Shown: positions 1-64,000 of the stretch, one piece after another
Layout: each line of letters starts with the position of its first letter
Numbering within the stretch: the first letter of the stretch is position 1
Assembly (NCBI GenBank): GCA_029260495.1
Contig: JAJDDD010000006.1
Span: forward strand, 186,001 to 250,000
Direction of reading: 5' to 3'
DNA length: 64,000 nucleotides
Origin: Phycisphaerales bacterium
GTDB taxonomy: Bacteria > Planctomycetota > Phycisphaerae > Phycisphaerales > UBA1924
The notes under the pieces: generated by a model
Seen by the model: the letters and a program-made list of their open reading frames with translations, nothing else
The model's database searches: none
Told to the model about the DNA's origin: nothing
Program-made: the position numbers and the translations under genes

Positions 1-819
1 CTTCGACAGCGCCCGCCGCAGCGCAGCTGGATACGTCGCGTCCGCCACGTTCACCGGCTCAATCACACCACCCCTCGCCGCACTCTCATCCGACGACACT
101 TCCGCTGCTACACGGCCAAACTCTTCCCCGCGCGCCAAACGCGAAATCACCTCATTCGCCTCCGCAAGCGACACAGTTGTAATCAGCCGTGCCCGATGCG
201 CGCGTCCGTGCCGCAGCGCATGCGCCTGCTCAATCGCGCTCTCCGTCACGCGCACATCGCCAGCCACCAACATTCTCATCATCGCCGTGCGCCTGAGCAG
301 CGCCGCAAACCGCACCGGCCCCAACCCGCGCCGAGCCCGCAGATCTATGACCAGCCGCTCCGCTTCATCTTCCGTCCGCGCGCCGCCGTCACGTTCAAGC
401 GACCGCGCCAGAAGTTCGCGCTCCCGCATGGCGTCGCGCTCCGTAAGCCGCAGCCCTGAACGCGCCATCTCCTGCGCAAGCATCTGATCCAGCGCCATCT
501 CTTCAAGCACGCTCGCTCCAGCCGCCTCGCCAAGTCGCGCCCAAAGCTCAACCCGGCTGAGTCCGCGCCCCTGCACCAGCGCAGCCGGCGCCGATCGCGC
601 ACTCCCAGCGTTCGTTCCACCCTTGTTTGTGGTGCGCTCTCCCACCCGTTCCCGCGCCCGCTCAAGCCCGCTCGAAACGTCAGGCCCGCGCCCCGCTCCC
701 CCAGATTCAGCACACCCCGCGCCGAGCAACACCAAACCGAACGTCACGGCCACAAACAAACACCAAGCTGTTCCCCGGTCCATTTTCACGCTGATGACCC
801 TCTGCTTTGACCGCGTCAT
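1..819 (-). CDS. Secreted PpiC/parvulin-type peptidyl-prolyl isomerase (partial)
   Basis: The minus strand is open from an ATG at 819 through position 1, so the 3' end lies outside the window (273 codons seen). GGAGG sits 7 nt upstream of the ATG. The N-terminus has a basic stretch (MTRSKQR), a hydrophobic core and a lipobox-like LGAGC with Cys36, so a lipoprotein or secreted protein is likely. After a low-complexity linker comes a helical segment rich in Glu and Arg, like the SurA/PrsA N-terminal chaperone region. From about residue 200 (RARLITTVSLAEANEVISRL, then EEFGRVAAEVSSDESAARGG) it matches the start of a parvulin domain. Family knowledge: such proteins isomerise Xaa-Pro bonds and help fold exported proteins. 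The catalytic end of the domain is outside the window. Confidence 0.72.
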   Translation of the reverse strand, partial: MTRSKQRVISVKMDRGTAWCLFVAVTFGLVLLGAGCAESGGAGRGPDVSSGLERARERVGERTTNKGGTNAGSARSAPAALVQGRGLSRVELWARLGEAAGASVLEEMALDQMLAQEMARSGLRLTERDAMRERELLARSLERDGGARTEDEAERLVIDLRARRGLGPVRFAALLRRTAMMRMLVAGDVRVTESAIEQAHALRHGRAHRARLITTVSLAEANEVISRLARGEEFGRVAAEVSSDESAARGGVIEPVNVADATYPAALRRALSK

Positions 820-1048
820 GCCAACCTCCAACCCCTCTCACAGCCTCTTCAACCCCTAGAGCCCGTCTTCACGACGTCGCCCCGGAACAGCCCTGTCCCA
901 TTGTGCGTACTGTTGTAGCAAGACGCCCACACCCCTGGCGTCCTTCGTCTGAAGAATGTAGCTCCGCCTTCGAGTGGGCAGGGAGTCACAATCCCCCCGC
1001 TGAGCGGCGCCCTTGAGTATCGCCGATGAAGTTCGTTCCGGAATCTCG

Positions 1049-2251
1049 ATGACCACCAGTAACACCACCTCGACTCCCCCTTCCCCGTCTTCGGAACACT
1101 CCCAACCGGCAGAGCCGCCGCGTACGGTCGTCTGTCCCTATTGCGGCTGCGTACAGCCCGATGGGGCTGCCTGCCGCGCATGCGCCAGTCTCGTCGATCC
1201 ACTTACCAAGCAAGCCACACAAAACGCCATGGGCGCCTGGTGTGTTCGTGATGAGCACAATCCCTTCAAGCCAGGCTGCTCCTACGAAACACTCCGAAGG
1301 CTTGTTGAACGCGGAAAAATCAACGCAGAAACAATCATTCGCGGCCCAACTACAAATCAGTTCTGGGCATTCGCGCGCGATATACAAGGCGTCGCCAACC
1401 TGCTCGGCCACTGTCACAACTGCCACATCGAAGTGCGCCCCGATGACTACATGTGCCGCGCCTGCGCCGCCATCCTCTCACCAAACACCGATCGCCAATC
1501 GCTCGGCCTCGCGCCCGTCCGTCTTCTTCCAGGTCACGCGCCGCCGCATGTCATCGCGCGAGCCGCAGCGAGCCAGGGCGCTGCGTCTGCCCAGCCAACC
1601 TCGCCGTCCGCCGTTGTCGACCCGTCCGTCCGTCGCGTCGGCGCTCCCGCCAGCGCAACCAAATCAACCATCGCCGGCAACGCTCACACGACGACAACAA
1701 GCGATCAACCAACAGACTCAGCCATCACCGCCGCTGCAACCACACGCCGCCTTCGTCGCCAGCTCGCAAGCGTCCGCGCCATGATCGCGCTGCTCATCGT
1801 CGCCAACTTCATCCTCCTCGCCTTCCTCGCCGCCCTCGTCATCCAGCTCCGCAGCAGCTCCCCGGCGCCCGACACAACACAGCAAGAAGCATCGACATCA
1901 ACTCCCGCAATCATCGAACAGCCGCCCCCCGACGATCCCTCGCCAGCTTCCAATCCAGCCGCTGACGATCCAATAGACACAGTCGCCGATTCATCCGAAT
2001 CCGCCCCCGCTCAATCCCCGATCGATCAAGCCCCCATCGACCAGGCCGCCGCCAACCGCGCCGCCGCCCGCATGGCTGAGGCGCTCAAACTCGCCGACCT
2101 CGACACCATCAAAGACGTCGAGCAGGCCGTCGCCATTTTGCAGGGGATCGCCCGTGAAACTCCCGCGTCCGCCATGCCGCCGGGCCTTGATGAACACCTC
2201 GTTCGCCTCAACGCCCGCCTCGACGAGCTCTATCTTCGTCAAGCCATGTAA
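1049..2251 (+). CDS. Membrane protein with two zinc ribbons and a GYF-2-like segment
   Basis: The protein has 400 residues from the ATG at 1049. An in-frame TTG at 1013 has no ribosome site, so ATG is preferred. Two CxxC...CxxC zinc ribbons are visible (Cys29/32/42/45 and Cys122/125/136/139). Between them lies a segment with a GPTTNQFWAFARD motif, as in GYF-2-like peptide-binding domains. A Pro/Ser/Thr linker leads to one transmembrane helix at about residues 247-267, then an acidic, Pro-rich and Ala-rich helical tail. The zinc ribbons probably face the cytoplasm and the tail the periplasm; this is inferred from the single helix. The gene is divergent from the foldase gene, with 229 bp between them. 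No enzymatic function is visible. Confidence 0.7.
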   Translation: MTTSNTTSTPPSPSSEHSQPAEPPRTVVCPYCGCVQPDGAACRACASLVDPLTKQATQNAMGAWCVRDEHNPFKPGCSYETLRRLVERGKINAETIIRGPTTNQFWAFARDIQGVANLLGHCHNCHIEVRPDDYMCRACAAILSPNTDRQSLGLAPVRLLPGHAPPHVIARAAASQGAASAQPTSPSAVVDPSVRRVGAPASATKSTIAGNAHTTTTSDQPTDSAITAAATTRRLRRQLASVRAMIALLIVANFILLAFLAALVIQLRSSSPAPDTTQQEASTSTPAIIEQPPPDDPSPASNPAADDPIDTVADSSESAPAQSPIDQAPIDQAAANRAAARMAEALKLADLDTIKDVEQAVAILQGIARETPASAMPPGLDEHLVRLNARLDELYLRQAM

Positions 2252-2544
2252 TAGCAAGAGTTTACAGCCCTAAATCTCAGCCTGACCTGCCGTTCATCGC
2301 GCTGGAAGCCACCGCCCTCCACGATCCCTCCTGATGTTCCGGCCTGGGTGAAAATTGATCTGACATTTGGAAAAACCCGCGTCAGGACTTCAAAACCCAT
2401 GCCGTCGGGCGTCTGGTGGTGGGGAGGGCGCGGCGAGACACCGAACATATCCCGAAAGTGTCAAGGGCGGCGAAGGGCGCGCTCCCGGTGAATCGCGCAG
2501 CGGTTGAAGACCCCCGTCCAGATTCCTTCCACACTGTAAGTTCG

Positions 2545-2744
2545 TTGTATACAAAGACTTATAAAAAATACGCGAAAGCGGCCCTGAGGGCGTTGACCGC
2601 CGTATTTCCGTGGCTAGGCTAGCGTATCTCGCCGATGATGATGTCCGGAGGCGATGGTCAGCAAAACCACAAGCATTTTCACTATGGCGCAAGCCGTAGC
2701 ACGCCGCCGAACGAGGATCGGAGCCCTCGTTCGGTGGTTTTTTT
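2545..2744 (+). ncRNA. Candidate structured small RNA ending at an intrinsic terminator
   Basis: The 674-bp gap 2252-2925 has no convincing gene. It ends in a strong plus-strand terminator with no gene closer than 450 bp upstream. An AT-rich stretch (2545-2570) starting with the palindrome TTGTATACAA could hold a promoter. It is followed by a nested fold: AAATACG (2566-2572) pairs with CGTATTT (2601-2607), GCGG (2578-2581) with CCGC (2597-2600), and CCC with GGG around a TGA loop (2582-2590). I could not match it to 6S, SRP, RNase P or tmRNA signatures. It could equally be a long 3' untranslated region of the gene ending at 2251. Confidence 0.3.
2704..2744 (+). terminator. Intrinsic terminator
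   Basis: A perfect 10-bp stem (2707-2716 with 2725-2734) encloses an 8-nt loop. It is extended by C-G pairs and one G-T pair on the outside and followed by seven T residues at 2738-2744. The T run fits only plus-strand transcription. Confidence 0.85.
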
Positions 2745-2925
2745 ATGCGCACATGCATGCGCATGTCAGGTTTTCGGACGGCATGGCGCGCACGAAGTGG
2801 AGAAGTTGTCGCTTCGTGTCGACTGCTGTCGTGCGCGGTTTCGAGATTGGTGTGCGCATCGGCGCGGCGCCTGTCTTGCATAGCGACCATGTTGGCGCGC
2901 CCAAGCGTGGTACACTTGCTGCGCT

Positions 2926-3201
2926 ATGCCCGCGCACGTTGAACACTACGAACCCGGAATGCGCGTCCGCGTGACCCAGCAGATCGGCCGGCAGAACAAC
3001 CCGGTAACGACGGCGGTGGTTGGCGAGATCGTTTCATCTGAACAAGCCAAGACCGGCTCGTGGTACGCCCACGCGAAGGACGATCGGCTGTGGCTCGATC
3101 GGCTGACGCTGCGCAAAGATGATGGCGAGATTGTGGTGTGCAATCTCGATCAGTTCAGCGTGGTGGAGCCGATTGGCGGGGCCTCTGCGAAGTCGGCATA
3201 G
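2926..3201 (+). CDS. Small conserved hypothetical protein
   Basis: The protein has 91 residues, a basic first half (MRVRVTQQIGRQ) and a Lys-Thr-Gly-Ser-Trp-Tyr-Ala-His motif followed by LWLDRLTLRKDDGE. It looks like a small beta-barrel (SH3-like) fold. Similar short proteins occur in planctomycetes as far as I recall, with no known function. No signal peptide or membrane helix is present, so it is probably cytoplasmic. The ATG at 2926 has no clear Shine-Dalgarno site; an in-frame ATG at 2959 preceded by CCGGA is an alternative. It stands alone, with the terminator at 2704-2744 upstream and about 200 bp before the next gene. Confidence 0.6.
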   Translation: MPAHVEHYEPGMRVRVTQQIGRQNNPVTTAVVGEIVSSEQAKTGSWYAHAKDDRLWLDRLTLRKDDGEIVVCNLDQFSVVEPIGGASAKSA

Positions 3202-3331
3202 GTTGAACACCCAGTTTAACGCTTGCTGACGGCTGCGCCTGCGTTTTGGCAGCAATTGCTGAGGCGCCGAAATGTCGCCGTAGGATGGCGGCAGTGAATT
3301 TTCTCTGGAAATAATGGGAAAGTTGCGAGTC

Positions 3332-3344
3332 TTGTGTCACACAA
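3332..3344. promoter_or_regulatory. Palindrome upstream of the surface-protein gene, possible operator
   Basis: TTGTGT-C-ACACAA is a perfect 6+1+6 inverted repeat about 60 bp before the ATG at 3404. Its size and position fit a dimeric regulator site. No clear -35/-10 pair was found beside it, so the assignment is a guess. The ribosome site for 3404 is AAGGAG, about 8 nt upstream. Confidence 0.25.
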
Positions 3345-3403
3345 TCGCTCGCACAGTCACTTCTTAATGAGGGAGTTTCTTTTCACCACCAAGGAGCAGC
3401 CCC

Positions 3404-5938
3404 ATGAAGATGTGGAAGACAGCGGCGTTGGCGTTCAGTGCATATGGCCTGTTGAGCCTGGCGGCGGCATTGGAGGTGTCTGCCGGGGGTGATCCACGGG
3501 GCGCCCTTCCTGAGATTGACACGTCATTTCCCGCGACGGCGGATGAATGGCGGGCGCGCTATCCGGAGTTGCCACTCGATGACGGGCTCTTTGCGAGCCC
3601 CGATTTTGACGGCGACGGCGTGGGGGATCTGATTTTTCAAACGGTCGGGTTTGATCTTGATGCGCCGCGCGTGGGGCAGGTGGACGTGCTTTCGGGGTGG
3701 CTGGCGGATGAAATATTCTCATGCGGCGGAGAGGCGGCGAACGATTTGTTCGGCATCGTTGCTGTGAGTGTCGGCGATATCAATGGTGACGGCGTTCAAG
3801 ATCTGGCGATCAGCGCGCCGGCGAGCGGTGCAGCTGTTGAAGAGGGGGGTCGGGTTTACATTCATTCAGGCGATGACGGGACATTGATCTGGCGCATCAC
3901 CGGGCAGGTTCCTTTCGGCGGGTTTGGGTGGTCCATTGCGCCGCTTGGCGACATTAATGGCGACAACATCGATGACTTCGCGGTCGGCGCGCCCTTTGGC
4001 GGGGCGACTGGAAGAGTGAATATTTTTCATGGCGAGCCGGCTGTTCAGGGACTGGTTGAGAAGTCTCAGTTTGATGCGCAGCTGACCCTCTTCGGCGAGG
4101 GCGCCCTTGATCTGTTTGGATTCTCGGTGGCGAAAGCCGGTGATTTCAACGGCGACAGCGTCGAGGACATCATCGTCGGCGCTCCGTTGCATGATCGAAC
4201 CGCGGGTGAGGATCCGAACAACGGGGCGGCGTATGTGTATTCGGGACAGGATGGCTCGCTGCTGGCGGAGATCAAGACGGACGCTGTTCGCCGGGGGCTT
4301 GGGTTTGCGGTGGGGGGCGTCGGCGATGTGAACGGCGACGGCTTTGCGGATGTCGGCGCGGCGTCGCCGGGCGAGATTTTGGTGAATGAGCAGACGGCGG
4401 AGGTGATGGATGACAGCCATGTGCTGGTCTTTGGCGGGAGCGCTGGTGCGGGTCCGGGGTCGCCGGCGCTGCTTGAGAGTGATGCGGTGTCGACGCTGAA
4501 CGCTGCGGATGACGCTGAGTTTTTGTTTGGAGCGGTGATTGAAGGGGCCAATGATGTGACGGGTGATGGCGTGAACGAGGCGCTGGTGGATTCGAGCGTG
4601 ATTGTGACAGACCCTGTGGATGGGTCGCTGCGATATGAAATACAAACTTATATTTATGGCGGAGACGGATCGCTGGTGACGAGTTTTCGATCAGATGAGG
4701 ATGTGCCGGAGTTTCCGATGGGGCCAGAGCCGATTCAGCAGGCGCTGCCGTTCACTGGCGATGTTGATGGGGATGGCGTCGTCGGTGCGGATGATTTGAA
4801 GCTGGTGACAGAGAACATTGGGCGTGCTGGCGCCTTGCTCGTTGATGGCGATGTGTCGGGGGATGGTGTGGTTGATCTTGTTGATTTGAAAGTTGTGATG
4901 CGCGCGTATGGGCTGGAGGGCGCTGCGCGGTTGCGGGGTGATTTTGATGGAAACAGCATTATCAATGTGCGCGATCTGCGCGTGCTATTGAAGTCTGTGC
5001 AGGATGGTTTGCCTTATCGGGGTGTGTTTGATCTTGATGGGGACGGCGACGTTGATGTCGATGACGCCGCCGCGATGATGGAGGCGAGCGGGGGTTTGAT
5101 CCCGACGGATGAGCTCTGTGATGAGCTTGATCTTCACGATTTGTCAAATGATCTGGATGAGTGCCGGGGCGGGGGGCTTGGCGATGGTCGCTTGCCGCCT
5201 GTGGCGCCGGACCCGCGGCCGAGGCCTGGGCCCGATTGTGATGAGCTGCCGCGGGAGAATGCGGGTGATTGCACCTTGTGGGCGCTGTGCGTGACGGAGC
5301 CGCTGGCCGAGGAGCTGCGCGAGCTTGAGGATGAGCTGGAAGAGTTGGAGATGGAAGAAGAGGAGTTGTTCAGGCAGCTCTTTCAGCTGCTGACAAATTT
5401 GATCGCGTTGCAGAAGGATCGGGATGACCTTTATCAGAATATTCTTGCTCGGTTGAATAATGACGAGAAGACAGATTTGCGGCGGAATAACCAAAATGTT
5501 GGAATGGGAGCAATGATTGGTGGTGGCACGGGCGTATTAGCCGCTCTTGGTGGATTGAAGGCCGTTGCTAAGAAACCGTCACTGTGGGTAGTTGGCGCCG
5601 GAGCTTTCGCAGGCGGAGCTATCGGAGTTGCTTTTGAGGGCTGGATGGACGATCGGGCGATTCGAGCGCATTACGCCCAACGTCGCTCAGATTACCATTT
5701 AGCGTTCAACGGCATTAATCCATTTGTAGGAGGATTGCCCGAAGGTCTTTTGGCGGCTGGTCAGGCAGTGGTTGCAGCGGCAATGGCTGTGCGGGAAGCG
5801 GAGGACGCTTTGAGAGATTTACAAGATGAAATTGATATGCTTCAAGCGGAGATCGAAGCGAAGAAGTTGGAGATTGATCAAGCTCTCGACGACGCGATTG
5901 ATGCATGTCTGGCGCAGTTGCCTGGAGCGACTCCGTGA
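3404..5938 (+). CDS. Large secreted FG-GAP/dockerin protein with coiled-coil and Gly-rich hairpin tip
   Basis: The protein has 844 residues with a good RBS (AAGGAG) and a signal peptide (residues 1-28, ending VSAGG). Residues of about 60-420 hold FG-GAP units with Ca-binding DxNGDGxxD motifs, a beta-propeller as in integrins. Residues of about 446-560 hold four dockerin-like EF-hand repeats (DVDGDGVVGADDL, DVSGDGVVDLVDL, DFDGNSIINVRDL, DLDGDGDVDVDDA). A Pro-rich linker leads to a Glu/Leu coiled coil (about 635-685), a Gly-rich hydrophobic hairpin (about 703-745) and a second coiled coil (about 796-836) ending LPGATP. The tail therefore differs from the GC-type dockerin ends elsewhere in the window. 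The product is exported and may be membrane-active or surface-bound. Its stop overlaps the GTG start of the next gene. The 3' two-thirds recurs in truncated form downstream. Confidence 0.8.
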   Translation: MKMWKTAALAFSAYGLLSLAAALEVSAGGDPRGALPEIDTSFPATADEWRARYPELPLDDGLFASPDFDGDGVGDLIFQTVGFDLDAPRVGQVDVLSGWLADEIFSCGGEAANDLFGIVAVSVGDINGDGVQDLAISAPASGAAVEEGGRVYIHSGDDGTLIWRITGQVPFGGFGWSIAPLGDINGDNIDDFAVGAPFGGATGRVNIFHGEPAVQGLVEKSQFDAQLTLFGEGALDLFGFSVAKAGDFNGDSVEDIIVGAPLHDRTAGEDPNNGAAYVYSGQDGSLLAEIKTDAVRRGLGFAVGGVGDVNGDGFADVGAASPGEILVNEQTAEVMDDSHVLVFGGSAGAGPGSPALLESDAVSTLNAADDAEFLFGAVIEGANDVTGDGVNEALVDSSVIVTDPVDGSLRYEIQTYIYGGDGSLVTSFRSDEDVPEFPMGPEPIQQALPFTGDVDGDGVVGADDLKLVTENIGRAGALLVDGDVSGDGVVDLVDLKVVMRAYGLEGAARLRGDFDGNSIINVRDLRVLLKSVQDGLPYRGVFDLDGDGDVDVDDAAAMMEASGGLIPTDELCDELDLHDLSNDLDECRGGGLGDGRLPPVAPDPRPRPGPDCDELPRENAGDCTLWALCVTEPLAEELRELEDELEELEMEEEELFRQLFQLLTNLIALQKDRDDLYQNILARLNNDEKTDLRRNNQNVGMGAMIGGGTGVLAALGGLKAVAKKPSLWVVGAGAFAGGAIGVAFEGWMDDRAIRAHYAQRRSDYHLAFNGINPFVGGLPEGLLAAGQAVVAAAMAVREAEDALRDLQDEIDMLQAEIEAKKLEIDQALDDAIDACLAQLPGATP
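4335..4731 (+). repeat. Direct repeat, copy A (FG-GAP segment)
   Basis: This 397-bp segment of the intact gene aligns without gaps to 6406-6802. It contains 83 consecutive identical bases (4487-4569 = 6558-6640) and a second identical run of about 38 bases near the 3' end. It is long enough to serve as a homologous recombination substrate. Confidence 0.85.
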
Positions 5939-6402
5939 ACGAGCGCGAGTTTGAATATTACGATCCGAATGACCCTCGTTTCATAAGCGCTAAACGAGAG
6001 CGATTACGAAATAGGATTACACATATTTTCATTGTTGGTTTAGCATTTGGTTATTTTATTATACGATTTATCTCGATTGAAGTACATTTTCCGGCACTAT
6101 TGATATATTATTTATTATTTGCAATACCTTTTTTTATAATAGCAGGAATATATTATTTGCGCTATGCTCGCTTTTCGCATAATTTTACTGATAAAGAAGT
6201 TGTTTGTCGCAAGTGCGATTATCCGCTATGTGATCTCAAGCATGCTGACATCTGTCCTGAATGCGGTGCCGATTTGACGCAACATTCGGCGATTTCATTA
6301 ACACAACACATGGGTGCTGGTGCACAATTAATGATGGCGTCTGGTGCGTGGGTGGTGGCAATTGGCTGTGCTTGGAAGGCTTGGTCGTTATTGTTTCCAT
6401 AA
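5935..6402 (+). CDS. Small two-helix membrane protein with C-terminal zinc ribbon (copy A partner)
   Basis: The protein has 155 residues. GTG at 5935 is chosen because it overlaps the upstream TGA (GTGA), has GGAG exactly 7 nt upstream, and the same arrangement occurs at 8000 and 8691; an ATG at 5905 would overlap by 34 bp. The N-terminus is charged (SAKRERLRNR). Two hydrophobic helices follow, then a zinc ribbon VCRKCDYPL...ICPECGADL, then a last hydrophobic stretch. Such zinc-ribbon membrane proteins are common in planctomycetes and lack an assigned role. Translational coupling suggests it works with the upstream protein, perhaps as membrane partner, chaperone or immunity factor; this is inference. 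The helix-coding part is strikingly AT-rich: 6061-6120 has 15 G+C of 60. Confidence 0.72.
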   Translation: MNEREFEYYDPNDPRFISAKRERLRNRITHIFIVGLAFGYFIIRFISIEVHFPALLIYYLLFAIPFFIIAGIYYLRYARFSHNFTDKEVVCRKCDYPLCDLKHADICPECGADLTQHSAISLTQHMGAGAQLMMASGAWVVAIGCAWKAWSLLFP

Positions 6403-8003
6403 CTAGCGACGGGTTCGCTGATGTTGGGGCGGCGTCGCCGGGCGAGGTGCTGGTGAATGAGCAGACGGCGGAGGTGACGGAGGACAGCCATGTGCTGGTG
6501 TTTGGCGGGAGCGCAGTGGCGGGTCCGGGGTCGCCGGCGCTCTTGGAGACGGATGCTGTGTCGACGCTGAACGCTGCGGATGACGCTGAGTTTTTGTTTG
6601 GAGCGGTGATTGAAGGGGCCAATGATGTGACGGGTGATGGGATGGATGAGGCGCTGGTGGATTCGAGTGTGATTGTGACGGACCCGGCGGATGGGTCGCT
6701 GCGCTATGAGATACAAACTTATATTTATGGCGGTGATGGTGCGTTGGTGGGGAGTTTTCGTTCGGATGAGGATGTGCCGGAGTTTCCGATGGGGCCAGAG
6801 CCCATTAATCAGCCTGTTGCACTTGCTGCAGATATTGATGGCGACGGAGATGTTGATGACATTGATCTGCGGATTGTGGCGGAGAACATTGGGAAGCTGA
6901 ACGCGCAGTTTTTACAGGGGGATTTGAATCGCGACGGCGTGGTTGACAGGGATGATCTGCGCATTGCGATGTCAACGTACGGCGAGCGCAGCGGCGCCGT
7001 GCGAAAGAAGGGGGATTTGAACGCGGACGGGGTTGTGAACAAGTGGGATTTACGATTGCTGGCGCTGGGGATAGCGAAGGGTGAGTATTTCATTGGAAAT
7101 ACGGGGAATCCGGGTGCGGATGTTGATGGCGACGGCGATGTTGATGTAAACGATGCGGCTGCGATGATGCAGGCGAGTGGCGGTTTGATTCCTGCGGATG
7201 AGTTGTGTGATGAGCTGTCGCTGTTGGGATTGTCGAATGATTTGGATGAGTGTCGAAGTGGGGGAGGGGTGTTGGGCGACGGTCCGCTGGAGCCTGATCC
7301 ACGGCCTGTGCCGGGGCCGGATTGTGATGAGTTGCCGACGGAGAATTTGGCGGATTGTGCGCGGTGGGTGAACTGTGTGGTGGATGCGCTTCAGGAGGAA
7401 CTCGAGGAGCTGGAGGAAGAGCTTGAAGAGTTGGAGATGGAGAAGGAGGAACTGGAGGAGGAGATTGCGCAGTTGCAGGCGGCTCTAATCGCGCTGCAGA
7501 AGGTTGCGGATAAGCAGTTGCAGGGCGCGATTGCACGGGCTACTCAGTCTCGTGACAATCTGCTTCGTAGGAATAGAAATCAGAGTTTGACTGCTGCTGG
7601 GGTTACCGGCGGTGTGGGTGCAGCCGGCGCTATAGTAGTATCTGGTCCACTGGCCTATGTTATCGCCGCCGCCGGAGCCGGTGCAGCAATTGGGTCCTTG
7701 TTGCAGGGGTGGTTGGATGAAAGGAACATTAACGCTGATCATCAGCAACGGATTGCGAACTATCTTCTTGCGTGGTCGGGGATGGATCCGTTTGTACCAT
7801 TGCCTGATGGTCTGTTGGCTGCTGGTCAGGCTGTGGCCGTGGCGGCGATGGTATTACAGGAAAAAAAGGATGCGCTGGTCGAGCTTCAAGCCGCGATCGA
7901 TGAACTTGAGGAAGCAATTGAGGCGTTGGAAGAAGAAATTGAGCAAACAGTTGAGCAAGCATTTGATGAATGCATGGCGCAGCTGCCTGGAGCGACTCCG
8001 TGA
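6403..8003 (+). pseudogene. 5'-truncated second copy of the FG-GAP/dockerin/coiled-coil gene (silent cassette B)
   Basis: Homology to the gene at 3404 starts 4 nt after the stop at 6402, in the middle of an FG-GAP motif (SDGFADVGAASPGE), and runs to the common end LPGATP at 8003. It keeps FG-GAP units, the dockerin-like EF-hands (DIDGDGDVDDIDL onward), the first coiled coil, a different Gly/Ala-rich hydrophobic hairpin and the second coiled coil. It has no signal peptide, start region or RBS. The open frame extends back to 6261 only as an out-of-frame shadow of the preceding gene. The body has no internal stop, so it is either recently truncated or kept as a donor cassette. The tip domain has diverged from copy A while the upstream 397 bp stayed close. 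Confidence 0.75.
6406..6802 (+). repeat. Direct repeat, copy B (FG-GAP segment)
   Basis: Ungapped partner of 4335-4731, including the 83-bp identity at 6558-6640. A third, shorter copy lies at about 9171-9297. Confidence 0.85.
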
Positions 8004-8458
8004 GCAAAGGCGAGTTGCAATATTATGACGCAAACGACCCTCGTATTGTAAGCGCCAAACAGGAACGATTGCGGAATAGAATCGTACTTGCTCTTTGGAT
8101 GGTCCTGAGCATCGGATGGTTTGTCGCAGACTTTGTGTCAATCAAAACACGGATTCCAGAGATAGAAGTATTTTATTTAATGCTTATAGCCGTTATATAT
8201 GCAGCATCAGGCATATATATGCTTTGTTTTGTTCGTTATGTTCGCGATGTCACCCGTGAAGGGATCGTGTGTCGAAAGTGCGATTATCCAGTGTCAGATG
8301 TTAAAAACGCCGGCATCTGTCCAGAATGCGGAGCTGATCTGACAGCGCGATCGGCTTTCTCATTGACACAACGCCCGGCCGCGCATAAGCGATTGTTGTC
8401 GGCATGCTTCGTGTGGCTATTGTCTGCGATGTTCTTTTATATTGTGTTTACGAATTGA
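8000..8458 (+). CDS. Small membrane zinc-ribbon protein (copy B partner)
   Basis: The protein has 152 residues from GTG at 8000, overlapping the TGA of cassette B (GTGA), with GGAG 7 nt upstream. It is paralogous to 5935-6402: it shares the charged start (SAKQERLRNR), two transmembrane helices, the ribbon VCRKCDYPVSD...ICPECGADL and a final hydrophobic stretch. The helices have diverged much more than the ends. With cassette B lacking a start, it is unclear whether it is translated in place; its own RBS would allow it if a transcript reads through. Confidence 0.62.
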   Translation: MSKGELQYYDANDPRIVSAKQERLRNRIVLALWMVLSIGWFVADFVSIKTRIPEIEVFYLMLIAVIYAASGIYMLCFVRYVRDVTREGIVCRKCDYPVSDVKNAGICPECGADLTARSAFSLTQRPAAHKRLLSACFVWLLSAMFFYIVFTN

Positions 8459-8694
8459 ACGGCGGTGGATTTGGTGATGTCGCCGTGGCGTTTCCTGCTG
8501 GCTATTTGGAAGCACGTCAGGCTGTGGCCGCGGCGGCGTTGGTTGTGTAGCAGGGGAAGGCAGATCTTGCGTTATTGCGAATGATCATTGCTGACCTTGA
8601 AGCCGACATAGAGGCGCTCGAGATTGAGCTCGAAGAGGCTCTCGTAGAGGCTTTGGATGCGTGTTTGGACGAGCTGTCCGGAGTAAATCCGTGA
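8458..8694 (+). pseudogene. Internally deleted cassette C: FG-GAP motif joined to coiled-coil tail
   Basis: Directly after the stop at 8456-8458 the frame reads NGGGFGDVAVA, an FG-GAP-like motif. It then jumps to the C-terminal tail (AGYLEARQAVAAAALVV), a TAG stop at 8548-8550, and in the same frame the second coiled coil to LSGVNP at 8694. Alignment to copies A and B shows that the rest of the propeller, dockerin, first coiled coil and hairpin are missing. The 3' end still has GGAG-N7-GTGA for the next gene. It is a dead remnant of the same kind of cassette. Confidence 0.7.
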
Positions 8695-9158
8695 TGTCGA
8701 TGCACTTCAGCGAGGTTATGGATGTTCGCATTATCAGCGCTGAACGTGAGCGGCTGAGGAACATAATCGCGTTTGTCATTTTCATCGGTTTATTTGTTGG
8801 GTGGCTCATTGCTGCGTCTTTGACGCGAGTGTTCGATGCCATTGAGATTATACAAATCTATTCTGCAGCTATTGTTCCAGTTTACATATTGCTCGGTGTA
8901 TATTTTATTCATTATTATCGCTTGTTTTATTTTAGCTTTGTGCGACAATGCTTGAAGGAGGAAATTGTATGCAGAAAATGTGATTATCCAGTCTTGGACA
9001 TTAAGACCGCAGCTATTTGTTCAGAATGCGGCGCCGACCTTACGCGACGCAATGCATTTTCATTAGCGCAGCCTCCATATCCGGGGCGGCGATACTTTGG
9101 TGCGTTTGCTGCTTGGGTTATTGCCGCATTGATGTTGTTTGGTGTGGTCGCATCATGA
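8691..9158 (+). CDS. Small membrane zinc-ribbon protein (copy C partner)
   Basis: The protein has 155 residues from GTG at 8691, overlapping the TGA of remnant C; ATG at 8694 is equally possible. It is the third paralogue: SAERERLRN start, two helices (IAFVIFIGLFVGWLIAA and a second around VPVYILLGVYFI), ribbon VCRKCDYPVLD...ICSECGADL and a terminal hydrophobic segment. Its 5' partner is broken, so it is an orphan that has kept an intact frame. AT-rich helices are seen as in the other two copies. Confidence 0.62.
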   Translation: MMSMHFSEVMDVRIISAERERLRNIIAFVIFIGLFVGWLIAASLTRVFDAIEIIQIYSAAIVPVYILLGVYFIHYYRLFYFSFVRQCLKEEIVCRKCDYPVLDIKTAAICSECGADLTRRNAFSLAQPPYPGRRYFGAFAAWVIAALMLFGVVAS

Positions 9159-9162
9159 AATA

Positions 9163-9308
9163 TTGCCGCTGGCGATGTGAACGGTGACGGGTTTGGAGAT
9201 GTTGGAGCGGCGTCGCCGGGCGAGGTTTTGGTGAATGAGCAGACGGCGGAGGTGACGGACGACAGCCATGTGCTGGTGTTTGGCGGGAGCGCAGCGGTCC
9301 TTGTTTAG
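9163..9308 (+). pseudogene. Cassette D: short FG-GAP fragment
   Basis: Starting 4 nt after the stop at 9158, the sequence reads GDVNGDGFGDVGAASPGE and on to VLVFGGSA, then loses homology at about 9297 and meets a TAG at 9306-9308. It matches 4322-4448 of the intact gene and the start of cassette B, with long identical stretches. No start, RBS or downstream partner gene remains. Confidence 0.75.
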
Positions 9309-9325
9309 AAAGAGCAGGAATGAAA

Positions 9326-9355
9326 GAACGCTGCGGGATTGTCCTTGCGGCGTTC
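9326..9355 (-). terminator. Possible terminator after the 1664-residue protein
   Basis: GAACGC (9326-9331) pairs with GCGTTC (9350-9355), with several further pairs inside including wobbles. On the minus strand it is followed by a pyrimidine-rich stretch but no true T run. It lies 42 bp past the stop at 9398. Confidence 0.3.
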
Positions 9356-9397
9356 TGGGTGGGGTTACAAGTTGCGTTTGAAATTAGTCCGAACGCA

Positions 9398-12300
9398 TCA
9401 TGGGAATACACTTGGGCACGGGCCCCAGGCGCCGAGCAGCTGAGCCAGGTCGCCTGAACCGACATCGCCATCGCCATCAAAGTCCGCTTCGCAGGGCAGG
9501 TTGCCCATGCAACCCGGATTGCCCCAGGAGCCGGCCAGGAACGCAAGGTCTCCAGCGCCGACAGCGCCATCGCCGTTGAGATCCCACGGGCATGGCAAGG
9601 TTTCCACTTCCTTGAGCTTGATGTTGTCGACGTACCACTTGGAGGAGATTTCTGGTGCTGGTAGCGGCGGGATGACTTCGTAGCATGCGAGCAGGATGCT
9701 CTCCGCGGGGAGATTGGGAAAGTTGTACGCGAATCCATCGGCTATACCGTCAGCATTGGATATGCCGCCGACGGGTGGCGGGCCGGGCTCTTCATTGTCC
9801 GGGAAGCCAACGAGCGTCAACAGGCCCGTTGAGGCGCCCGGGTTCGTCGGCGAGTTGTCAACGAAGATGAAGTCGTCGTTCGGCGGGCAATCAGCGAAGG
9901 ACAGAACGTCTCTCGAGCCTCCAACGCCATCGGTGACGCCAGCCTGGAACTTGACGGCGATCACGTCAGGACCTTTGATGATGCGGTCAAACGCATCGAA
10001 AGCGCCCGTCACTTCATCAACACCGCGGATCATCGGCCCTGTGGCGCCCTGATCAGGAAAGCCGATGCGGTAGAAGCAGAAGTTGTTGGGACTGGCTGGA
10101 GTGGGGCTTGGCGCATCCAATGCCAAGGCGCGGATGGTGAGCGGTTCAAGTTCCGCGACGCCGTCGCCTTCTTCATTGAATGCCTGCTCAACTTGCCAGC
10201 CATTGATGTCGGCGATGTTGAAGCCGGCGCCATCCTGATCCTGGGACGTGCCCGTGGCGATCAGAACTGCGTCGGGATGAGCGCCCATCAGGGTGTCGTC
10301 AAAGTTCTCAGGAATATCGCCGGGGCCGCCGGGAGTGCCAAGTGTATTCATGCCGGCCTTCCAGTTTCCATCTGAGTCGACTTCGACGCAGACGCGGAAC
10401 CAGGCGTTGAGCGGAACGATAACACCCGTGCCCTGGAAGATAAACGGCGGGGGCGGCGGGAAGCCACCCATAACGGGGTTGTCAATCGCGACAGCGATCT
10501 CGTTGGCGGTATGGGTATCGAAAGAGCTGGGAGGTCCGCCGAAGCGGATGTTGATGATCGTGCCGCCATCGCCATCTGTGCCGGCGCCGTTGATGCGGAA
10601 GCTGAGGGCAGAGTTGTTGTCCTGAACATAGAGATCCCAGTAGACACAGGCATTAACGGAGCCACCCATGGGACCTTGACCGTCTGCAAGCGCGATTGCG
10701 TTCGGCCATGTTGAAATGGCAGAGTTGAAGAGACAACAAGTCTCAACGTTCTGGTTCGCGTTGTTCACGAAGCAAACAACCTGCCCGAAGGCGCCGCCCG
10801 GATCAATGAAGACATCCGAACCCATCGCTTCAGTCAGCACATCGTCGGTCGTCGCTGAGCCGGAACGAATCCAGCCGTCACCACCAACGCCGCCGGCAGC
10901 GGCGAAGTTTGCGCCGGGGTCAGCCCACATCGGGAGGGGGCGAGTATCGATGCCATAGCCTTTGACATCGGTCGCAGCGAATGGCGCCGCAATGCCTACA
11001 GTGTCCCCCGCGATATTCATCGCGGTGTTCTGAATATCCCACTCGCCCTCAGCGATGGGGCAGCCGGTCTTGGGATCGTTGAGTGTGAAGCGTGTCGGAA
11101 ACGGCGGCACGCTTGGGCAGGGCGTGAAGCCTTCAACCGCATCTTCAGCGAAGACAGCGTCCACAGCGACAACAGCGCCGATGACAAGTTCGGCGGGGAG
11201 TGTGAACAGCGCGCCGCCCATGGACGGATCAGGAAGAGCAGCGATCGTTGCAATCTGATAACGGCAGAAGAGCTCGGCGCCATCATTGCGCTGGAACTGC
11301 ATCGTGTAGTCAGCACATTGCGGAGTGGCTGTATTCGGGCACGTCGGGTTGAGTGTGAAGTTCATGAAGCAGGGGTTGAGCTCCGTTGTCAGCTCATCCA
11401 TGTCATCGGGATCGACCAGGATCAGGTCGGCGGCGCCGGCGCACTTGACGCGATCCGGGCAGGCAAAGGCCGCCTTGTTGGTTGGCTTTTTGACATAGAC
11501 AAGATCATCGGTCATCAGGCGCCAATCGTTGGGATTGGGCAGACCCTTGCGGTCGGCGCCAACGAAGACTTCGCACGCCGTGTAGACGCACCATTCAAGC
11601 GCAAAGCCGAAATCCTTGATCTCGGTCTGGATGAACAGGGCAGCGGTCTCCGTGCCGGCGAGTGTGTCGCCGCCAACGCTGTCGCCCGTGAGGGCCCACG
11701 TGCCGATGTCAGTCAAAGCCTTGGCTGTGCACAGTTCAAAGCCCACACTCACAGGACAGCTCGCCAGCTTCTCCTTGAGAAGAGCAACGACTGTGCCTGG
11801 ACTGCCGATGGCGCCGCCGCCGGCGCTGATGGTGTAGGTGCAGTACAGGGCGCCGGGATCCATGTCCAGACCAGCGGCATCAAGCTTGAAGGAGCTGATG
11901 GCTGCATTGGTCGATACAGGCGGACAGTCAACGACGCGAATAGAGCGCTGGCTCACCTCGAAGTCGTTGCCATCAACGCTGTCAGCAAAGACGAAGGGTG
12001 TGTCACCCTGCTGGGCGATCGGCTGATCGAGAACGTAGCACTCCATGTCGTCGCACATGGGCAACTCAAAGACCGGGCCCGGCCCGGGGGTGAAGCCCTT
12101 GCCATCGACGCAGAAGTCATCAATAAGGATGGCGTCCCCGAAGCCGCCGAAGTTGTTGCCCGACTGGAATCCCGCTTGATTAAGCGTAAATTGCTCACTC
12201 AGGAATCTCGTGTAGGGCGGAGACATCGGGCTGGGCTGGCCCGCAAGCGTCTTCGCTTCCTGGAATTCAGGTTCAAAGCCATTTGCCGAAAGGAACGTCG

Positions 12301-14392
12301 AGTCGAACTCGAGGGGTATGTCATTCACGCTCCACTCAGCTGTTCCGTCACCGAAGAGTGTGAGTTTTAATGTAAAGAACGCGCCGATGAGGCCGGCGCC
12401 GGTCAGGTTGGTGGTTGTCGGATAGTTGAGGTTGCTCGTGTTGTCCGCAAGATTCGGCGGCGAATCAACACGGACACCGGATGTTGTGTGCATCGTGGGG
12501 TCAAAGGCGCTATTCGCAAGGCGGATGTGGAGGGTGTCGTCAATGATGTCGAAGTTGTCAGCGACGCCCGTGAGCAACTGCTCAGACACGCCGAGAATGA
12601 ATGTGTCGCTGACGCTCATGCCGCGAACAGTCGTTGGGGAGTCAACCAGGATGTTGACGCTGACAGTCACCGGACACTCGGGGGTTGCGACGGGATGATT
12701 GTCAGCGGGGGGAGGGGAGACGCCGTTGCGCTGATCGTGGGGCGTGTTGATGGAGAACTCAGTGCGGAAACGGGAGTCTTCGATTTGGTTGTTTTGCTGA
12801 ATCGACTGGTTCGGCATGCCGTCGCCATCAGAGCCAGGAGGTAGCGTGGTGTTGCCAGCCGTCGAGATGACTCCGCGACCGGAAAGCGAGTCTGTCCAGG
12901 TGACACCTTGAAGAATAAGCCCCTGACCAGGTGTGTAGAGTTCGATGTCGTCCTTAAAGGGGAGAATCTGCTTCGGCTCAGCACTCCTGGTGAACACGTC
13001 ACCGATGAGGCAGAAGTTGTCCGTGTAGTTGTTGGTGGGAACCCAGCCGGGAACCTGCTCAGGCGTGGGATCACCGCCGATGAGGGTGAAGACGTTGGTA
13101 CAAGTCGTGCCCAGGATGGGAGGAGACGGATCCTTTGCTTCAACCATGAAATTATTCACCGCGCGGCCATGGCCAGCAAAGACGCCGCCGCCGAGATCCG
13201 TCGCAGCCTGGCCCGGATAGATTTCCGTCCAGCCGAGTTCGAAGAACTGGAAGTCACGCTGATCGTCAATCGTAATCCCGGCAGAGCCATCGGTTTGGCT
13301 GTCGCGCATGTAGACGGCAAGCGTTGACGGCGTCACGCGCACCGCGACGGTGAACCACTCCTGAAGCTGAACGTGTTTTGTCGCGAGCCCAGGCGCGGGG
13401 CCGATCGGCGGAGCAAAGAACTGTCCGATGCTGTAAAGACCCGGGTTGTTCCCGGTGATCAGTGGCCTGAGCATCTGCCCATTGGGCTCCGCGAGCGGTG
13501 AGCCGAAGAAGTAACCCGTCAGCACAACGCGAGCCACAAGACCACCTTCAAGACTGGACTGCGGCGACCACGGCACTGCTGTCTCGTAGTCATCAAAGTA
13601 AAAATCGGCGCACACAATCATCGCCTGCGAAGTGTTCGCGACATATACCTCGGCGGAACTCAGGTTGTAGCCAAGAAACGTGCCCGTGAGCGCCGAGCCG
13701 AACCAACCCTGACCATTGAGTAGCACCTGGTTCCGAGTGGGATCAACATCTCCGCCGGGAGGAACCGCGCCGTTGTAGGGATCGCGAGGCTCCTCCAGTA
13801 TCTGCGGCACATTGAGCGGATTATCCCAGTCAACAGCGACGTAGAAAAATGCCGCGTTGACACCGATGCCGGAGGGCTGGGTTTGGTTGTCGATTTCTTC
13901 CCACACGCCATCGGAAGGGTCCGGATCGACGATGTACGACTCGAACCCGTCGAAGTAATCGATCTCCGCGCCGGCGATGTCGTCATTCACTCCGCGCGCT
14001 GCGCCCGCGTTGAGTGAGGATTGATCCGAGCGACGAAGAGCGACATCGCTCTGCTGCAACGTCTTGTAGCCAAGTTGCTCGGGACCAAGAAGGCACTGCC
14101 AAGGATGAATCTGTCCCGCGTCAATCATCGCGCGAACTCTGTTGACCTCTGCATCGAAAGCCGGCGTGCCGAGGCGCGGCATTCCAAGACCTTCCTCACG
14201 CGCTTTCAATAGGTGGGCCGGATCGTTCACGGCGCGATACGCTGACGTGCGGATCGGAACCTGATGCGCCGGGTTGGGCGCGATCAACTCAAGCGCCGCT
14301 GACGGTGATATTTTGCTGACGCTGACGTTCTCCGCCACCGCGGCGCCGACCAGCGCCAATCCGACGGCTCCGACCAATGTGCTGCTCTTCAT
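9398..14392 (-). CDS. Giant secreted multidomain protein with GC-type dockerin tail
   Basis: The protein has 1664 residues and starts MKSSTLVGAVGLALVGAAVAEN, a clean signal peptide. It then holds several modules of about 250-300 residues that begin with related motifs (IDYFDGFESYIVD, DDIELYTPGQG, CDDMECYVLDQPI). These look like repeated beta-sandwich (lectin/LamG-like) domains with many paired Cys. The last 65 residues are a dockerin with two EF-hands (CPWDLNGDGAVGAGDL and DFDGDGDVGSGDL) ending WGPCPSVFP; four residues past the usual Cys-Pro end is unusual. No catalytic motif was recognised, so a binding or structural role at the cell surface is likely. It is divergent from the peptidase gene at 14764, with 371 bp between them. 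Confidence 0.75.
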   Translation of the reverse strand: MKSSTLVGAVGLALVGAAVAENVSVSKISPSAALELIAPNPAHQVPIRTSAYRAVNDPAHLLKAREEGLGMPRLGTPAFDAEVNRVRAMIDAGQIHPWQCLLGPEQLGYKTLQQSDVALRRSDQSSLNAGAARGVNDDIAGAEIDYFDGFESYIVDPDPSDGVWEEIDNQTQPSGIGVNAAFFYVAVDWDNPLNVPQILEEPRDPYNGAVPPGGDVDPTRNQVLLNGQGWFGSALTGTFLGYNLSSAEVYVANTSQAMIVCADFYFDDYETAVPWSPQSSLEGGLVARVVLTGYFFGSPLAEPNGQMLRPLITGNNPGLYSIGQFFAPPIGPAPGLATKHVQLQEWFTVAVRVTPSTLAVYMRDSQTDGSAGITIDDQRDFQFFELGWTEIYPGQAATDLGGGVFAGHGRAVNNFMVEAKDPSPPILGTTCTNVFTLIGGDPTPEQVPGWVPTNNYTDNFCLIGDVFTRSAEPKQILPFKDDIELYTPGQGLILQGVTWTDSLSGRGVISTAGNTTLPPGSDGDGMPNQSIQQNNQIEDSRFRTEFSINTPHDQRNGVSPPPADNHPVATPECPVTVSVNILVDSPTTVRGMSVSDTFILGVSEQLLTGVADNFDIIDDTLHIRLANSAFDPTMHTTSGVRVDSPPNLADNTSNLNYPTTTNLTGAGLIGAFFTLKLTLFGDGTAEWSVNDIPLEFDSTFLSANGFEPEFQEAKTLAGQPSPMSPPYTRFLSEQFTLNQAGFQSGNNFGGFGDAILIDDFCVDGKGFTPGPGPVFELPMCDDMECYVLDQPIAQQGDTPFVFADSVDGNDFEVSQRSIRVVDCPPVSTNAAISSFKLDAAGLDMDPGALYCTYTISAGGGAIGSPGTVVALLKEKLASCPVSVGFELCTAKALTDIGTWALTGDSVGGDTLAGTETAALFIQTEIKDFGFALEWCVYTACEVFVGADRKGLPNPNDWRLMTDDLVYVKKPTNKAAFACPDRVKCAGAADLILVDPDDMDELTTELNPCFMNFTLNPTCPNTATPQCADYTMQFQRNDGAELFCRYQIATIAALPDPSMGGALFTLPAELVIGAVVAVDAVFAEDAVEGFTPCPSVPPFPTRFTLNDPKTGCPIAEGEWDIQNTAMNIAGDTVGIAAPFAATDVKGYGIDTRPLPMWADPGANFAAAGGVGGDGWIRSGSATTDDVLTEAMGSDVFIDPGGAFGQVVCFVNNANQNVETCCLFNSAISTWPNAIALADGQGPMGGSVNACVYWDLYVQDNNSALSFRINGAGTDGDGGTIINIRFGGPPSSFDTHTANEIAVAIDNPVMGGFPPPPPFIFQGTGVIVPLNAWFRVCVEVDSDGNWKAGMNTLGTPGGPGDIPENFDDTLMGAHPDAVLIATGTSQDQDGAGFNIADINGWQVEQAFNEEGDGVAELEPLTIRALALDAPSPTPASPNNFCFYRIGFPDQGATGPMIRGVDEVTGAFDAFDRIIKGPDVIAVKFQAGVTDGVGGSRDVLSFADCPPNDDFIFVDNSPTNPGASTGLLTLVGFPDNEEPGPPPVGGISNADGIADGFAYNFPNLPAESILLACYEVIPPLPAPEISSKWYVDNIKLKEVETLPCPWDLNGDGAVGAGDLAFLAGSWGNPGCMGNLPCEADFDGDGDVGSGDLAQLLGAWGPCPSVFP

Positions 14393-14763
14393 TTGGAAAT
14401 CTCCTCGCCATGATTCGTTCCAGGCGCATTAGACCGCGCGTCTGGTTTGGCTGCATCATATTTTCTGGAAAATTGCTCTCACGGGCGTCAGCGATGCAGG
14501 TGAAGGCGTCTGAGGCCATCCTAACCGTGGCTGATTCTGCGCTCGTCCGCGGTGAGGCTGAACAAGTCATGTATGCAATGAGTATGAACCACGCTCACGC
14601 GACGAAGGCGCCCTATCAAGCTGGCTGGGTGATTGCGGCTGGCCAGCCAACCGGGAAACCAGGGCCACGGCGCGATGCGGTTTGTGTTGAGAGTCTCATT
14701 TTCTCACTCGCGTCTGTAGAATGCCTCTCACTGCCCATATCGTGGCAGCAGGAGAGATGACAT
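14393..14763. other. Divergent intergenic region, 371 bp
   Basis: It separates two divergent exported-protein genes and must hold both promoters. Short open frames cross it on both strands but show no family features. The only clear signal is the ribosome site AGGAG about 10 nt before the ATG at 14764. No convincing -35/-10 pair or terminator was found. Confidence 0.4.
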
Positions 14764-17706
14764 ATGAAGCTGAGTGTAAGTGTCGTTGTGTGTTTCGCAT
14801 TATTTGCAGGCAATTTGTTCGCCCAGCAGGGGCTTGGACCGATGGAGGCGCCTCCTGCGACGCCGGTGGAGTCGCTTGCCTATGACGCGGCGTTTTTTCC
14901 AGGCGCCGTGTATGACGAGGACATTTCGACGCCGGAAGAGTTGCTTGGGTATCGCGTTGGCGATCGGGCAGCGACGCATGCGGAGATTGAAGCATGCATG
15001 CAGGCGTGGGACGCTGCGAGCGATCGGACAAAGTTGGTGGAATATGCGCGGTCTTATGAAGACAGGCCGCTGTATTACATGGTTGTGAGTTCGGCGGCAA
15101 ACCTTCGCCGGCTGGATGAGATCAAAGAAAATCTTGGCGACATGGCAGACCCTCGGCGCGGCGGCGGTCGCGGCGCAGGTCGGCTTGTTAACTCAACACC
15201 GGCTGTAGCTTGGCTTGCGTATTCGATTCATGGCGATGAAACGTCCGGCGCTGACGCGGCGCTGGCGGTGACTTATCACCTGGCTGCAGCGCAGGATGAT
15301 GAAGTCGTGCGCATGCTTGATGAGTTGGTGGTGATTATTGATCCAATGATGAACCCGGATGGTCGGGATCGTTTCTTGAAGCAGGTGCGCGAGCATCGAA
15401 GCGTTGGGCCGAACGTTGATGATCAATCTCTGCTGCACACCGGGTATTGGCCTTGGGGACGGACGAACCACTATTTGTTTGATCTGAATCGGGATTGGAT
15501 ATTGGGTGTGCATCCGGAGACTCGCGGGCGGATTGCTGCTGTGAATGAATGGCGCCCGCTGTTGTTTGTGGATTCGCATGAGATGGGGTCGCAGGATACG
15601 TATCTTTTTTCGCCCAGCCGGGAGCCGGTGAATCCGAATCTTCCGAAACGCCGGCTGCACTGGTGGGATGTTTTTTCGAAGGATCAGGCGGCGGCGTTTG
15701 ATGCGCATGGTTGGCGGTATTACACAGGCGAGTGGAACGAGGAGTGGTATCCGGGGTACTCAAGCTCGTGGGCGGGGTTTCGTGGCGCGGTTGGGATTTT
15801 GTATGAGCAGGCAGGGATTGCAGAGGACGGCGTGCGCCGGCCTGAAGGAACGATTCTGACGTACCGAGAGTCGGTTCATCATCAGGTTGAGAGTTCGATG
15901 GCGAATCTCGGGACGCTGCTCGAGCATCACGAAGAGATGCTGCGCGAGTTTATAGATGAGCGGCGTGAAGCGGTGTCGAGCGATGGTCCATTTGCGGGGA
16001 AGGTGTACGCGGTTGTGCCGAATGGGAATGAATCGAGGATGGATCGGTTTGTGCATCTCATGCTTTTGGAAGGCTTTGAAGTGCATCAGGCGACGCGGAG
16101 CTTTCGAGGTTCGGGTGTGGATCGGCTTGGGCGGAAGGTTGAAGATCATGAGTTTTCCGCGAAAACAGTGTTGATTTCAGCGCGGCAGCCGGAGGCAGCG
16201 TTGATCGCAGCGATGCTTGAGTTTGATCCAAGAATGAGAGCAAGCTTCCTGGAAAAAGAACGGCGGGAGATTTTGCGCACAGGCAACTCGAAGCTGTATG
16301 ACACGACGGCGTGGAACCTGACGATGATGCACGACGTTGATGGCTACATGCTGGACATGGAGCTCCCGGGCGAAGCAGAGTTGGTTCAAGAGCGCGGGCG
16401 AATCGGGGGCGCAGAAAACGCATTGAACAGCGTGGCGTTTGTAATTGGGGGAATGGATGACCGTTCGGTGTCGGCAGCGGCGCGTTTGATGGAGCGCGGT
16501 GTTGAGGTGCGCGTCAGCAAGAAGAAGTTCAACTTTGATGGTCAGGAGTACGCGCGGGGGTCGATTGTTGTCGCGCATGATGACAATCGTCTTTTCAAAG
16601 GCGATCTGGGCGAGGTAGTCGATGAGGTGTGCGCTGAGCTTGGTGTGAAAGCAGTAGGCGTGGCGTCGGGGCTGGGTCCTGGTGTTGAGGTTCCCGATCT
16701 TGGCGGTGAGCACTTTGTGCTGCTGGAGCGCCCGCGGATTGCGATCGCGGGTCGCGGGCAGACGAGTTCGTACAGCTTTGGCGCCGCGTGGCATGCGCTG
16801 GATCATCGGGTTGGTGTGCGCACATCGCAGATCAACATTGAAAGTCTGAGCAGGACAGATTTACGACGATACAACGTGCTGGTTGTGCCTTCGATGTTTG
16901 GATCGCTCGAAGACAGTGCGAGGGAAGAGTTGGCGACGTGGGTCGAGCAGGGGGGGACGTTGGTGGCATTGGGGGGCGCTGCGACGGCGCTTGCGAATGA
17001 AGAATCGGGGCTTTCGGCTGTCAGGCGTTTGCGCGATGTGCTGGAGTCCCTTGATGAGTATGAGATCGCCGTGCTGCGCGAGGTTGCGGGGCGCGTGGCG
17101 GAGGTTGATGAGGAATCAGTGTGGGGGCAAGGAGTTCCGGAAGAACTTGAGCATCCGTGGGCGGAAGCGCCGGAGCGGGAGAGTCTGGAGGAACTCAAAC
17201 GGCGCGATGCGTGGCGGCTTCTCTTTAGTCCGCAGGGCGCCTTCGTTGCGGGGCGTGTCGATGATCGAAGCTGGCTGACGGCGGGGCTGGGTGAGTATGT
17301 GCCGGTGCTGTATGCGGGAGGAACTGCGCTGATGGCGAAGACTCCGGTTGAGGCGCCGGTGCGGCTTGGCGTTTTTGAGCCGGCGGATGAAGAGGCGGCT
17401 GCCAACGATGAAGGCGTCGATGATGAGAAGCCTGCGAGCGCACGAGCCGGATGGGCGATCACGCCGGCGGGGATGACGATGAGGCTGCGCATGAGCGGGT
17501 TGTTGTGGCCGGAAGCGGCGCAGCGGCTGGCGAACGCAGCCTACATTACGCGCGAACGGCGCGGCGCCGGGCAGGTGATTTTGATCGCCGGCGATCCTGT
17601 CTTTCGAGGATCCACGTTGGGGACGGGGCGACTTTTCCTCAATGCTGTGATTTATGGCCCGGGGATGGGAGCACAGGAGACGATTTCCCCCGTGAAGCGC
17701 GAGTAA
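14764..17706 (+). CDS. Secreted M14-family zinc carboxypeptidase
   Basis: The protein has 980 residues with a signal peptide (1-20, cut before QQGLG). The catalytic domain spans about residues 70-380. It shows the zinc motif HGDE (His156, Glu159), substrate-binding Asn-Arg in DLNRDW (242-243), the third zinc ligand His272 in VDSHEMG, and a likely general base Glu348 in LYEQAG. These are the hallmark M14 residues in the right order. The C-terminal half contains a class I amidotransferase/DJ-1-like alpha/beta domain (residues of about 640-770, NVLVVPSMFGSLED) often found after such peptidases. It probably removes C-terminal residues from extracellular peptides. The next gene begins 70 bp downstream in the same direction. 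Confidence 0.88.
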   Translation: MKLSVSVVVCFALFAGNLFAQQGLGPMEAPPATPVESLAYDAAFFPGAVYDEDISTPEELLGYRVGDRAATHAEIEACMQAWDAASDRTKLVEYARSYEDRPLYYMVVSSAANLRRLDEIKENLGDMADPRRGGGRGAGRLVNSTPAVAWLAYSIHGDETSGADAALAVTYHLAAAQDDEVVRMLDELVVIIDPMMNPDGRDRFLKQVREHRSVGPNVDDQSLLHTGYWPWGRTNHYLFDLNRDWILGVHPETRGRIAAVNEWRPLLFVDSHEMGSQDTYLFSPSREPVNPNLPKRRLHWWDVFSKDQAAAFDAHGWRYYTGEWNEEWYPGYSSSWAGFRGAVGILYEQAGIAEDGVRRPEGTILTYRESVHHQVESSMANLGTLLEHHEEMLREFIDERREAVSSDGPFAGKVYAVVPNGNESRMDRFVHLMLLEGFEVHQATRSFRGSGVDRLGRKVEDHEFSAKTVLISARQPEAALIAAMLEFDPRMRASFLEKERREILRTGNSKLYDTTAWNLTMMHDVDGYMLDMELPGEAELVQERGRIGGAENALNSVAFVIGGMDDRSVSAAARLMERGVEVRVSKKKFNFDGQEYARGSIVVAHDDNRLFKGDLGEVVDEVCAELGVKAVGVASGLGPGVEVPDLGGEHFVLLERPRIAIAGRGQTSSYSFGAAWHALDHRVGVRTSQINIESLSRTDLRRYNVLVVPSMFGSLEDSAREELATWVEQGGTLVALGGAATALANEESGLSAVRRLRDVLESLDEYEIAVLREVAGRVAEVDEESVWGQGVPEELEHPWAEAPERESLEELKRRDAWRLLFSPQGAFVAGRVDDRSWLTAGLGEYVPVLYAGGTALMAKTPVEAPVRLGVFEPADEEAAANDEGVDDEKPASARAGWAITPAGMTMRLRMSGLLWPEAAQRLANAAYITRERRGAGQVILIAGDPVFRGSTLGTGRLFLNAVIYGPGMGAQETISPVKRE

Positions 17707-17776
17707 GGCGATTGGCAGCGCCGGATTGGCGCCCGGGCGTGAAGGCGGGGGGGAGTGATGCCCGATAGAAGTCTCT

Positions 17777-20551
17777 ATGAGAGATATCAGTGCAAGCGGT
17801 GTCGGTGTGCGCGCAGCGAGCGTATCCAGCCTGTTTTTCTGGGCGTTGCTTGTCATGGCGCCGATCGCGGTTGGGCAGGTGGCGCCCGCGCCGGAAACGA
17901 CTGATGCAGCAAGCGAGGTTGAGCATTCAGAAACAAGTGCCTCAGCCGGAAGCCATCGTGAAGATGGCGGGCGACGGGTGGTTCGGGTCTTTGATTTTGA
18001 GTCGGATGAAGATTCGCTGTATGAAGTGCCTCGATACTGGGTGCGGGCGAGTCACGATCCGCCGCACCGGGAGCGGCTTGGGTTTCCAATCTGGAATCGC
18101 TCGAAAGCTGATAACACTGTGTCCGCGAGCGGAGATTGGTCGGTCAAACTTCCGACGCGCGGCGGCAGCGCTTCGCTGCGCCTGACCAGCGGGGTGATTC
18201 CAGCGATCCCTGGCGCGGACTATGTGATCGCAGCCAAGGTGCGCACGGAAGGAATCTTGACAGCGCGAGCGCAGCTGGCGGCGCGATTCCTGCGCACGTC
18301 CGCGGAGGGCGAGTCCGTGGTCGTCGGAGGGTCCGAATCGCGGGGGGCGCTGATCTTGACGGATGGAGACTGGGTGGAGACTTCAGTGAAGCTCAAAGGG
18401 GAGTTTCAAGAAGCGAACTGGATACAGATTGATCTGGAGTTGTTGCAGGCAGCGCAGCAGGGGGTGACGCCCGGCATGCACGAGTTGCTCTTGCCTGATG
18501 TTGATGGGGCGGCATGGTTTGATGACGTAGTTGTGTTTCAAACGCCGCGCGTCGAGCTTTCGATGGTTGGCGGACTGGGTGTGGTTGAGGCGCCGGAGCG
18601 ACCTGTGCTGGTGGTGCGGGCGCAGGATCTCACGGGTCAGAAACTGCGCGGCCTGATGCGCGTGTATGACATTGATGGTCGTCTGGAGGCAGAGCGCGAA
18701 GTGGATGTTTCCGCCGGGGGCAGACCGGTGCGCTGGACGCCGGAGCTCGATGGGTTTGGCTGGCGCCGCGCGACGCTTGAGACAACATCGGGTGGATATC
18801 TCGTCGCGACGCGCGAGGTAGAGTTCGTCTGGGCGCCGGCGCGAACGCTCGGGGCCGTCACGGAGCGAGGTCGGTTTGGAGTAATCGCGGAAGACGCACT
18901 GCCGAAGCATGCCCAGAGTGTTGCAGCAATGGTGAGGGCGATCGGCTCGGGCGCCACGCAGATTGGCCTGTGGCGGCGCGAGCTTTCAAAGGTGCAGATG
19001 AAGGTTTGGATCGAACAGATGAGCGACCTGGTCGAAGCGCTGCATGATGCGCGGCAGACGATTTCCTTTGCGCTCGCTGTGACGCCGGCGGAGATGGATC
19101 GAGAGTTGCAACTGGATCGGGTTGACGCTGCGGAGTTGTTGCGGGCGGATCTTGGCACCTGGCTCGCCTATGCGGAAGAAATGTTGGCGCGGTTCGGTCA
19201 GCGCGTGCGACGGTGGCAACTTGGAGCGACGGGAGACACTTCGCTCTTTAGCGATCTCGGCGCGATGGCGCGGGTGAGTGAGGTTGAATCGGCGCTCAGG
19301 CGGCAAGCGCCGGAGCCGGGTGTGGCGCTTCCCTGGAGCGCGGAGCTGGACACGGAAGCGCTTGCGGGGGCGCGATCACCGATCACATTAGTCGTGCCCT
19401 ACGCCGTGCAGGAGGATGGGATTGCTGATCTCTTGAGCTCACTGCCGAGCGGGTTGGATGTGACGCTTGTCGTCGAGCCGGCGCCGGCGGGTCTGTACGG
19501 TCGGCGCGCCAGCGTAGAGAGCTTGGCGCGGCGGATGATTCTCGCGTGGCGCGATCCGCCGGAACAGTTGGCGACGGTGCAGCCGTGGAGTGTGCGCGGC
19601 GACACGTTGGCGCCAGCGCCTGAACTGGCTGTTTTTCGCCAGCTTGTGGAGCGGCTTGGGAATCGACGGATTGTAGATGAGCTTCCGGTGGCCGACGGTG
19701 TCGTCGCGTTCGTTCTTGAAGGAGAGGGCGGGAGCGCGATCGCAGCGTGGAACGTGAGCGCAGAGCTGGAAGATGCAAAAATTGAAATGAATCTCGGATT
19801 GAGCAGCGTTCGCACGATCGACATCTTCGGGAACGAACATGAGATCGAGCAGGCCGGGGGTGTGCATCGAATCGCGCTGGGATCATCGCCGACATTTATT
19901 GAAGGAGTTGATGGAAGCCTGGCTCGTTTTCGCGCGAACGTGCGCATTGAGCCGGGTTTTATTTCATCGACGGCGCAGAAGCATGCGCTCAGTCTGGTCG
20001 TGACGAATCCGTGGCCGATTACACTGACCGGCCGGCTGCGGATTGCGGACCCGGAGTCGTGGACGATTACGCCGCGCGCCCACACAATTTCGCTCGCGCC
20101 GGGAGAAACGGGGCAGTTCCCATTCGAAGCGTCATTCGGTGTGGGCGAGGAGGCGGGGGATTTTGTGCTGGGGATTGAAGCAGAACTCACTGCGGACGAG
20201 GATTATGCGCCGATGCTCCTATCGCCGCGCCTTGAGATCGGGCTGGATGATGTCCAGCTCACCGCGAGCTACCGATTCGCACCGAGCGAAGACGGGGAAG
20301 GTGAGGATTTGATCGTATCGCTTGTGATTACGAATATAGGCGAGGGACCGGTGTCGCTCAGCGCCTATCTGGCGGCGCCGGAGTTTGCGCGCGAGCAAGC
20401 GCCGGTGAGCGCATTGGCGCCCGGACAGGCAGCGAGGAAAACATTTCGCCTGCGCGACGGCGCCGAGAAACTGCACGGGCAGCGCATTCGCGTGGGGTTG
20501 ATCGAATCTGACGGTCTGGGACGGCTGAATAAGACGATCAAGCTGCCTTGA
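17777..20551 (+). CDS. Large exported protein, carbohydrate-binding-like N-terminus, function unknown
   Basis: The protein has 924 residues. The N-terminus MRDISASGVGVRAASVSS then a hydrophobic core ending IAVGQ is a signal peptide. Residues of about 70-260 look like a jelly-roll carbohydrate-binding module closing with AAWFDDVVVFQTPRVEL. The middle (about 360-540) has alternating helices and strands (RFGVIAEDALPKHAQSVAAM, WLAYAEEMLARFGQRVRRWQL) like a TIM-barrel scaffold, but no catalytic pair could be assigned. Residues of about 700-924 form beta-sandwich domains (ALSLVVTNPWPITLTGRLRI). It may act on polysaccharide. It lies 70 bp behind the peptidase gene and is probably co-transcribed; it is convergent with the next gene. 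Confidence 0.65.
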   Translation: MRDISASGVGVRAASVSSLFFWALLVMAPIAVGQVAPAPETTDAASEVEHSETSASAGSHREDGGRRVVRVFDFESDEDSLYEVPRYWVRASHDPPHRERLGFPIWNRSKADNTVSASGDWSVKLPTRGGSASLRLTSGVIPAIPGADYVIAAKVRTEGILTARAQLAARFLRTSAEGESVVVGGSESRGALILTDGDWVETSVKLKGEFQEANWIQIDLELLQAAQQGVTPGMHELLLPDVDGAAWFDDVVVFQTPRVELSMVGGLGVVEAPERPVLVVRAQDLTGQKLRGLMRVYDIDGRLEAEREVDVSAGGRPVRWTPELDGFGWRRATLETTSGGYLVATREVEFVWAPARTLGAVTERGRFGVIAEDALPKHAQSVAAMVRAIGSGATQIGLWRRELSKVQMKVWIEQMSDLVEALHDARQTISFALAVTPAEMDRELQLDRVDAAELLRADLGTWLAYAEEMLARFGQRVRRWQLGATGDTSLFSDLGAMARVSEVESALRRQAPEPGVALPWSAELDTEALAGARSPITLVVPYAVQEDGIADLLSSLPSGLDVTLVVEPAPAGLYGRRASVESLARRMILAWRDPPEQLATVQPWSVRGDTLAPAPELAVFRQLVERLGNRRIVDELPVADGVVAFVLEGEGGSAIAAWNVSAELEDAKIEMNLGLSSVRTIDIFGNEHEIEQAGGVHRIALGSSPTFIEGVDGSLARFRANVRIEPGFISSTAQKHALSLVVTNPWPITLTGRLRIADPESWTITPRAHTISLAPGETGQFPFEASFGVGEEAGDFVLGIEAELTADEDYAPMLLSPRLEIGLDDVQLTASYRFAPSEDGEGEDLIVSLVITNIGEGPVSLSAYLAAPEFAREQAPVSALAPGQAARKTFRLRDGAEKLHGQRIRVGLIESDGLGRLNKTIKLP

Positions 20552-20599
20552 AATAGCGAAAAATCAAGCAGTATCCAAGCTGAGGCGCTGTGAAAATAT

Positions 20600-21805
20600 T
20601 TACGCACCGGGGCGCGTCGCAAGTTCGCAGAAGAGCTCGATGCCGACCGGGAGAGCGCTGTCGTTGAAGTCGAAGTTGGGCTGGTGAAGCATGGGAGGGG
20701 CGGTTTCGTTGTGAGGACACAAGCCGATCAGGAAGAAGCACGCCGGGATGTGCTTGCCGTAGTAGGCGAAGTCCTCGCCGCCCATGGAGGGATACTCGAG
20801 CACAGAGACGCGATCTTCGCCGAAGAGATCGCGTGCGGTGCTCAAGAAATGGTTCGTAAGTCCCGGATGGTTGTTGGTGACGGGATAACCCGGTGTCCAT
20901 TCGATAGCTGCGTGGCAACCGAGCGCTGCGGCGGTTTGCTGAATGAGCGTGTGGAAGCGATCACGGATGACTCTGCGTGTGTTGTCGTCGTGCGTGCGCA
21001 CGGTGCCGAGAAAATTCGCATGAGTTGGAATGACATTGTCAGCGTTCCCGGCGTGAATCGCAGCGACAGTGACAACTGCTTTGTCGCGCGGATCGACATT
21101 GCGCGCAACGATTGATTGAATCGCCGTGATGCAGTGAGCAGCACAGAGAACGGGGTCAGCAGAGAGATGAGGCCAGGCGGCGTGAGCGCCGACGCCTTCT
21201 ATTTTGACCTGAAACGTATCGACAGCGGCAAGCAGCGGGCCGGGGCGAGTGGCGACCTCACCGACCGTGAGCGTGGGCCAGCCATGCAGGCCGAAAATAC
21301 GGGAAGCGGGCGGGCCGATGATGGAGCCATCGAGCGCACCCTCCTGGCACATGCGGTCGCCGCCGCCGCCGCCTTCTTCTGCCGGCTGAAAGATCAAGGT
21401 GACGGGGTTGGGCCGATCATCGATTTGCGTCAGAACACGGGCGGCGCCGAGAAGCATCGCGGTGTGTCCATCGTGGCCGCACGCGTGCATGACGCCGGGC
21501 GTTCGGGAAGCATGATCAAGACCGGTTTCCTCGTGGATGGGCAGCGCGTCCATGTCGGCGCGCAGCGCGACAGCGTCGGCGCTGGGCGCCGCGCCGGGCG
21601 TGGCAGGAATGTGCGCGAGGACGCCTGTGCCTCCAGCGAGGTTGGGAACAAAGTCAATACTGAGCGCAGAGAGTTCGCGCTGGATGATCTGACTCGTGCG
21701 CACTTCCTGGTAGCCGAGCTCGGGGTTGGCGTGAAGATCGCGCCGAATGGACGTGAGTTCATCAAGCGAGTCATGGATCGGGTCGTGAAATCGTGTCTTG
21801 AGCAT
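20600..21805 (-). CDS. M20D-type amidohydrolase/metallopeptidase
   Basis: The protein has 401 residues, the usual length for the hippurate hydrolase/N-acyl-L-amino-acid amidohydrolase group. Motifs are LRADMDALP (82-89), HACGHDGH (107-114, with Cys109 and His111 as metal ligands), PAEEGGGGG (Glu143/Glu144), then a dimerisation domain and the closing motif MGGEDFAYY. It has no signal peptide, so it is cytoplasmic. It hydrolyses amide bonds of N-acyl or other amino-acid conjugates; the exact substrate cannot be read from sequence. It is last in a minus-strand run that starts with rimO. Confidence 0.9.
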   Translation of the reverse strand: MLKTRFHDPIHDSLDELTSIRRDLHANPELGYQEVRTSQIIQRELSALSIDFVPNLAGGTGVLAHIPATPGAAPSADAVALRADMDALPIHEETGLDHASRTPGVMHACGHDGHTAMLLGAARVLTQIDDRPNPVTLIFQPAEEGGGGGDRMCQEGALDGSIIGPPASRIFGLHGWPTLTVGEVATRPGPLLAAVDTFQVKIEGVGAHAAWPHLSADPVLCAAHCITAIQSIVARNVDPRDKAVVTVAAIHAGNADNVIPTHANFLGTVRTHDDNTRRVIRDRFHTLIQQTAAALGCHAAIEWTPGYPVTNNHPGLTNHFLSTARDLFGEDRVSVLEYPSMGGEDFAYYGKHIPACFFLIGLCPHNETAPPMLHQPNFDFNDSALPVGIELFCELATRPGA

Positions 21806-21940
21806 TGGAAGCAGCAGCCCTCTCTGGATCGAAACATCTCGAATTGTCCATGATAGCGGACCGGTGAGTCTGATGGCGTAGCGATTTCAGGTGGATAGTG
21901 CAGTCGGCGCGAGGCGGCGCAATCTGGGAGAAGCCGGCTG

Positions 21941-22465
21941 CTATTTGAGAGGGTGGAGCTTGCGCGCGGCGCGCTCACTATTCCAGCGAATGAATGCCGG
22001 GGGATGCTCTTTGATGAGCTTGATGAGCTGGCTGGCGGAGATGTTCAGCCGAATGGCCGGCGTGCGCGTCTCCCAGCCGGCGGCGGCGATCGCATCCAGG
22101 GCTTCTGCCAGGATGGCGGGGAAGTCATGATGGCGCGGATTGATCGCGATGCGACCACCCTTAACGCGCGAACGCCAGAGCGCCGAGCCAATCTCACCAA
22201 CCGGAGCCCCGACGCGATGTTCAACCGCGAGCGCAAGACGCAGGCGCCGGAGAGCGACGCGCTTGTTTTCTATCTGGCTGCGGCGTTCGCCGGCTCTTCC
22301 ACTGATGTTGGTGACTTTGTGTGTGAGTGTCACCTGGGTTTCGACTTTGTTGCGGTGTTGGCCGCCCGGGCCGCTGGTGCGCGCCCTGCCGAAATGACAC
22401 TGCGCAAGGAGATCCTCATCCGGAAGCGCAGCAGGATGGGAGTAGGTGTCCACGGCGCAGATCAT
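21941..22465 (-). CDS. Release-factor-like GGQ protein
   Basis: The protein has 174 residues. Near the N-terminus is TSGPGGQHRNKVETQVTLTH, the class I release factor GGQ loop (Gly-Gly-Gln) with the usual basic residues. Codon-recognition and N-terminal domains of RF1/RF2 are absent. The rest (RRSQIENKRVALRRLRLAL) is basic and helical and could enter the ribosome like ArfB/ICT1. Family knowledge suggests peptidyl-tRNA hydrolysis on stalled ribosomes; substrate choice is inferred. It starts 28 bp after tsaD ends, in the same direction. Confidence 0.8.
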   Translation of the reverse strand: MICAVDTYSHPAALPDEDLLAQCHFGRARTSGPGGQHRNKVETQVTLTHKVTNISGRAGERRSQIENKRVALRRLRLALAVEHRVGAPVGEIGSALWRSRVKGGRIAINPRHHDFPAILAEALDAIAAAGWETRTPAIRLNISASQLIKLIKEHPPAFIRWNSERAARKLHPLK

Positions 22466-22493
22466 AGGTTAGGCGCGAGATCGCTGACGTGCA

Positions 22494-23540
22494 TCAGTGC
22501 GCAGTGGTTGGGACGGCGTGAAGATGAAGGTCATCGATTTGACCGGCGCAAAGTTTGTGAACACCGATCGCTGCAATCATTGCGGCATTGTCAAGGCAAT
22601 ATTCGATTTCGGGAAGGCGAAGATCAAGGGTGTTGTCGCGCGCGAAGTTGGTGAGCTGGTCCCGAAGACGGGAGTTCGCGCTGACGCCACCGCCAACGAG
22701 GAGTGTGCGCGGCGGCTCGGGAAGGCTGGCGAGGGCGCGTTTGAGTTTGAAGATGACGGCGCCGATCGCAGCGCGCTGGAACGACGCGGCGATGTCGGCC
22801 TTTTCATTTTCAGTGAGGTCTTCATGGGAGCGGGTGAATGCAGCCGCTGCGCCTTTGCGCTGCGGGACGCCGCGAACAGCGTAGAGGACCGCTGTTTTCA
22901 GCCCTGAATAGGAAAAGTCGAGCGAGTCAGCGCCGAGCCGGCTGATAGGAAAATCATGAACGCGATCATCGCCCTGTTGCGCGAGCGCATCGAGGCGCGG
23001 GCCTCCGGGGTACGGGAGCGCGAGCATGGCAGCCACCTTGTCGTAAGCTTCGCCGACCGCGTCGTCGATGGTCGCGCCAAGTCGTGTCAGGCTCAGGAAG
23101 GAATCGCAGTGGTAGATGGACGTGTGGCCGCCCGAGACGACAAGCCCAAGCGCCGGAAAGTTCGGCTTCGGCGCATCCAGAGCGCCAGCGATGAGATGGG
23201 CGTGAACATGATCAACGCCAATGAGGGGCTTGCCCAGCGCCCACGCGAGCGCCTTGGCGGCGGCGACCCCCACAACAAGTGAACCAATCAATCCCGGGCG
23301 CGAGCCGACCGCGATCGCATCAATGTCAGCAAGCGCACTGTTCGCGTCGCGCAGCGCCGAGCGAATGACCGGGAGGATGCGTTCAACATGGGCCCGGCTG
23401 GCGATCTCAGGAACAACGCCGCCATACTCCGCATGGAGGTCTTCCTGGGAAGCGATGACATTTGAGCGCACGTTGAGTTCGCCATCAACAACGGCGGCGG
23501 CGGTTTCATCGCAGCTTGATTCGATTCCGAGAATGAGCAT
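22494..23540 (-). CDS. tsaD: tRNA N6-adenosine threonylcarbamoyltransferase
   Basis: The protein has 348 residues from the ATG at 23540 (MLILGIESSCDETAAA, the standard start of the family). An in-frame GTG at 23570 would add ten residues with no support. The metal-binding motif is HVHAH (His111, His115), and the ASKHA-fold glycine motifs VSGGHTS and LLVGGGVSAN are present. TsaD transfers the threonylcarbamoyl group to A37 of ANN-decoding tRNAs. The partner that makes the donor, Sua5/YrdC, is encoded at 35235-36194. It sits 38 bp behind rimO in an apparent operon. Confidence 0.95.
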   Translation of the reverse strand: MLILGIESSCDETAAAVVDGELNVRSNVIASQEDLHAEYGGVVPEIASRAHVERILPVIRSALRDANSALADIDAIAVGSRPGLIGSLVVGVAAAKALAWALGKPLIGVDHVHAHLIAGALDAPKPNFPALGLVVSGGHTSIYHCDSFLSLTRLGATIDDAVGEAYDKVAAMLALPYPGGPRLDALAQQGDDRVHDFPISRLGADSLDFSYSGLKTAVLYAVRGVPQRKGAAAAFTRSHEDLTENEKADIAASFQRAAIGAVIFKLKRALASLPEPPRTLLVGGGVSANSRLRDQLTNFARDNTLDLRLPEIEYCLDNAAMIAAIGVHKLCAGQIDDLHLHAVPTTAH

Positions 23541-23578
23541 GTCGCTGCGATTGTACGCGCCGCTGCGCACGGCGATAT

Positions 23579-25210
23579 TCAGCCGAGTATTGGCAGGCTT
23601 GTCTTGCGCTGAAGCTCTTCGGTCGGGCGGGCGATGAGGTCGTAGCCTTCAGCATCAACGATGGTGCAGCGGACGAGTTCGCCCGGGCTCAGGGGCTGGC
23701 GACTTTGCACGAAGATGACCGAGTCAACGCCCGGCGCCTGGAAGTAGGCGCGGCCTTCGTAAGCGTGCAGCGAGTTTCCCGCTGAAGAGGACGCCACATC
23801 CGTGTCATCAAGGGGCTCGATCGCAGCGTCGATGAGCACATCGAAGCGATTTCCGGTGTCTTCCGGATTCGTCGGATCAAAGGCCGCAGCAACGTAGGCA
23901 GCCTGATCGAAAGCGATGGATTGCTGAAGGGACATCAGCTCATGCTTGCGCCGAGCTTTGACTTCCTCGGGGACAGCGAGCGCGGGGTCTTGCTCCATCG
24001 TGCCGGCCGGCGTGCCGTCCTCGCGCGAATATTCAAAGACGCCCATCATGTCGAACCCTGCATCGACAAGAAAATCGAGCAGCTGCTTATGGTCGTCTTC
24101 GGTTTCGCCGGGGAAGCCTGTGATGAAGGTGGTTCGGATCGCGAGCCCCGGGATGCGCTCGCGAAGTTTTTGAATAAGCTCGCGCTGATGCGCAGCGCTT
24201 ACATTGCGGCGCATCGCGGTGAGCATGCGATCGGAAGCGTGCTGAAGCGGAATATCTATGTAGTTGGCGATGTGCGGAAGCTCAGCGATTGCGTCGATCA
24301 TCTCATCACTGAAGTTGGTGGGGTAGGCGTACATCAGCCGCCCCCAGCCGTGGCCGCCCGCGTGCTCTTCGATTGCGTTGTTGACAGCGCGGAGCAGCGC
24401 CGGAAGTCCCCCGCCGCCGGCATTGTCATGATTGAGTCCGAAGCCGATGTCATCGCCGAAACTGGTGGTGTCCTGGCCGATCAGGTTCAACTCGAAGGCG
24501 CCGTCGAGAAGCAGTTCGCGGGCCTCGCTGGCGATGGCGTCGATCGGCTTGGAGCGCATTTTTCCGCGGATCGAGGGAATGGTGCAGAAGGCGCAGTTCT
24601 GGTTGCAGCCTTCCGAGACGCGCAGGTACGCAAAGTGGCGCGGCGTGATGCGCAAACGCGCCGCGTCAGACTCAAAGTACCCCACTCCCTTGCCGTCCTT
24701 GCCCTGAACCGTAAGCCCGACGGTGTTCATGCCCCGATCCTGGGCAGCGAGCAACGCATTCGCGGTGATCCAGTAGGCCGGCTTGTCGGAGGCATCCGCA
24801 AGCGAGTTGCGATTCGGACGCGCCCCAGCGACCGCTTCAACAATGTGATCGCGATCAAAAACGCCGATGAGCGCATCAATGCCAGGCGCCCAGTCAAGAA
24901 TCCTGGCGCGATGGCGCTGCACAAGACAGCCTGCGACAATGACGCGCTTCAGCTCGCCTCGCTCCTTGCGCTCGAGGGCTTCGCTGATCACATCGAGCGA
25001 TTCCTGCTTGGACGCTTCAAGGAAGCCGCATGTGTTGATGACAATCGCGTCAGCGGGGGTATCCGCGGTGTCCAGAACGACAGCGAGCCCGGATTCCGCG
25101 AGGACGCCGAGCATTTTTTCCGAGTCAACCGTGTTCTTCGGGCAGCCAAGGCTGACGAAAGACACAGTGCGGATGTCAGATTGTGTGTTCTCACTGATCG
25201 TTGCGGGCAT
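23579..25210 (-). CDS. rimO: Ribosomal protein S12 methylthiotransferase
   Basis: The protein has 543 residues. The N-terminal methylthiotransferase domain has cluster ligands Cys23 (SLGCPKNTVDSE), Cys61 and Cys95; the radical SAM domain has Cys202/206/209 in GCNQNCAFC, followed by IPSIRGKMRS, the RimO signature; a TRAM domain lies at the C-terminus. SLGCPKN and GKMRS separate it from MiaB. It methylthiolates Asp89 of ribosomal protein S12. At 543 residues it is about 100 longer than the E. coli enzyme; extra residues occur in an insert around 130-185 and near the C-terminus. Confidence 0.95.
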   Translation of the reverse strand: MPATISENTQSDIRTVSFVSLGCPKNTVDSEKMLGVLAESGLAVVLDTADTPADAIVINTCGFLEASKQESLDVISEALERKERGELKRVIVAGCLVQRHRARILDWAPGIDALIGVFDRDHIVEAVAGARPNRNSLADASDKPAYWITANALLAAQDRGMNTVGLTVQGKDGKGVGYFESDAARLRITPRHFAYLRVSEGCNQNCAFCTIPSIRGKMRSKPIDAIASEARELLLDGAFELNLIGQDTTSFGDDIGFGLNHDNAGGGGLPALLRAVNNAIEEHAGGHGWGRLMYAYPTNFSDEMIDAIAELPHIANYIDIPLQHASDRMLTAMRRNVSAAHQRELIQKLRERIPGLAIRTTFITGFPGETEDDHKQLLDFLVDAGFDMMGVFEYSREDGTPAGTMEQDPALAVPEEVKARRKHELMSLQQSIAFDQAAYVAAAFDPTNPEDTGNRFDVLIDAAIEPLDDTDVASSSAGNSLHAYEGRAYFQAPGVDSVIFVQSRQPLSPGELVRCTIVDAEGYDLIARPTEELQRKTSLPILG

Positions 25211-25306
25211 AGTCTTTGGCCCGAAGGCGTGAAACGGAAAGGGTGATCGTACCGAAGTGTTTGGCTGGCGGCGAAAAAAACTGGAGATTCCTGCCCGAGC
25301 GGCGAT

Positions 25307-25583
25307 TCAGAGGGCGCAGACGCCCCAGGAGCCGAGAAGTTGGGCGAGATCGGCGCTGCCTACGGCGCCGGACCCGTCAAAATCCGCAGCTCCGTTGGCG
25401 CCCCAGGATCCGAGCAGCACAGTGAGTTCGTCTGAATAAATGTGCCCAAAGCTCCGGTGTAGCCGTTGAGCCCTGCTGAAGAGTGAATGTGGCAGCCTAG
25501 GCGGGCGGCGCCTGGACGCAGGCGGCGAGCGCAACTACAGCGAACGTTCTCACTACGAAGCAGCAGCGCATCGAGAGGCTCAT
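25307..25583 (-). pseudogene. Decayed dockerin protein gene: signal peptide, DNRLRE-like start and dockerin tail only
   Basis: An ATG at 25583 opens MSLSMRCCFVVRTFAVVALA then ACVQAPPA, a signal peptide, before a TAG at 25497-25499. Past the stop the same frame reads AATFTLQQG; one base later another frame reads GLNGYTGALGTFIQTNS. Together these resemble the opening of a DNRLRE-type domain. The sequence then switches to ELTVLLGSWG and a full EF-hand (DFDGSGAVGSADL) ending LLGSWGVCAL at 25307. So one stop, one frameshift and deletion of nearly the whole body can be read. It sits 23 bp behind the intact dockerin gene at 25606-26739. Confidence 0.7.
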
Positions 25584-25605
25584 TAATTTTCAGACATGTA
25601 GATGT

Positions 25606-26739
25606 CTAGCTGGGGCAAGGCCCCCAAGCGCCGAGCAAAACAGCCAGGTCGCCACTGATCACGAATCCATCGAAGTTGAAGTCCGGGTCGCAGGTTCCAG
25701 GGGGCGGCGGGCAGGGGCCCCAGGCGCCAAGCAGAATCGCGAGGTCCGCGCTGCCGACCAGGCCGTCATTGTTGAAGTCCCATGGGCATGGATCTGCCTG
25801 GCACTCATCCGGAATGCCATCCATCGGATCAACATCCAGCGAGAAACCGGAGGCGATGTCACATTCATCGGGAATGCTGTTGGTGTTGCAATCCAGACTG
25901 GTTCCACTGGTGATATCGTCCGCGTCATCGACGCCGTTGTTGTTGCAGTCCGGGAACGCATTGCAGTTAACCTGTCGGTAGTTGACGAACATGATCCAAT
26001 CGCCAGTCACGCCGACCAGGCAGGCGTCGAGCCAGCCGCCGGGAATCGCGAAGATGGCGTTGTTTCCGCCGAACTGACAGCCGTTCCCATCATGAACGGG
26101 CGCCGGCCCGGTGGGTGGGCTCGGGTTGAGCAGTCGCATACTGACGGTGAAGGGCCCGGAGTTGAGAACTCGATTGCCAGGCTCAGCGGTGATATCGAAA
26201 ACGTTAATGACGCCTTCCGTAAGGACAGGGCCGCCCACCGTGAACTGGGCAGCGCCGGGATTGGGGAGGCCCGCCGGGTAGATGCGCAGCGAATCTTCGA
26301 GCGATTGCAGGCCGTTCGGGGGAATCGAGCCCCAGCCGATGCCGATGGAAATAATCTCGATCGGGTAGTCGCCCGCCGGCGCATCTAAAATGACTGCAAC
26401 TTCCTCACCGGCGACAAAGCCCGGAACAGCCACAGCGCCTCCGCCGGTGAAGTGTTGCAACGGGCCGAGGTCCGGGCAGATGCCGCGGTAGGCAGAAAAG
26501 CCACTTTCAACAGTCGGCAGTTCACCGGCGATAGTGCGCGTCACGGGGGAAGAGAGCATGAAGACGTTTACGCCCAGCCGCTCGCTCACCGAACTGATCG
26601 CCGCTTCCTCGGCGGCCGTCACAAGGTCCTCGGGCGCGTCTTGCGCAGAGGCAGCCGCGCTGAAGACCAGCACAGGCGCGCACAGCAGAAAAGTGGCGGG
26701 TGAACTCTGAATACTTTTGCGTCGGCGATTGAACGTCAT
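25606..26739 (-). CDS. Secreted protein with type-3-like Ca repeats and GC-type dockerin
   Basis: The protein has 377 residues with a signal peptide (basic MTFNRRRKS start, cut after AAASA). The body (about 40-250) has no recognised enzyme motif and looks like a beta-sandwich that may be a protective or anchor domain. Next come DCNNNGVDDADDI and DCNTNSIPDECDI repeats, similar to thrombospondin type 3 calcium repeats. The tail is CPWDFNNDGLVGSADLA and DFNFDGFVISGDLA, ending LLGAWGPCPS. It is divergent from the VWA protein gene, with 148 bp between them. It is probably held at the cell surface or exported through the dockerin tail. Confidence 0.75.
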   Translation of the reverse strand: MTFNRRRKSIQSSPATFLLCAPVLVFSAAASAQDAPEDLVTAAEEAAISSVSERLGVNVFMLSSPVTRTIAGELPTVESGFSAYRGICPDLGPLQHFTGGGAVAVPGFVAGEEVAVILDAPAGDYPIEIISIGIGWGSIPPNGLQSLEDSLRIYPAGLPNPGAAQFTVGGPVLTEGVINVFDITAEPGNRVLNSGPFTVSMRLLNPSPPTGPAPVHDGNGCQFGGNNAIFAIPGGWLDACLVGVTGDWIMFVNYRQVNCNAFPDCNNNGVDDADDITSGTSLDCNTNSIPDECDIASGFSLDVDPMDGIPDECQADPCPWDFNNDGLVGSADLAILLGAWGPCPPPPGTCDPDFNFDGFVISGDLAVLLGAWGPCPS

Positions 26740-26887
26740 GGCGATCTCTTCCCTCGCTTGTCAGAACTGATTAATCGAAAGCCTCTGAAAGCCAATGTAT
26801 CGCCGACTCCCGCCTGAACCAAGGACAAAGAGCAGCTGAGAACCATCGAATCGTGTTCAGAGGGCCTCCGGAGCGTAAACTTGGGAT

Positions 26888-29800
26888 GTGGCATGGAGCT
26901 TTGAGCAGCCAATCTGGCTTTTGACAGTCGTTCTGGCGGCGCCTTTGGCATGGGCGGGCCTGCGGTGGTTTCAGTCGATGAGCCGAGCTCGGGTGTGGAC
27001 GAACATCGCGCTGCGGAGCATCCTCATCGCGTTGATCTCGATGATGCTCGCTGGCGCAACCACGGTGCGAAAATCAGATCAACTCGCTGTGATCGCACTG
27101 GTTGATGTTTCAGGGTCGGTGCGAGGTTTCGGGAGGTTCGGTGTCGGCGCCGACGGGCGACCCCTCTCAGCGCCGGAAGCCGCACGGGATTGGCTGGCGC
27201 GCGCAGCCGGCGGACGCGGGCCCGAAGACCTGCTTGGGGTGGTGGTCTTTGATGGTTCCTCTCTGGCGGTGATGGCGCCACGCTCCGGCGGCGTCCGCGG
27301 CGCCGACGAGCAGTTGGCGATTGACTTTTCGCTGCGCGAAGGGACAAACATCGCAGACGCAATCGACTTTGCCGCAGCGCTCTTCCCGCCGGATGCAGGC
27401 AAGCGCCTTGTCTTGCTCAGTGATGGAGTTCAGACAACGGGAGACGCCCTGGAAGCCGCCCAGCGAATCTCAGCGGAGGGTTCCGGCCCGAGAGGGCTGG
27501 GCGTTCCGATTGATGTTGTACCGATTGCGCATCGCCCTGCCCGCGAAGTGATCGTGGATTTTGTCGACGCTCCACCCCAGGCGGCGCGGGAATCGACCAT
27601 CGCTGTGCGCATCGGGCTGCGCGCGACACAAGCGACGACAGGCACGCTCTTCCTCCGGCGAGAAGGCGAACTGGTTGATCTGAATCCCGGCGCGACGGGA
27701 ACAGGCCGGCGCGTTGCGCTGCATCCGGGAATACAGGTGTTGACCCTGGAAACTCCCTTGGACGACCGGACAATCCATCGGTTTGAAGCCATCTTCACGC
27801 CCGATGACGAGAGCGCCGATGAGCTGGCAGCCAACAACCGAGGTGAGGCCTTCACACTCACACCGGGCAAGGGGCGGGCGCTCATTGTCGACGGTGTTTC
27901 CGACGGAGCGCCAAACGCAGCCGGAGCAACACTGGCCCGCGCGTTGAATCGCGCCGGCGTGAAGGCTGAGACCATCTCACCTGCAGCTTTGCCCACGGAC
28001 CTCCTCGCGCTGCATGCCTATGACATCATCATTTTGCAAAATGTGTCCGCCGATGAAGCGCCATTGCGCACGCATCAGTTGCTGGTGGATTATGTCCAGG
28101 AGCTTGGCGGCGGGCTGGTGATGGTCGGTGGGGAAGATTCGCTTGGTCCCGGCGGATGGAAAGGAACAACCCTCGCCCAGGCGCTGCCCGTAGAGCTGGA
28201 CCTGCCCGAGCAGTTGGTGACGCCGTCGGCTGCAATTGTGATTGTGCTGGATTCCTCCGGGTCGATGGCCAACGGCGTCCTCGGCGGAACACGCACCCAG
28301 CAGAGCGTGGCCAATGACTCTGCCTCGCTGGCGATCCGCATGCTCGACGAAACGGACCTGGTCGGCGTGCTCGCGTTCAGCGAGCGCACGCGAACAGTCA
28401 TTCCGATCGGGCCCAATGACGACCCGGACGCTGCTGTGCGCACGGTTCGCAGTATCTCGCCCGGCGGCGGAACCTATATGTACCCCGCGATGGAGCAGGC
28501 AGCGACCATGCTTGAAGGCGTTGACGCCAAACTCAAGCACGTCATTGTCCTGACGGATGGAGTCTCAGAAGGGAGCCCTGCGAGTGGAGTGAAAACCGCC
28601 CAGCGGATGACCAAAAACGGAATCACAATCTCGACGATCGGCGTCGGGGATCGGGTTGATTCGCAAGCGCTGCAGAACATCGCAAACGCCGGCGGCGGGA
28701 CGTATCACCGTGTGCTTGATCCCTCAATGCTCCCGCGCGTCTTTGTGCGTGAGATTCGAGTGGTGCGCAAGCCGCTCGTCCGTGAAGGCGATTTTTCCCC
28801 GCAGGTTCTAGCAAGCGGGTCGCCGCTCACGTCGGGGCTTTCGACCGACTGGCCTGCGCTGGGTGGGTATGTGCGCACGCGCGTCAAGACTGAGCCCGGC
28901 GTCGTGCTCGCAGCGCTGACTGCTTCGGGCGAGCCGCTCCTGGCGCACTGGAATGTCGGACTCGGGCAGGCGGCGGTCTTTACAAGCGATGCGCACGACT
29001 GGGCCCAGCGCTGGATCAGCACAGAGCTCTATCAGCAGTTCTGGGCCCGGGTGGCGCGAACGATCGCCCGGCCCGCAACCAATCAACGGTATGAAATTGA
29101 AACGAGTGTCGCGGAGGAATCACTGCGCATCGAGCTTGACGCTGCGGACGATGATGGAACACCTTTGGATTTGTTGCAGGTCGAGGCATTGGTGTATGGG
29201 CCGGGTGAGGCTGAGCCGGTGCGCACGAAACTGCGACAGGTCGGACCCGGCGTCTATCGGGGAACGTCCCGGGCCGAGCAGAGCGGGCCGTATGTCGTGG
29301 TGCTGAAGCCGAAGCTGGGGAGCGAGTTGCTGCCGCCAGCGATTGGAGGCGCCACGAAAGCGCCGGGGGCGGAGTTCGCCAAGCTCGGAGCGGATGCCAG
29401 GCTGCTTCGAGAGATCGCCAAGGCGACCGGCGGGCGTGAGCTTTCACTTGCTGCGCCAGAGGAAGCGGAGTTGTTCCTGCGCGAAGGCGTGGAGCCGAGC
29501 CTGGCAGCGACTCCCGCGTGGCGCGCCCTGCTCGTGTTGGCGCTGGGCGTGTTCCTGCTTGATGTCGGATCCCGGCGAGTGGCGTGGGATCGGCTGGTTC
29601 GGCGGGGCGTGGCGCTTGAAATCGGGATGAACGCAGCCCAAAGAGTCCGCGAGCAAAGTGCCCAGGCGGCTGCGTCAGTCGCACAGGTGAGATCGAGAAG
29701 GTCAGGACGGCGGGCCCAGCAGGGTGGTCGCAAGGAGTCGGCAGCGACAGCAGACCGGCTGCGGGAAAAAGTGAAACGAGCTCGGCGGGAGCCAGCGGCG

Positions 29801-30019
29801 CCTGAAATCGCGGAGAAAGAGACGGAGGAAGAGCGCCGCACCCGAATTCGGGAAGCACTGCGGGTGACGACGGGGATCGAGCCCCCCAAGCCTCCGCCCG
29901 CCAAAAAGCCGGAGGAGGAGCCAGCCGATCGGTCCGCCACTACCTCCGAGCTCCTGGCAGCGCGACGGCGGGCCAAGGACCGATATGCTACTGATCAAGA
30001 CGATGAAGACGATTCGTGA
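26888..30019 (+). CDS. Large membrane-anchored VWA protein with amidotransferase-like domain
   Basis: The protein has 1043 residues from GTG at 26888. Two N-terminal helices (about 10-28 and 38-58) precede a first VWA-like domain with the MIDAS start DVSGS at 73-77. A middle alpha/beta domain (GRALIVDGVSDG ... YDIIILQNVSAD ... GGGLVMVGGEDS) is like the class I amidotransferase fold seen in such proteins. A second VWA domain starts VIVLDSSGSMANG. Near the C-terminus is one more helix (ALLVLALGVFLLDVGS) and a long charged tail of Lys, Arg, Glu and Pro. The layout matches BatA/BatB-like planctomycete proteins of unknown role. The VWA parts probably face the periplasm. Confidence 0.78.
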   Translation: MAWSFEQPIWLLTVVLAAPLAWAGLRWFQSMSRARVWTNIALRSILIALISMMLAGATTVRKSDQLAVIALVDVSGSVRGFGRFGVGADGRPLSAPEAARDWLARAAGGRGPEDLLGVVVFDGSSLAVMAPRSGGVRGADEQLAIDFSLREGTNIADAIDFAAALFPPDAGKRLVLLSDGVQTTGDALEAAQRISAEGSGPRGLGVPIDVVPIAHRPAREVIVDFVDAPPQAARESTIAVRIGLRATQATTGTLFLRREGELVDLNPGATGTGRRVALHPGIQVLTLETPLDDRTIHRFEAIFTPDDESADELAANNRGEAFTLTPGKGRALIVDGVSDGAPNAAGATLARALNRAGVKAETISPAALPTDLLALHAYDIIILQNVSADEAPLRTHQLLVDYVQELGGGLVMVGGEDSLGPGGWKGTTLAQALPVELDLPEQLVTPSAAIVIVLDSSGSMANGVLGGTRTQQSVANDSASLAIRMLDETDLVGVLAFSERTRTVIPIGPNDDPDAAVRTVRSISPGGGTYMYPAMEQAATMLEGVDAKLKHVIVLTDGVSEGSPASGVKTAQRMTKNGITISTIGVGDRVDSQALQNIANAGGGTYHRVLDPSMLPRVFVREIRVVRKPLVREGDFSPQVLASGSPLTSGLSTDWPALGGYVRTRVKTEPGVVLAALTASGEPLLAHWNVGLGQAAVFTSDAHDWAQRWISTELYQQFWARVARTIARPATNQRYEIETSVAEESLRIELDAADDDGTPLDLLQVEALVYGPGEAEPVRTKLRQVGPGVYRGTSRAEQSGPYVVVLKPKLGSELLPPAIGGATKAPGAEFAKLGADARLLREIAKATGGRELSLAAPEEAELFLREGVEPSLAATPAWRALLVLALGVFLLDVGSRRVAWDRLVRRGVALEIGMNAAQRVREQSAQAAASVAQVRSRRSGRRAQQGGRKESAATADRLREKVKRARREPAAPEIAEKETEEERRTRIREALRVTTGIEPPKPPPAKKPEEEPADRSATTSELLAARRRAKDRYATDQDDEDDS

Positions 30020-30119
30020 CCTCGGAACTCGCTGGGGCGTCTGAATAAGGTGGTGTTCTGGGCTGATGGGCGGAATACCTTGGGGCCGTGGTTGGTTTTC
30101 TTAGATGTGAGGATGTCTG

Positions 30120-30680
30120 GTGGAACGAGGTCAGTTTGAACGGCTCGCGTTAGAGCATCTGGACTCGGTTCATCGGATGGCGATGAAGCTGACGAGGCGG
30201 CAGGATGATGCTGCTGACCTTGTGCAGGAGACGTATTTACGCGCGCTGCGATCATCGGAGCGCTTTGAGGAACGACAAGGAGGAATGCGCCCGTGGCTGT
30301 TTACGATTCTTCACAACATCCACCGGACGCGCCTCAAGCGGGAATCTCGGGCGCCAATCGCGGTCGAGGCCTTTTATGAGGCGGATGAGCGAAACACGAC
30401 GCCGGGCGAGCCGCCTCCGGCATGGAATCTTTCAGCCTTTGACTGGGAGCATGTGGATGGGCGTTTGAAGCAGGCGGTTGAAGAACTCAAACCGGAGTAT
30501 CAGGTGGTGCTCTTGTTATGGGGAGTTGAAGGGCTGAAGTATCGGGAGATCGCTGGGATTCTTGATCTGCCGATTGGAACAGTGATGAGCCGGCTTTTTC
30601 GGATTCGCAAGACACTCGCGACAGCGCTTGAGGATATGCGAGAAGAACTGGGCATTCGGGTCAGTGAGACAGAGTCATGA
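30120..30680 (+). CDS. ECF-type RNA polymerase sigma factor
   Basis: The protein has 186 residues from GTG at 30120, with GAGGA about 8 nt upstream. Region 2 is seen in DDAADLVQETYLRALRS and MRPWLFTILHNIHRTRLKRE; region 4.2 helix-turn-helix is in LKYREIAGILDLPIGTVMSR. It directs transcription of a small regulon. The next gene overlaps it by four bases (ATGA) and encodes its probable anti-sigma factor. Targets cannot be read here. Confidence 0.92.
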   Translation: MERGQFERLALEHLDSVHRMAMKLTRRQDDAADLVQETYLRALRSSERFEERQGGMRPWLFTILHNIHRTRLKRESRAPIAVEAFYEADERNTTPGEPPPAWNLSAFDWEHVDGRLKQAVEELKPEYQVVLLLWGVEGLKYREIAGILDLPIGTVMSRLFRIRKTLATALEDMREELGIRVSETES

Positions 30681-31606
30681 ACGAGCGAAATGAACCACAC
30701 AATCCGCACGAACCAGACACCATGAATGAGCCTTTGGTTGATCTCATGGACCCAGCCGTCCTGGCGCGGTGCGCTGCGGATGACGATTTGACAGATGACC
30801 AGCGCGAAGCGCTGGAGCGTGTCATCGTCGAACGCCCTGAAATAGAGCAGCAAATTGCCTTCGAGCGCGAGCTGCGCCGCAGCGTTGGACGGGTGATGTC
30901 AGCTCAGGGCGCTCCCGAAGTCGTGCGCCAGCAGATTCGTGAAGCGATCGCCGCTGAGCCCTTGACAGCCGGCAATCGAGTCGAGACGCGCCGGCGCTCT
31001 TTCTGGTCTAGGCCAGTTGTTCAGTATGCAGTTGCAGCAAGTATGCTGCTCCTGGCGGCGGCGTTTTTGATTCCGACGAGTCCGCTCTCGCCATTTCAGC
31101 CTACGGTTTCCAGCCCGTGGGGCGCGACGGCCCAGGCGTCGCTCATTTCCCATCTTGAGTCAGAGCACGAGCGCTGCGCAGAGTTTCAGGAGTATTTTCA
31201 GCGGAAGCTGCGTGTGCGCGAGGTCAGTGAAGCTCGCGCAGCCGCCGGGGAAATGTTGGGCTCTGAGCCTGTAGAACTGAAGCTCAGCGAGGCTGGCTAT
31301 GAGTTCGTCGGGTTGGGCGCCTGTGCGCTGCCCGGGCCCGGTCGTTCGGTGCATCTGATGTATCGAGCTGCTGATGGCAAGCATCCGCCGGTGAGTCTCT
31401 TCGTGCAGGAAGACCTTGATAGCGTCGAGCTCTCTGAGCAGTCGTGCTACTGCGTCGCGCCGGAAGCCCCGGGGCGCGAGCCGGTCTTCTGCTGGCGCCG
31501 GGACGGGCTGTTGTATTTCCTGGTGAGCCCATCAGAGCGTGCGGGCGCCGACCTGCGCAGAGCGATCGGAGCCCCGTCGGCTGAGGTGCTGGTTCAGGCG
31601 CTGTAG
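30677..31606 (+). CDS. Probable membrane anti-sigma factor
   Basis: The protein has 309 residues; ATG at 30677 overlaps the sigma stop as ATGA, so the two are translationally coupled. The cytoplasmic N-terminus is acidic and helical (LTDDQREALERVIVERPEIE), as in zinc-less anti-sigma domains. One transmembrane helix lies at about residues 116-132 (YAVAASMLLLAAAFLI), followed by a periplasmic domain with several Cys. The classic HxxxCxxC zinc motif is absent. The role is inferred mainly from position and topology. Confidence 0.75.
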   Translation: MNERNEPHNPHEPDTMNEPLVDLMDPAVLARCAADDDLTDDQREALERVIVERPEIEQQIAFERELRRSVGRVMSAQGAPEVVRQQIREAIAAEPLTAGNRVETRRRSFWSRPVVQYAVAASMLLLAAAFLIPTSPLSPFQPTVSSPWGATAQASLISHLESEHERCAEFQEYFQRKLRVREVSEARAAAGEMLGSEPVELKLSEAGYEFVGLGACALPGPGRSVHLMYRAADGKHPPVSLFVQEDLDSVELSEQSCYCVAPEAPGREPVFCWRRDGLLYFLVSPSERAGADLRRAIGAPSAEVLVQAL

Positions 31607-31714
31607 CGGCAGCAATTGACGCCAATCCAGCAGACTGAATAAGAGAGCGCAAGGCAGGGTTTTCCTCCCGTGGAATCACGCGCGGACCTTTAAATGAACC
31701 CGATAAGCCAGTTG

Positions 31715-31734
31715 GGCGTCTTATTGATGACGCC
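31715..31734 (+). terminator. Weak hairpin after the sigma/anti-sigma operon
   Basis: GGCGTC (31715-31720) pairs with GACGCC (31729-31734) across an 8-nt loop, followed only by TTTGTGT. It lies between the operon end and the RBS of 31812, so it may be a weak terminator. Confidence 0.3.
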
Positions 31735-31811
31735 TTTGTGTATGTCCGGCGCGCTGACTTCTTGAATGATGGGCCCTGGCGGGCGATAGAATCTTCTACT
31801 GGAGAATTGTC

Positions 31812-33479
31812 ATGAGCATACGAGCACCCTGGAAGATCATCGCGATTGTTGGCGCGTGCAGCTTGGCGATGGACACACCGAAGCCGGTTGCATTTGCGCA
31901 AAACGCGCTCGGTGATGGGCAGGCGCTGGATGCCAATCCGCTGGTGGGCTCTGGCGGTCGGAATCAGCGCGGGCGCGACATTGCCCGCGAGCTGCGCTTC
32001 CGCAATGCGATCGTGACGGGGAATGTTGCGGGGGGGTTCGGTTTTCGCGGCGATCTTGGATACACCGCCGCCGATGACTTCCGCGATGATGACGGAACCG
32101 TGGGCTCCAACGATCTTTTCGATTTTCAACGCGACTCTGCTTTTTCAGCCGTCGGCGTGCGCGGCGTCGCAGCCTTGCGCTATCAGATGGGGCTCGCGAC
32201 GGGCGGGCAGTACGACTCCACCCTGGGGCTGCCCATCTTTCGTCGAGCCGGCGCTGGAGAGACGCCGGTGAAGCTTCGCGCAGACGCCTTGCGCAAAGAA
32301 GAGCTTGACATGGGCGATTTTGGCTACGACGCATTTTCGATCCGACCCGGTGTGCTGCGCTCCGCGAGCGGCCATCTCACGACAACGACGCTGTCGCCTC
32401 GCGTATTGGGCGAGGGGCAATCAAGGGAGACGAAGGAGACGACGTATTTTCTTGAGTCGTCATTGCGTGGGGTGTGGAGCCAGGAGGCCTCGGATTATGT
32501 CCGGCCCTTTTCCCCGAACTTGCGGACGGGCAACCCGATCAAAGGGATTGTGAACAACAAAAACGAACTGGCGCCGGCGGGCGCCGTGCGAGCGACGTAT
32601 GAAGATGTCTACGAACAGCTGCGCAACGCCTTCGGAACGGGCGAGCAGGATGACGCGCAAGAGGGTCGCGACAAGCCAAGCAATCTCATCGACGGCGCGT
32701 TGAATCACGAGGTTGACAACAAAATCGACAACCGTGTGAAAAATGAAGCGCCCACAGGGACGCTGAATCCGGTTTCTGCACTGACGGGCGCCACGGGTCT
32801 TGACCAATCAAGTCTGGAGTTCCAGCGCCGGCTCCAGGCCGTCGCTGAGCAGCTCAATCTGCCCACCCGGGCGACAGCTCAGGATGATCGCGCGATGCTT
32901 GATCCCGGATCACAGGCCCGCGAAAAGCTGCTGAATGAAGTGGGCGAGGTGATCGGCTCGATGCAACCTCGGATAGAGACGTTCATCGACGATGAAGATG
33001 CTTCCAAAAGCGTCTTCGCCCGGCACATGCGTGAAGGACAGGAGAAGCTCGCAGCCAATCGCTATCTGGATGCAGAAGAGCGCTTCACCAGCGCAATGCG
33101 CGTACGAGTCGGGGATCCGATGGCGGCGATCGGGCGCGTCAACGCCCAACTCGGCGCCGCCATGTTCCGGTCAGCCTCACTCAATCTGCAGCAGCTTTTC
33201 CGGACCAATCCCGAACTCATGGGGGTTCGGTATGCCGAAGATCTGCTCCCGGCGCCAAGGCGTTTGGTTCAGGTGAAGGAACTGCTCAGCGAGCGGGCCG
33301 AACGGAATACAGAGTTCGGGCGAGCCGCAGCGCTCATGCTCGGATACCTCGAGTATCAGACCGAGAACATCCCGGGCGTGCGCCAGGCGCAGGAGATGAT
33401 GGAGCGGATCAGTGAGGAGCTGGACGATTCACCCGACGTCCTCTACGAGGCCCTCTTTAGAGTGTGGCTGTCGCATTGA
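31812..33479 (+). CDS. Exported protein with TPR-like C-terminus, function unknown
   Basis: The protein has 555 residues; GGAG 7 nt upstream supports the ATG. The N-terminus (MSIRAPWKIIAIVGACSLA) is a signal peptide ending near FAQNA. The first half is Gly/Arg/Asp-rich without known motifs (NAIVTGNVAGGFGFRGDLGY). The last 150 residues are helical with one clear TPR-like pair (GQEKLAANRYLDAEERFTSA then NAQLGAAMFRSASLNLQQLF). It resembles planctomycete-only exported proteins. It may be an envelope scaffold; nothing shows catalysis. Confidence 0.6.
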   Translation: MSIRAPWKIIAIVGACSLAMDTPKPVAFAQNALGDGQALDANPLVGSGGRNQRGRDIARELRFRNAIVTGNVAGGFGFRGDLGYTAADDFRDDDGTVGSNDLFDFQRDSAFSAVGVRGVAALRYQMGLATGGQYDSTLGLPIFRRAGAGETPVKLRADALRKEELDMGDFGYDAFSIRPGVLRSASGHLTTTTLSPRVLGEGQSRETKETTYFLESSLRGVWSQEASDYVRPFSPNLRTGNPIKGIVNNKNELAPAGAVRATYEDVYEQLRNAFGTGEQDDAQEGRDKPSNLIDGALNHEVDNKIDNRVKNEAPTGTLNPVSALTGATGLDQSSLEFQRRLQAVAEQLNLPTRATAQDDRAMLDPGSQAREKLLNEVGEVIGSMQPRIETFIDDEDASKSVFARHMREGQEKLAANRYLDAEERFTSAMRVRVGDPMAAIGRVNAQLGAAMFRSASLNLQQLFRTNPELMGVRYAEDLLPAPRRLVQVKELLSERAERNTEFGRAAALMLGYLEYQTENIPGVRQAQEMMERISEELDDSPDVLYEALFRVWLSH

Positions 33480-33554
33480 GTGTGACAGCGACAATGAAAT
33501 TTCACTCCAAATCAATTCGGAAGAGTTGCCAGCAGGCGCCTAAGATTGCGGCTG

Positions 33555-35222
33555 ATGTCTGAACGCCTTTCAATTACAGATTTCATCACAGACGGCTCAT
33601 TCCTGAAGCTCTGCGAGCTGCTCGGGGAGCTGACGGGGGCGCCCCTCTCGGTGCATGACGTCGACGGAGTCCTGCTTGAAGCTGACGCCCAGGGGCGCCG
33701 CGATGATTGGGGGCAAGCCGGCGCTTTGGCGCGGGTGTTGACGGGACAGGCCGGCGCTGAGTGCGAAACGCGGGTTTCTACGCCTCTCATTGTTGATGAC
33801 GTCGCGATCGGCCACATTCAGCATCCATCTTCCGGTGATGGGAGCGGGGGGGATCGAGCTGAGTCGGCGGCGAGACTTCTGGCTCTCACCGTGAGTGAAG
33901 CATGCCAGCGCGAGATTGAGCAGCGGCGCCGGGTGGAAGAGCTGCAAGCGCTCTATCGGCTGTCGTCACTGTTGGTCGGTGTGGGTTCGATTGAATCAGT
34001 GCTGGAGGCGGGGGTGAACTCAGCAGTGCAGTTGCTCGGCGTGGATGCGGGCGTCGTCGCGCTGCGCGGGGATGAGACAGAGCTTCACATCCGGGCCTGT
34101 ATGGGGTGCGGCGATGTTCTGGGCAGCGCAACCGGCGCCGTCCAGCTTGGGCATCCAATCCTGACCCGGGCGTTTGCTGGGGGAACAATCTCTCTCGATG
34201 ATCTTGACGCTGACGAGCGCTCCACTGTCACTGCGGATCTCAAAGCCCAGGGGCTGGCGTCGATGGCGGCGGCTGGACTCATGTTCCGCGGAGAGGCGCT
34301 GGGAGCGCTCGCGATCTACACGCGCGAAGAGCGAACATTAACCCGAGGCGAAATGGGACTTCTCGAGTCTATCGCCCAACAACTGGCAGCGGCGGTCGCG
34401 AGCCGGCGCCTGCTTGATGTCGAACGCGAAAGCCAGCGCGTCGCGGCGCAGCTCAAGCTCGCAGCGGATGTCCAGCGGCGGATGCTTCCCGACAAAGCGC
34501 CATCGATTCCCGGCATTGATGTCGCAGCCAGATACACACCCTGTTTTTCACTGGGCGGTGATTTTTACGATCTCTTTGAGCTTGGCGGGCACCTCGGAGT
34601 CGCGGTTGGCGATGTCGTCGGCAAGGGCATTCCCGCAGCCATGCTCATGGCTCACGTGCGCGCAAGCCTGCGGGCCCACGCGAACGATCTTTACGATCTT
34701 GATGAGGTCATCAGCCTGACAAACAAAGCAGTCTGCCGGGACACGATGATTAACGAGTTCGCCACACTGTTTTATGGTGTGATTGATCCCAGAACACTAC
34801 GCATGACCTATTGCAACGCGGGGCATGAGCCGCCGTTGGTGGTCACCCGGCCTGTCGATGGCTCGCCCCCGACGCTCGCGAATATCTCCGAGCTTTCGAC
34901 AGGCGGCATGGTTGTCGGCGTCGATCCCGGGCAGCGCTATCAGTGCGGCGTCTTTGATCTTCAGCCCGGCGACGTGGTGCTCGCCTACACCGATGGGCTG
35001 GCGGACGCAATGAACTTCGACAACGAACGATTCGGAAAACCGCGCATTAGGCGCGCGCTTCTTGACGCCGTTGTGATGGAGCAGGATGTCTCCGCCAAGC
35101 ACATCGCCCACCATGTGCACTGGGAGATGCGCCGTTTCGCAGGGCTCAACATACGCACCGACGACACAACCATCGTCGCGATGAAGGTCGAGGCGCCGGG
35201 AGCGCGTTCAAGCAGTCAGTAA
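33555..35222 (+). CDS. GAF-domain SpoIIE/RsbU-type serine phosphatase
   Basis: The protein has 555 residues from ATG 33555 (MSERLSITDFITDG); a TTG at 33546 is less likely. Residues of about 1-120 form an N-terminal sensory domain (LTGAPLSVHDVDGVLLEADA) resembling PocR-like modules. A GAF domain spans about 130-290. The phosphatase begins AADVQRRMLPDK and has metal motifs GGDFYDLF, VGDVVGKGIPAAM and YTDGLADAMN. Such enzymes dephosphorylate anti-sigma antagonists, or act in a partner-switching system. No antagonist or kinase gene is adjacent, so the partner must be elsewhere. Confidence 0.88.
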   Translation: MSERLSITDFITDGSFLKLCELLGELTGAPLSVHDVDGVLLEADAQGRRDDWGQAGALARVLTGQAGAECETRVSTPLIVDDVAIGHIQHPSSGDGSGGDRAESAARLLALTVSEACQREIEQRRRVEELQALYRLSSLLVGVGSIESVLEAGVNSAVQLLGVDAGVVALRGDETELHIRACMGCGDVLGSATGAVQLGHPILTRAFAGGTISLDDLDADERSTVTADLKAQGLASMAAAGLMFRGEALGALAIYTREERTLTRGEMGLLESIAQQLAAAVASRRLLDVERESQRVAAQLKLAADVQRRMLPDKAPSIPGIDVAARYTPCFSLGGDFYDLFELGGHLGVAVGDVVGKGIPAAMLMAHVRASLRAHANDLYDLDEVISLTNKAVCRDTMINEFATLFYGVIDPRTLRMTYCNAGHEPPLVVTRPVDGSPPTLANISELSTGGMVVGVDPGQRYQCGVFDLQPGDVVLAYTDGLADAMNFDNERFGKPRIRRALLDAVVMEQDVSAKHIAHHVHWEMRRFAGLNIRTDDTTIVAMKVEAPGARSSSQ

Positions 35223-35234
35223 GGCTGCCCGTGC

Positions 35235-36194
35235 CTACTCAGGCGCTGTGGCGAGCCGGATCAGCCGGTCGCGGATGGCGTCCCAGAGCGGATCCTGCGA
35301 TTCTGGATACTCAATAAGAATAAGTTCAGCAGGCGTCCGCCGGGCTTCTTCCAGCGCGAGATAGAGCCGCGCGGAGTAGGCGCCGGCCTCATCCGGCAGC
35401 GCAATGGTGCGCGCGTTGGCCTGTTGATGAATCGGATTGTCATTGGGAGCGATGAAGAGCGTGCGCTGGGGCGCCGCGTCCATCGTCTCTCGCCATTTTC
35501 CGCGCTCGAAAAGCTTCACTTGAAATGTGCGATGGTCTTTCGCGCCGACCGGTTTGCCTGTTGAAGTCGCAAGCGTCACGTCCCCGCCGATATCGACAGC
35601 GCTGATGGCGCCCTGGCGCAGAATGATGTCTGGTTCGAGAGATGAGTCCGCCAGGCGAAGCACTGTTGATTCAAGCCCGCTGGAAGTTTCGACCGCAGGC
35701 GCATCGAGAACAAATATATCCTCATCAGGAAACGCAGCGCGAACAGCGGCAGCGGTCATCGCAGGAAAATCACGCGCGGGGTTGGCGCTGCTCGCAGCCA
35801 GCGGCCCCGCTGCGCGAAGCAGCTCGCGCGCCGTCTCGTGCTGAGGGCAGCGCAGCCCGACCGTCTGTCCTCCCGCCAGCAATGCTTCAGGCAAATGGGG
35901 CGCAGCCGGCACAATGATCGTCAGCGGACCGGGCCAAAACCGGCGGGCAAGATCGCCGGCTCGATCGGGCCAACTCGCAGCCAGCGCGCGTGCCGCTTGC
36001 TCATCAGCGACCAGAACGGCAAATGGCTGATCGCGCGACCGCCGTTTGGCTGCATACAGCGCGCCCAGAGCACTCTTATCCAACGCGCTCGCCCCCAGCG
36101 CATAAACCGTGTCCGTGGGGAAGGCGACGAGCGATCCCGCGCGCACAGCGTCCGCGGCTTGCTGAATCGCAGATGGGTCAGCCGGAGTTGTCAT
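35235..36194 (-). CDS. L-threonylcarbamoyladenylate synthase (Sua5/YrdC family)
   Basis: The protein has 319 residues from ATG 36194 (MTTPADPSAIQQAADAVRAG). The open frame extends upstream to 36422, but that part overlaps the TolC-like gene and has no family character. The YrdC domain is clear: GSLVAFPTDTVYALGA, AKRRSRDQPFAVLV, RFWPGPLTIIV and SSANPARDFP. A C-terminal Sua5 domain of about 100 residues follows (ARLYLALEEARRTPAELILI). It makes the threonylcarbamoyl-AMP donor used by TsaD (gene at 22494) for t6A in tRNA. The start overlaps the end of the TolC-like gene by 17 bp. Confidence 0.92.
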   Translation of the reverse strand: MTTPADPSAIQQAADAVRAGSLVAFPTDTVYALGASALDKSALGALYAAKRRSRDQPFAVLVADEQAARALAASWPDRAGDLARRFWPGPLTIIVPAAPHLPEALLAGGQTVGLRCPQHETARELLRAAGPLAASSANPARDFPAMTAAAVRAAFPDEDIFVLDAPAVETSSGLESTVLRLADSSLEPDIILRQGAISAVDIGGDVTLATSTGKPVGAKDHRTFQVKLFERGKWRETMDAAPQRTLFIAPNDNPIHQQANARTIALPDEAGAYSARLYLALEEARRTPAELILIEYPESQDPLWDAIRDRLIRLATAPE

Positions 36195-38025
36195 CGCGAT
36201 CATCGGGAGTGTCGAAAGGGTCAGTTTCAGCGCGATCCCAGTCAATCCAGTTGGCAGACTCATCAACAGGATCAGGCACAACAAAGCGAATCTGATTCCG
36301 CTCCAGCGCAACGCCCATCGCGTCATGAAGATTCGCCAGCGCCGTGTTGTAATCGACGAGAGCAAGCGCTTCTTCAAGCTCCGCAAGCGCGAGCGATTCC
36401 TGCCGGCGAAGCTTGAGATCAAGAAAATCCGGCGTCAGCGCGCGTGTGTTCTCCTCTTCGACAAGAAGCGTGCGCAGGTTTTCAGCAGATGCCAGCCGAG
36501 AAACGCGAGTCTGTTCGATGAGCTGGTAGTTGGTGACAACATCGCGAAGCGCTGTCTTCACTTCAAGGACCACCTGTTGAACAGCAGAGCGGTAGGCGAC
36601 GACGGCTTGGGCCCGCTGCAGTCGTGATGCCCGGCTGCGAGCCTCGGCGCCGCGGTTGCCGATGGGCTGCTCGAAGAGAAGCCCAAGCAGAATGTCCACA
36701 AACTGCGATTCGCCAACATCGGAGTACGCGTCGCCCAGGTTGTCCGCAAGTCCGTTAAAGGTCGCTTGAAATGTCAGATCAAGAAGAGGCAGCCGGGCGT
36801 TTTGCGCAACGGTCTGGCGAATGGAGGCATCGTCGATCGCGAGAATGGACCGCTGAATTTCAGGCCGCGCAGCAATCGCAGTGGTCAGGGTGTCAAGCAG
36901 GCTGTAGGCCGCAGGCGCATCAATGGGCTCATCAAGTGGAAGCAGGACGACTTCACTTCCGACAGTCATTTCAGGATCATTGATAATCGCCTTGAGCTGA
37001 TCGGAAGATTGCCGAAGCCTGTTAACAGCCCGGATGACATCAGCCCGGCGAGCTTCAACGCGGGCGACGGCGTCGGAATACTCCGCCGGCTTCACGTCGA
37101 AATCAAGTCGTCCCTGCAGCACATCGCGAGTCTCAACGCCTCGCTCAAGCAGCCGCTGCTGGATAAGCAGCCGCGCCCGCGCCAGGTGAAGATTCCAATA
37201 AGCCTGCTCCGCGCTCGTGATCGTGTCGATGAGCGTGGCTTTGAGCAGCTGGATTGAGTCACGCTCAAAATTGGAAGCGAGCTGGATTTCAGCGAGCGCA
37301 ACATCAGCGCCAAACCCACGAAGGAGAGGCTGGCCCAGAATGATATCGAGCGTTGTAGCGCGGGAAGGATCGGGGAAGAGTTCAATGTTCGAGGCGCGAT
37401 TGTTGACCACATTGAGGCTCGAGCTGACTTCAAGCGTGCCGCCAGCGTCGAGGCGCTTGCGCACACCGGTCTGAAAGCCGGCGGTCTGGCGCTTATTGAC
37501 CGCTGATCCCACGGGGACGTTGTTGATGACGGGCACCGGGTTGGGTTGGTCGGTGCGGCTGAAGTTGGCGCTCGCAAAGAGCGTCCAGTCGAAGGCGGCG
37601 TCGGCGGCGACGACCTGAGCCTCCGAGATGGCGGGGGTGAACCGAGTGAGCTGCACCTGCAGGTTTTGTTCGACGGCTCGGACGATCGCTTCGCGGAGCG
37701 TCAGGCTGACAACGCGCGTCTCCTCGCCCAGCAGATCGGGCCCCAGATTGACCGCGGTGTCGTCGTAGGACTCTGGGCCGGCCATCTGCCGCAGCTCTTC
37801 ACGAATAGTGTCGGAGAATCGCAGCTCCGTGGGCTGGCGGGTGAGGGACCGTGAGTCGGAATCGCGCTGGGCGTCAGCGATTTCCCTGCGGGAGGATTCC
37901 ACAATGGATTGCCGGAGGGTCTCACGTTGGGCGTCAAGGGGGCCCGAGCACCCCGGCAAAGACCCCGCAACAAGGGCGGAGGCGCCGATCAGCGAGATCT
38001 CAGACAGGCGGAGGAAGTAGCGCAT
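36178..38025 (-). CDS. TolC-family outer membrane efflux lipoprotein
   Basis: The protein has 615 residues from ATG 38025 (MRYFLRLSEISLIGASALVA then GSLPGCSG, a lipobox with its Cys at about 28). Earlier in-frame codons lack signal features. The body shows two TolC-type repeats: LREAIVRAVEQNLQVQ, then long helices with LARARLLIQQRLLERGVETR, and RASRLQRAQAVVAYRSAVQQ late in the protein. Loss of the usual small-domain spacing could not be judged. It forms the outer channel of an efflux or type I export system; pump and adaptor genes are not adjacent. It is divergent from 38193 with 167 bp between. Confidence 0.85.
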   Translation of the reverse strand: MRYFLRLSEISLIGASALVAGSLPGCSGPLDAQRETLRQSIVESSRREIADAQRDSDSRSLTRQPTELRFSDTIREELRQMAGPESYDDTAVNLGPDLLGEETRVVSLTLREAIVRAVEQNLQVQLTRFTPAISEAQVVAADAAFDWTLFASANFSRTDQPNPVPVINNVPVGSAVNKRQTAGFQTGVRKRLDAGGTLEVSSSLNVVNNRASNIELFPDPSRATTLDIILGQPLLRGFGADVALAEIQLASNFERDSIQLLKATLIDTITSAEQAYWNLHLARARLLIQQRLLERGVETRDVLQGRLDFDVKPAEYSDAVARVEARRADVIRAVNRLRQSSDQLKAIINDPEMTVGSEVVLLPLDEPIDAPAAYSLLDTLTTAIAARPEIQRSILAIDDASIRQTVAQNARLPLLDLTFQATFNGLADNLGDAYSDVGESQFVDILLGLLFEQPIGNRGAEARSRASRLQRAQAVVAYRSAVQQVVLEVKTALRDVVTNYQLIEQTRVSRLASAENLRTLLVEEENTRALTPDFLDLKLRRQESLALAELEEALALVDYNTALANLHDAMGVALERNQIRFVVPDPVDESANWIDWDRAETDPFDTPDDRDDNSG

Positions 38026-38192
38026 TGGGCTGAGCGTATGGAGGGGGCGCGAGGTGGTCAAAGGCCCGCTGGCGAATGTCGGCGAGATTCGTCCTGGAAA
38101 GAAAGTCTGCCACGCAGTGAAAGTGCTGGTATCCTTGACCCGATAAAAGACTGTCAGCCGTACGGACGCGCAGGCTGGAAAGGATTTCTGCA

Positions 38193-39917
38193 ATGCCTTC
38201 TGACACTCCCATGTCATATACCGTGAATTCTCGTTTTGGTCGTTCTGTCTTCGGACTGATCGCGCTAGGCGCCGTTGCGATGTTTGTATTCGCAGCGGGG
38301 CTCGCTCGCGCTCAGACGGAGAACCTCAAGCCGCACTACGTCGTCGTCACTCAGGATGACTCAGCGATTCGCTGCGGCCCTGGGGAAGTGTGGTATTCAG
38401 TTTCAACATTGCGAGCAGGTGATTTTGTCCGTGTGGATGGTCGCGTGCCCGGCTATCGCGATGTGTGGTTGCGCGTGGACTACCCCGGCGCAACCCCGGC
38501 GCTGGTTCCAGCCGGCGAAGCGAAGATGGTCGAGGGCGCCGGAATCGTTCGGCTGACGACATTCTCGCAACTGCGCGCCTACAACCCAAGCGGGGGCGCA
38601 GCGTCGGATAGTTTTCAGCGGCTTCTCAAGAAGAACCCGCTGGTCGCCGGAACTGAGCTTTCGCTGGTTGGATCACTGACAAACACGCGCAACGAGGTCA
38701 CCGCCTATCTGGTCCAGGCGCCCGCCGAGGCGCGGTGCTACCTGAAAGAGGCATTCGTCCGCCCAGCCAGCGACGAGGAGGTGCGGGCTCATTTTCAAAA
38801 ACCAGCCCTCGGTGAAGAAGAGATGACAGACGCTTCTGACGGAGTCGATGCCGCATTGGCGCATGGAACGCAGGAGTTTGCGCACACGCAGACCATGACC
38901 GAGGCAAACGCCCAAACGCCTGTGCATGATCAGCAGGCGCATCAGCAAGAGATAGCGAGAACACCTGTTCAGATGCTTCCCCCAATTGCTGAGGATGAAT
39001 GGAACACTTCCGATGAGCTCTTGCCGGAAGGTCAGCTTGCCGACACGCAAGGCCGGGAGTTTGTCGATGACCCGGTCGCAGCCGTACACGAGTTTCGTCC
39101 TGGTCCGATGAGTGAGTCGCTGCGCGAGCGATCATCAGAAAATGTATACGAGGATTATCTGGATCAACTCGACAATGGCGCGAGTGAAGCTTCGGATGAG
39201 TTATTTGAGTCGGTCGCGACTGCGGAAGACGATGGAACTGGTTTTGCCTCGTTCGACGAAAAGGCAGCCCAGCAGCGAGGCCCGCAACAGATCCAGACTC
39301 AGCGATCCGATCGCACACAAACAGCGAGGTTTGACGAAGATCGGCCGATCGCAACATTTGAGCATTTGCACGCTGCGTTCAAGACCATCACCGCAGAGCC
39401 GGTCGAAGCGGCTGAGATTGAGCCTTTGATCGCTGAGTATCGCAGGCTGCTGGCTTCGATTCCTGATACTGAAGAAGACGTGTCGCTGCGCAAAGCAGTC
39501 CAGGCTCGAATCGAGCTTCTTGACATTCGCAAGGAGTTGCAACAGCAAATGCGCAAACTCGCGATGATCGAAGAAAGCGCGCAGGTTGATGTTGTTGAGA
39601 TTCGCACGCAGATTCAAGGCCTGCGCGCCCATCGTGACTATGTCGCGGTCGGACGGCTGGCGACAAGTTCAATTTACGACGGGAAGCGCCTCCCCCTGAT
39701 GTACCGATTGCAATCAATTGACGACGACACCGCCCGCACACTTGCATACGTTGCGCCGGCGGAGGGCGTAGATCTCAAGGGCAAGCTGGGCGCGATTGTG
39801 GGCGTTGAAGGCGCCGACCATATGGATTCCGCATTGCGGCTGCAGGTGATCGCGCCAACGCGGGTTGATCGCCTGACTACCATCGCGGACGCAAGCGAAA
39901 GTGAGATGGACGAATAA
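38193..39917 (+). CDS. Exported SH3-like protein with long acidic/Gln-rich middle
   Basis: The protein has 574 residues from ATG 38193, with GGAAAGGA about 10 nt upstream. A signal peptide or signal anchor (FGLIALGAVAMFVFAAGLARA) precedes a bacterial SH3-like domain (HYVVVTQDDSAIRCGPGEVW then YSVSTLRAGDFVRVDG, about residues 48-110). The middle (about 200-390) is low-complexity and rich in Glu, Asp, Gln and His. The C-terminus (about 390-574) has a coiled coil (IELLDIRKELQQQMRKLAMI) and a second beta-rich SH3-like part. It probably binds cell-wall or surface material; that is a family-level guess. Confidence 0.65.
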   Translation: MPSDTPMSYTVNSRFGRSVFGLIALGAVAMFVFAAGLARAQTENLKPHYVVVTQDDSAIRCGPGEVWYSVSTLRAGDFVRVDGRVPGYRDVWLRVDYPGATPALVPAGEAKMVEGAGIVRLTTFSQLRAYNPSGGAASDSFQRLLKKNPLVAGTELSLVGSLTNTRNEVTAYLVQAPAEARCYLKEAFVRPASDEEVRAHFQKPALGEEEMTDASDGVDAALAHGTQEFAHTQTMTEANAQTPVHDQQAHQQEIARTPVQMLPPIAEDEWNTSDELLPEGQLADTQGREFVDDPVAAVHEFRPGPMSESLRERSSENVYEDYLDQLDNGASEASDELFESVATAEDDGTGFASFDEKAAQQRGPQQIQTQRSDRTQTARFDEDRPIATFEHLHAAFKTITAEPVEAAEIEPLIAEYRRLLASIPDTEEDVSLRKAVQARIELLDIRKELQQQMRKLAMIEESAQVDVVEIRTQIQGLRAHRDYVAVGRLATSSIYDGKRLPLMYRLQSIDDDTARTLAYVAPAEGVDLKGKLGAIVGVEGADHMDSALRLQVIAPTRVDRLTTIADASESEMDE

Positions 39918-39962
39918 AAGCTTGAGTTCCACGCTTTGGCTGTGTAAGCCCGGAAGAGATGC

Positions 39963-41270
39963 TTACTGACACGATCCCCACGATCCCAGGAGAATCGCGA
40001 GGTCGGCCGAGGCGGTGATGCCGTCGCCGTTCAGATCGCCGAAGGCATTGACACCCCACGACCCGAGCAGGATCGCCATATCTGTTGAGCCGGTGAACCC
40101 GTCCCCATTGAGATCCGCTGGGCATGCGAACGGATCAAGGTCGCTTTCGTACCAGGCGATCTTGTCATCAGTGGAGGAGGCGGAGAGGACGTCATGATCG
40201 CCGTCGCCGTCCATGTCAGCCGCATGAACAGAAATTGCGGCATCAGCATTGGTCGAAAGAACGCGTGCGGTAAAGCCAGGCGATACGGCGCCGTCGTTCT
40301 CGTACCAGACGATCTTGTCATCATTCGCTGACGCCGAAAGAACGTCGTTGTCGCCGTCGTTGTCAAGGTCGATGGCAAAGACGGCGCTCGCCAGATCGGC
40401 TGTTGTCGAGATGACGCGCTCGGTGAAGCCGGGAAGCGCCATGCCGTCATTTTCGTGCCAGGCAATGGTGTTGTTGTCACGAGACGCAGACAAGACATCA
40501 AGATCGTCATCGCCATCGATGTCGATCGCGTAAACGGAACGGGCGCCGTCGGCCGTCGAGGAGATGATGTGTTTGGAAAAACTCGGCGGTAGCGCCCCGT
40601 TATTCTCATACCAAATAACTTCATCATCAATCGATGCCGCAGCCAGGACGTCAATATCGCCATCATCATCAACATCTGCAGCGAAGACAGAACTCACACC
40701 ATCGGCGGCAATTGAAATGGTGCGCCGTAAAAAGAACGGCGGCGTTGCGCCGTTGTTTTGGAACCACTCGACAGTGTCATCATTAATAGAGGCTGAAAGA
40801 ATGTCGTTGTCTCCGTCGCCGTCGAGATCCGCAGCGAAGACGGAAATGCCGCCCTCCGCTGTGATTGTGAGTACGCGCTCGGTGAACGCGGGCGGCGTTG
40901 CGCCGTTGTTTTCGTACCAGACGATCTGATCAAAAAAGCCGGCAGCGGACATGACATCGGTATCGCCATCGCCATCAAGGTCGGCGGCGTGAACGGAAAA
41001 TGGAGCGCCAGCGTCTGTCGTGATAATGCGCTCTGTAAATGCCGGTGGTGAAGCGCCGTCGTTTTCGTACCAGGCGATCTTGTCGTCGAAGAGAGACGCA
41101 GAAAGCGCGTCCATGTCGCCATCGCCATCGACATCCGCAGCGAAAACGGAGCGGGCGCGGTCAGCATTTGTTGAAATAGTGCGTTCGGCAAAGCCTGGTT
41201 GGGCGAGGCTCGCGCCAGCGCTACAGGTCAAAGCTGACAGCGAGCTGAAGAGTTGGAACGTTCGAGTCAT
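39963..41270 (-). CDS. Secreted seven-unit VCBS-repeat protein with GC-type dockerin
   Basis: The protein has 435 residues with a signal peptide (cut after ASLAQ). Seven units of about 52 residues follow the pattern SVFAADVDGDGDxDxLSAS...DDKIxWYEND, the VCBS/FG-GAP type with one Ca site each, giving a seven-bladed propeller. The tail has CPADLNGDGFTGSTDMA and DLNGDGITASADLA, ending LLGSWGSCQ. It is probably a surface or extracellular binding protein. It is convergent with 38193 (45 bp apart). Confidence 0.8.
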   Translation of the reverse strand: MTRTFQLFSSLSALTCSAGASLAQPGFAERTISTNADRARSVFAADVDGDGDMDALSASLFDDKIAWYENDGASPPAFTERIITTDAGAPFSVHAADLDGDGDTDVMSAAGFFDQIVWYENNGATPPAFTERVLTITAEGGISVFAADLDGDGDNDILSASINDDTVEWFQNNGATPPFFLRRTISIAADGVSSVFAADVDDDGDIDVLAAASIDDEVIWYENNGALPPSFSKHIISSTADGARSVYAIDIDGDDDLDVLSASRDNNTIAWHENDGMALPGFTERVISTTADLASAVFAIDLDNDGDNDVLSASANDDKIVWYENDGAVSPGFTARVLSTNADAAISVHAADMDGDGDHDVLSASSTDDKIAWYESDLDPFACPADLNGDGFTGSTDMAILLGSWGVNAFGDLNGDGITASADLAILLGSWGSCQ

Positions 41271-41351
41271 GCTCTGCGCCTTCCGTGTATTGACGACTGG
41301 ATAGTGCCTGAAAAAAGTATGAAGGCCGGAAGATCTCCGCAGATCATCGTC

Positions 41352-42608
41352 CTACGAATCAGCAGCTGGTAGGGGAAACTGGACCGAATACCACAATCCA
41401 ACAACCGGGTATCGGATTGCGCATCGGTACAGTCGAAAGGAATCAGAAGCCCAGTTCATTTCACGATGGACATCTTCAATGAGATGAAGGTGGCGATCAA
41501 ATACCGGCGTTGGTATTGCAGCAGGTGAGGATCCAAGGTTTTCAAGCGATTCGACAAAGTCGACGCGATCCAGACTATGAGCTGCAAGGTTTTCAGCTGT
41601 CGGGTCGCCCTGGCGCAAGAGATGCAACTCCGGCTCGACTCCGCGCCATACATCGCGATGCACATAAATATCATAGATAAGGTGTTTGCACGGATTCTGC
41701 GGAACGACAGCGTACCTCGCGCGCGCGTGATCTTCGGTGGCAAACAGCGGCTCGCCCCTTCTTTCGATTGACGCAAAGATCAGATCAATTTCATGAGGCA
41801 GCTCATCCGGGCGCTCAGGAAGCGAGTAGAGAATTTTTCCATTTTCCTCTGTGATTTTTACATCCGGAAACGGAGAGGTGCAGAACCGCTTCAGCGCCGT
41901 GACGCATCCATGGTCCTGGATGCCGTCGCCGTGCAAAGACTGCAGCACAATCGATTTCGGGTCATGCACCTCGTGTAGCGTTTCACGCGTCGCGATCAGC
42001 AACTCGCGTTCAGGCCTGAAGCGAACAAGGCGATGATATCCATGCACCGCAAGCTCATCGCACCAGCCTTCTTCTGTGCCTGGAAATACAAAGGTGGTCG
42101 CGATCAGCGCTTCGGCTTGAACACCAAGCAGGTTTGACATGCCCCGGTGTATCGCCTGCTTCGCAGACTGCTCAACCTTCTGGCGTGCGTGATGCGATCG
42201 GCGCGCAACCAGCGTGTCGAGGTTCGCCTTGCTCCCGCCCAGGTCTGTAATGAGATGCTGAAGTTCCCCAATGGACGCCTGCGCGTTGGCAATCCGGGTC
42301 GCATCAACATTCGCCTTCTCCGCAGCCCGAATGAGCAATCGCAACGTGGATGGCGCAGGCAGCTTGGTCAGAGCCATTAACGCGTCAGGCTCGCGAAATG
42401 CCTGAAAGAGGCGCGTGCAGAGCGTCTGCTCCAAGCCCCATGCTCGAGAAAGCTCGGTCGGCCGGCGGATTCGATCCTCGCCATCTTCCAGCAACGCTGA
42501 AAGATGGGCCTGGAGGCGCTGCCCGAGATCATTGAGCGTCCTGACCTGAAGGCGGCCCGGCTCAAACGACAGTGATGAATCCGAAAAAGTCCCCACTCTG
42601 TCCCTCAC
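41352..42608 (-). CDS. Hypothetical cytoplasmic protein, family not recognised
   Basis: The protein has 418 residues from GTG 42608 (MRDRVGTFSDSSLSFEPGRL). The first 180 residues are helical (DLGQRLQAHLSALLEDG, RRPTELSRAWGLEQTLCTRL), possibly with a DNA-binding-like helix pair. The rest is mixed alpha/beta with RFRPERELLIATRETLHEVH and YDIYVHRDVW. No signal peptide, membrane helix or catalytic motif was seen. It lies apart from its neighbours, 177 bp from the divergent PEP-CTERM-like gene. A regulator is possible but unproven. Confidence 0.55.
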   Translation of the reverse strand: MRDRVGTFSDSSLSFEPGRLQVRTLNDLGQRLQAHLSALLEDGEDRIRRPTELSRAWGLEQTLCTRLFQAFREPDALMALTKLPAPSTLRLLIRAAEKANVDATRIANAQASIGELQHLITDLGGSKANLDTLVARRSHHARQKVEQSAKQAIHRGMSNLLGVQAEALIATTFVFPGTEEGWCDELAVHGYHRLVRFRPERELLIATRETLHEVHDPKSIVLQSLHGDGIQDHGCVTALKRFCTSPFPDVKITEENGKILYSLPERPDELPHEIDLIFASIERRGEPLFATEDHARARYAVVPQNPCKHLIYDIYVHRDVWRGVEPELHLLRQGDPTAENLAAHSLDRVDFVESLENLGSSPAAIPTPVFDRHLHLIEDVHREMNWASDSFRLYRCAIRYPVVGLWYSVQFPLPAADS

Positions 42609-42785
42609 AACGAGCGTTTCTGTGATTGTTAGGGTGCTCGCACAACTATTCTAGCAACTTGGCTCGCAGCTGGAATCATCAAATGAATATTCAGTGAACA
42701 TTCTCTTGCTGTTCAAGGCTTGTTTCGTTACGGTGCCAGCCAAGGAACACGTTCAGTCCCGGATCACCTTTGGAGGGAAGAGAAA

Positions 42786-43916
42786 ATGTACGACCGTGCG
42801 GTAGGTGGATTTTTCGCTGTGGCGTTAATTGCTGGCTCAGCCATCGCTGGAACCCCAACACAAAAACTTCGGGGAGAAGCCCCCTTGCTGTTTACGCAGG
42901 GAAAAGATGGGTCGTTTCTTCGCGATGGCACACTGGCCCACACAGATGACATCTTTCTTTGGACGCCGGCTCTCGATATCAACGGGGATATTGACCTGAA
43001 CGCGACAGGCAACTTCTTCAAAATCTGGGACAGTGGTCCGCTGGCTGGCCCGAACGGCAACGACGATGATGACAATGAGATGCGCGGCATGCACTTCGAT
43101 GCTCCGACCAGCTCCTTCCTCATCAGCTATGACGACACCACAACAACCGGCTTCACCGATCTTCCTTCAATCAGTGACGGCGATCTCATTCGGATGACGC
43201 CAACTCCCTCGACGACCGGATCCATCATCAACTTCAGCCTCACGCGGGAGTTCACCGAAGGCTTCAATGGCACTGCGGGGAATCTGAGTGAAGCGGATAT
43301 CGCTGGCTTCGCCGTCGCGCAAGATGGATCGTTCTACTGGGGATCAGGCGCGAACACACTCGCGACTACAACGGGCGGAACCGTTTCTCAAGGATCCAAC
43401 GACTTTGTTCGCACTGAGGGGTTCACCTCAAGCATCCCGAATACACCCCGCAATATCGGCGATGACGTCTTCTTCAATGGCGCCGCGGAGTCTGCTCCAG
43501 GGTTCATCAATCCGACATTCATCAATGGGCAAGCAAGAGGCATTGAGGAGCTGATTACAGGTGAAGTCCTGATCTCCGTGAGCCAGACGTTTAACCAGCC
43601 TACGGCGCTGGATGATGGAATTGAAGTCGCGCTGGATCGCTGGGACATCGGCGGTCTTGACGATGTGACGCGCATGGCTGATGTTGTTTACGCTGGCGAA
43701 CTCTTCTTCCAGACCATTGACACAGCAAGCGCGGAGATGCTCGACTTCGACGTGCTTGATTCCGACTTTGAGATTCAGGCGTTGATTGATCTCATCGGCG
43801 TGGACTCTGCCGCCGGCATCTCACTGGCGCGCCACGTCGTGCCCGCGCCGGGCGCAACCATGATGTTCATGTTCGCGGGCGGCGCCTTGGGTGTGCGCAG
43901 GCGCCGCAGCTCGTAA
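42786..43916 (+). CDS. Secreted protein with PEP-CTERM-like sorting tail
   Basis: The protein has 376 residues from ATG 42786, with GGAGGG about 8 nt upstream; the longer frame from 42720 lacks an RBS. A signal peptide (MYDRAVGGFFAVALIAGSAI then AG) is followed by a body without known enzyme motifs that looks all-beta. The C-terminus is VPAPGATMMFMFAGGALGVRR then RRSS: the short motif, hydrophobic helix and Arg cluster of exosortase-type sorting signals, in the VPAPGA variant common in planctomycetes. It is the only such tail in the window, among many dockerin tails. The exosortase itself is not here. Confidence 0.78.
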   Translation: MYDRAVGGFFAVALIAGSAIAGTPTQKLRGEAPLLFTQGKDGSFLRDGTLAHTDDIFLWTPALDINGDIDLNATGNFFKIWDSGPLAGPNGNDDDDNEMRGMHFDAPTSSFLISYDDTTTTGFTDLPSISDGDLIRMTPTPSTTGSIINFSLTREFTEGFNGTAGNLSEADIAGFAVAQDGSFYWGSGANTLATTTGGTVSQGSNDFVRTEGFTSSIPNTPRNIGDDVFFNGAAESAPGFINPTFINGQARGIEELITGEVLISVSQTFNQPTALDDGIEVALDRWDIGGLDDVTRMADVVYAGELFFQTIDTASAEMLDFDVLDSDFEIQALIDLIGVDSAAGISLARHVVPAPGATMMFMFAGGALGVRRRRSS

Positions 43917-44042
43917 TGACGCCGCACTTGGAATTTTTTTCCAGGCCGACTCCTTGAACGTATCGTTGTGCTTCGATGGTTCATCGAGTCGGCGTTTGGA
44001 AAATGCTCAGCCCGTCCATCAGTTTGCTCAAAGGATTGACCA

Positions 44043-45455
44043 ATGCGCACATGGAACTTCCTTCACGCTCGATTCTTAATCGCAGCCAGCGTGACCCTGC
44101 TCGGAATGTCGTCTGGCGCCGCCGTTTTAGCCCAGACCGAGGTTGACAAACTCAACGCCCTGGATGCAGGAAGTTTCGATGAATACGGAGTCTCTGTCTC
44201 GATCAGCGGGAATGCAGCAGTTGTCGGCGCTCCTCAGGATGACGACGCCGGAGGCGCGACCGGCGCCGCCTATGTCTACCGCTTTGATGGCGCCAGTTGG
44301 AATCAGCAAGCCAAGCTCACCGCTTCCGATCTCGACAGCGGCGATCAGTTCGGGTTGAACGTTGGCATCAGTGGCGATGTCATCGTCGTCGGTTCCCCGC
44401 GCGACGATGATTTGGGCGGCAGTTCCGGCTCGGCCTACATTTTCCGCTTTGATGGCGCGAGTTGGAATCAGGAGGCGAAACTCAACGCTCTCGACGCAGC
44501 GGCAAACGATCAGTTCGGCACATCTGTCGCGATCGACGGCGCCTCCATTGTCATCGGCGCCATCATGGATGACGACACCTTCAGCAGTTCCGGCTCCGCT
44601 TATGTTTTTACTTTCGACGGCGCCGCATGGTCACAGCAGGCAAAGCTCGTCGCGAGTGATCCGGCGGACATCGCCCAGTTCGGAAAATCCGTCGCCATCG
44701 ACGGCGACACCGTCGTCGTCGGCGCCTGGCAGGATGACGATGTCGGCTTCTTCACCGGATCGGCGTATGTCTACACACGCGCGGGCGCTCTTTGGATGCA
44801 GGAGCAGAAGCTCGTCGCTGACGATCCCGCTGAGTTTCGTTGGTTTGGAAAGTCCGTCGCGATCAGCGCAGACGCCATCCTCGTCGGCACCTATGGCGAT
44901 CGCGGAAACGACCTGAGCGAGTCCGGCGGTGTCTATTTCTTTCGCAAGGTTGGCCCCACATGGGTGCTTCAAGGCAATCCCAATGCCTCTGATCCAGCCG
45001 CAAACGACCAGTTCGGCTGGACAGTCGCTATCTCCGGCGATGTCGCTCTGGTCGGCTCGCATCAGGACGATGATGTCGGCGAAAACTCCGGCTCCGTCTA
45101 TGTGTTTCGCTTTGACGGCGCAGCCTGGAATGAAGATGTCAAAATCAATGCATCAGATGGCGCCGCCGGCGAAGAGTTCGGCGAGTCGGTCTCGATGAGC
45201 GGGACAGATGCAATCATTGGCGCTCGCTTTGGGAATGCTCCCGTGGTAGCCAGCTCCGGCGCGGCGTATGTCTTCGATGTCAGCGCCCACTGTCCAGCGG
45301 ATTTCAACGGCGACGGCAACGTCGGCAGCGCTGACTTTGCAATCCTTCTCGGTTCATGGGGTCCCGGCGGAGGCGTCGCAGATCTAAATAGTGATGGCAA
45401 CGTTGGCAGCGCGGATCTCGCACTCCTGCTCGGCCAATGGGGTCTCTGCGCCTGA
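44043..45455 (+). CDS. Secreted seven-unit FG-GAP protein with GC-type dockerin
   Basis: The protein has 470 residues with AAAGGA upstream and a signal peptide ending AVLAQ. Seven units of about 55 residues repeat QFGxSVAIxGDxxVVGAxxDDDxGxxxGSAYVF...W.Q..KL.ASD, a seven-bladed propeller of the integrin FG-GAP type. The tail has CPADFNGDGNVGSADFA and DLNSDGNVGSADLA, ending LLGQWGLCA, a variant of the usual WGPC. It is first in a run of five dockerin genes, 35 bp before the next. Confidence 0.8.
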   Translation: MRTWNFLHARFLIAASVTLLGMSSGAAVLAQTEVDKLNALDAGSFDEYGVSVSISGNAAVVGAPQDDDAGGATGAAYVYRFDGASWNQQAKLTASDLDSGDQFGLNVGISGDVIVVGSPRDDDLGGSSGSAYIFRFDGASWNQEAKLNALDAAANDQFGTSVAIDGASIVIGAIMDDDTFSSSGSAYVFTFDGAAWSQQAKLVASDPADIAQFGKSVAIDGDTVVVGAWQDDDVGFFTGSAYVYTRAGALWMQEQKLVADDPAEFRWFGKSVAISADAILVGTYGDRGNDLSESGGVYFFRKVGPTWVLQGNPNASDPAANDQFGWTVAISGDVALVGSHQDDDVGENSGSVYVFRFDGAAWNEDVKINASDGAAGEEFGESVSMSGTDAIIGARFGNAPVVASSGAAYVFDVSAHCPADFNGDGNVGSADFAILLGSWGPGGGVADLNSDGNVGSADLALLLGQWGLCA

Positions 45456-45490
45456 GTCGTCTGCTTATCCCCGGGGTCGATTCCCGATAG

Positions 45491-46657
45491 ATGAAAGGAA
45501 TACGAACTGTGCCTTCAACTCGAACAGCCTCGCTCATTGCAGTCTTGGGAGCAATCGCGAGTAGCGGCGTCGCCAGCGCGGTCGATATTGAAATGCTGAC
45601 CATCGGGAATCCCGGCAACGCAGCTGACACCACCGGTCGCGGCGCTGTCAGCTATGAGTTTCGCGCCGGCACGTTCGAAGTGACCAATGCTGAGTACGTT
45701 GAATTTCTCAATGCCGTCGCCGCAGACGATCCAAACGGTCTTTATCAGCCTGTCATGACAACGAGTCTGCGCGGCGGCATACTCCGCTTCGGTGTTCCGG
45801 GCTCCTTTAGCTATCTGGTCAAAGCCAACTTCAGTGATAAACCCGCCAGCGGCTTCGAATGGGCCGCCGCCGCCCGGTTCTGCAACTGGCTTCACAACGG
45901 GCAGCCCACCGGCGCACAAATTCCAACAACAACCGAGGATGGCGCCTACGACATGTCTCTCCCGCTTGATCAACTGGTTCGCAAGCCCGGCGCCACCTGG
46001 TTCATCCCGTCTATCGACGAATGGCACAAAGCAGCGCATTATGATCCCGTCAATCCCGGCGCCGACGCCATGGGCTCACCTGACTATTGGCTATATCCCA
46101 CAACCTCCGACACACCACCCACACAAGCCTTCGGCGACACACCCAGCAACGGCGTTGTGCTCAATCCCGGGCCCAATGTCGCAAACTACCAGCGCGGCGT
46201 GAACTGGAACGGAACAGATTGCGGCGGAAATGATCCCTGTGGCAATGTCTCCACCGTCGGCAGTTGCGCCTCCACAAGCCCCTGGGGGCTCTTCGATATG
46301 GGTGGGAACATTTATGAGTTCACCGAAGAGCCGGGATTGCCTATTTCAGGTGATCCACCACTCCCCACTCGGCGGGCGCGCGGAGGTGATTTCTCCAACG
46401 AACTCGTCCTCCTTCGAAGCAACCTTGAGCCAGCTATTAATATGCAAGCCGGCGCCGCCAACTTCGGCATGCGCGTCTTCGCGCTCCCGCTCCCCTGCGC
46501 CGCAGACTTCAACGGCGACGGCTTCGTCGGCAGTGGTGACTTCTCAATCCTGCTTGGCAGTTGGGGACTCGCCGGCGCTGCGGATCTCGATGAGGACGGA
46601 ATCGTCGGAAGCGCCGACCTTGCAATTCTTCTGGGTTCCTGGGGCCCATGCTCATGA
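45491..46657 (+). CDS. Secreted SUMF1/FGE-fold protein with GC-type dockerin
   Basis: The protein has 388 residues from ATG 45491. A GTG at 45509 has a better RBS (AAGGA, 9 nt) and would give MPSTRTASLIAVLG as signal peptide, so the start is uncertain. The formylglycine-generating-enzyme fold is seen in FEVTNAEYVEFLNAV, TWFIPSIDEWHKAAHYDP, GLFDMGGNIYEFTEE and RARGGDFSN. The Cys pair of active FGEs is not seen near RARGGDFSN, so catalysis is doubtful; many secreted SUMF1 proteins are binding modules. The tail has CAADFNGDGFVGSGDFS and DLDEDGIVGSADLA, ending LLGSWGPCS. The next gene starts at or close to this stop. Confidence 0.8.
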   Translation: MKGIRTVPSTRTASLIAVLGAIASSGVASAVDIEMLTIGNPGNAADTTGRGAVSYEFRAGTFEVTNAEYVEFLNAVAADDPNGLYQPVMTTSLRGGILRFGVPGSFSYLVKANFSDKPASGFEWAAAARFCNWLHNGQPTGAQIPTTTEDGAYDMSLPLDQLVRKPGATWFIPSIDEWHKAAHYDPVNPGADAMGSPDYWLYPTTSDTPPTQAFGDTPSNGVVLNPGPNVANYQRGVNWNGTDCGGNDPCGNVSTVGSCASTSPWGLFDMGGNIYEFTEEPGLPISGDPPLPTRRARGGDFSNELVLLRSNLEPAINMQAGAANFGMRVFALPLPCAADFNGDGFVGSGDFSILLGSWGLAGAADLDEDGIVGSADLAILLGSWGPCS

Positions 46658-47349
46658 AAACGAATACTCGCGCATATGGAGACCGCTGGATGAGCAACGC
46701 ATATAAAATGTTCTCACTCGTTTCGCTCGGCCTGCTGAGCAATCAGATTTCTCACGCCGGCGGTTGCACACCACCCAACAACGAAACATGCGAAAACGCC
46801 ATTGTCCTCGCTTTTGACCAATTTCCACTGGATATTTCGGCGCCGCTCGGCTGTTTCAATGACGAAGTGGACAGGCCGTACTTTGACGTCTTCTTCCAAT
46901 ACGACTGCACCGAGTCGGGCGACTATGTGCTCGATATGTGCGGCAGCGTCGGCGACACATACCTCAAAGTCTATTCCGGCGGTTGTGGCCCCTTCGATGG
47001 CGAAATCTTTGCTGAAGGTGATGATGAATGCCCCGGCGGCTCGCCCCCGCCCGCAGACCCCATGATTACTGTCGCGCTCCAAGCTGGCACAACCTATTTC
47101 TTCGAGATCGGTTCGTGGCGTCCTGATCCGCCCTTCGCGCCGCCTCCCAATGCTCTCTACAACTTCAAAATTACATTTGGCTCCGCATGCATCGCTGACC
47201 TCAATGGCGACGGCGCTGTCGGCAGCGGTGATATGGCGATCCTCCTTGGCTCATGGGGGCTCCCTGCAGCTGCAGACCTCGATGGCAATGGCATCGTTGG
47301 CAGCTCCGACCTCGCGCTCATGCTCGGTTCCTGGGGGCCATGCTCTTGA
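46654..47349 (+). CDS. Secreted PPC-like beta-sandwich protein with GC-type dockerin
   Basis: The protein has 231 residues from ATG 46654 (ATGA overlap with the previous stop). ATG 46690 (MSNAYKMFSLVSLGLLSNQ) has GGAG 8 nt upstream and a more typical signal peptide, so either start is possible. The body (about 40-175) has paired Cys and a beta-sandwich of the pre-peptidase C-terminal type (DYVLDMCGSVGDTYLKVYSG, TTYFFEIGSW). The tail has CIADLNGDGAVGSGDMA and DLDGNGIVGSSDLA, ending LMLGSWGPCS. It is the shortest of the dockerin proteins here. Confidence 0.78.
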   Translation: MKTNTRAYGDRWMSNAYKMFSLVSLGLLSNQISHAGGCTPPNNETCENAIVLAFDQFPLDISAPLGCFNDEVDRPYFDVFFQYDCTESGDYVLDMCGSVGDTYLKVYSGGCGPFDGEIFAEGDDECPGGSPPPADPMITVALQAGTTYFFEIGSWRPDPPFAPPPNALYNFKITFGSACIADLNGDGAVGSGDMAILLGSWGLPAAADLDGNGIVGSSDLALMLGSWGPCS

Positions 47350-48839
47350 AACGCCAGTATCTATTCTATCCCGGGATCGCTTTACTCACGCTTGCAGCAG
47401 TTCAACCCGCTGCAGGTCAAACCGATACGCTCTCCACCGACGCCGATATCACCCTGACCGGCGAGATTGCCGGCGATCAGTTCGGCCGTTGGGTCGCGCT
47501 GCTCGACGATGTCGATATGGATGGTTTCGCCGACATCGCTGTGGGTTCACGAGGCAACGCGCTCTCTGGCTTAAACCAGGGCCGCGTGCAGGTCTTCTCG
47601 GGACAAACGCAAGCGCTGCTGTACACGCTTGACGGCGAGTCACCCAGCGACAACTTCAGTGAAGAGCTCGCAGACGCCGGCGATGTCGACAACGACGGTT
47701 GCTCCGATCTCATCGTCGGCGCCTGGGCAAGCAGCGCCGGGGGAACAGCCGCCGGCCGGGCCTATGTCTACTCCGGACGCACCGGAACTCTCCTGAAAAT
47801 GTTCACCGGCGAAGCCGCCAACGACAATCTCGGCGACACTGTCGGCGCCGCCGGCGATGTGAACAACGACGGCTGGGATGACGTACTCATCGGTGCTCCA
47901 ACCCACGACGGCGTCGCGCTCCGAACAGGCATTGTCTACGTGTACTCCGGGAAAGACTGGTCCCTCATTCGCACCCACGAAGGCGCCAATGAAAACGATC
48001 GGGTTGGCATCTCCGCCACCAGCGCCGGCGACATTAACGGCGACGGCTGCGATGACATCATCGTCGGCTCTCATCTCTTTGATCTCATCGGCCCGGGCGA
48101 CGATCGCGGTCGCGTCTGGGTGTACTCAGGCAAGGACGGCTCCGTCCTGCACACCTTCACCGGTGAATCGTCAGGCGACAACTTCGGCTGGTCTGCAGAA
48201 AACGCAGGTGATGTTAACAATGACGGCGTGCCCGACATCATCGTCGGCGCCTTGCTTAACGACGTCGCCGGATCAAACGCCGGTCGTGCCTATGTCTATT
48301 CCGGCGCCAACGGCGCACTCCTCTATACCTTCACCGGCGAAGGCCCCATCGAACGATTCGGCATCTCTGTCTCCACCGCCGGCGACGCCAACCATGACGG
48401 GCACGATGACGTCCTGATCGGCGCCTGGTTCGCCGTCGCGGATGGCGACCCAGGGCAAAACTTCGGCCGCGCCTACATCTACTCAGGCGCCGACGGCCAA
48501 CTTCTCCAGACTTTCACCGGCGCTGAGATCGATGAGCACTTGGGCCGACCAATTTCCGGCGGCAAAGACGTCAACAATGACGGCTCACCCGATGTCGCCG
48601 CCGGCGCTCGCGACAACGACACCGGAGGCGTCGACACCGGCCAGGCGTATGTCTTCTTTCTCGCGCCCCCGCCCTGCCTTGGAGATCTGAACGGCGACGG
48701 CAACGTCGGAAGCGCCGACAGCGCCATCATGCTCGGCTCATGGAACAATCCCGGCGGATCAGCCGACCTCAACGGCGACGGCTTCGTCGGCAGCGCCGAT
48801 TTCGCATTGCTCCTCGGCGCATGGGGCGCCTGCCCATGA
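47340..48839 (+). CDS. Secreted seven-unit FG-GAP protein with GC-type dockerin
   Basis: The protein has 499 residues from ATG 47340 (MLLKRQYLFYPGIALLTLAA, a clean signal peptide). This start lies 10 nt inside the previous gene, in its last Pro-Cys-Ser codons; the longer frame from 47253 is a shadow. Seven units carry GDxNNDGxxDxIVGA and GRAYVYSGxxGxLLxTFTGE, a seven-bladed integrin-like propeller. The tail has CLGDLNGDGNVGSADSA and DLNGDGFVGSADFA, ending LLGAWGACP. It is part of the five-gene dockerin run. Confidence 0.8.
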   Translation: MLLKRQYLFYPGIALLTLAAVQPAAGQTDTLSTDADITLTGEIAGDQFGRWVALLDDVDMDGFADIAVGSRGNALSGLNQGRVQVFSGQTQALLYTLDGESPSDNFSEELADAGDVDNDGCSDLIVGAWASSAGGTAAGRAYVYSGRTGTLLKMFTGEAANDNLGDTVGAAGDVNNDGWDDVLIGAPTHDGVALRTGIVYVYSGKDWSLIRTHEGANENDRVGISATSAGDINGDGCDDIIVGSHLFDLIGPGDDRGRVWVYSGKDGSVLHTFTGESSGDNFGWSAENAGDVNNDGVPDIIVGALLNDVAGSNAGRAYVYSGANGALLYTFTGEGPIERFGISVSTAGDANHDGHDDVLIGAWFAVADGDPGQNFGRAYIYSGADGQLLQTFTGAEIDEHLGRPISGGKDVNNDGSPDVAAGARDNDTGGVDTGQAYVFFLAPPPCLGDLNGDGNVGSADSAIMLGSWNNPGGSADLNGDGFVGSADFALLLGAWGACP

Positions 48840-50521
48840 AGCTCTTCGCCATTCACAATGCATGTATTGTCGCCTGCCTGTCATTCGTCGCGCCATCCGG
48901 CCTGTGCCTCGCCGGCTCCCCCTTCACCATCATCGAAGTCGCCCGCACCGATGACGAACCTCCAGGTCGTATCGGCGCCACCTTCACCGACTTCAACAAC
49001 GCCTCAATCAACTCATCCGGCGAAGTCGTCTTCGAGGCTCTCTACACCGGCGTCTCCAGCGGCAACGAGGGCATCTACCGATTTGCAAACAACACGCTCT
49101 CCCGCGCTCTTGACAACGGCTTCAACTTCCACCCCCCAGGCCAGGGCGGCGCCACTTCATGGTCAGGGTTCGGCGCCCCAGTCATCAATGCCGCCGGCCA
49201 TATCGCGTTCGGTGGAAACTACAGTTTCGGCGACGGCAATCTCGGCCTCTTCATCATGGACGAAAACAACGTCGTCGATGTCGTGATAGACAATAACCCC
49301 GCCACTCCCGTCCCCGGACAGCCAACTGCAATCGGCTTCTCAACGTTCCCTTTCAGCAGCGGCGTGCTCGCCTACCTCAGTGACTCCGGCCACTCCTCCG
49401 TCGTCGCGGAGTTTGTCGATTCAGCCTTCGCCTTCCACGACGGCCTCTACGCCGGCGCTGTTCCCGCAGCGCCTAGGCGCGCCGCCGACGACACTCAGAC
49501 GCCCCCCGGCCAGGCGCCGCCTGCGCAGTTCACCAGTTTCGATTTCTTCATGGCTCTCTGCCCCGATGGAGATGTCGTCATGCGCGGCCAATACAACGGC
49601 GGCGTCGGCTCATCAGGCATCTATCGCTACGATCGCTCCGCTGATGTGCTTCTCACCATCGCAGACGGTCTCGTCAGCCTCCCGAGCACCCAGCCGCCCA
49701 CCGCCAGCTTCCTGAGTGTCGATCCCTTCCCAAGCGCAGGGCCCAACGGCATGATCGCATTCGGCGCGACGTACACCGGCGGAATCGGCTCAAGAGGAAT
49801 CTTCCGCAGTGATAGCACGGGCACACTCGAAACCATCGTCCACAACGGCGTCGGCTCTTTCGCTGTCCCCGACAACCCAGGCAAAAGCTTCACAGTGTTC
49901 GGCACGCCTGTCATGAACCAGGCCGGCGATGTCCTCTTCTTCGCCGAGTTTGGCGCCGGTCCCGACGATGCGGGGCTCTTCCTCTGGCGCGAAGCACAAT
50001 CCGACTTTGTCAAAGTTGTCGATCTCTCAGACCCCGTCCCAGGCCAGCCCGGTGCTTCATTCTTCCTCTTCAGCAGCGCCTTTCTCAACGCTCAAGGCCA
50101 TGTCACAGTCGCGGGGCGCTACACAAGCGGAGTTGGCAACGAAGGCATCTATTTCTTCGATGGTGTTGCGCTCGGCCTCATCACCGATGAATCATTACCC
50201 CTCAACGGAGCTACACCAAGCAATGTTGATCTCTTTCTCGGCGCCAACGGCTCCGGCGGAGCCGACGGCAAACCATCTTCCATCAGCAACAACGATCAAA
50301 TCGTCTTCATCGCCACATTCCCCGATGGCTCCGAGGGCGTCTATCTCGCTTCACCACCACCCTGCCCAGCAGATCTCAATGGTGACGGCGCCGTAGGGAG
50401 CGGAGACTTCGCCATCATGCTCGGCTCATGGGGAACCGCCTTCGCAGACCTCGACGGCGATTCGATCGTCGGCAGCGCCGATCTCGCCCTGCTCCTCGGC
50501 GCCTGGGGCCCCTGCCCTTAG
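48836..50521 (+). CDS. Secreted repeat protein with GC-type dockerin
   Basis: The protein has 561 residues from ATG 48836 (ATGA overlap with the previous stop; MKLFAIHNACIVACLSFVAP is the signal peptide). The body has repeated segments such as INSSGEVVFEALYTGVSSGN then EGIYRF, and later AGPNGMIAFGATYTGGIGSR then GIFR, a propeller-like repeat family often found in PEP-CTERM or dockerin proteins. The tail has CPADLNGDGAVGSGDFA and DLDGDSIVGSADLA, ending LLGAWGPCP. It is the last gene of the dockerin run; 704 bp of non-coding DNA follows. Confidence 0.75.
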   Translation: MKLFAIHNACIVACLSFVAPSGLCLAGSPFTIIEVARTDDEPPGRIGATFTDFNNASINSSGEVVFEALYTGVSSGNEGIYRFANNTLSRALDNGFNFHPPGQGGATSWSGFGAPVINAAGHIAFGGNYSFGDGNLGLFIMDENNVVDVVIDNNPATPVPGQPTAIGFSTFPFSSGVLAYLSDSGHSSVVAEFVDSAFAFHDGLYAGAVPAAPRRAADDTQTPPGQAPPAQFTSFDFFMALCPDGDVVMRGQYNGGVGSSGIYRYDRSADVLLTIADGLVSLPSTQPPTASFLSVDPFPSAGPNGMIAFGATYTGGIGSRGIFRSDSTGTLETIVHNGVGSFAVPDNPGKSFTVFGTPVMNQAGDVLFFAEFGAGPDDAGLFLWREAQSDFVKVVDLSDPVPGQPGASFFLFSSAFLNAQGHVTVAGRYTSGVGNEGIYFFDGVALGLITDESLPLNGATPSNVDLFLGANGSGGADGKPSSISNNDQIVFIATFPDGSEGVYLASPPPCPADLNGDGAVGSGDFAIMLGSWGTAFADLDGDSIVGSADLALLLGAWGPCP

Positions 50522-50672
50522 GTCCCGCCAAGAAGGTGGGCCATGTGTGCGTTGACAAAATGCCCTTCCAAATCAATGAAGAGCCTGAGATGCCTCGCGC
50601 CAATCGGGCGGCAGGCCCGCACAGCAAATCCGCTGACGCGACCCATCAGTCCAAACATCGTTTCTCCAAAAA

Positions 50673-50707
50673 TGGCAAGGCCCGCGTGAGGGACGCGGGC
50701 GTTGCCA
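50673..50707 (-). terminator. Strong hairpin, terminator-like on the minus strand
   Basis: TGGCAA (50673-50678) pairs with TTGCCA (50702-50707) and GCCCGCG (50680-50686) with CGCGGGC (50694-50700), with one G-G mismatch and a 7-nt loop. Read on the minus strand it is followed by ATTTTTGG, so the T run favours termination of a leftward transcript. The plus-strand operon that ends at 50521 might also use it without a T run. Confidence 0.4.
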
Positions 50708-50712
50708 ATGCT

Positions 50713-50807
50713 GAGAGAGCAAGAGGGGAACTGAGGAAGGAAGAGGGAAAAAAACAAGGAGGGAAGAACAAAAAGGAGAGAGGAAATCAAAGGAGGAAGG
50801 GAACAAG
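50713..50807 (+). repeat. Polypurine tract
   Basis: 87 of 95 bases are A or G on the plus strand. The tract is made of irregular GGA/GAA/AAA blocks with no fixed unit. Confidence 0.8.
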
Positions 50808-51225
50808 TTTCAACCGTCTGATTTATGTGTTTCTCCACACTGAAAGGCGTCATCCACACGCAGACATCACGCGCACTTTCCAAAAAATCTCACACTTTTC
50901 CCCTCGCCCCTCACAACCCCCCGCGCCCCACCTCTTTGCGCCAGCGACACTTCGCCCTTGAATACAAAAATTCCGCCAAATCTCTGTCCAGGTCGTCGCC
51001 ACTGGGCGCCCCCGTCCTCTTGCCTGTATCCAACCGTCAATCCGCAGGCGCCCTGCGCTCCCAACTCGCCTTCCATCTGGCGCCAGAGAATCCAATCAAA
51101 GCCCGATCAAACATTTGCAACTCGCCGCTAATTCATCGACATTTCATCGGGATGTTGCTACACATCTACCTCAAACCTCGCCTGCACGACGCAGGGATCA
51201 GATTCAATGACTTAAAGGCAACAAC

Positions 51226-52098
51226 ATGAGCGGGAATACTGTTTTCTCAGATCGATACAAGCTTGTCGCAGAAGCAAACCGTCGAAATTACGCAAAGCGG
51301 GCAACGCGCTATGCCTCCAGTTGTGCGTGCATTCATGAGGAAGGCCTCGCGGGCGAACTCGAGGGTCTCTTGCGCACCGGGCTTTCACTCGTAGGCGATC
51401 TTGGCAGGCCTCCGCTTGCCCTCGATGCTTGTGGCGGCAGCGGCAACGCCGCTCTGAAAATGATCGAGCATGGTTGCAAAACTACACTCGCTGACATCTC
51501 TCCCGAACTGATTGAAATCTGTAAACAGGAATGCGACAATCGGGGTGTTCAATGCGACTTCGAGCTGGGGGAGATCGGCCAGTATCTCGATTCAACCGAT
51601 AATAAGTTTGACCTCATCACGTTTTCTTCTGCTCTCCACCATCTTGAAAATCCCCTTCTTGTTCTCTCACTTGCAACAGATTGCCTCAGCCCCGGAGGTG
51701 TGATCGTCACATTGTTCGATCCATGCCCGTCGCCCCGCGCCGTCAAGTTGGTCACCGAGCCCGTCCGAATCCTTACGCGAATCGTCAGAGAGCCATCCCT
51801 ACTGTATACGCGAACAGGCCCTGTGGTTCGCCGCTTCTTGCGCCGTGAATCAAAGGAAAAAATGGCGGCCCGGGCGCTGGAACTAAAAGATGACAATGTC
51901 GGGTTTATCGCTGAGTATCACGGCACGCGCGGGATCAACGATCGTGATCTTGTCGCCCGACTAAAAGAAGTGACACCAATAAGCGTTGTTGAGCATCACC
52001 GCTATGTCGGAGGCCACATCATTGCGCCCGTCAAATGGATGCTTAGAACGATGCGCATACCCAATCGATTCTCGCTCGTTCTTCAGAAACCACGATAA
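51226..52098 (+). CDS. Class I SAM-dependent methyltransferase
   Basis: The protein has 290 residues. Motif I is seen in LALDACGGSGNAALKMIEHG, the acidic strand in TLADISPELIEICK, motif IV in DLITFSSALHHLENPLLVLS and post-motif LSPGGVIVTLFDP. It is of the Methyltransf_11/25 type. The C-terminal 100 residues are basic and may contact substrate (VVRRFLRRESKEKMAA). No substrate can be read. It lies upstream of the kynurenine genes with 84 bp between, but nothing ties it to that pathway. Confidence 0.82.
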   Translation: MSGNTVFSDRYKLVAEANRRNYAKRATRYASSCACIHEEGLAGELEGLLRTGLSLVGDLGRPPLALDACGGSGNAALKMIEHGCKTTLADISPELIEICKQECDNRGVQCDFELGEIGQYLDSTDNKFDLITFSSALHHLENPLLVLSLATDCLSPGGVIVTLFDPCPSPRAVKLVTEPVRILTRIVREPSLLYTRTGPVVRRFLRRESKEKMAARALELKDDNVGFIAEYHGTRGINDRDLVARLKEVTPISVVEHHRYVGGHIIAPVKWMLRTMRIPNRFSLVLQKPR

Positions 52099-52182
52099 CT
52101 CGCCGGGCACACGATCGTTCTTCGCTCTTGATGAAATCGATCTTGAGCCCCGCCCGCCCAACAATCCGCGCCGGAGCCCGCC

Positions 52183-52734
52183 ATGACCACCATCTCCAAA
52201 CCCTTCAACCTCCACCAATGGATCGAAGACAACAAAGAGCACCTCAAACCCCCCGTCTCAAACAAACAGCTCTGTTCCGAAGCTGAAGATGTCATCGTCT
52301 TCGTCTCCGGCGGCCCCAACACGCGCAACGACTACCACGTCAACGCCACCGAGGAACTCTTCTATCAACTCAAAGGCGATGTCGCCGTCCGAGTTCGTCC
52401 GCTCGATGGCGCCAAACCCTACGACGTCGTCATCCGCGAAGGCGAGATGTTCCTCCTCCCCCGCTGGGTGCCCCACCGTCCCCAGCGCCCCGCAAACACC
52501 GTCGGCCTCATCGTCGAGTTCCCACGTGGCGACGAAGATGACGGCCTCCGCTGGTACTGCGAAAACTGTGATGAACTCGTCCATGAAGCAAAATGGCGCC
52601 TCAAAAAAATCGACGAAGACCTCGCCGTCATTATGAACAACTTCTGGAACGGCCCCGTCGAACAACGCACCTGCAAAAAATGCAACACCGTCATCGAACA
52701 CGCCGGCGAGTTCAAACTTTCACAATCCACATAA
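52183..52734 (+). CDS. 3-hydroxyanthranilate 3,4-dioxygenase
   Basis: The protein has 183 residues, the usual bacterial length, with GGAG about 8 nt upstream. Iron ligands of the cupin fold are His52 and Glu58 (YHVNATEELFYQL) and His98 (PRWVPHRP). The C-terminal rubredoxin-like metal site has Cys126/129 (CENC) and Cys164/167 (CKKC). It opens 3-hydroxyanthranilate to 2-amino-3-carboxymuconate semialdehyde using O2. It comes 54 bp before the ACMSD gene, which removes the product's carboxyl group. Confidence 0.95.
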   Translation: MTTISKPFNLHQWIEDNKEHLKPPVSNKQLCSEAEDVIVFVSGGPNTRNDYHVNATEELFYQLKGDVAVRVRPLDGAKPYDVVIREGEMFLLPRWVPHRPQRPANTVGLIVEFPRGDEDDGLRWYCENCDELVHEAKWRLKKIDEDLAVIMNNFWNGPVEQRTCKKCNTVIEHAGEFKLSQST

Positions 52735-52788
52735 CAACGCGCAGCTCATCAATACGCCCACAATACTTCCGGCGTCTTCGCCCTCCCC

Positions 52789-53853
52789 ATGCTCAAGCTC
52801 GACCTCCACACACACATCCTCCCCCAGCGCTGGCCCGACCTCCGCGCCCGCTACAACTGCGACGGCTTTCTCTCCATCGAACACACCAAACCCTGCTGCG
52901 CCCGCCTCTATAAAGACGGCGAGTTCTTCCGCGAAGTCCAGGAAAACTGCTGGAGCCCGAGCGCCCGCATCAAAGATTGCGACTCTGCCGGCATTCACGT
53001 CCAGGCTCTCTCAACCGTCCCCGTCATGTTCAGCTACTGGGCCAAACCCGAAGACGCCCACGACCTCTCCCAACTCCTCAACGATCACATCGCTTCAATC
53101 GTTCAAGACTTCCCCTCCCGCTTCGTAGGACTCGGCACAATCCCGCTCCAGTCGCCAACACTCGCCATCCGCGAACTCGAGCGCTGCGTAAATGAACTCA
53201 ACTTCCCCGGCGTTCAGATCGGCTCCCATGTCGAGCCCAACATCGCCTCAACCAGAACGCACGATTGGAATCTCTCCGACCCCGAACTCTTCCCCGTGCT
53301 CGAAGCCGCAGCCAATCTCGGCGCCGCCGTCTTCGTTCACCCCTGGGACATGATGGGCTCAGCCCAAATGCCCAGGTACTGGCTCCCCTGGCTCGTCGGA
53401 ATGCCCGCAGAAACCAGCCGCGCCATCTGCTCCATTATCTTCGCAGGCGTCCTCGAAAAACTCCCAACCCTTCGCATCGCTTTCGCGCACGGCGGCGGCG
53501 CCTTCCCCGCAACCATCGGCCGCATCGAGCACGGGTTCAACGTCCGTCCCGACCTCTGCGCCTGTGACACTGCAACAAACCCCCGCGCCCATCTCGCAAC
53601 AAACAACATCCCCGCCCGCTTCTGGGTTGACTCCCTCGTCCACGACGAACTCGCCCTCCGCACAATCATCAAACTCTTCTCACCCCAGCGCATCTGTCTC
53701 GGCTCCGACTACCCCTTCCCCCTCGGCGAACACACGCCCGGCGCCCTCATCAACTCCCTCCCCGATCTCACTCCCGCCGACAAACAAACCATGCTCGCCG
53801 GCGCCGCCCTCGAGTTCCTCGCGCTTGATGAAAAGAACTTCAAGACCACCTGA
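52789..53853 (+). CDS. 2-amino-3-carboxymuconate-6-semialdehyde decarboxylase
   Basis: The protein has 354 residues of the amidohydrolase fold. Zinc ligands match those of known ACMSD: His7 and His9 (LDLHTHILP), His184 ([10 protein letters not shown]), His234 ([10 protein letters not shown]) and Asp307 ([10 protein letters not shown]). It decarboxylates the unstable dioxygenase product, diverting it from quinolinate and NAD toward 2-aminomuconate semialdehyde and catabolism. Its position between the dioxygenase and kynureninase supports a degradative route. No strong RBS was seen. Confidence 0.93.
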
Positions 53854-53903
53854 ACGCCCCCGCGCTCCCGCGTTCACCATCCTCGCCTCGCTACACTTAA
53901 AAA

Positions 53904-55226
53904 ATGTCCTCGCCAGCCCCCCTCACAGAGTCCCACGCCCATTCCCTCGACGCCCGGGATCCACTCGCCAACTGCCGCGACCTCTTCAACTTCCCCAAAA
54001 AACTCGAGCAACAACTCAGCACACCAATCATCTATATGGCCGGCAACTCCCTCGGCCTCATGCCCCGCACCGCATCTTCCGCAGTCCAGCAGGAACTCGA
54101 AGACTGGGCAAGCCTCGCCGTCGAAGGCCACTTCGAAGCGAAAAACCCCTGGGTCCGCTACCACGAACTTCTCCGCGAGATGGCAGCCCGCCTCGTCGGC
54201 GCCAACCCCTCCGAAGTCGTGATGATGAACACACTCACCGTCAACCTTCATCTCATGATGATCTCCTTCTACCGCCCAACTCCCCAGCGCCATCGCATCC
54301 TCATCGAAGATGACGCCTTCCCCTCCGATTCCTACGCCGTCGCCAGCCAAATCCGCCTCCACGGCTTTCAACCTGAAACATCCCTCATCCGCCTCCGCCC
54401 GCGCGCAGGCGAACGCACACTCCGCACCCAAGACATCATCAACACCATCGAAACCCAGGGCGACTCCATCGCCCTCATCTTCATCGGCGGCCTCTGCTAT
54501 CTCACCGGCCAGCTCTTCGACATGCCGGCCATCACCCGCGCAGGTCACAACAAAAACTGCATCGTCGCCTTCGACCTCGCCCACGCCGCCGGCAATGTTC
54601 CTCTTGCGCTTCACGACTGGAACGTCGATTTCGCCTGCTGGTGTTCGTACAAGTATCTCAACTCCGGCCCAGGCGCCGTCGCCGGCTGCTTCGTTCACGA
54701 AAAACACTTCAATACAACCGCCGAAGCCCGCCCGCGCTTCGAAGGATGGTGGGGCGCCGACCCCGACACGCGCTTCATCATGCGCCCAGACTTCTCCCCC
54801 GCCCAGGGAGCCGACGCCTGGCAACTCTCAAACCCACCCATCTTCTCCCTCGCCCCCGTCAAAGCATCACTCGAAATCTTCGATCGCGTCGGCATGCAAG
54901 CCCTCCGGAAAAAAAGCCTCGCGCTCACCGCCTACCTCGAATCTCTCCTCGACCAACTCCTCAAAGACACCATCACCATCATCACCCCGCGCGATCCGCA
55001 ACAACGCGGCGCCCAACTCTCCATTGTCATCCCCCAAAACGCCCGCGACACACGCGCCGCGCTCAAACAGCAAGGCGTCATCTGCGACGCTCGCGAGCCC
55101 GATGTCATCCGCCTCGCCCCAACGCCCCTCTACACCTCCTACCACGATTGCTGGCGCTGCGCCCACGCCCTCGCCCGCATCCTCAACCCCGCCGGAACAC
55201 CCGCCCCCGGAACCCGCGCCTCATGA
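53904..55226 (+). CDS. kynU: Kynureninase
   Basis: The protein has 440 residues of the PLP fold-type I class. The start region has IYMAGNSLGLMP, as in kynureninases. The PLP-binding Lys is Lys250 in WCSYKYLNSGPG, after the Asp of VAFDLAHAAGN. Substrate contacts near GWWGADPDTRF are also kept. It cleaves 3-hydroxykynurenine (or kynurenine) to 3-hydroxyanthranilate (or anthranilate) and alanine. Its stop overlaps the next start as ATGA, so it is coupled to the monooxygenase. Confidence 0.95.
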   Translation: MSSPAPLTESHAHSLDARDPLANCRDLFNFPKKLEQQLSTPIIYMAGNSLGLMPRTASSAVQQELEDWASLAVEGHFEAKNPWVRYHELLREMAARLVGANPSEVVMMNTLTVNLHLMMISFYRPTPQRHRILIEDDAFPSDSYAVASQIRLHGFQPETSLIRLRPRAGERTLRTQDIINTIETQGDSIALIFIGGLCYLTGQLFDMPAITRAGHNKNCIVAFDLAHAAGNVPLALHDWNVDFACWCSYKYLNSGPGAVAGCFVHEKHFNTTAEARPRFEGWWGADPDTRFIMRPDFSPAQGADAWQLSNPPIFSLAPVKASLEIFDRVGMQALRKKSLALTAYLESLLDQLLKDTITIITPRDPQQRGAQLSIVIPQNARDTRAALKQQGVICDAREPDVIRLAPTPLYTSYHDCWRCAHALARILNPAGTPAPGTRAS

Positions 55227-56575
55227 ACGCGCAACCATCCCCAACAACTTCGCATCCCAAAACCTTCCTCATCGTCGGCGCCGGTCTCGCCGGCTCACTC
55301 CTCGCGATCTACCTCGCCAAAATGAACCACCGCGTCCTTCTCTATGAACGCCGCCCCGACCCTCGCGCCCAGGGTTTCATTGGCGGCCGCTCCATCAACC
55401 TCGCGCTCTCCGTCCGAGGCCTCAACGCGCTCCAGCAAGTCAACCTCGAAACAACCATCCTCCAAGACGCCCTCCCAATGCCCGGCAGAATGATCCACTC
55501 CCACGACAGCGAACTCACATTCCAGCCCTACAGCAAAGACCCAAACGACGCCATCAACTCCATCTCCCGTTCCGCCCTCAACATCACACTTCTCAAAGCC
55601 GCCGACGAACACAACAACGTCACCATCCATTTCGACCAGCGCTGCGTCGATGTCGATCTTGAAACCCCAGCCGCAACCTTCCTTTCCACCCACACCGGCG
55701 AACGCACTGCCGTGAAAGCAGACGCCGTCATCGCCGCCGACGGCGCCTTCTCCGCCGTCCGCGCCGCCCTCCAAAAAACCGATCGCTTCAACTACTCTCA
55801 AGACTTCCTCGAGCACGGCTACAAAGAACTCGCCATCCCGCCAACAGATTCAGGCGACTTCACCCTCGACCCCAAGGCACTCCATATCTGGCCCCGCTCC
55901 GCATCCATGATGATCGCGCTCCCCAACAAAGATCGCAGCTTCACCTGCACACTCTTCTGGCCCTTCGTCGGCCATCACAGCTTCGCCTCAATCAAAACCG
56001 CTGACGATGTTCTCCCCTTCTTCCGCGCCCACTATCCCGACGCCGTCCCCATCATGCCCACGCTCGTCGAAGACTACATGAACAACCCTGCCAGCTCCCT
56101 CGTCACCATCCGCTGCGCCCCGTGGAACTACTCTGGCAAAATCGCTCTCATTGGCGACGCCGCCCACGCCGTCGTTCCCTTTTACGGCCAAGGCATGAAC
56201 GCCGCCTTCGAAGACTGCCGCATCCTCGCCGACTGCATCCACAAGTTCCCCGACGATCTCACCCGCGCCTTCGATGTCTACGCCCGCTCGCGCAAACCAA
56301 ACGCCGACGCCATCGCAGATATGGCCCTCACCAACTTCATCGAAATGCGCGACAAAGTCGGCTCCCGCCTCTTCCTCCTAAAAAAACGCCTGGAAAAAAC
56401 ACTCCACGCCCTCTTCCCAAAAACATTCTTACCCCTCTACAACATGGTCAGCTTCTCCAACATCCCCTACGCCGAAGCCGCCCGCCGCGCCAAAAACCAG
56501 CAACGGCTCATCTGCGCGATAGCGATCATCATCACATCAACAATCACACTCACCGCGATCATTCTCCTAACCTGA
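55223..56575 (+). CDS. kmo: Kynurenine 3-monooxygenase
   Basis: The protein has 450 residues from ATG 55223, four bases inside the kynU stop (ATGA). The longer open frame starting at 54641 is a shadow of kynU. The FAD Rossmann motif is FLIVGAGLAGSLLAIYLAKM, the second FAD motif is GDAAHAVVPFYGQGMNAAFE, and FIGGRSINLALSVRG is the KMO-type substrate loop. A C-terminal hydrophobic helix (ICAIAIIITSTITLTAIILL) suggests membrane attachment, as in mitochondrial KMO. It hydroxylates kynurenine with NADPH and O2. Confidence 0.95.
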   Translation: MNAQPSPTTSHPKTFLIVGAGLAGSLLAIYLAKMNHRVLLYERRPDPRAQGFIGGRSINLALSVRGLNALQQVNLETTILQDALPMPGRMIHSHDSELTFQPYSKDPNDAINSISRSALNITLLKAADEHNNVTIHFDQRCVDVDLETPAATFLSTHTGERTAVKADAVIAADGAFSAVRAALQKTDRFNYSQDFLEHGYKELAIPPTDSGDFTLDPKALHIWPRSASMMIALPNKDRSFTCTLFWPFVGHHSFASIKTADDVLPFFRAHYPDAVPIMPTLVEDYMNNPASSLVTIRCAPWNYSGKIALIGDAAHAVVPFYGQGMNAAFEDCRILADCIHKFPDDLTRAFDVYARSRKPNADAIADMALTNFIEMRDKVGSRLFLLKKRLEKTLHALFPKTFLPLYNMVSFSNIPYAEAARRAKNQQRLICAIAIIITSTITLTAIILLT

Positions 56576-56602
56576 CAAAGCGATGCTGGGTCACCGCAGC
56601 CC

Positions 56603-57277
56603 ATGATCTTCCTTCAACCAAACAAACACGGGCACCCAGCCCTGCGCATCCCAACACGATGGCGCGCTCTTCCCCTGTTCGTGCTTCTCGGATTTATCAC
56701 GGGCCTTGCTTCAGCATGGCTGCCAATCGAACTCGCCTCCAAAGGCATCGTCATCGCAGGAACACCAGTGAATCAATGGGTTTCGGACGATGGTCTCTGG
56801 CTCCATTCACCATTCAAGGCCCTTGGGTTCGAGCAATATTTCTTGGGCGCGAAACAAGTGATGACGTCGCCAACTCCCGTGCCTATAGAAGACTTGCCAG
56901 CCTGGGTGGTAATTCCTGACCAGCCTCCTGTTATCGGTCTGTTCTCTTTTAATGCAGGTGGTTGGCCACTTCGATGTCTTTCTGGAACACTTGGCTGGAG
57001 CGGGCTTACCGGCCTTAAGCCCCTGACTTGCTCAGCCATTCATCGAAAAGACTTTATCGCCCTGCCATTATCCCCACTCCCCGTCGGCATCGCCGTCAAC
57101 ACACTCACATGGGCTGCCCTCTGGTGGGTCGGCGTTTCCCTTCTCATCATCATCCGCCGAACCAAACGCCAATGGGCCGGCCTCTGCCCCGAATGCGCCT
57201 ACCAACTACGCGCCGACACCAAATGCAGCGAATGCGGCTGGACCCACACAACACCAATACACCTGAGCGACACATGA
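56603..57277 (+). CDS. Membrane protein with C-terminal zinc ribbon
   Basis: The protein has 224 residues. One helix lies near the N-terminus (LFVLLGFITGLASAWLPIEL) and one near 175-195 (TLTWAALWWVGVSLLIIIRR). The C-terminus is a zinc ribbon, CPECAYQL...CSECGWTH. The outer part between helices has no known motif. It lies 27 bp after kmo. A similar, shorter zinc-ribbon gene precedes kynB at 59408, so the two may derive from one duplication. Confidence 0.65.
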   Translation: MIFLQPNKHGHPALRIPTRWRALPLFVLLGFITGLASAWLPIELASKGIVIAGTPVNQWVSDDGLWLHSPFKALGFEQYFLGAKQVMTSPTPVPIEDLPAWVVIPDQPPVIGLFSFNAGGWPLRCLSGTLGWSGLTGLKPLTCSAIHRKDFIALPLSPLPVGIAVNTLTWAALWWVGVSLLIIIRRTKRQWAGLCPECAYQLRADTKCSECGWTHTTPIHLSDT

Positions 57278-57287
57278 CCGTAAGCGA

Positions 57288-57406
57288 GATCAAATATGTA
57301 CGATCAGTCAAAAAGTTTTTTCAATTTGCATATAACAACCATCCACGACATCACACCCCCCATCACGCCGGACCTCGCAATCCTCCTCGGCTCATGGAGT
57401 TCGTAG
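57288..57406 (+). pseudogene. Dead copy of the kynB 5' end fused in frame to a dockerin tail
   Basis: 57288-57379 aligns with 59864-59956, the leader and first codons of kynB. The start codon position is ATA (57332) instead of ATG. The frame then reads ITTIHDITPPITPDLA, 12 of 16 identical to the KynB start MKTIYDITPPITQDLA. At the codons for Asp-Leu-Ala it runs on as ILLGSWSS and a TAG at 57404-57406, which is a GC-type dockerin end. The remaining 57407-57531 is G-rich, non-coding and ends with the RBS of the next gene. Confidence 0.72.
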
Positions 57407-57531
57407 GCGGGGGGGCGGTTCTGGCGCGGGCAGCGAGGAAGGCGGCGGGTGGCGCGAAGATTCTGCTTGGGAAGAAGGCTTCCTTGCGGTAAGGTGGCGT
57501 CGTTGAAATAGCCCACCTGCGAGGAGTTCTT

Positions 57532-59295
57532 ATGAAGAAGCACACGCTCACTTCCGCTGCTGTTCTTATTGTTGTGGCGGGGTCGACGCAGGCCCTCGGA
57601 GCCGGCCCCTTCCCCGCTGTGTTCGAGCTTTCGGGCCTCAACGGCGCCAACGGATTTGTTATCACCGGCATCGATTTAGGCGACTACAGCGGCTCTTGTG
57701 TCTCCGCCGCCGGCGATGTGAATGGCGACGGCGTCGACGACATCATCATCAGCGCGATCCGCGCCGCTCCGAACGGCCTTAATTCGGGCGAAAGCTACGT
57801 AGTCTTCGGCGGCGCAAGCGTTGGCGCGAACGGTTCAATCGAGCTCTCTTCTCTCAACGGCGCGAATGGCTTCGTCCTCAACGGCGTCGATGCAGATGAC
57901 TTCAGCGGCGTTTCCATCTCCGCCGCCGGCGATATCAACGGCGACGGCGTCGACGACATCATCATCGGGGCCAGCAATGCGGATCCGAATGGCGCCTCGA
58001 ACAGCGGCGAGAGCTATGTGGTCTTCGGCGGCGCCAACGTGGGCGCGAGTGGGATCATCGAGCTCTCCTCTCTGGACGGGACCAACGGCTTCGTTTTCAA
58101 CGGTGCAAACGCTCGCGACTACAGCGGCCGTTCCGTCGCCGCTGCCGGCGACGTCAACGGCGACGGCGTTGACGACGTCATCATCGGGGCCTTGCGCGCC
58201 GATCCGAACGGCGATTGGTCAGGCGAGAGCTATGTGGTCTTCGGTGGTGTTGGCATTGGTGCAGACGGCGTCATCGAGTTCTCCTCCCTGAACGTAACCA
58301 CTGGCTTCGTCCTTAACGGCGTCGGTGGATTCGACTACAGCGGCGATTCCGTCTCCGCCGCCGGCGATGTCAACGGCGATGGCGTCGACGACCTCATCAT
58401 CGGAGCCAGCGGTGCCGATCCGAACGGCAATCGTTCAGGCGAGAGCTATGTGGTCTTTGGTGGCGCCAGTGTGGGCGCGGGCGGCGCCATCGAACTCTCG
58501 TCGCTCAACGGGACCAACGGCTTCGTCCTCTACGGCATTGATGCAGACGACCAAAGCGGCGGTACTGTCTCCGCTGCCGGCGATGTCAACGGCGACGGTG
58601 TTGACGACATCATCATCGGAGCACACCTCGCAGACCGGAACGGCTCCTTCCAACGTGGCCAGAGCTATGTGGTCTTCGGCGGTGCAAGTGTGATTGCAGG
58701 CGGGACCATTCAGCTCTTGTCCCTGAACGGAATCAACGGCTTCGTCATCAACGGCATTGATGCAAACGATCGCATCGGCCGTTCCGTCTCTGCCGCCGGC
58801 GATGTAAACGGCGACGGTGTCGACGACATCATCATCGGGGCCTACGCCGCGGATCCGAACGGCATCTTCAGTGGCGAGAGCTATGTGATCTTCGGCGGCG
58901 CAGGCGTGGGCGCGAGCGGCTCCATTGAGCTCTCCGCCCTGAATGGAACTAACGGATTCGTCCTCAACGGCGCTAATGCGCGCGACTACAGCGGCATTTC
59001 CGTCTCCGCCGCCGGTGATGTAAACGGCGACGGCGTTGACGACGTCATCATCGGGGCCAACGGCGCCGATCCGAACGGTCTTAGTTCAGGCGAGAGCTAT
59101 GTCGTTTTCGGCAGGCAGTCCGATCTTACAGATCTAAATTGTGACGACGTTGTGAACGCCATTGATTACGCGATTTTGCTGGGAAGTTGGGGTCCGTGCC
59201 CGCCGGCTCCAAACGCATGCGCTGCAGATCTCGATGGCGATGGTATTGTAGGATCAGGCGACCTGGCGCTACTCCTTGGTTCGTGGGGTTCTTGA
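57532..59295 (+). CDS. Secreted seven-repeat FG-GAP protein with GC-type dockerin
   Basis: The protein has 587 residues with GAGGAG 5 nt upstream and a signal peptide ending QALGAG. Seven near-identical units of about 72 residues read ELSSLNGTNGFVLNG...SVSAAGDVNGDGVDDIIIGA...GESYVVFGG, one Ca-binding FG-GAP motif each. Repeats are alike at DNA level too. The tail is divergent: LTDLNCDDVVNAIDYA, then CAADLDGDGIVGSGDLA and LLGSWGS, lacking the final Cys. The gene interrupts the kynurenine cluster between kmo and kynB. Confidence 0.82.
   Translation: MKKHTLTSAAVLIVVAGSTQALGAGPFPAVFELSGLNGANGFVITGIDLGDYSGSCVSAAGDVNGDGVDDIIISAIRAAPNGLNSGESYVVFGGASVGANGSIELSSLNGANGFVLNGVDADDFSGVSISAAGDINGDGVDDIIIGASNADPNGASNSGESYVVFGGANVGASGIIELSSLDGTNGFVFNGANARDYSGRSVAAAGDVNGDGVDDVIIGALRADPNGDWSGESYVVFGGVGIGADGVIEFSSLNVTTGFVLNGVGGFDYSGDSVSAAGDVNGDGVDDLIIGASGADPNGNRSGESYVVFGGASVGAGGAIELSSLNGTNGFVLYGIDADDQSGGTVSAAGDVNGDGVDDIIIGAHLADRNGSFQRGQSYVVFGGASVIAGGTIQLLSLNGINGFVINGIDANDRIGRSVSAAGDVNGDGVDDIIIGAYAADPNGIFSGESYVIFGGAGVGASGSIELSALNGTNGFVLNGANARDYSGISVSAAGDVNGDGVDDVIIGANGADPNGLSSGESYVVFGRQSDLTDLNCDDVVNAIDYAILLGSWGPCPPAPNACAADLDGDGIVGSGDLALLLGSWGS
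57623..59115 (+). repeat. Seven tandem DNA repeats of about 210 bp
   Basis: Each unit encodes one FG-GAP blade of the gene at 57532, and the segment around GDVNGDGVDDIIIGA is nearly unchanged between units. Such repeats can expand or shrink by recombination. Confidence 0.75.
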
Positions 59296-59407
59296 AATCC
59301 GCAATCTTTTTCATGGCTGATTCAAAAGCGTCAACCGTCGCGCTCGCGCCCTGTTCCTGATGCCTGTGACCGTTTCCTATAAAATCATTGTCGAGGCATA
59401 GACGAAC

Positions 59408-59818
59408 ATGATGTGGAAGCTGAAACTACGGCGGGAGGAAGACCGACAATTGACGCCGCCCGTGAAGACATTTGTGAAGTGGGGCGTTGGGCCGGTGGCG
59501 CTGGTGCTCCTTTTCATTGGAGCTTCGAACGCTGCAAATATTTCCGCTGAATCCGTTGGGCATCAACCCAGGTATTCTGAACAAAACGAGCCTTTTGCCT
59601 ATTTGGCCTTCGGCGCGCTGATCAATTTATGGATTCAGTACCGCGTGCTGCGCTGGCGCACACGAAAACAAAGAATCTACGGCGCCAACCAACTGAAAAA
59701 CTGCCCCAAATGCAAATACTCCACCAAAGGCCTCTATTTCCCGGGAAGATGCCCCGAGTGCGGCCTCGAGTTCTTTGTTTCAGCAAACCTGAAACAGAAA
59801 CCCGCAGCACAAGAGTGA
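59408..59818 (+). CDS. Small membrane protein with C-terminal zinc ribbon
   Basis: The protein has 136 residues. Two hydrophobic helices (VALVLLFIGASNAA and AYLAFGALINLWIQYRVL) are followed by a basic loop and a zinc ribbon CPKCKYSTKG...CPECGLEFF. It is of the same general kind as the genes at 5935, 8000, 8691 and 56603, but the sequences differ. It lies 112 bp after the FG-GAP gene and 90 bp before kynB. Confidence 0.62.
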   Translation: MMWKLKLRREEDRQLTPPVKTFVKWGVGPVALVLLFIGASNAANISAESVGHQPRYSEQNEPFAYLAFGALINLWIQYRVLRWRTRKQRIYGANQLKNCPKCKYSTKGLYFPGRCPECGLEFFVSANLKQKPAAQE

Positions 59819-59908
59819 TACGATTCACAAAGAATCACAGCCGCGCAACGAGACAGCTCGAAAGATCAAGTGATTGTGTTGAGTCAATAACTTCTCTCCT
59901 ATTTTCGT

Positions 59909-60553
59909 ATGAAAACCATCTACGACATCACGCCACCCATCACGCAGGACCTCGCCGTTTGGCCCGGCGACACGCCGCCGACGCGCGAAGTGTTGTGCGA
60001 CATCGCGCAAGGGGACAACATCACCTTGTCAACGCTGCGCGCAACGGTCCATCTGGGCGCGCACGCCGATGCGCCGATTCACTACAAAAATGGCGCACAG
60101 ACCATTGATGAGCGCGCCATCGAGCGCTATATAGGTCTTGCACAGCTCATCTCCGTGCGCGCAAAACCCGGCGAAAGATTCGGTATGAACACCCTTTCTG
60201 CGCGCCCCCGCGCATCGCGCGTTCTCCTGCGCACAAACACATACCCCGATCCCGTGCGCTTCAATGAAGACTTCGCCGCCCCCGAGCCCGCGCTTCTTCA
60301 CGAACTCGCCGACGCCGGCGTCGTCACCGTCGGCGTCGATACACCCAGCGTCGATCTCTACACTTCCAAAGACCTGCCAAGTCATGCTGCATGTGCGGAG
60401 CGCGACCTGGCGATCCTCGAAGGTCTTGTGCTGCAAGACGTTGCGGACGGCATGTACGAACTCATCGCCCTTCCCTTAAAACTCGTCGGCTTCGACGCCA
60501 GCCCCGTTCGCGCCATCCTCCGCGACATCGATCAGGAACGCAGCATCGATTAG
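59909..60553 (+). CDS. kynB: Kynurenine formamidase (cyclase family)
   Basis: The protein has 214 residues, the usual KynB length. It starts MKTIYDITPPITQDLAVWPG, typical of the family. Metal-binding residues are His48, His52 and Asp54 in HLGAHADAPIHY, with His58 nearby. It hydrolyses N-formylkynurenine to kynurenine and formate. It is separated from kmo by about 3.3 kb of unrelated genes. The first 16 codons also occur as a dead copy at 57332-57379. No strong RBS was seen. Confidence 0.92.
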   Translation: MKTIYDITPPITQDLAVWPGDTPPTREVLCDIAQGDNITLSTLRATVHLGAHADAPIHYKNGAQTIDERAIERYIGLAQLISVRAKPGERFGMNTLSARPRASRVLLRTNTYPDPVRFNEDFAAPEPALLHELADAGVVTVGVDTPSVDLYTSKDLPSHAACAERDLAILEGLVLQDVADGMYELIALPLKLVGFDASPVRAILRDIDQERSID

Positions 60554-60595
60554 CCGCCGCACGCTACACCCGGCCAGCCAAGGACTTATCTCAAC

Positions 60596-61315
60596 ATGAA
60601 CTTCCTCCGCGACGACTACACACTCGCAATCGAAGGCGCCGGACCGGATGGCGCCAACCTGCCCATCCGCGCCGTCCTGGGTGTCGGCAGGAACTACGCA
60701 GCCCACGCCAAAGAGCGCGGCGCCGACCTCCCCGAACGCCCCATGATTTTCACCAAGTCCTGCACAGCCTTATGTTTATCAGGCGATGCCATCATGATCC
60801 CCCGCGCCTGCCAGGACCGCGAACAAGTCGATTTCGAAGGCGAACTCGCCGTCATCATCGGCACGCCAACCCGCGACGTGACCGAGGCTGCCGCGCTTGA
60901 ACACGTTCTGGGCTACGCGATTGCCAACGATGTTTCCGCGCGGTGGTGGCAAAAAGAGGGTGCTGGCGGACAATTTCATCGCGGCAAGTCGTTCGACACA
61001 TTTTGCCCGATCGGGCCGCGCGTGACGCCGGCGCGGGAAATTGCAAACCCGCAGGGGCTGACAATTCGGACGACGGTGTCGGGTGAGGAGATGCAGAGCG
61101 CTTCGACGGGGCAGATGATTTTTTCCGTGGCGTATTTAATTGCGGAGCTGTCGCGGGGGAGGACGTTGGCGCCGGGGACGGTGATTTTGACGGGGACGCC
61201 GGCGGGAGTGGGGGCGGCGCGGCAGCCGGCGCGATTTTTGCGTGAGGACGATGTGGTTGAGATTGAGATCGAGGGGCTGGGGAAGCTTGAAAACCGGGTG
61301 GCGGTTGAGGCGTGA
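60596..61315 (+). CDS. Fumarylacetoacetate hydrolase-family enzyme
   Basis: The protein has 239 residues. Metal ligands are Glu81 and Glu83 (DFEGELAVIIG) and Asp112 (ANDVSARWW), and the family motifs VLGVGRNYAAHAKERG and TGTPAGVG are present. The size and start are close to acylpyruvase/oxaloacetate decarboxylase (FAHD1-like). It could act late in 2-aminomuconate breakdown, since related FAH enzymes decarboxylate or hydrate muconate intermediates; this is inferred from its place behind kynB. Codon choice switches from C-rich to G-rich in the middle of the gene. Confidence 0.85.
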   Translation: MNFLRDDYTLAIEGAGPDGANLPIRAVLGVGRNYAAHAKERGADLPERPMIFTKSCTALCLSGDAIMIPRACQDREQVDFEGELAVIIGTPTRDVTEAAALEHVLGYAIANDVSARWWQKEGAGGQFHRGKSFDTFCPIGPRVTPAREIANPQGLTIRTTVSGEEMQSASTGQMIFSVAYLIAELSRGRTLAPGTVILTGTPAGVGAARQPARFLREDDVVEIEIEGLGKLENRVAVEA

Positions 61316-61363
61316 CTATAATCGAGGCTTTGATTCATTCACGCTATTTTGAGAACCAACCGC

Positions 61364-64000
61364 ATGTCAATCGCTGCGTCAACCACCTTAACATCTGCAC
61401 AGATTCGTCAGCAGTACATTGATTTTTTCGTGAAGAGGCATGGGCATGTGTTTGCGCCCTCTTCGCCGGTCGCGCCGCTTGATGATCCGACGCTGCTGTT
61501 TACGAACGCGGGGATGAATCAGTTCAAGCCGATCTTTCTTGGACAGGTGGACCCGGCGTCTGACATGGGGAAGCTCGCGCGGGCGGTGAACAGCCAGAAG
61601 TGCATCCGGGCGGGGGGCAAGCACAACGATCTGGATGATGTGGGCAAGGATCTGTATCACCACACGTTCTTTGAGATGCTGGGCAACTGGTCGTTTGGGG
61701 ACTATTTCAAAAAGGAGTCGATCGCGTGGGCGTGGGAGCTCTTTGTTGATGTGTGGAAGCTTGATCCGGAGCGGCTGTATGCGACGTACTTTGAGGGGGA
61801 CAAGGGACAAGAGCTTGAGCCGGATCGCGAAGCGTATGAGTTGTGGTGCAAGCACCTGCCAGCGGAGCGCGTGCTGCCTGGAAACCTGAAGGACAACTTT
61901 TGGGAGATGGGAGAGACGGGGCCATGCGGGCCTTGCTCTGAGATTCATTACGACGGGCGGAGTGATGCGGAGCGGTCGCAGACGCCGGGGTATGCGCTGG
62001 TGAACAAGGATCACGCGGATGTGATTGAGCTTTGGAATCTGGTGTTTATACAGTTCAACCGTGCGGAGAGCGGGTTAAGCGCGCTGCCGGCGAATCATGT
62101 GGACACGGGGCTCGGGCTGGAGCGCATTACACGGGTTTTGCAGGGGAAAGACAGCAATTACGACACGGATATTTTTTCGCCATTGTTTGCGCGTATTCAA
62201 GAGGTGACGGGGGCGGCGGCATATGGCGGGGAGCTTGAATCAGCGCGCGATGTGGCGTATCGCGTGATCGCGGATCACATTCGGACGCTGGTCTTTGCGA
62301 TTACGGATGGGGCGGACCCGAGCAACGAGGGGCGCGGGTATGTGCTGCGCAGGATCTTGAGACGGGCGGTGCGGTATGGCAGGCAAACGCTGGGCGCGAA
62401 GGGCGCGTTTTTGTGCGAGCTGGCGCCGACGGTGGTTGAGCAGATGGGTGGGGCGTTTCCGGAGCTGCAAAGGAATCCACAGCGGGTTGTTGATGTGATT
62501 CGCGATGAAGAGGAGAGCTTTGGGAGGACGTTAAACCGCGGGATTGAGTTGTTTCAGGACGCGGCGCAGCAGGGAGAGGGTGCGAAGCGCGTTTCCGCCG
62601 AAGACGCTTTCAAGCTACACGATACCTATGGATTTCCCGTTGATCTGACGCAGATTATGGCGGAAGAGCGCGGGATGACGGTTGATGTCGCGGGGTTTGA
62701 ACGCTTGATGGAGGAGGCGCGGCAGCGGGCGCGGGCGGGAGGCGGCGCGGGGGGTGATGGCGCGCATGCAGCGCTGACACTTCCCGGCGAAGCGGTGGCG
62801 CAGCTTCAACATATGAAGGTCGCAGCGACGGATGATTCACTGAAGTTTGAGACATTGCCAGCGCGGGGGACGATTCGCGCGATCTGGAATGGATCGGACT
62901 TTGATGAGAATGTGCACAGCGCGCATGTGCGCCCTGACGCGCGGTTCGGTGTGGTGCTTGATCGCACGAGTTTTTATGCGGAGATGGGCGGGCAGGTGGG
63001 CGATCAGGGGCGAATCAATATTGTCGGTGAGGCGCGGTCCAGTGTGCGCGACGGCAAGACGGGCGGAGAGTTTCAGGTGGAGGAGACGCGGGCGTACGGC
63101 GGGTATGTGCTGCACTTTGGCAGGATGCGCAAGGGTGAGATTCGCGTGGGGGATCGTATTGAGGCGCGGGTGGATCGCGGCCGGCGGGCGAAGATTATGG
63201 CGAACCACACCGCGACGCATCTGTTGAACCTGTCGCTGCGCGAGACGCTGGGCGAAGGCGCTGACCAGAAGGGATCGCTGGTGGCTGACGATCGGCTGCG
63301 CTTTGATTTCAGTCATGGCGGGGCGGTGACGACGGAGGAGGCTGGTCGGATTGAGCGGATGGTGAATGAGGAAATCGCTGGGGATAAAGAGGTTTTTGCG
63401 CAGCCGGCGCCTTTGGAAGCGGCGCGCAGCGTGAATGGTCTGCGTGCGGTGTTTGGGGAGGCGTATCCGGATCCGGTGCGTGTGGTTTCGATTGGGGCGC
63501 CGGTGGAGGAGCTGCTGGCGGACCCGGGATCGGAGCGATGGCGCGGGCTTTCGATTGAGTTTTGCGGCGGGACACACCTGGGGCGCACGGGAGAGGCGGA
63601 GGCGTTTGCGCTGATTGAAGAGACGGCGGTGGCCAAGGGTGTTCGGCGGATGACGGCGGTGACAGGGGCGGCGGCGAAGGAAGCGATTAAGGCTGGGGAA
63701 GGTTTGCTTGCGCGCGTGCGCGGCGCTGGGAAGTTGGAAGGGGCGGAGCTGGAGGGGGAAGTTGCAGCGATTCAGACGGAGCTTGAGGGCGCGACGTTGT
63801 CATTGACAACAAGGCGGTCTCTTCAGGAAGAGATTGCAAAGGTGCAGCAGCGGATTAAGGCGGCGCGCAAGCAGAGCGCGGCGGCGGGGAAGGATGCAGC
63901 GGTTGATGCGGCGAGGCGGATCGCAGAGCGGGCGGAGGGATCGATCATCATTGCGCGGCTGCCCGGCGCGGGGGCGGATCGCGGGGCGCTCCTCAGCGCG
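61364..64000 (+). CDS. alaS: Alanyl-tRNA synthetase (partial, runs off the window)
   Basis: The frame is open from ATG 61364 to the last base (879 codons). It starts MSIAASTTLTSAQIRQQYID. Class II catalytic motifs are visible in FTNAGMNQFKPIFLG, DDVGKDLYHHTFFEMLGNWS and GLGLERI. The editing domain has HTATHLLN (His615, His619) and CGGTH (Cys734, His738). The C-terminal C-Ala coiled coil is under way at the end (LQEEIAKVQQRIKAARKQ). It charges tRNA-Ala and clears mischarged Ser and Gly. Only the last part of C-Ala is missing. Confidence 0.95.
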   Translation, partial: MSIAASTTLTSAQIRQQYIDFFVKRHGHVFAPSSPVAPLDDPTLLFTNAGMNQFKPIFLGQVDPASDMGKLARAVNSQKCIRAGGKHNDLDDVGKDLYHHTFFEMLGNWSFGDYFKKESIAWAWELFVDVWKLDPERLYATYFEGDKGQELEPDREAYELWCKHLPAERVLPGNLKDNFWEMGETGPCGPCSEIHYDGRSDAERSQTPGYALVNKDHADVIELWNLVFIQFNRAESGLSALPANHVDTGLGLERITRVLQGKDSNYDTDIFSPLFARIQEVTGAAAYGGELESARDVAYRVIADHIRTLVFAITDGADPSNEGRGYVLRRILRRAVRYGRQTLGAKGAFLCELAPTVVEQMGGAFPELQRNPQRVVDVIRDEEESFGRTLNRGIELFQDAAQQGEGAKRVSAEDAFKLHDTYGFPVDLTQIMAEERGMTVDVAGFERLMEEARQRARAGGGAGGDGAHAALTLPGEAVAQLQHMKVAATDDSLKFETLPARGTIRAIWNGSDFDENVHSAHVRPDARFGVVLDRTSFYAEMGGQVGDQGRINIVGEARSSVRDGKTGGEFQVEETRAYGGYVLHFGRMRKGEIRVGDRIEARVDRGRRAKIMANHTATHLLNLSLRETLGEGADQKGSLVADDRLRFDFSHGGAVTTEEAGRIERMVNEEIAGDKEVFAQPAPLEAARSVNGLRAVFGEAYPDPVRVVSIGAPVEELLADPGSERWRGLSIEFCGGTHLGRTGEAEAFALIEETAVAKGVRRMTAVTGAAAKEAIKAGEGLLARVRGAGKLEGAELEGEVAAIQTELEGATLSLTTRRSLQEEIAKVQQRIKAARKQSAAAGKDAAVDAARRIAERAEGSIIIARLPGAGADRGALLSA

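What the first reader, a model, noticed from the sequence alone, without database searches (positions are those of the whole stretch)
3404..9308. Expressed surface-protein gene followed by an array of promoterless tip-plus-partner cassettes
One intact gene pair (3404-6402) is followed by three truncated copies. Two of them start in a GDGFADVGAASPGE-like FG-GAP motif 4 nt after the preceding stop (6403, 9163); the third starts at its preceding stop in a similar motif (8458). Cassettes B and C end with the same coiled-coil end and a coupled small membrane gene. Copy B keeps a 397-bp ungapped match to copy A, with 83 identical bases, while the tip region beyond it has diverged. This is the layout expected of a locus that swaps its C-terminal tip and partner gene by homologous recombination, as in rhs or antigenic-variation loci. 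I know of no such system described for Phycisphaerae. Simple tandem duplication with decay is the plain alternative.
Basis: partly seen in the sequence, partly recalled or inferred. Interest (0 to 1): 0.78.

Follow-up and report, generated by a model that had tools for sequence, protein, structure and literature searches.

The report
Spare tip cassettes behind surface gene
A planctomycete bacterium carries one complete surface-type protein gene followed by spare, headless copies of its far end, each of the larger ones paired with a small membrane-protein gene, a layout like that of bacterial toxin genes that can swap their tips.

Summary
One full gene (A, 3404-5938) and its coupled partner (5935-6402) are followed by an intact headless cassette B with partner, a collapsed cassette C with intact partner, and a remnant D. 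All start at the same FG-GAP motif. A/B divergence is mosaic: 408 bp of FG-GAP is young (dS 0.33); what follows is synonymously saturated yet under purifying selection. Neutral drift of B is rejected by simulation, so 'duplication with decay' fails for B but fits C and D. In G029 (another genus) one head and two copies of the FG-GAP unit were found, on contigs that break there. The same genome holds a genuine Rhs toxin locus (FG-GAP head, RHS core, Imm33) followed by a headless orphan cassette. A/B block divergence lies within that of 8 Rhs core pairs from this family. Best reading: a displaced-cassette, polymorphic-effector-like locus on a non-Rhs scaffold, able to swap tip and partner by recombination in the FG-GAP block. 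Exchange is not shown: the genus has one genome. Unlike most Rhs pairs, the tips are related (57% identical), and they match no known toxin. Toxin/immunity function is a guess from a hydrophobic hairpin tip and a membrane partner. 'Expressed' is unproven.

The parts
3404..5938 (+). Gene A, 844 aa: signal-peptide-like N-terminus, FG-GAP repeats, dockerin/EF-hand-like repeats, neck with Cys, coiled coil, hydrophobic stretch read as a hairpin, coiled coil
   Evidence: ORF; FG-GAP PF01839 E 5.9e-22, dockerin below cut-off in A; helical tip model; AGGAG 7 nt before ATG. Signal peptide judged by eye.
3404..4321 (+). Head, present once in the array; other genome matches are distant (36-42% identical)
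4334..4741 (+). FG-GAP block of A shared with B (whole), D (first 110 nt) and C (first codons): proposed recombination block
   Evidence: 408 nt, 43 differences to B; pS 0.268; D
4742..5935 (+). Dockerin-like region, neck and tip of A (synonymously saturated against B)
5935..6402 (+). Partner A: 155 aa, two membrane helices, zinc ribbon (CRKC..CPEC), a third helix in the model; GTG overlaps stop of A; GGAG 7 nt upstream
   Evidence: third helix not flagged by hydropathy in partner A, flagged in B and C
6405..8003 (+). Cassette B: headless FG-GAP block (6405-6812), dockerin-like region, tip; 532 codons open; no signal peptide
   Evidence: dockerin PF00404 35.2 bits; neutral decay rejected
8000..8458 (+). 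Partner B, 152 aa, coupled by GTGA, GGAG 7 nt upstream
8458..8694 (+). Cassette C: FG-GAP motif fused to coiled-coil end; one in-frame TAG
8691..9158 (+). Partner C, 155 aa, open, four zinc-ribbon Cys kept, GGAG 7 nt upstream of GTG
9159..9308 (+). Cassette D: FG-GAP remnant (similar from 9171 to 9292), ends in TAG

Best explanation
The locus is a head-plus-cassettes array of the kind known from Rhs and CDI toxins, built on a different scaffold. One protein with an export-type start (signal peptide, FG-GAP repeats, dockerin-like repeats) carries a C-terminal tip made of coiled coil, hydrophobic hairpin, coiled coil. Behind it lie headless cassettes; the larger ones hold a stretch of the FG-GAP block, a tip or its end, and a small membrane partner gene. 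Shown: the layout, the single head, the young FG-GAP block against old tips, purifying selection on tip B over most of its divergence, and one head with two FG-GAP copies in a second genus. Inferred: homologous recombination in the FG-GAP block can join the head to another tip and its partner at once; C and D are worn-out displaced cassettes, with C's partner kept; the tip acts on membranes of other cells or is a variable surface part, and the partner protects or accommodates it in the producing cell.
For: 1) All three extra units start at the same FG-GAP motif just after a partner stop. 2) dS 0.33 in the FG-GAP block; pS 0.58-0.75 in every later segment. A single duplication without later exchange would give one age. 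3) dN/dS 0.11 in the EF-hand/neck part, 0.16 in the coiled-coil end. With B neutral and A frozen, at branch lengths that match the observed pS of the whole tip, 0 of 200 runs were stop-free and 0 of 200 had pN as low as observed. Over the FG block's own age 0 of 1000 neutral runs of B were stop-free. 4) The same partner start signal in all three cassettes (GGAG, 7 nt, GTG). 5) G029, another genus: one head at E up to 1e-12, two FG-GAP copies, one of them opening its contig at the same motif and followed by a tip and a membrane partner. 6) Same-genome Rhs locus with a headless orphan cassette; GC falls core .59/.62, tip .52/.50, immunity .43 there.59 block.50-.64 tip parts.40 partner in A, and .60.50.44 in G029. 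7) Core pS of 8 Rhs pairs from 4 loci.09-.63; the A/B block at .27 lies inside.
Against: No exchange seen: one genome in the genus, no reads. Tips are related; in the Rhs controls only 1 of 8 pairs were. No toxin or immunity family matches tip or partner (Pfam; NCBIfam for A and the partners; PADLOC hits fall on the coiled coils). The partner's zinc-ribbon/membrane type is common: weak matches in 117 of 162 other family genomes. B has an internal GTG 6492 with GGAGG 8 nt upstream, so it could be translated without a head. The G029 cassette has a stop and a frameshift between FG block and tip, so it decays, as do C and D. The tip of the head-bearing G029 copy is not visible (contig end), its genome is 93% complete, so a second head may be missing, and contig breaks can have other causes. 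The partner stop test over the FG age is weak (79 and 88 of 1000 stop-free).
Confidence: 0.52

Rival explanations
1. Tandem duplication of the gene's 3' part followed by functional divergence. B and the three partners are translated from one operon as separate, headless proteins; the FG-GAP block is merely kept alike by gene conversion.
For: B is open for 532 codons and constrained; an internal GTG with GGAGG lies at 6492; partners all have start signals; terminator-like sites in the region do not exceed chance (6 against 7.1 in shuffles, one of them inside C at 8521); tips are related, as duplicates are.
Against: B has no signal peptide, yet keeps the FG-GAP block and the Cys-bearing neck; C kept its partner but lost most of its tip; one head with more than one FG-GAP/core copy is also seen in G029 and in the Rhs locus of the same genome.
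Confidence: 0.32
2. Plain tandem duplication with decay: B, C and D are pseudogenes of growing age.
For: C has a stop and a large loss; D is a stub; the G029 cassette has a stop and a frameshift.
Against: Neutral B would carry about 7 stops over the age of the FG block and 11-13 over the age of the tip; 0 of 1000 and 0 of 200 runs were stop-free. Partners B and C are open, with pN lower than in all or all but 1 of 200 neutral runs at matching pS. Ages of block and tip differ.
Confidence: 0.1
3. Assembly artefact: a collapsed or chimaeric join of several gene copies.
For: The assembly is in 22 contigs and repeats are trouble spots; contigs of relatives break in the same kind of gene.
Against: Copies differ by about 10% to saturation; coupled starts are intact in all three cassettes; the contig is 314,658 bases long and runs on for over 100 kb on either side of the array.
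Confidence: 0.05

Closest known systems
Rhs loci with displaced (orphan) C-terminal tips (Jackson et al. 2009, PMC2935791; Koskiniemi et al. 2014, PMC3967940; passages seen)
   Same: One full gene, then headless core fragments with tip and partner gene; fragments usually without start signals; GC-poor region downstream; a shared block long enough to recombine (522 bp at 95% in Salmonella LT2 as reported there, 408 bp at 89% here).
   Different: No RHS repeats or Rhs core found in A or B; tips here are related to each other; no toxin domain recognised; no recombinant seen.
Rhs locus on contig C14 of the same genome (L162)
   Same: FG-GAP head similar to A's, dockerin-like repeats, single head, headless second cassette, GC falling from core to partner.
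   Different: Has RHS repeats and Rhs core; tips unrelated to each other (HNH-like; GH-E nuclease); Imm33 partner.
Polymorphic toxin systems with toxin-then-immunity cassettes (Zhang et al. 2012, PMC3482391; passages seen)
   Same: Gene order tip then partner, so that one recombination event in the constant part brings both; retained partners behind lost tips; a two-helix pore-forming tip is listed (Tox-WTIP).
   Different: 'FG-GAP' does not occur in the 300,000 characters held; the Tox-WTIP motif is not seen in these tips by eye; activity untested.
Rhs pore-forming toxin Tse5 of Pseudomonas (PMC10684867; passages seen)
   Same: A C-terminal membrane-acting tip with a cognate immunity gene is an established kind.
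   Different: No sequence comparison with Tse5 was made; A has no Rhs core.
Effector displacement leaving immunity-gene arrays in Vibrio (Kirchberger et al. 2017, PMC5361080; abstract and outline seen)
   Same: Partner kept after its effector is lost, as in cassette C.
   Different: That system is type VI secretion; none was looked for here.

Membership tests
Rhs toxin family | RHS/YD repeats and Rhs-associated core (TIGR03696) | tested here: not met
   A: none in Pfam or NCBIfam. B: none among the 25 Pfam rows shown of 35. The genome's two TIGR03696 matches are both on contig C14.
Rhs toxin family | Headless core-plus-tip fragments downstream of a full gene | tested here: met
   as layout, with an FG-GAP block in place of the Rhs core; single head
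Polymorphic toxin system (general) | Constant head with different C-terminal tips in related genes or strains | tested here: inconclusive
   A-like heads at 34-42% identity carry other tails in the family (Rhs-HNH, coiled coil-hairpin, unclassified), but no same-species comparison exists
Polymorphic toxin system (general) | Recognisable toxin domain in the tip | tested here: not met
   best fold matches of the tip model are alpha-pore-forming toxin chains at E 4.8e-3 and TM about 0.3, none at E 0.001 or better
Polymorphic toxin system (general) | Small gene directly downstream of each tip | tested here: met
   GTGA overlap and GGAG in three of three cassettes; a related small gene behind the G029 tip; not visible for G020 (contig end)
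Polymorphic toxin system (general) | Partner neutralises tip | not testable with these tools
   bench test needed
Antigenic variation by silent cassettes | Variant expressed copies generated from silent copies within a population | not testable with these tools
   no reads or strains; mosaic divergence allows it
Simple decaying tandem duplicate | Neutral drift of the downstream copies | tested here: not met
   not met for B and, more weakly, for partners B and C; C tip and D look decayed

The most novel reading that the evidence does not exclude
A new class of polymorphic effector in the planctomycetes: an FG-GAP/dockerin-headed protein without RHS repeats whose exchangeable tip is a coiled-coil/hydrophobic-hairpin, alpha-pore-forming-like membrane effector, each tip travelling with its own zinc-ribbon membrane immunity protein, and with tips of one family diverging under selection inside a single array instead of being replaced by unrelated ones.
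Probability: 0.3. Interest if true: 0.72.

Novelty: new variant of a known kind. Interest (0 to 1): 0.5.

Why it matters
If right, the displaced-cassette way of storing and swapping C-terminal tips is not tied to Rhs, CdiA or secretion-system proteins but also works on FG-GAP proteins, which are common in this bacterial family. It gives an uncharacterised tip/partner pair that can be tested directly, and an in-genome Rhs locus as a yardstick. It also gives a usable sign (young shared block, old selected tips, one head) for finding such arrays where no toxin domain is recognised.

Tried and rejected
Relatives of the tip: none by the search for related loci in genome contigs or viral contigs; with tip A alone, 1 of 162 other family genomes gave a hit, which reads as antisense chance (G139); 391 other phylum genomes gave 3 weak matches, which fall on the coiled-coil and middle part. 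Head homologues then led to two distant tips; a profile with them (A4) finds G020 and G029, which are in the profile and so match by construction, and one weak hit, G120. Apart from that hit, the tip family is seen in 3 of 163 genomes, own included. The FG-GAP block alone matches 5 other family genomes, all weakly.

Partner-like hits in the family were checked by eye for a tip-like neighbour: none seen, but 17 of the 29 loci are minus-strand matches that my script did not turn, so only 12 of 29 were read properly. The hairpin scan of head homologues missed the known positives L083 and L115, so its silence means little.

Rhs yardstick: 8 loci given; 4 (L179, L181, L182, L184) gave no pair because my motif found fewer than two cassettes, and were dropped; the 8 pairs come from the other 4 and are not independent. 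In two of these (L180, L183) no full-length gene lies in the stretch.

Fold searches: tip matches are long-helix matches without significance; the partner has none better than E 2.4. Tails of other head proteins (L136, L149, L147) look toxin-like to my eye but gave no toxin family, so I do not count them. A partner-to-B frameshift fusion was dropped: partner and cassette frames stand in different relation at the three junctions.

Literature (open-licence PMC papers only): no paper with both 'Phycisphaerae' and 'FG-GAP'; two with 'FG-GAP' and 'polymorphic toxin', the one opened (PMC9218822, passages) having the second term only in a reference; two with Planctomycetota, Rhs and toxin, the one opened (PMC12057145, passages) mentioning Rhs in passing; one with Phycisphaerae and 'antigenic variation', listing only. 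Searches were seen as listings apart from the papers named above.
Full report
What is there. Between 3404 and 9308 lies one complete gene pair and three shortened copies. Gene A (844 aa) has a signal-peptide-like start (by eye), FG-GAP repeats (PF01839, E 5.9e-22), a weak dockerin match (E 0.0097, below the Pfam cut-off) and a C-terminal part without a family; the dockerin model is above cut-off in cassette B (35.2 bits against 22.9). The tip of A is predicted as long helices with a break in the middle (mean pLDDT 72.5, two sequences only). That middle is hydrophobic: two separate stretches in A, one longer stretch in B; I read it as a hairpin. The partner is predicted as two long helices, a zinc ribbon and a last helix (pLDDT 73.7, three sequences), with four Cys kept in all three partners; the last helix is hydrophobic enough to be flagged in partners B and C, not in A. 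In all three cassettes the partner starts with GTG overlapping the stop of the tip frame, with GGAG 7 nt upstream.

Cassette boundaries. B, C and D each begin at the same FG-GAP motif of A, right behind the stop of the preceding partner. B keeps everything from there to the tip end. C jumps from the motif to the coiled-coil end, has one in-frame TAG, but keeps an open partner. D is the FG-GAP start only. So there is one head, two whole tips, three partners and four FG-GAP starts.

Two ages. Codon comparison of A and B gives dS 0.33, dN 0.054 over 136 codons of the FG-GAP block, and pS 0.58-0.75 in every later segment (EF-hand/neck part: pS 0.636, pN 0.143). The step lies near 4742, at the FG-GAP/dockerin border. 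Synonymous differences of 27 in 101 sites against 185 in 277 give Fisher p 4e-12; against the EF-hand/neck segment alone, the best conserved of the later ones, p is 1.1e-5. Within the block an 83-nt identical run exceeds chance placement of the 43 differences (31 of 20,000; 509 of 20,000 on third positions). D is about equally far from A and B in this block (100, 101 and 98 of 110 identical for D-A, D-B, A-B). The block has therefore been exchanged or homogenised since the tips parted.

Selection. dN/dS is 0.11 in the EF-hand/neck part, 0.16 in the coiled-coil end, 0.29 over all. I simulated the case most generous to decay, A frozen and B neutral. At branch lengths that give about the observed pS (0.667) the 388 tip codons should show pN 0.40-0.48 and 11-13 stops; observed are 0.315 and none, and 0 of 200 runs matched either. 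At shorter branches (pS 0.45 and 0.56) 200 and 37 of 200 runs had pN as low as observed, but 0 of 200 were stop-free. Over the age of the FG block alone (0.165 per site) 0 of 1000 neutral runs of B stay open, over 0.05 per site 77 of 1000. Partners: pA/pB pS 0.688, pN 0.355; pA/pC 0.775, 0.414; pB/pC 0.836, 0.386; at the longer simulated branches, whose pS is nearest, 0 or 1 of 200 neutral runs had pN as low, while over the FG age their stop test is weak (79 and 88 of 1000 stop-free). So B was functional for most of its divergence, and probably the partners, although B has no export signal today. B may have become headless only lately, or may be translated from an internal GTG (6492, GGAGG 8 nt upstream).

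Relatives. The genus has one genome. The tip of A alone finds no true relative in 162 other family genomes. The head has matches in 50 of 163 family genomes, own included, at E up to 1e-12, many of them ordinary FG-GAP proteins. Two genomes matter. In G029 (another genus) a head on contig C15 shares A's distinctive N-terminus (E 4e-13) and the contig ends about 125 nt into the FG-GAP unit; contig C3 opens at that very motif (82% identical over 123 nt, so a different copy) and continues through an FG-GAP block, a stop, a dockerin-like part, a frameshift, a 315-codon open frame with neck Cys, coiled coil, hydrophobic stretch and coiled coil, and a small membrane gene. That gene aligns with partners A, B and C at 23 of 121, 36 of 118 and 24 of 118 identical residues and lacks the CxxC pairs. 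One head and two FG-GAP copies are found in G029; the genome is 93% complete, and the tip behind its head is not visible. In G020 a full gene (C12) ends with its contig inside a tip of the same build, and a second head (C89) ends with its contig in the dockerin part.

Yardstick from the same genome. Contig C14 carries a 3030-aa open frame with an FG-GAP head matching A's, RHS repeats, an Rhs core above cut-off (TIGR03696, 59.3 bits) and an HNH-like tip below Pfam's cut-offs; behind it an Imm33 gene (PF09951, 45.5 bits); behind that a headless core-plus-tip frame of 551 aa with a GH-E nuclease tip (PF14410, 65.8 bits), whose core matches the main core over 903 columns at 81%. The contig then ends in what reads like an ankyrin-repeat gene (by eye). 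GC falls from core (.59/.62) to tip (.52/.50) to immunity gene (.43). In A it is .59 in the block.50-.64 in tip parts and .40 in the partner; in G029 .60.50.44. Rhs cores occur in 108 of 163 family genomes, own included (102 over cut-off), and several contigs hold one long frame beside short ones, e.g. G001:C6 with four frames of 350-594 aa and one of 2410 (a capped list). In 8 core pairs from 4 loci pS runs from 0.09 to 0.63, and 1 of 8 tip pairs is related (41% over 138 aa). The A/B block (0.27) falls within the first range; its related tips are unusual by the second.

How it would work. Jackson et al. describe displaced rhs tips with core fragments, mostly without start sites, in a GC-poor region (PMC2935791, passages). 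Koskiniemi et al. report that in Salmonella LT2 a headless orphan is activated by fusion to the main gene, and propose recombination in 522 bp of 95% identity (PMC3967940, passages). Zhang et al. explain the tip-then-immunity order by one recombination event bringing both (PMC3482391, passages). The present locus has each part needed for that: a shared block, tip and coupled partner as a unit. Crossing over between the two FG-GAP blocks would delete tip A and its partner and put tip B behind the head; the reverse could come from a sister chromosome or an incoming fragment. This step is inferred.

What the tip does. No family match. The build (coiled coil, hydrophobic stretch with a Pro near its middle by eye, coiled coil, conserved Cys) recurs in A, B, G029 and G020. 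The best structural matches are alpha-pore-forming toxin chains, but at E 4.8e-3 and TM about 0.3 they are not evidence. A membrane-acting effector with a membrane immunity partner is my preferred guess (about 0.35); a variable surface or assembly module with a membrane partner is the alternative.

Verdict. The array is real and not just decay. It works like a displaced-cassette locus with fair probability (0.52; lowered from 0.55 on rechecking, because G029 shows two FG-GAP copies but only one visible tip). It is not an Rhs member (core and repeats absent), and its tip is not a proven toxin. New variant of a known kind.

Noticed in passing
G000:C14 (L162:2562-13913): Genuine Rhs polymorphic toxin locus in the same genome: FG-GAP-headed Rhs with HNH-like tip, Imm33 gene, then a headless orphan core with GH-E nuclease tip and the start of an ankyrin-like gene (by eye) at the contig end.
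   Followed up: yes
L179 (G001:C6), L180 (G026:C236), L181 (G008:C9), L183 (G067:C2): Three or more Rhs cores close together with short open frames in other genomes of the family, apparently displaced tips (three cassettes each read in L180 and L183).
   Followed up: partly
L146, L157, L159: Each locus repeats stretches of about 140-200 nt at 72-90% identity, by position probably dockerin ends of neighbouring FG-GAP/dockerin genes: shared end, different fronts, the reverse of the window array.
   Followed up: no
L083 and L112 (G020:C12 and C89): Two heads share 164 bp at 94.5% around the signal peptide, then diverge, and share 82 bp of the dockerin part at 84%: mosaic likeness in a second genus.
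   Followed up: partly
L149:362-5881 (-) and L147:3507-5281 (-): Two genomes of one genus (G103, G106) carry a similar unclassified tail behind A-like heads of different length, with different small open frames just downstream.
   Followed up: partly
9398-14392 (-): 1664-aa open frame with a weak C-terminal dockerin match, convergent with the array.
   Followed up: no
window about 47403-48608 and 57811-59175 (+): Further FG-GAP proteins in the same window.
   Followed up: no
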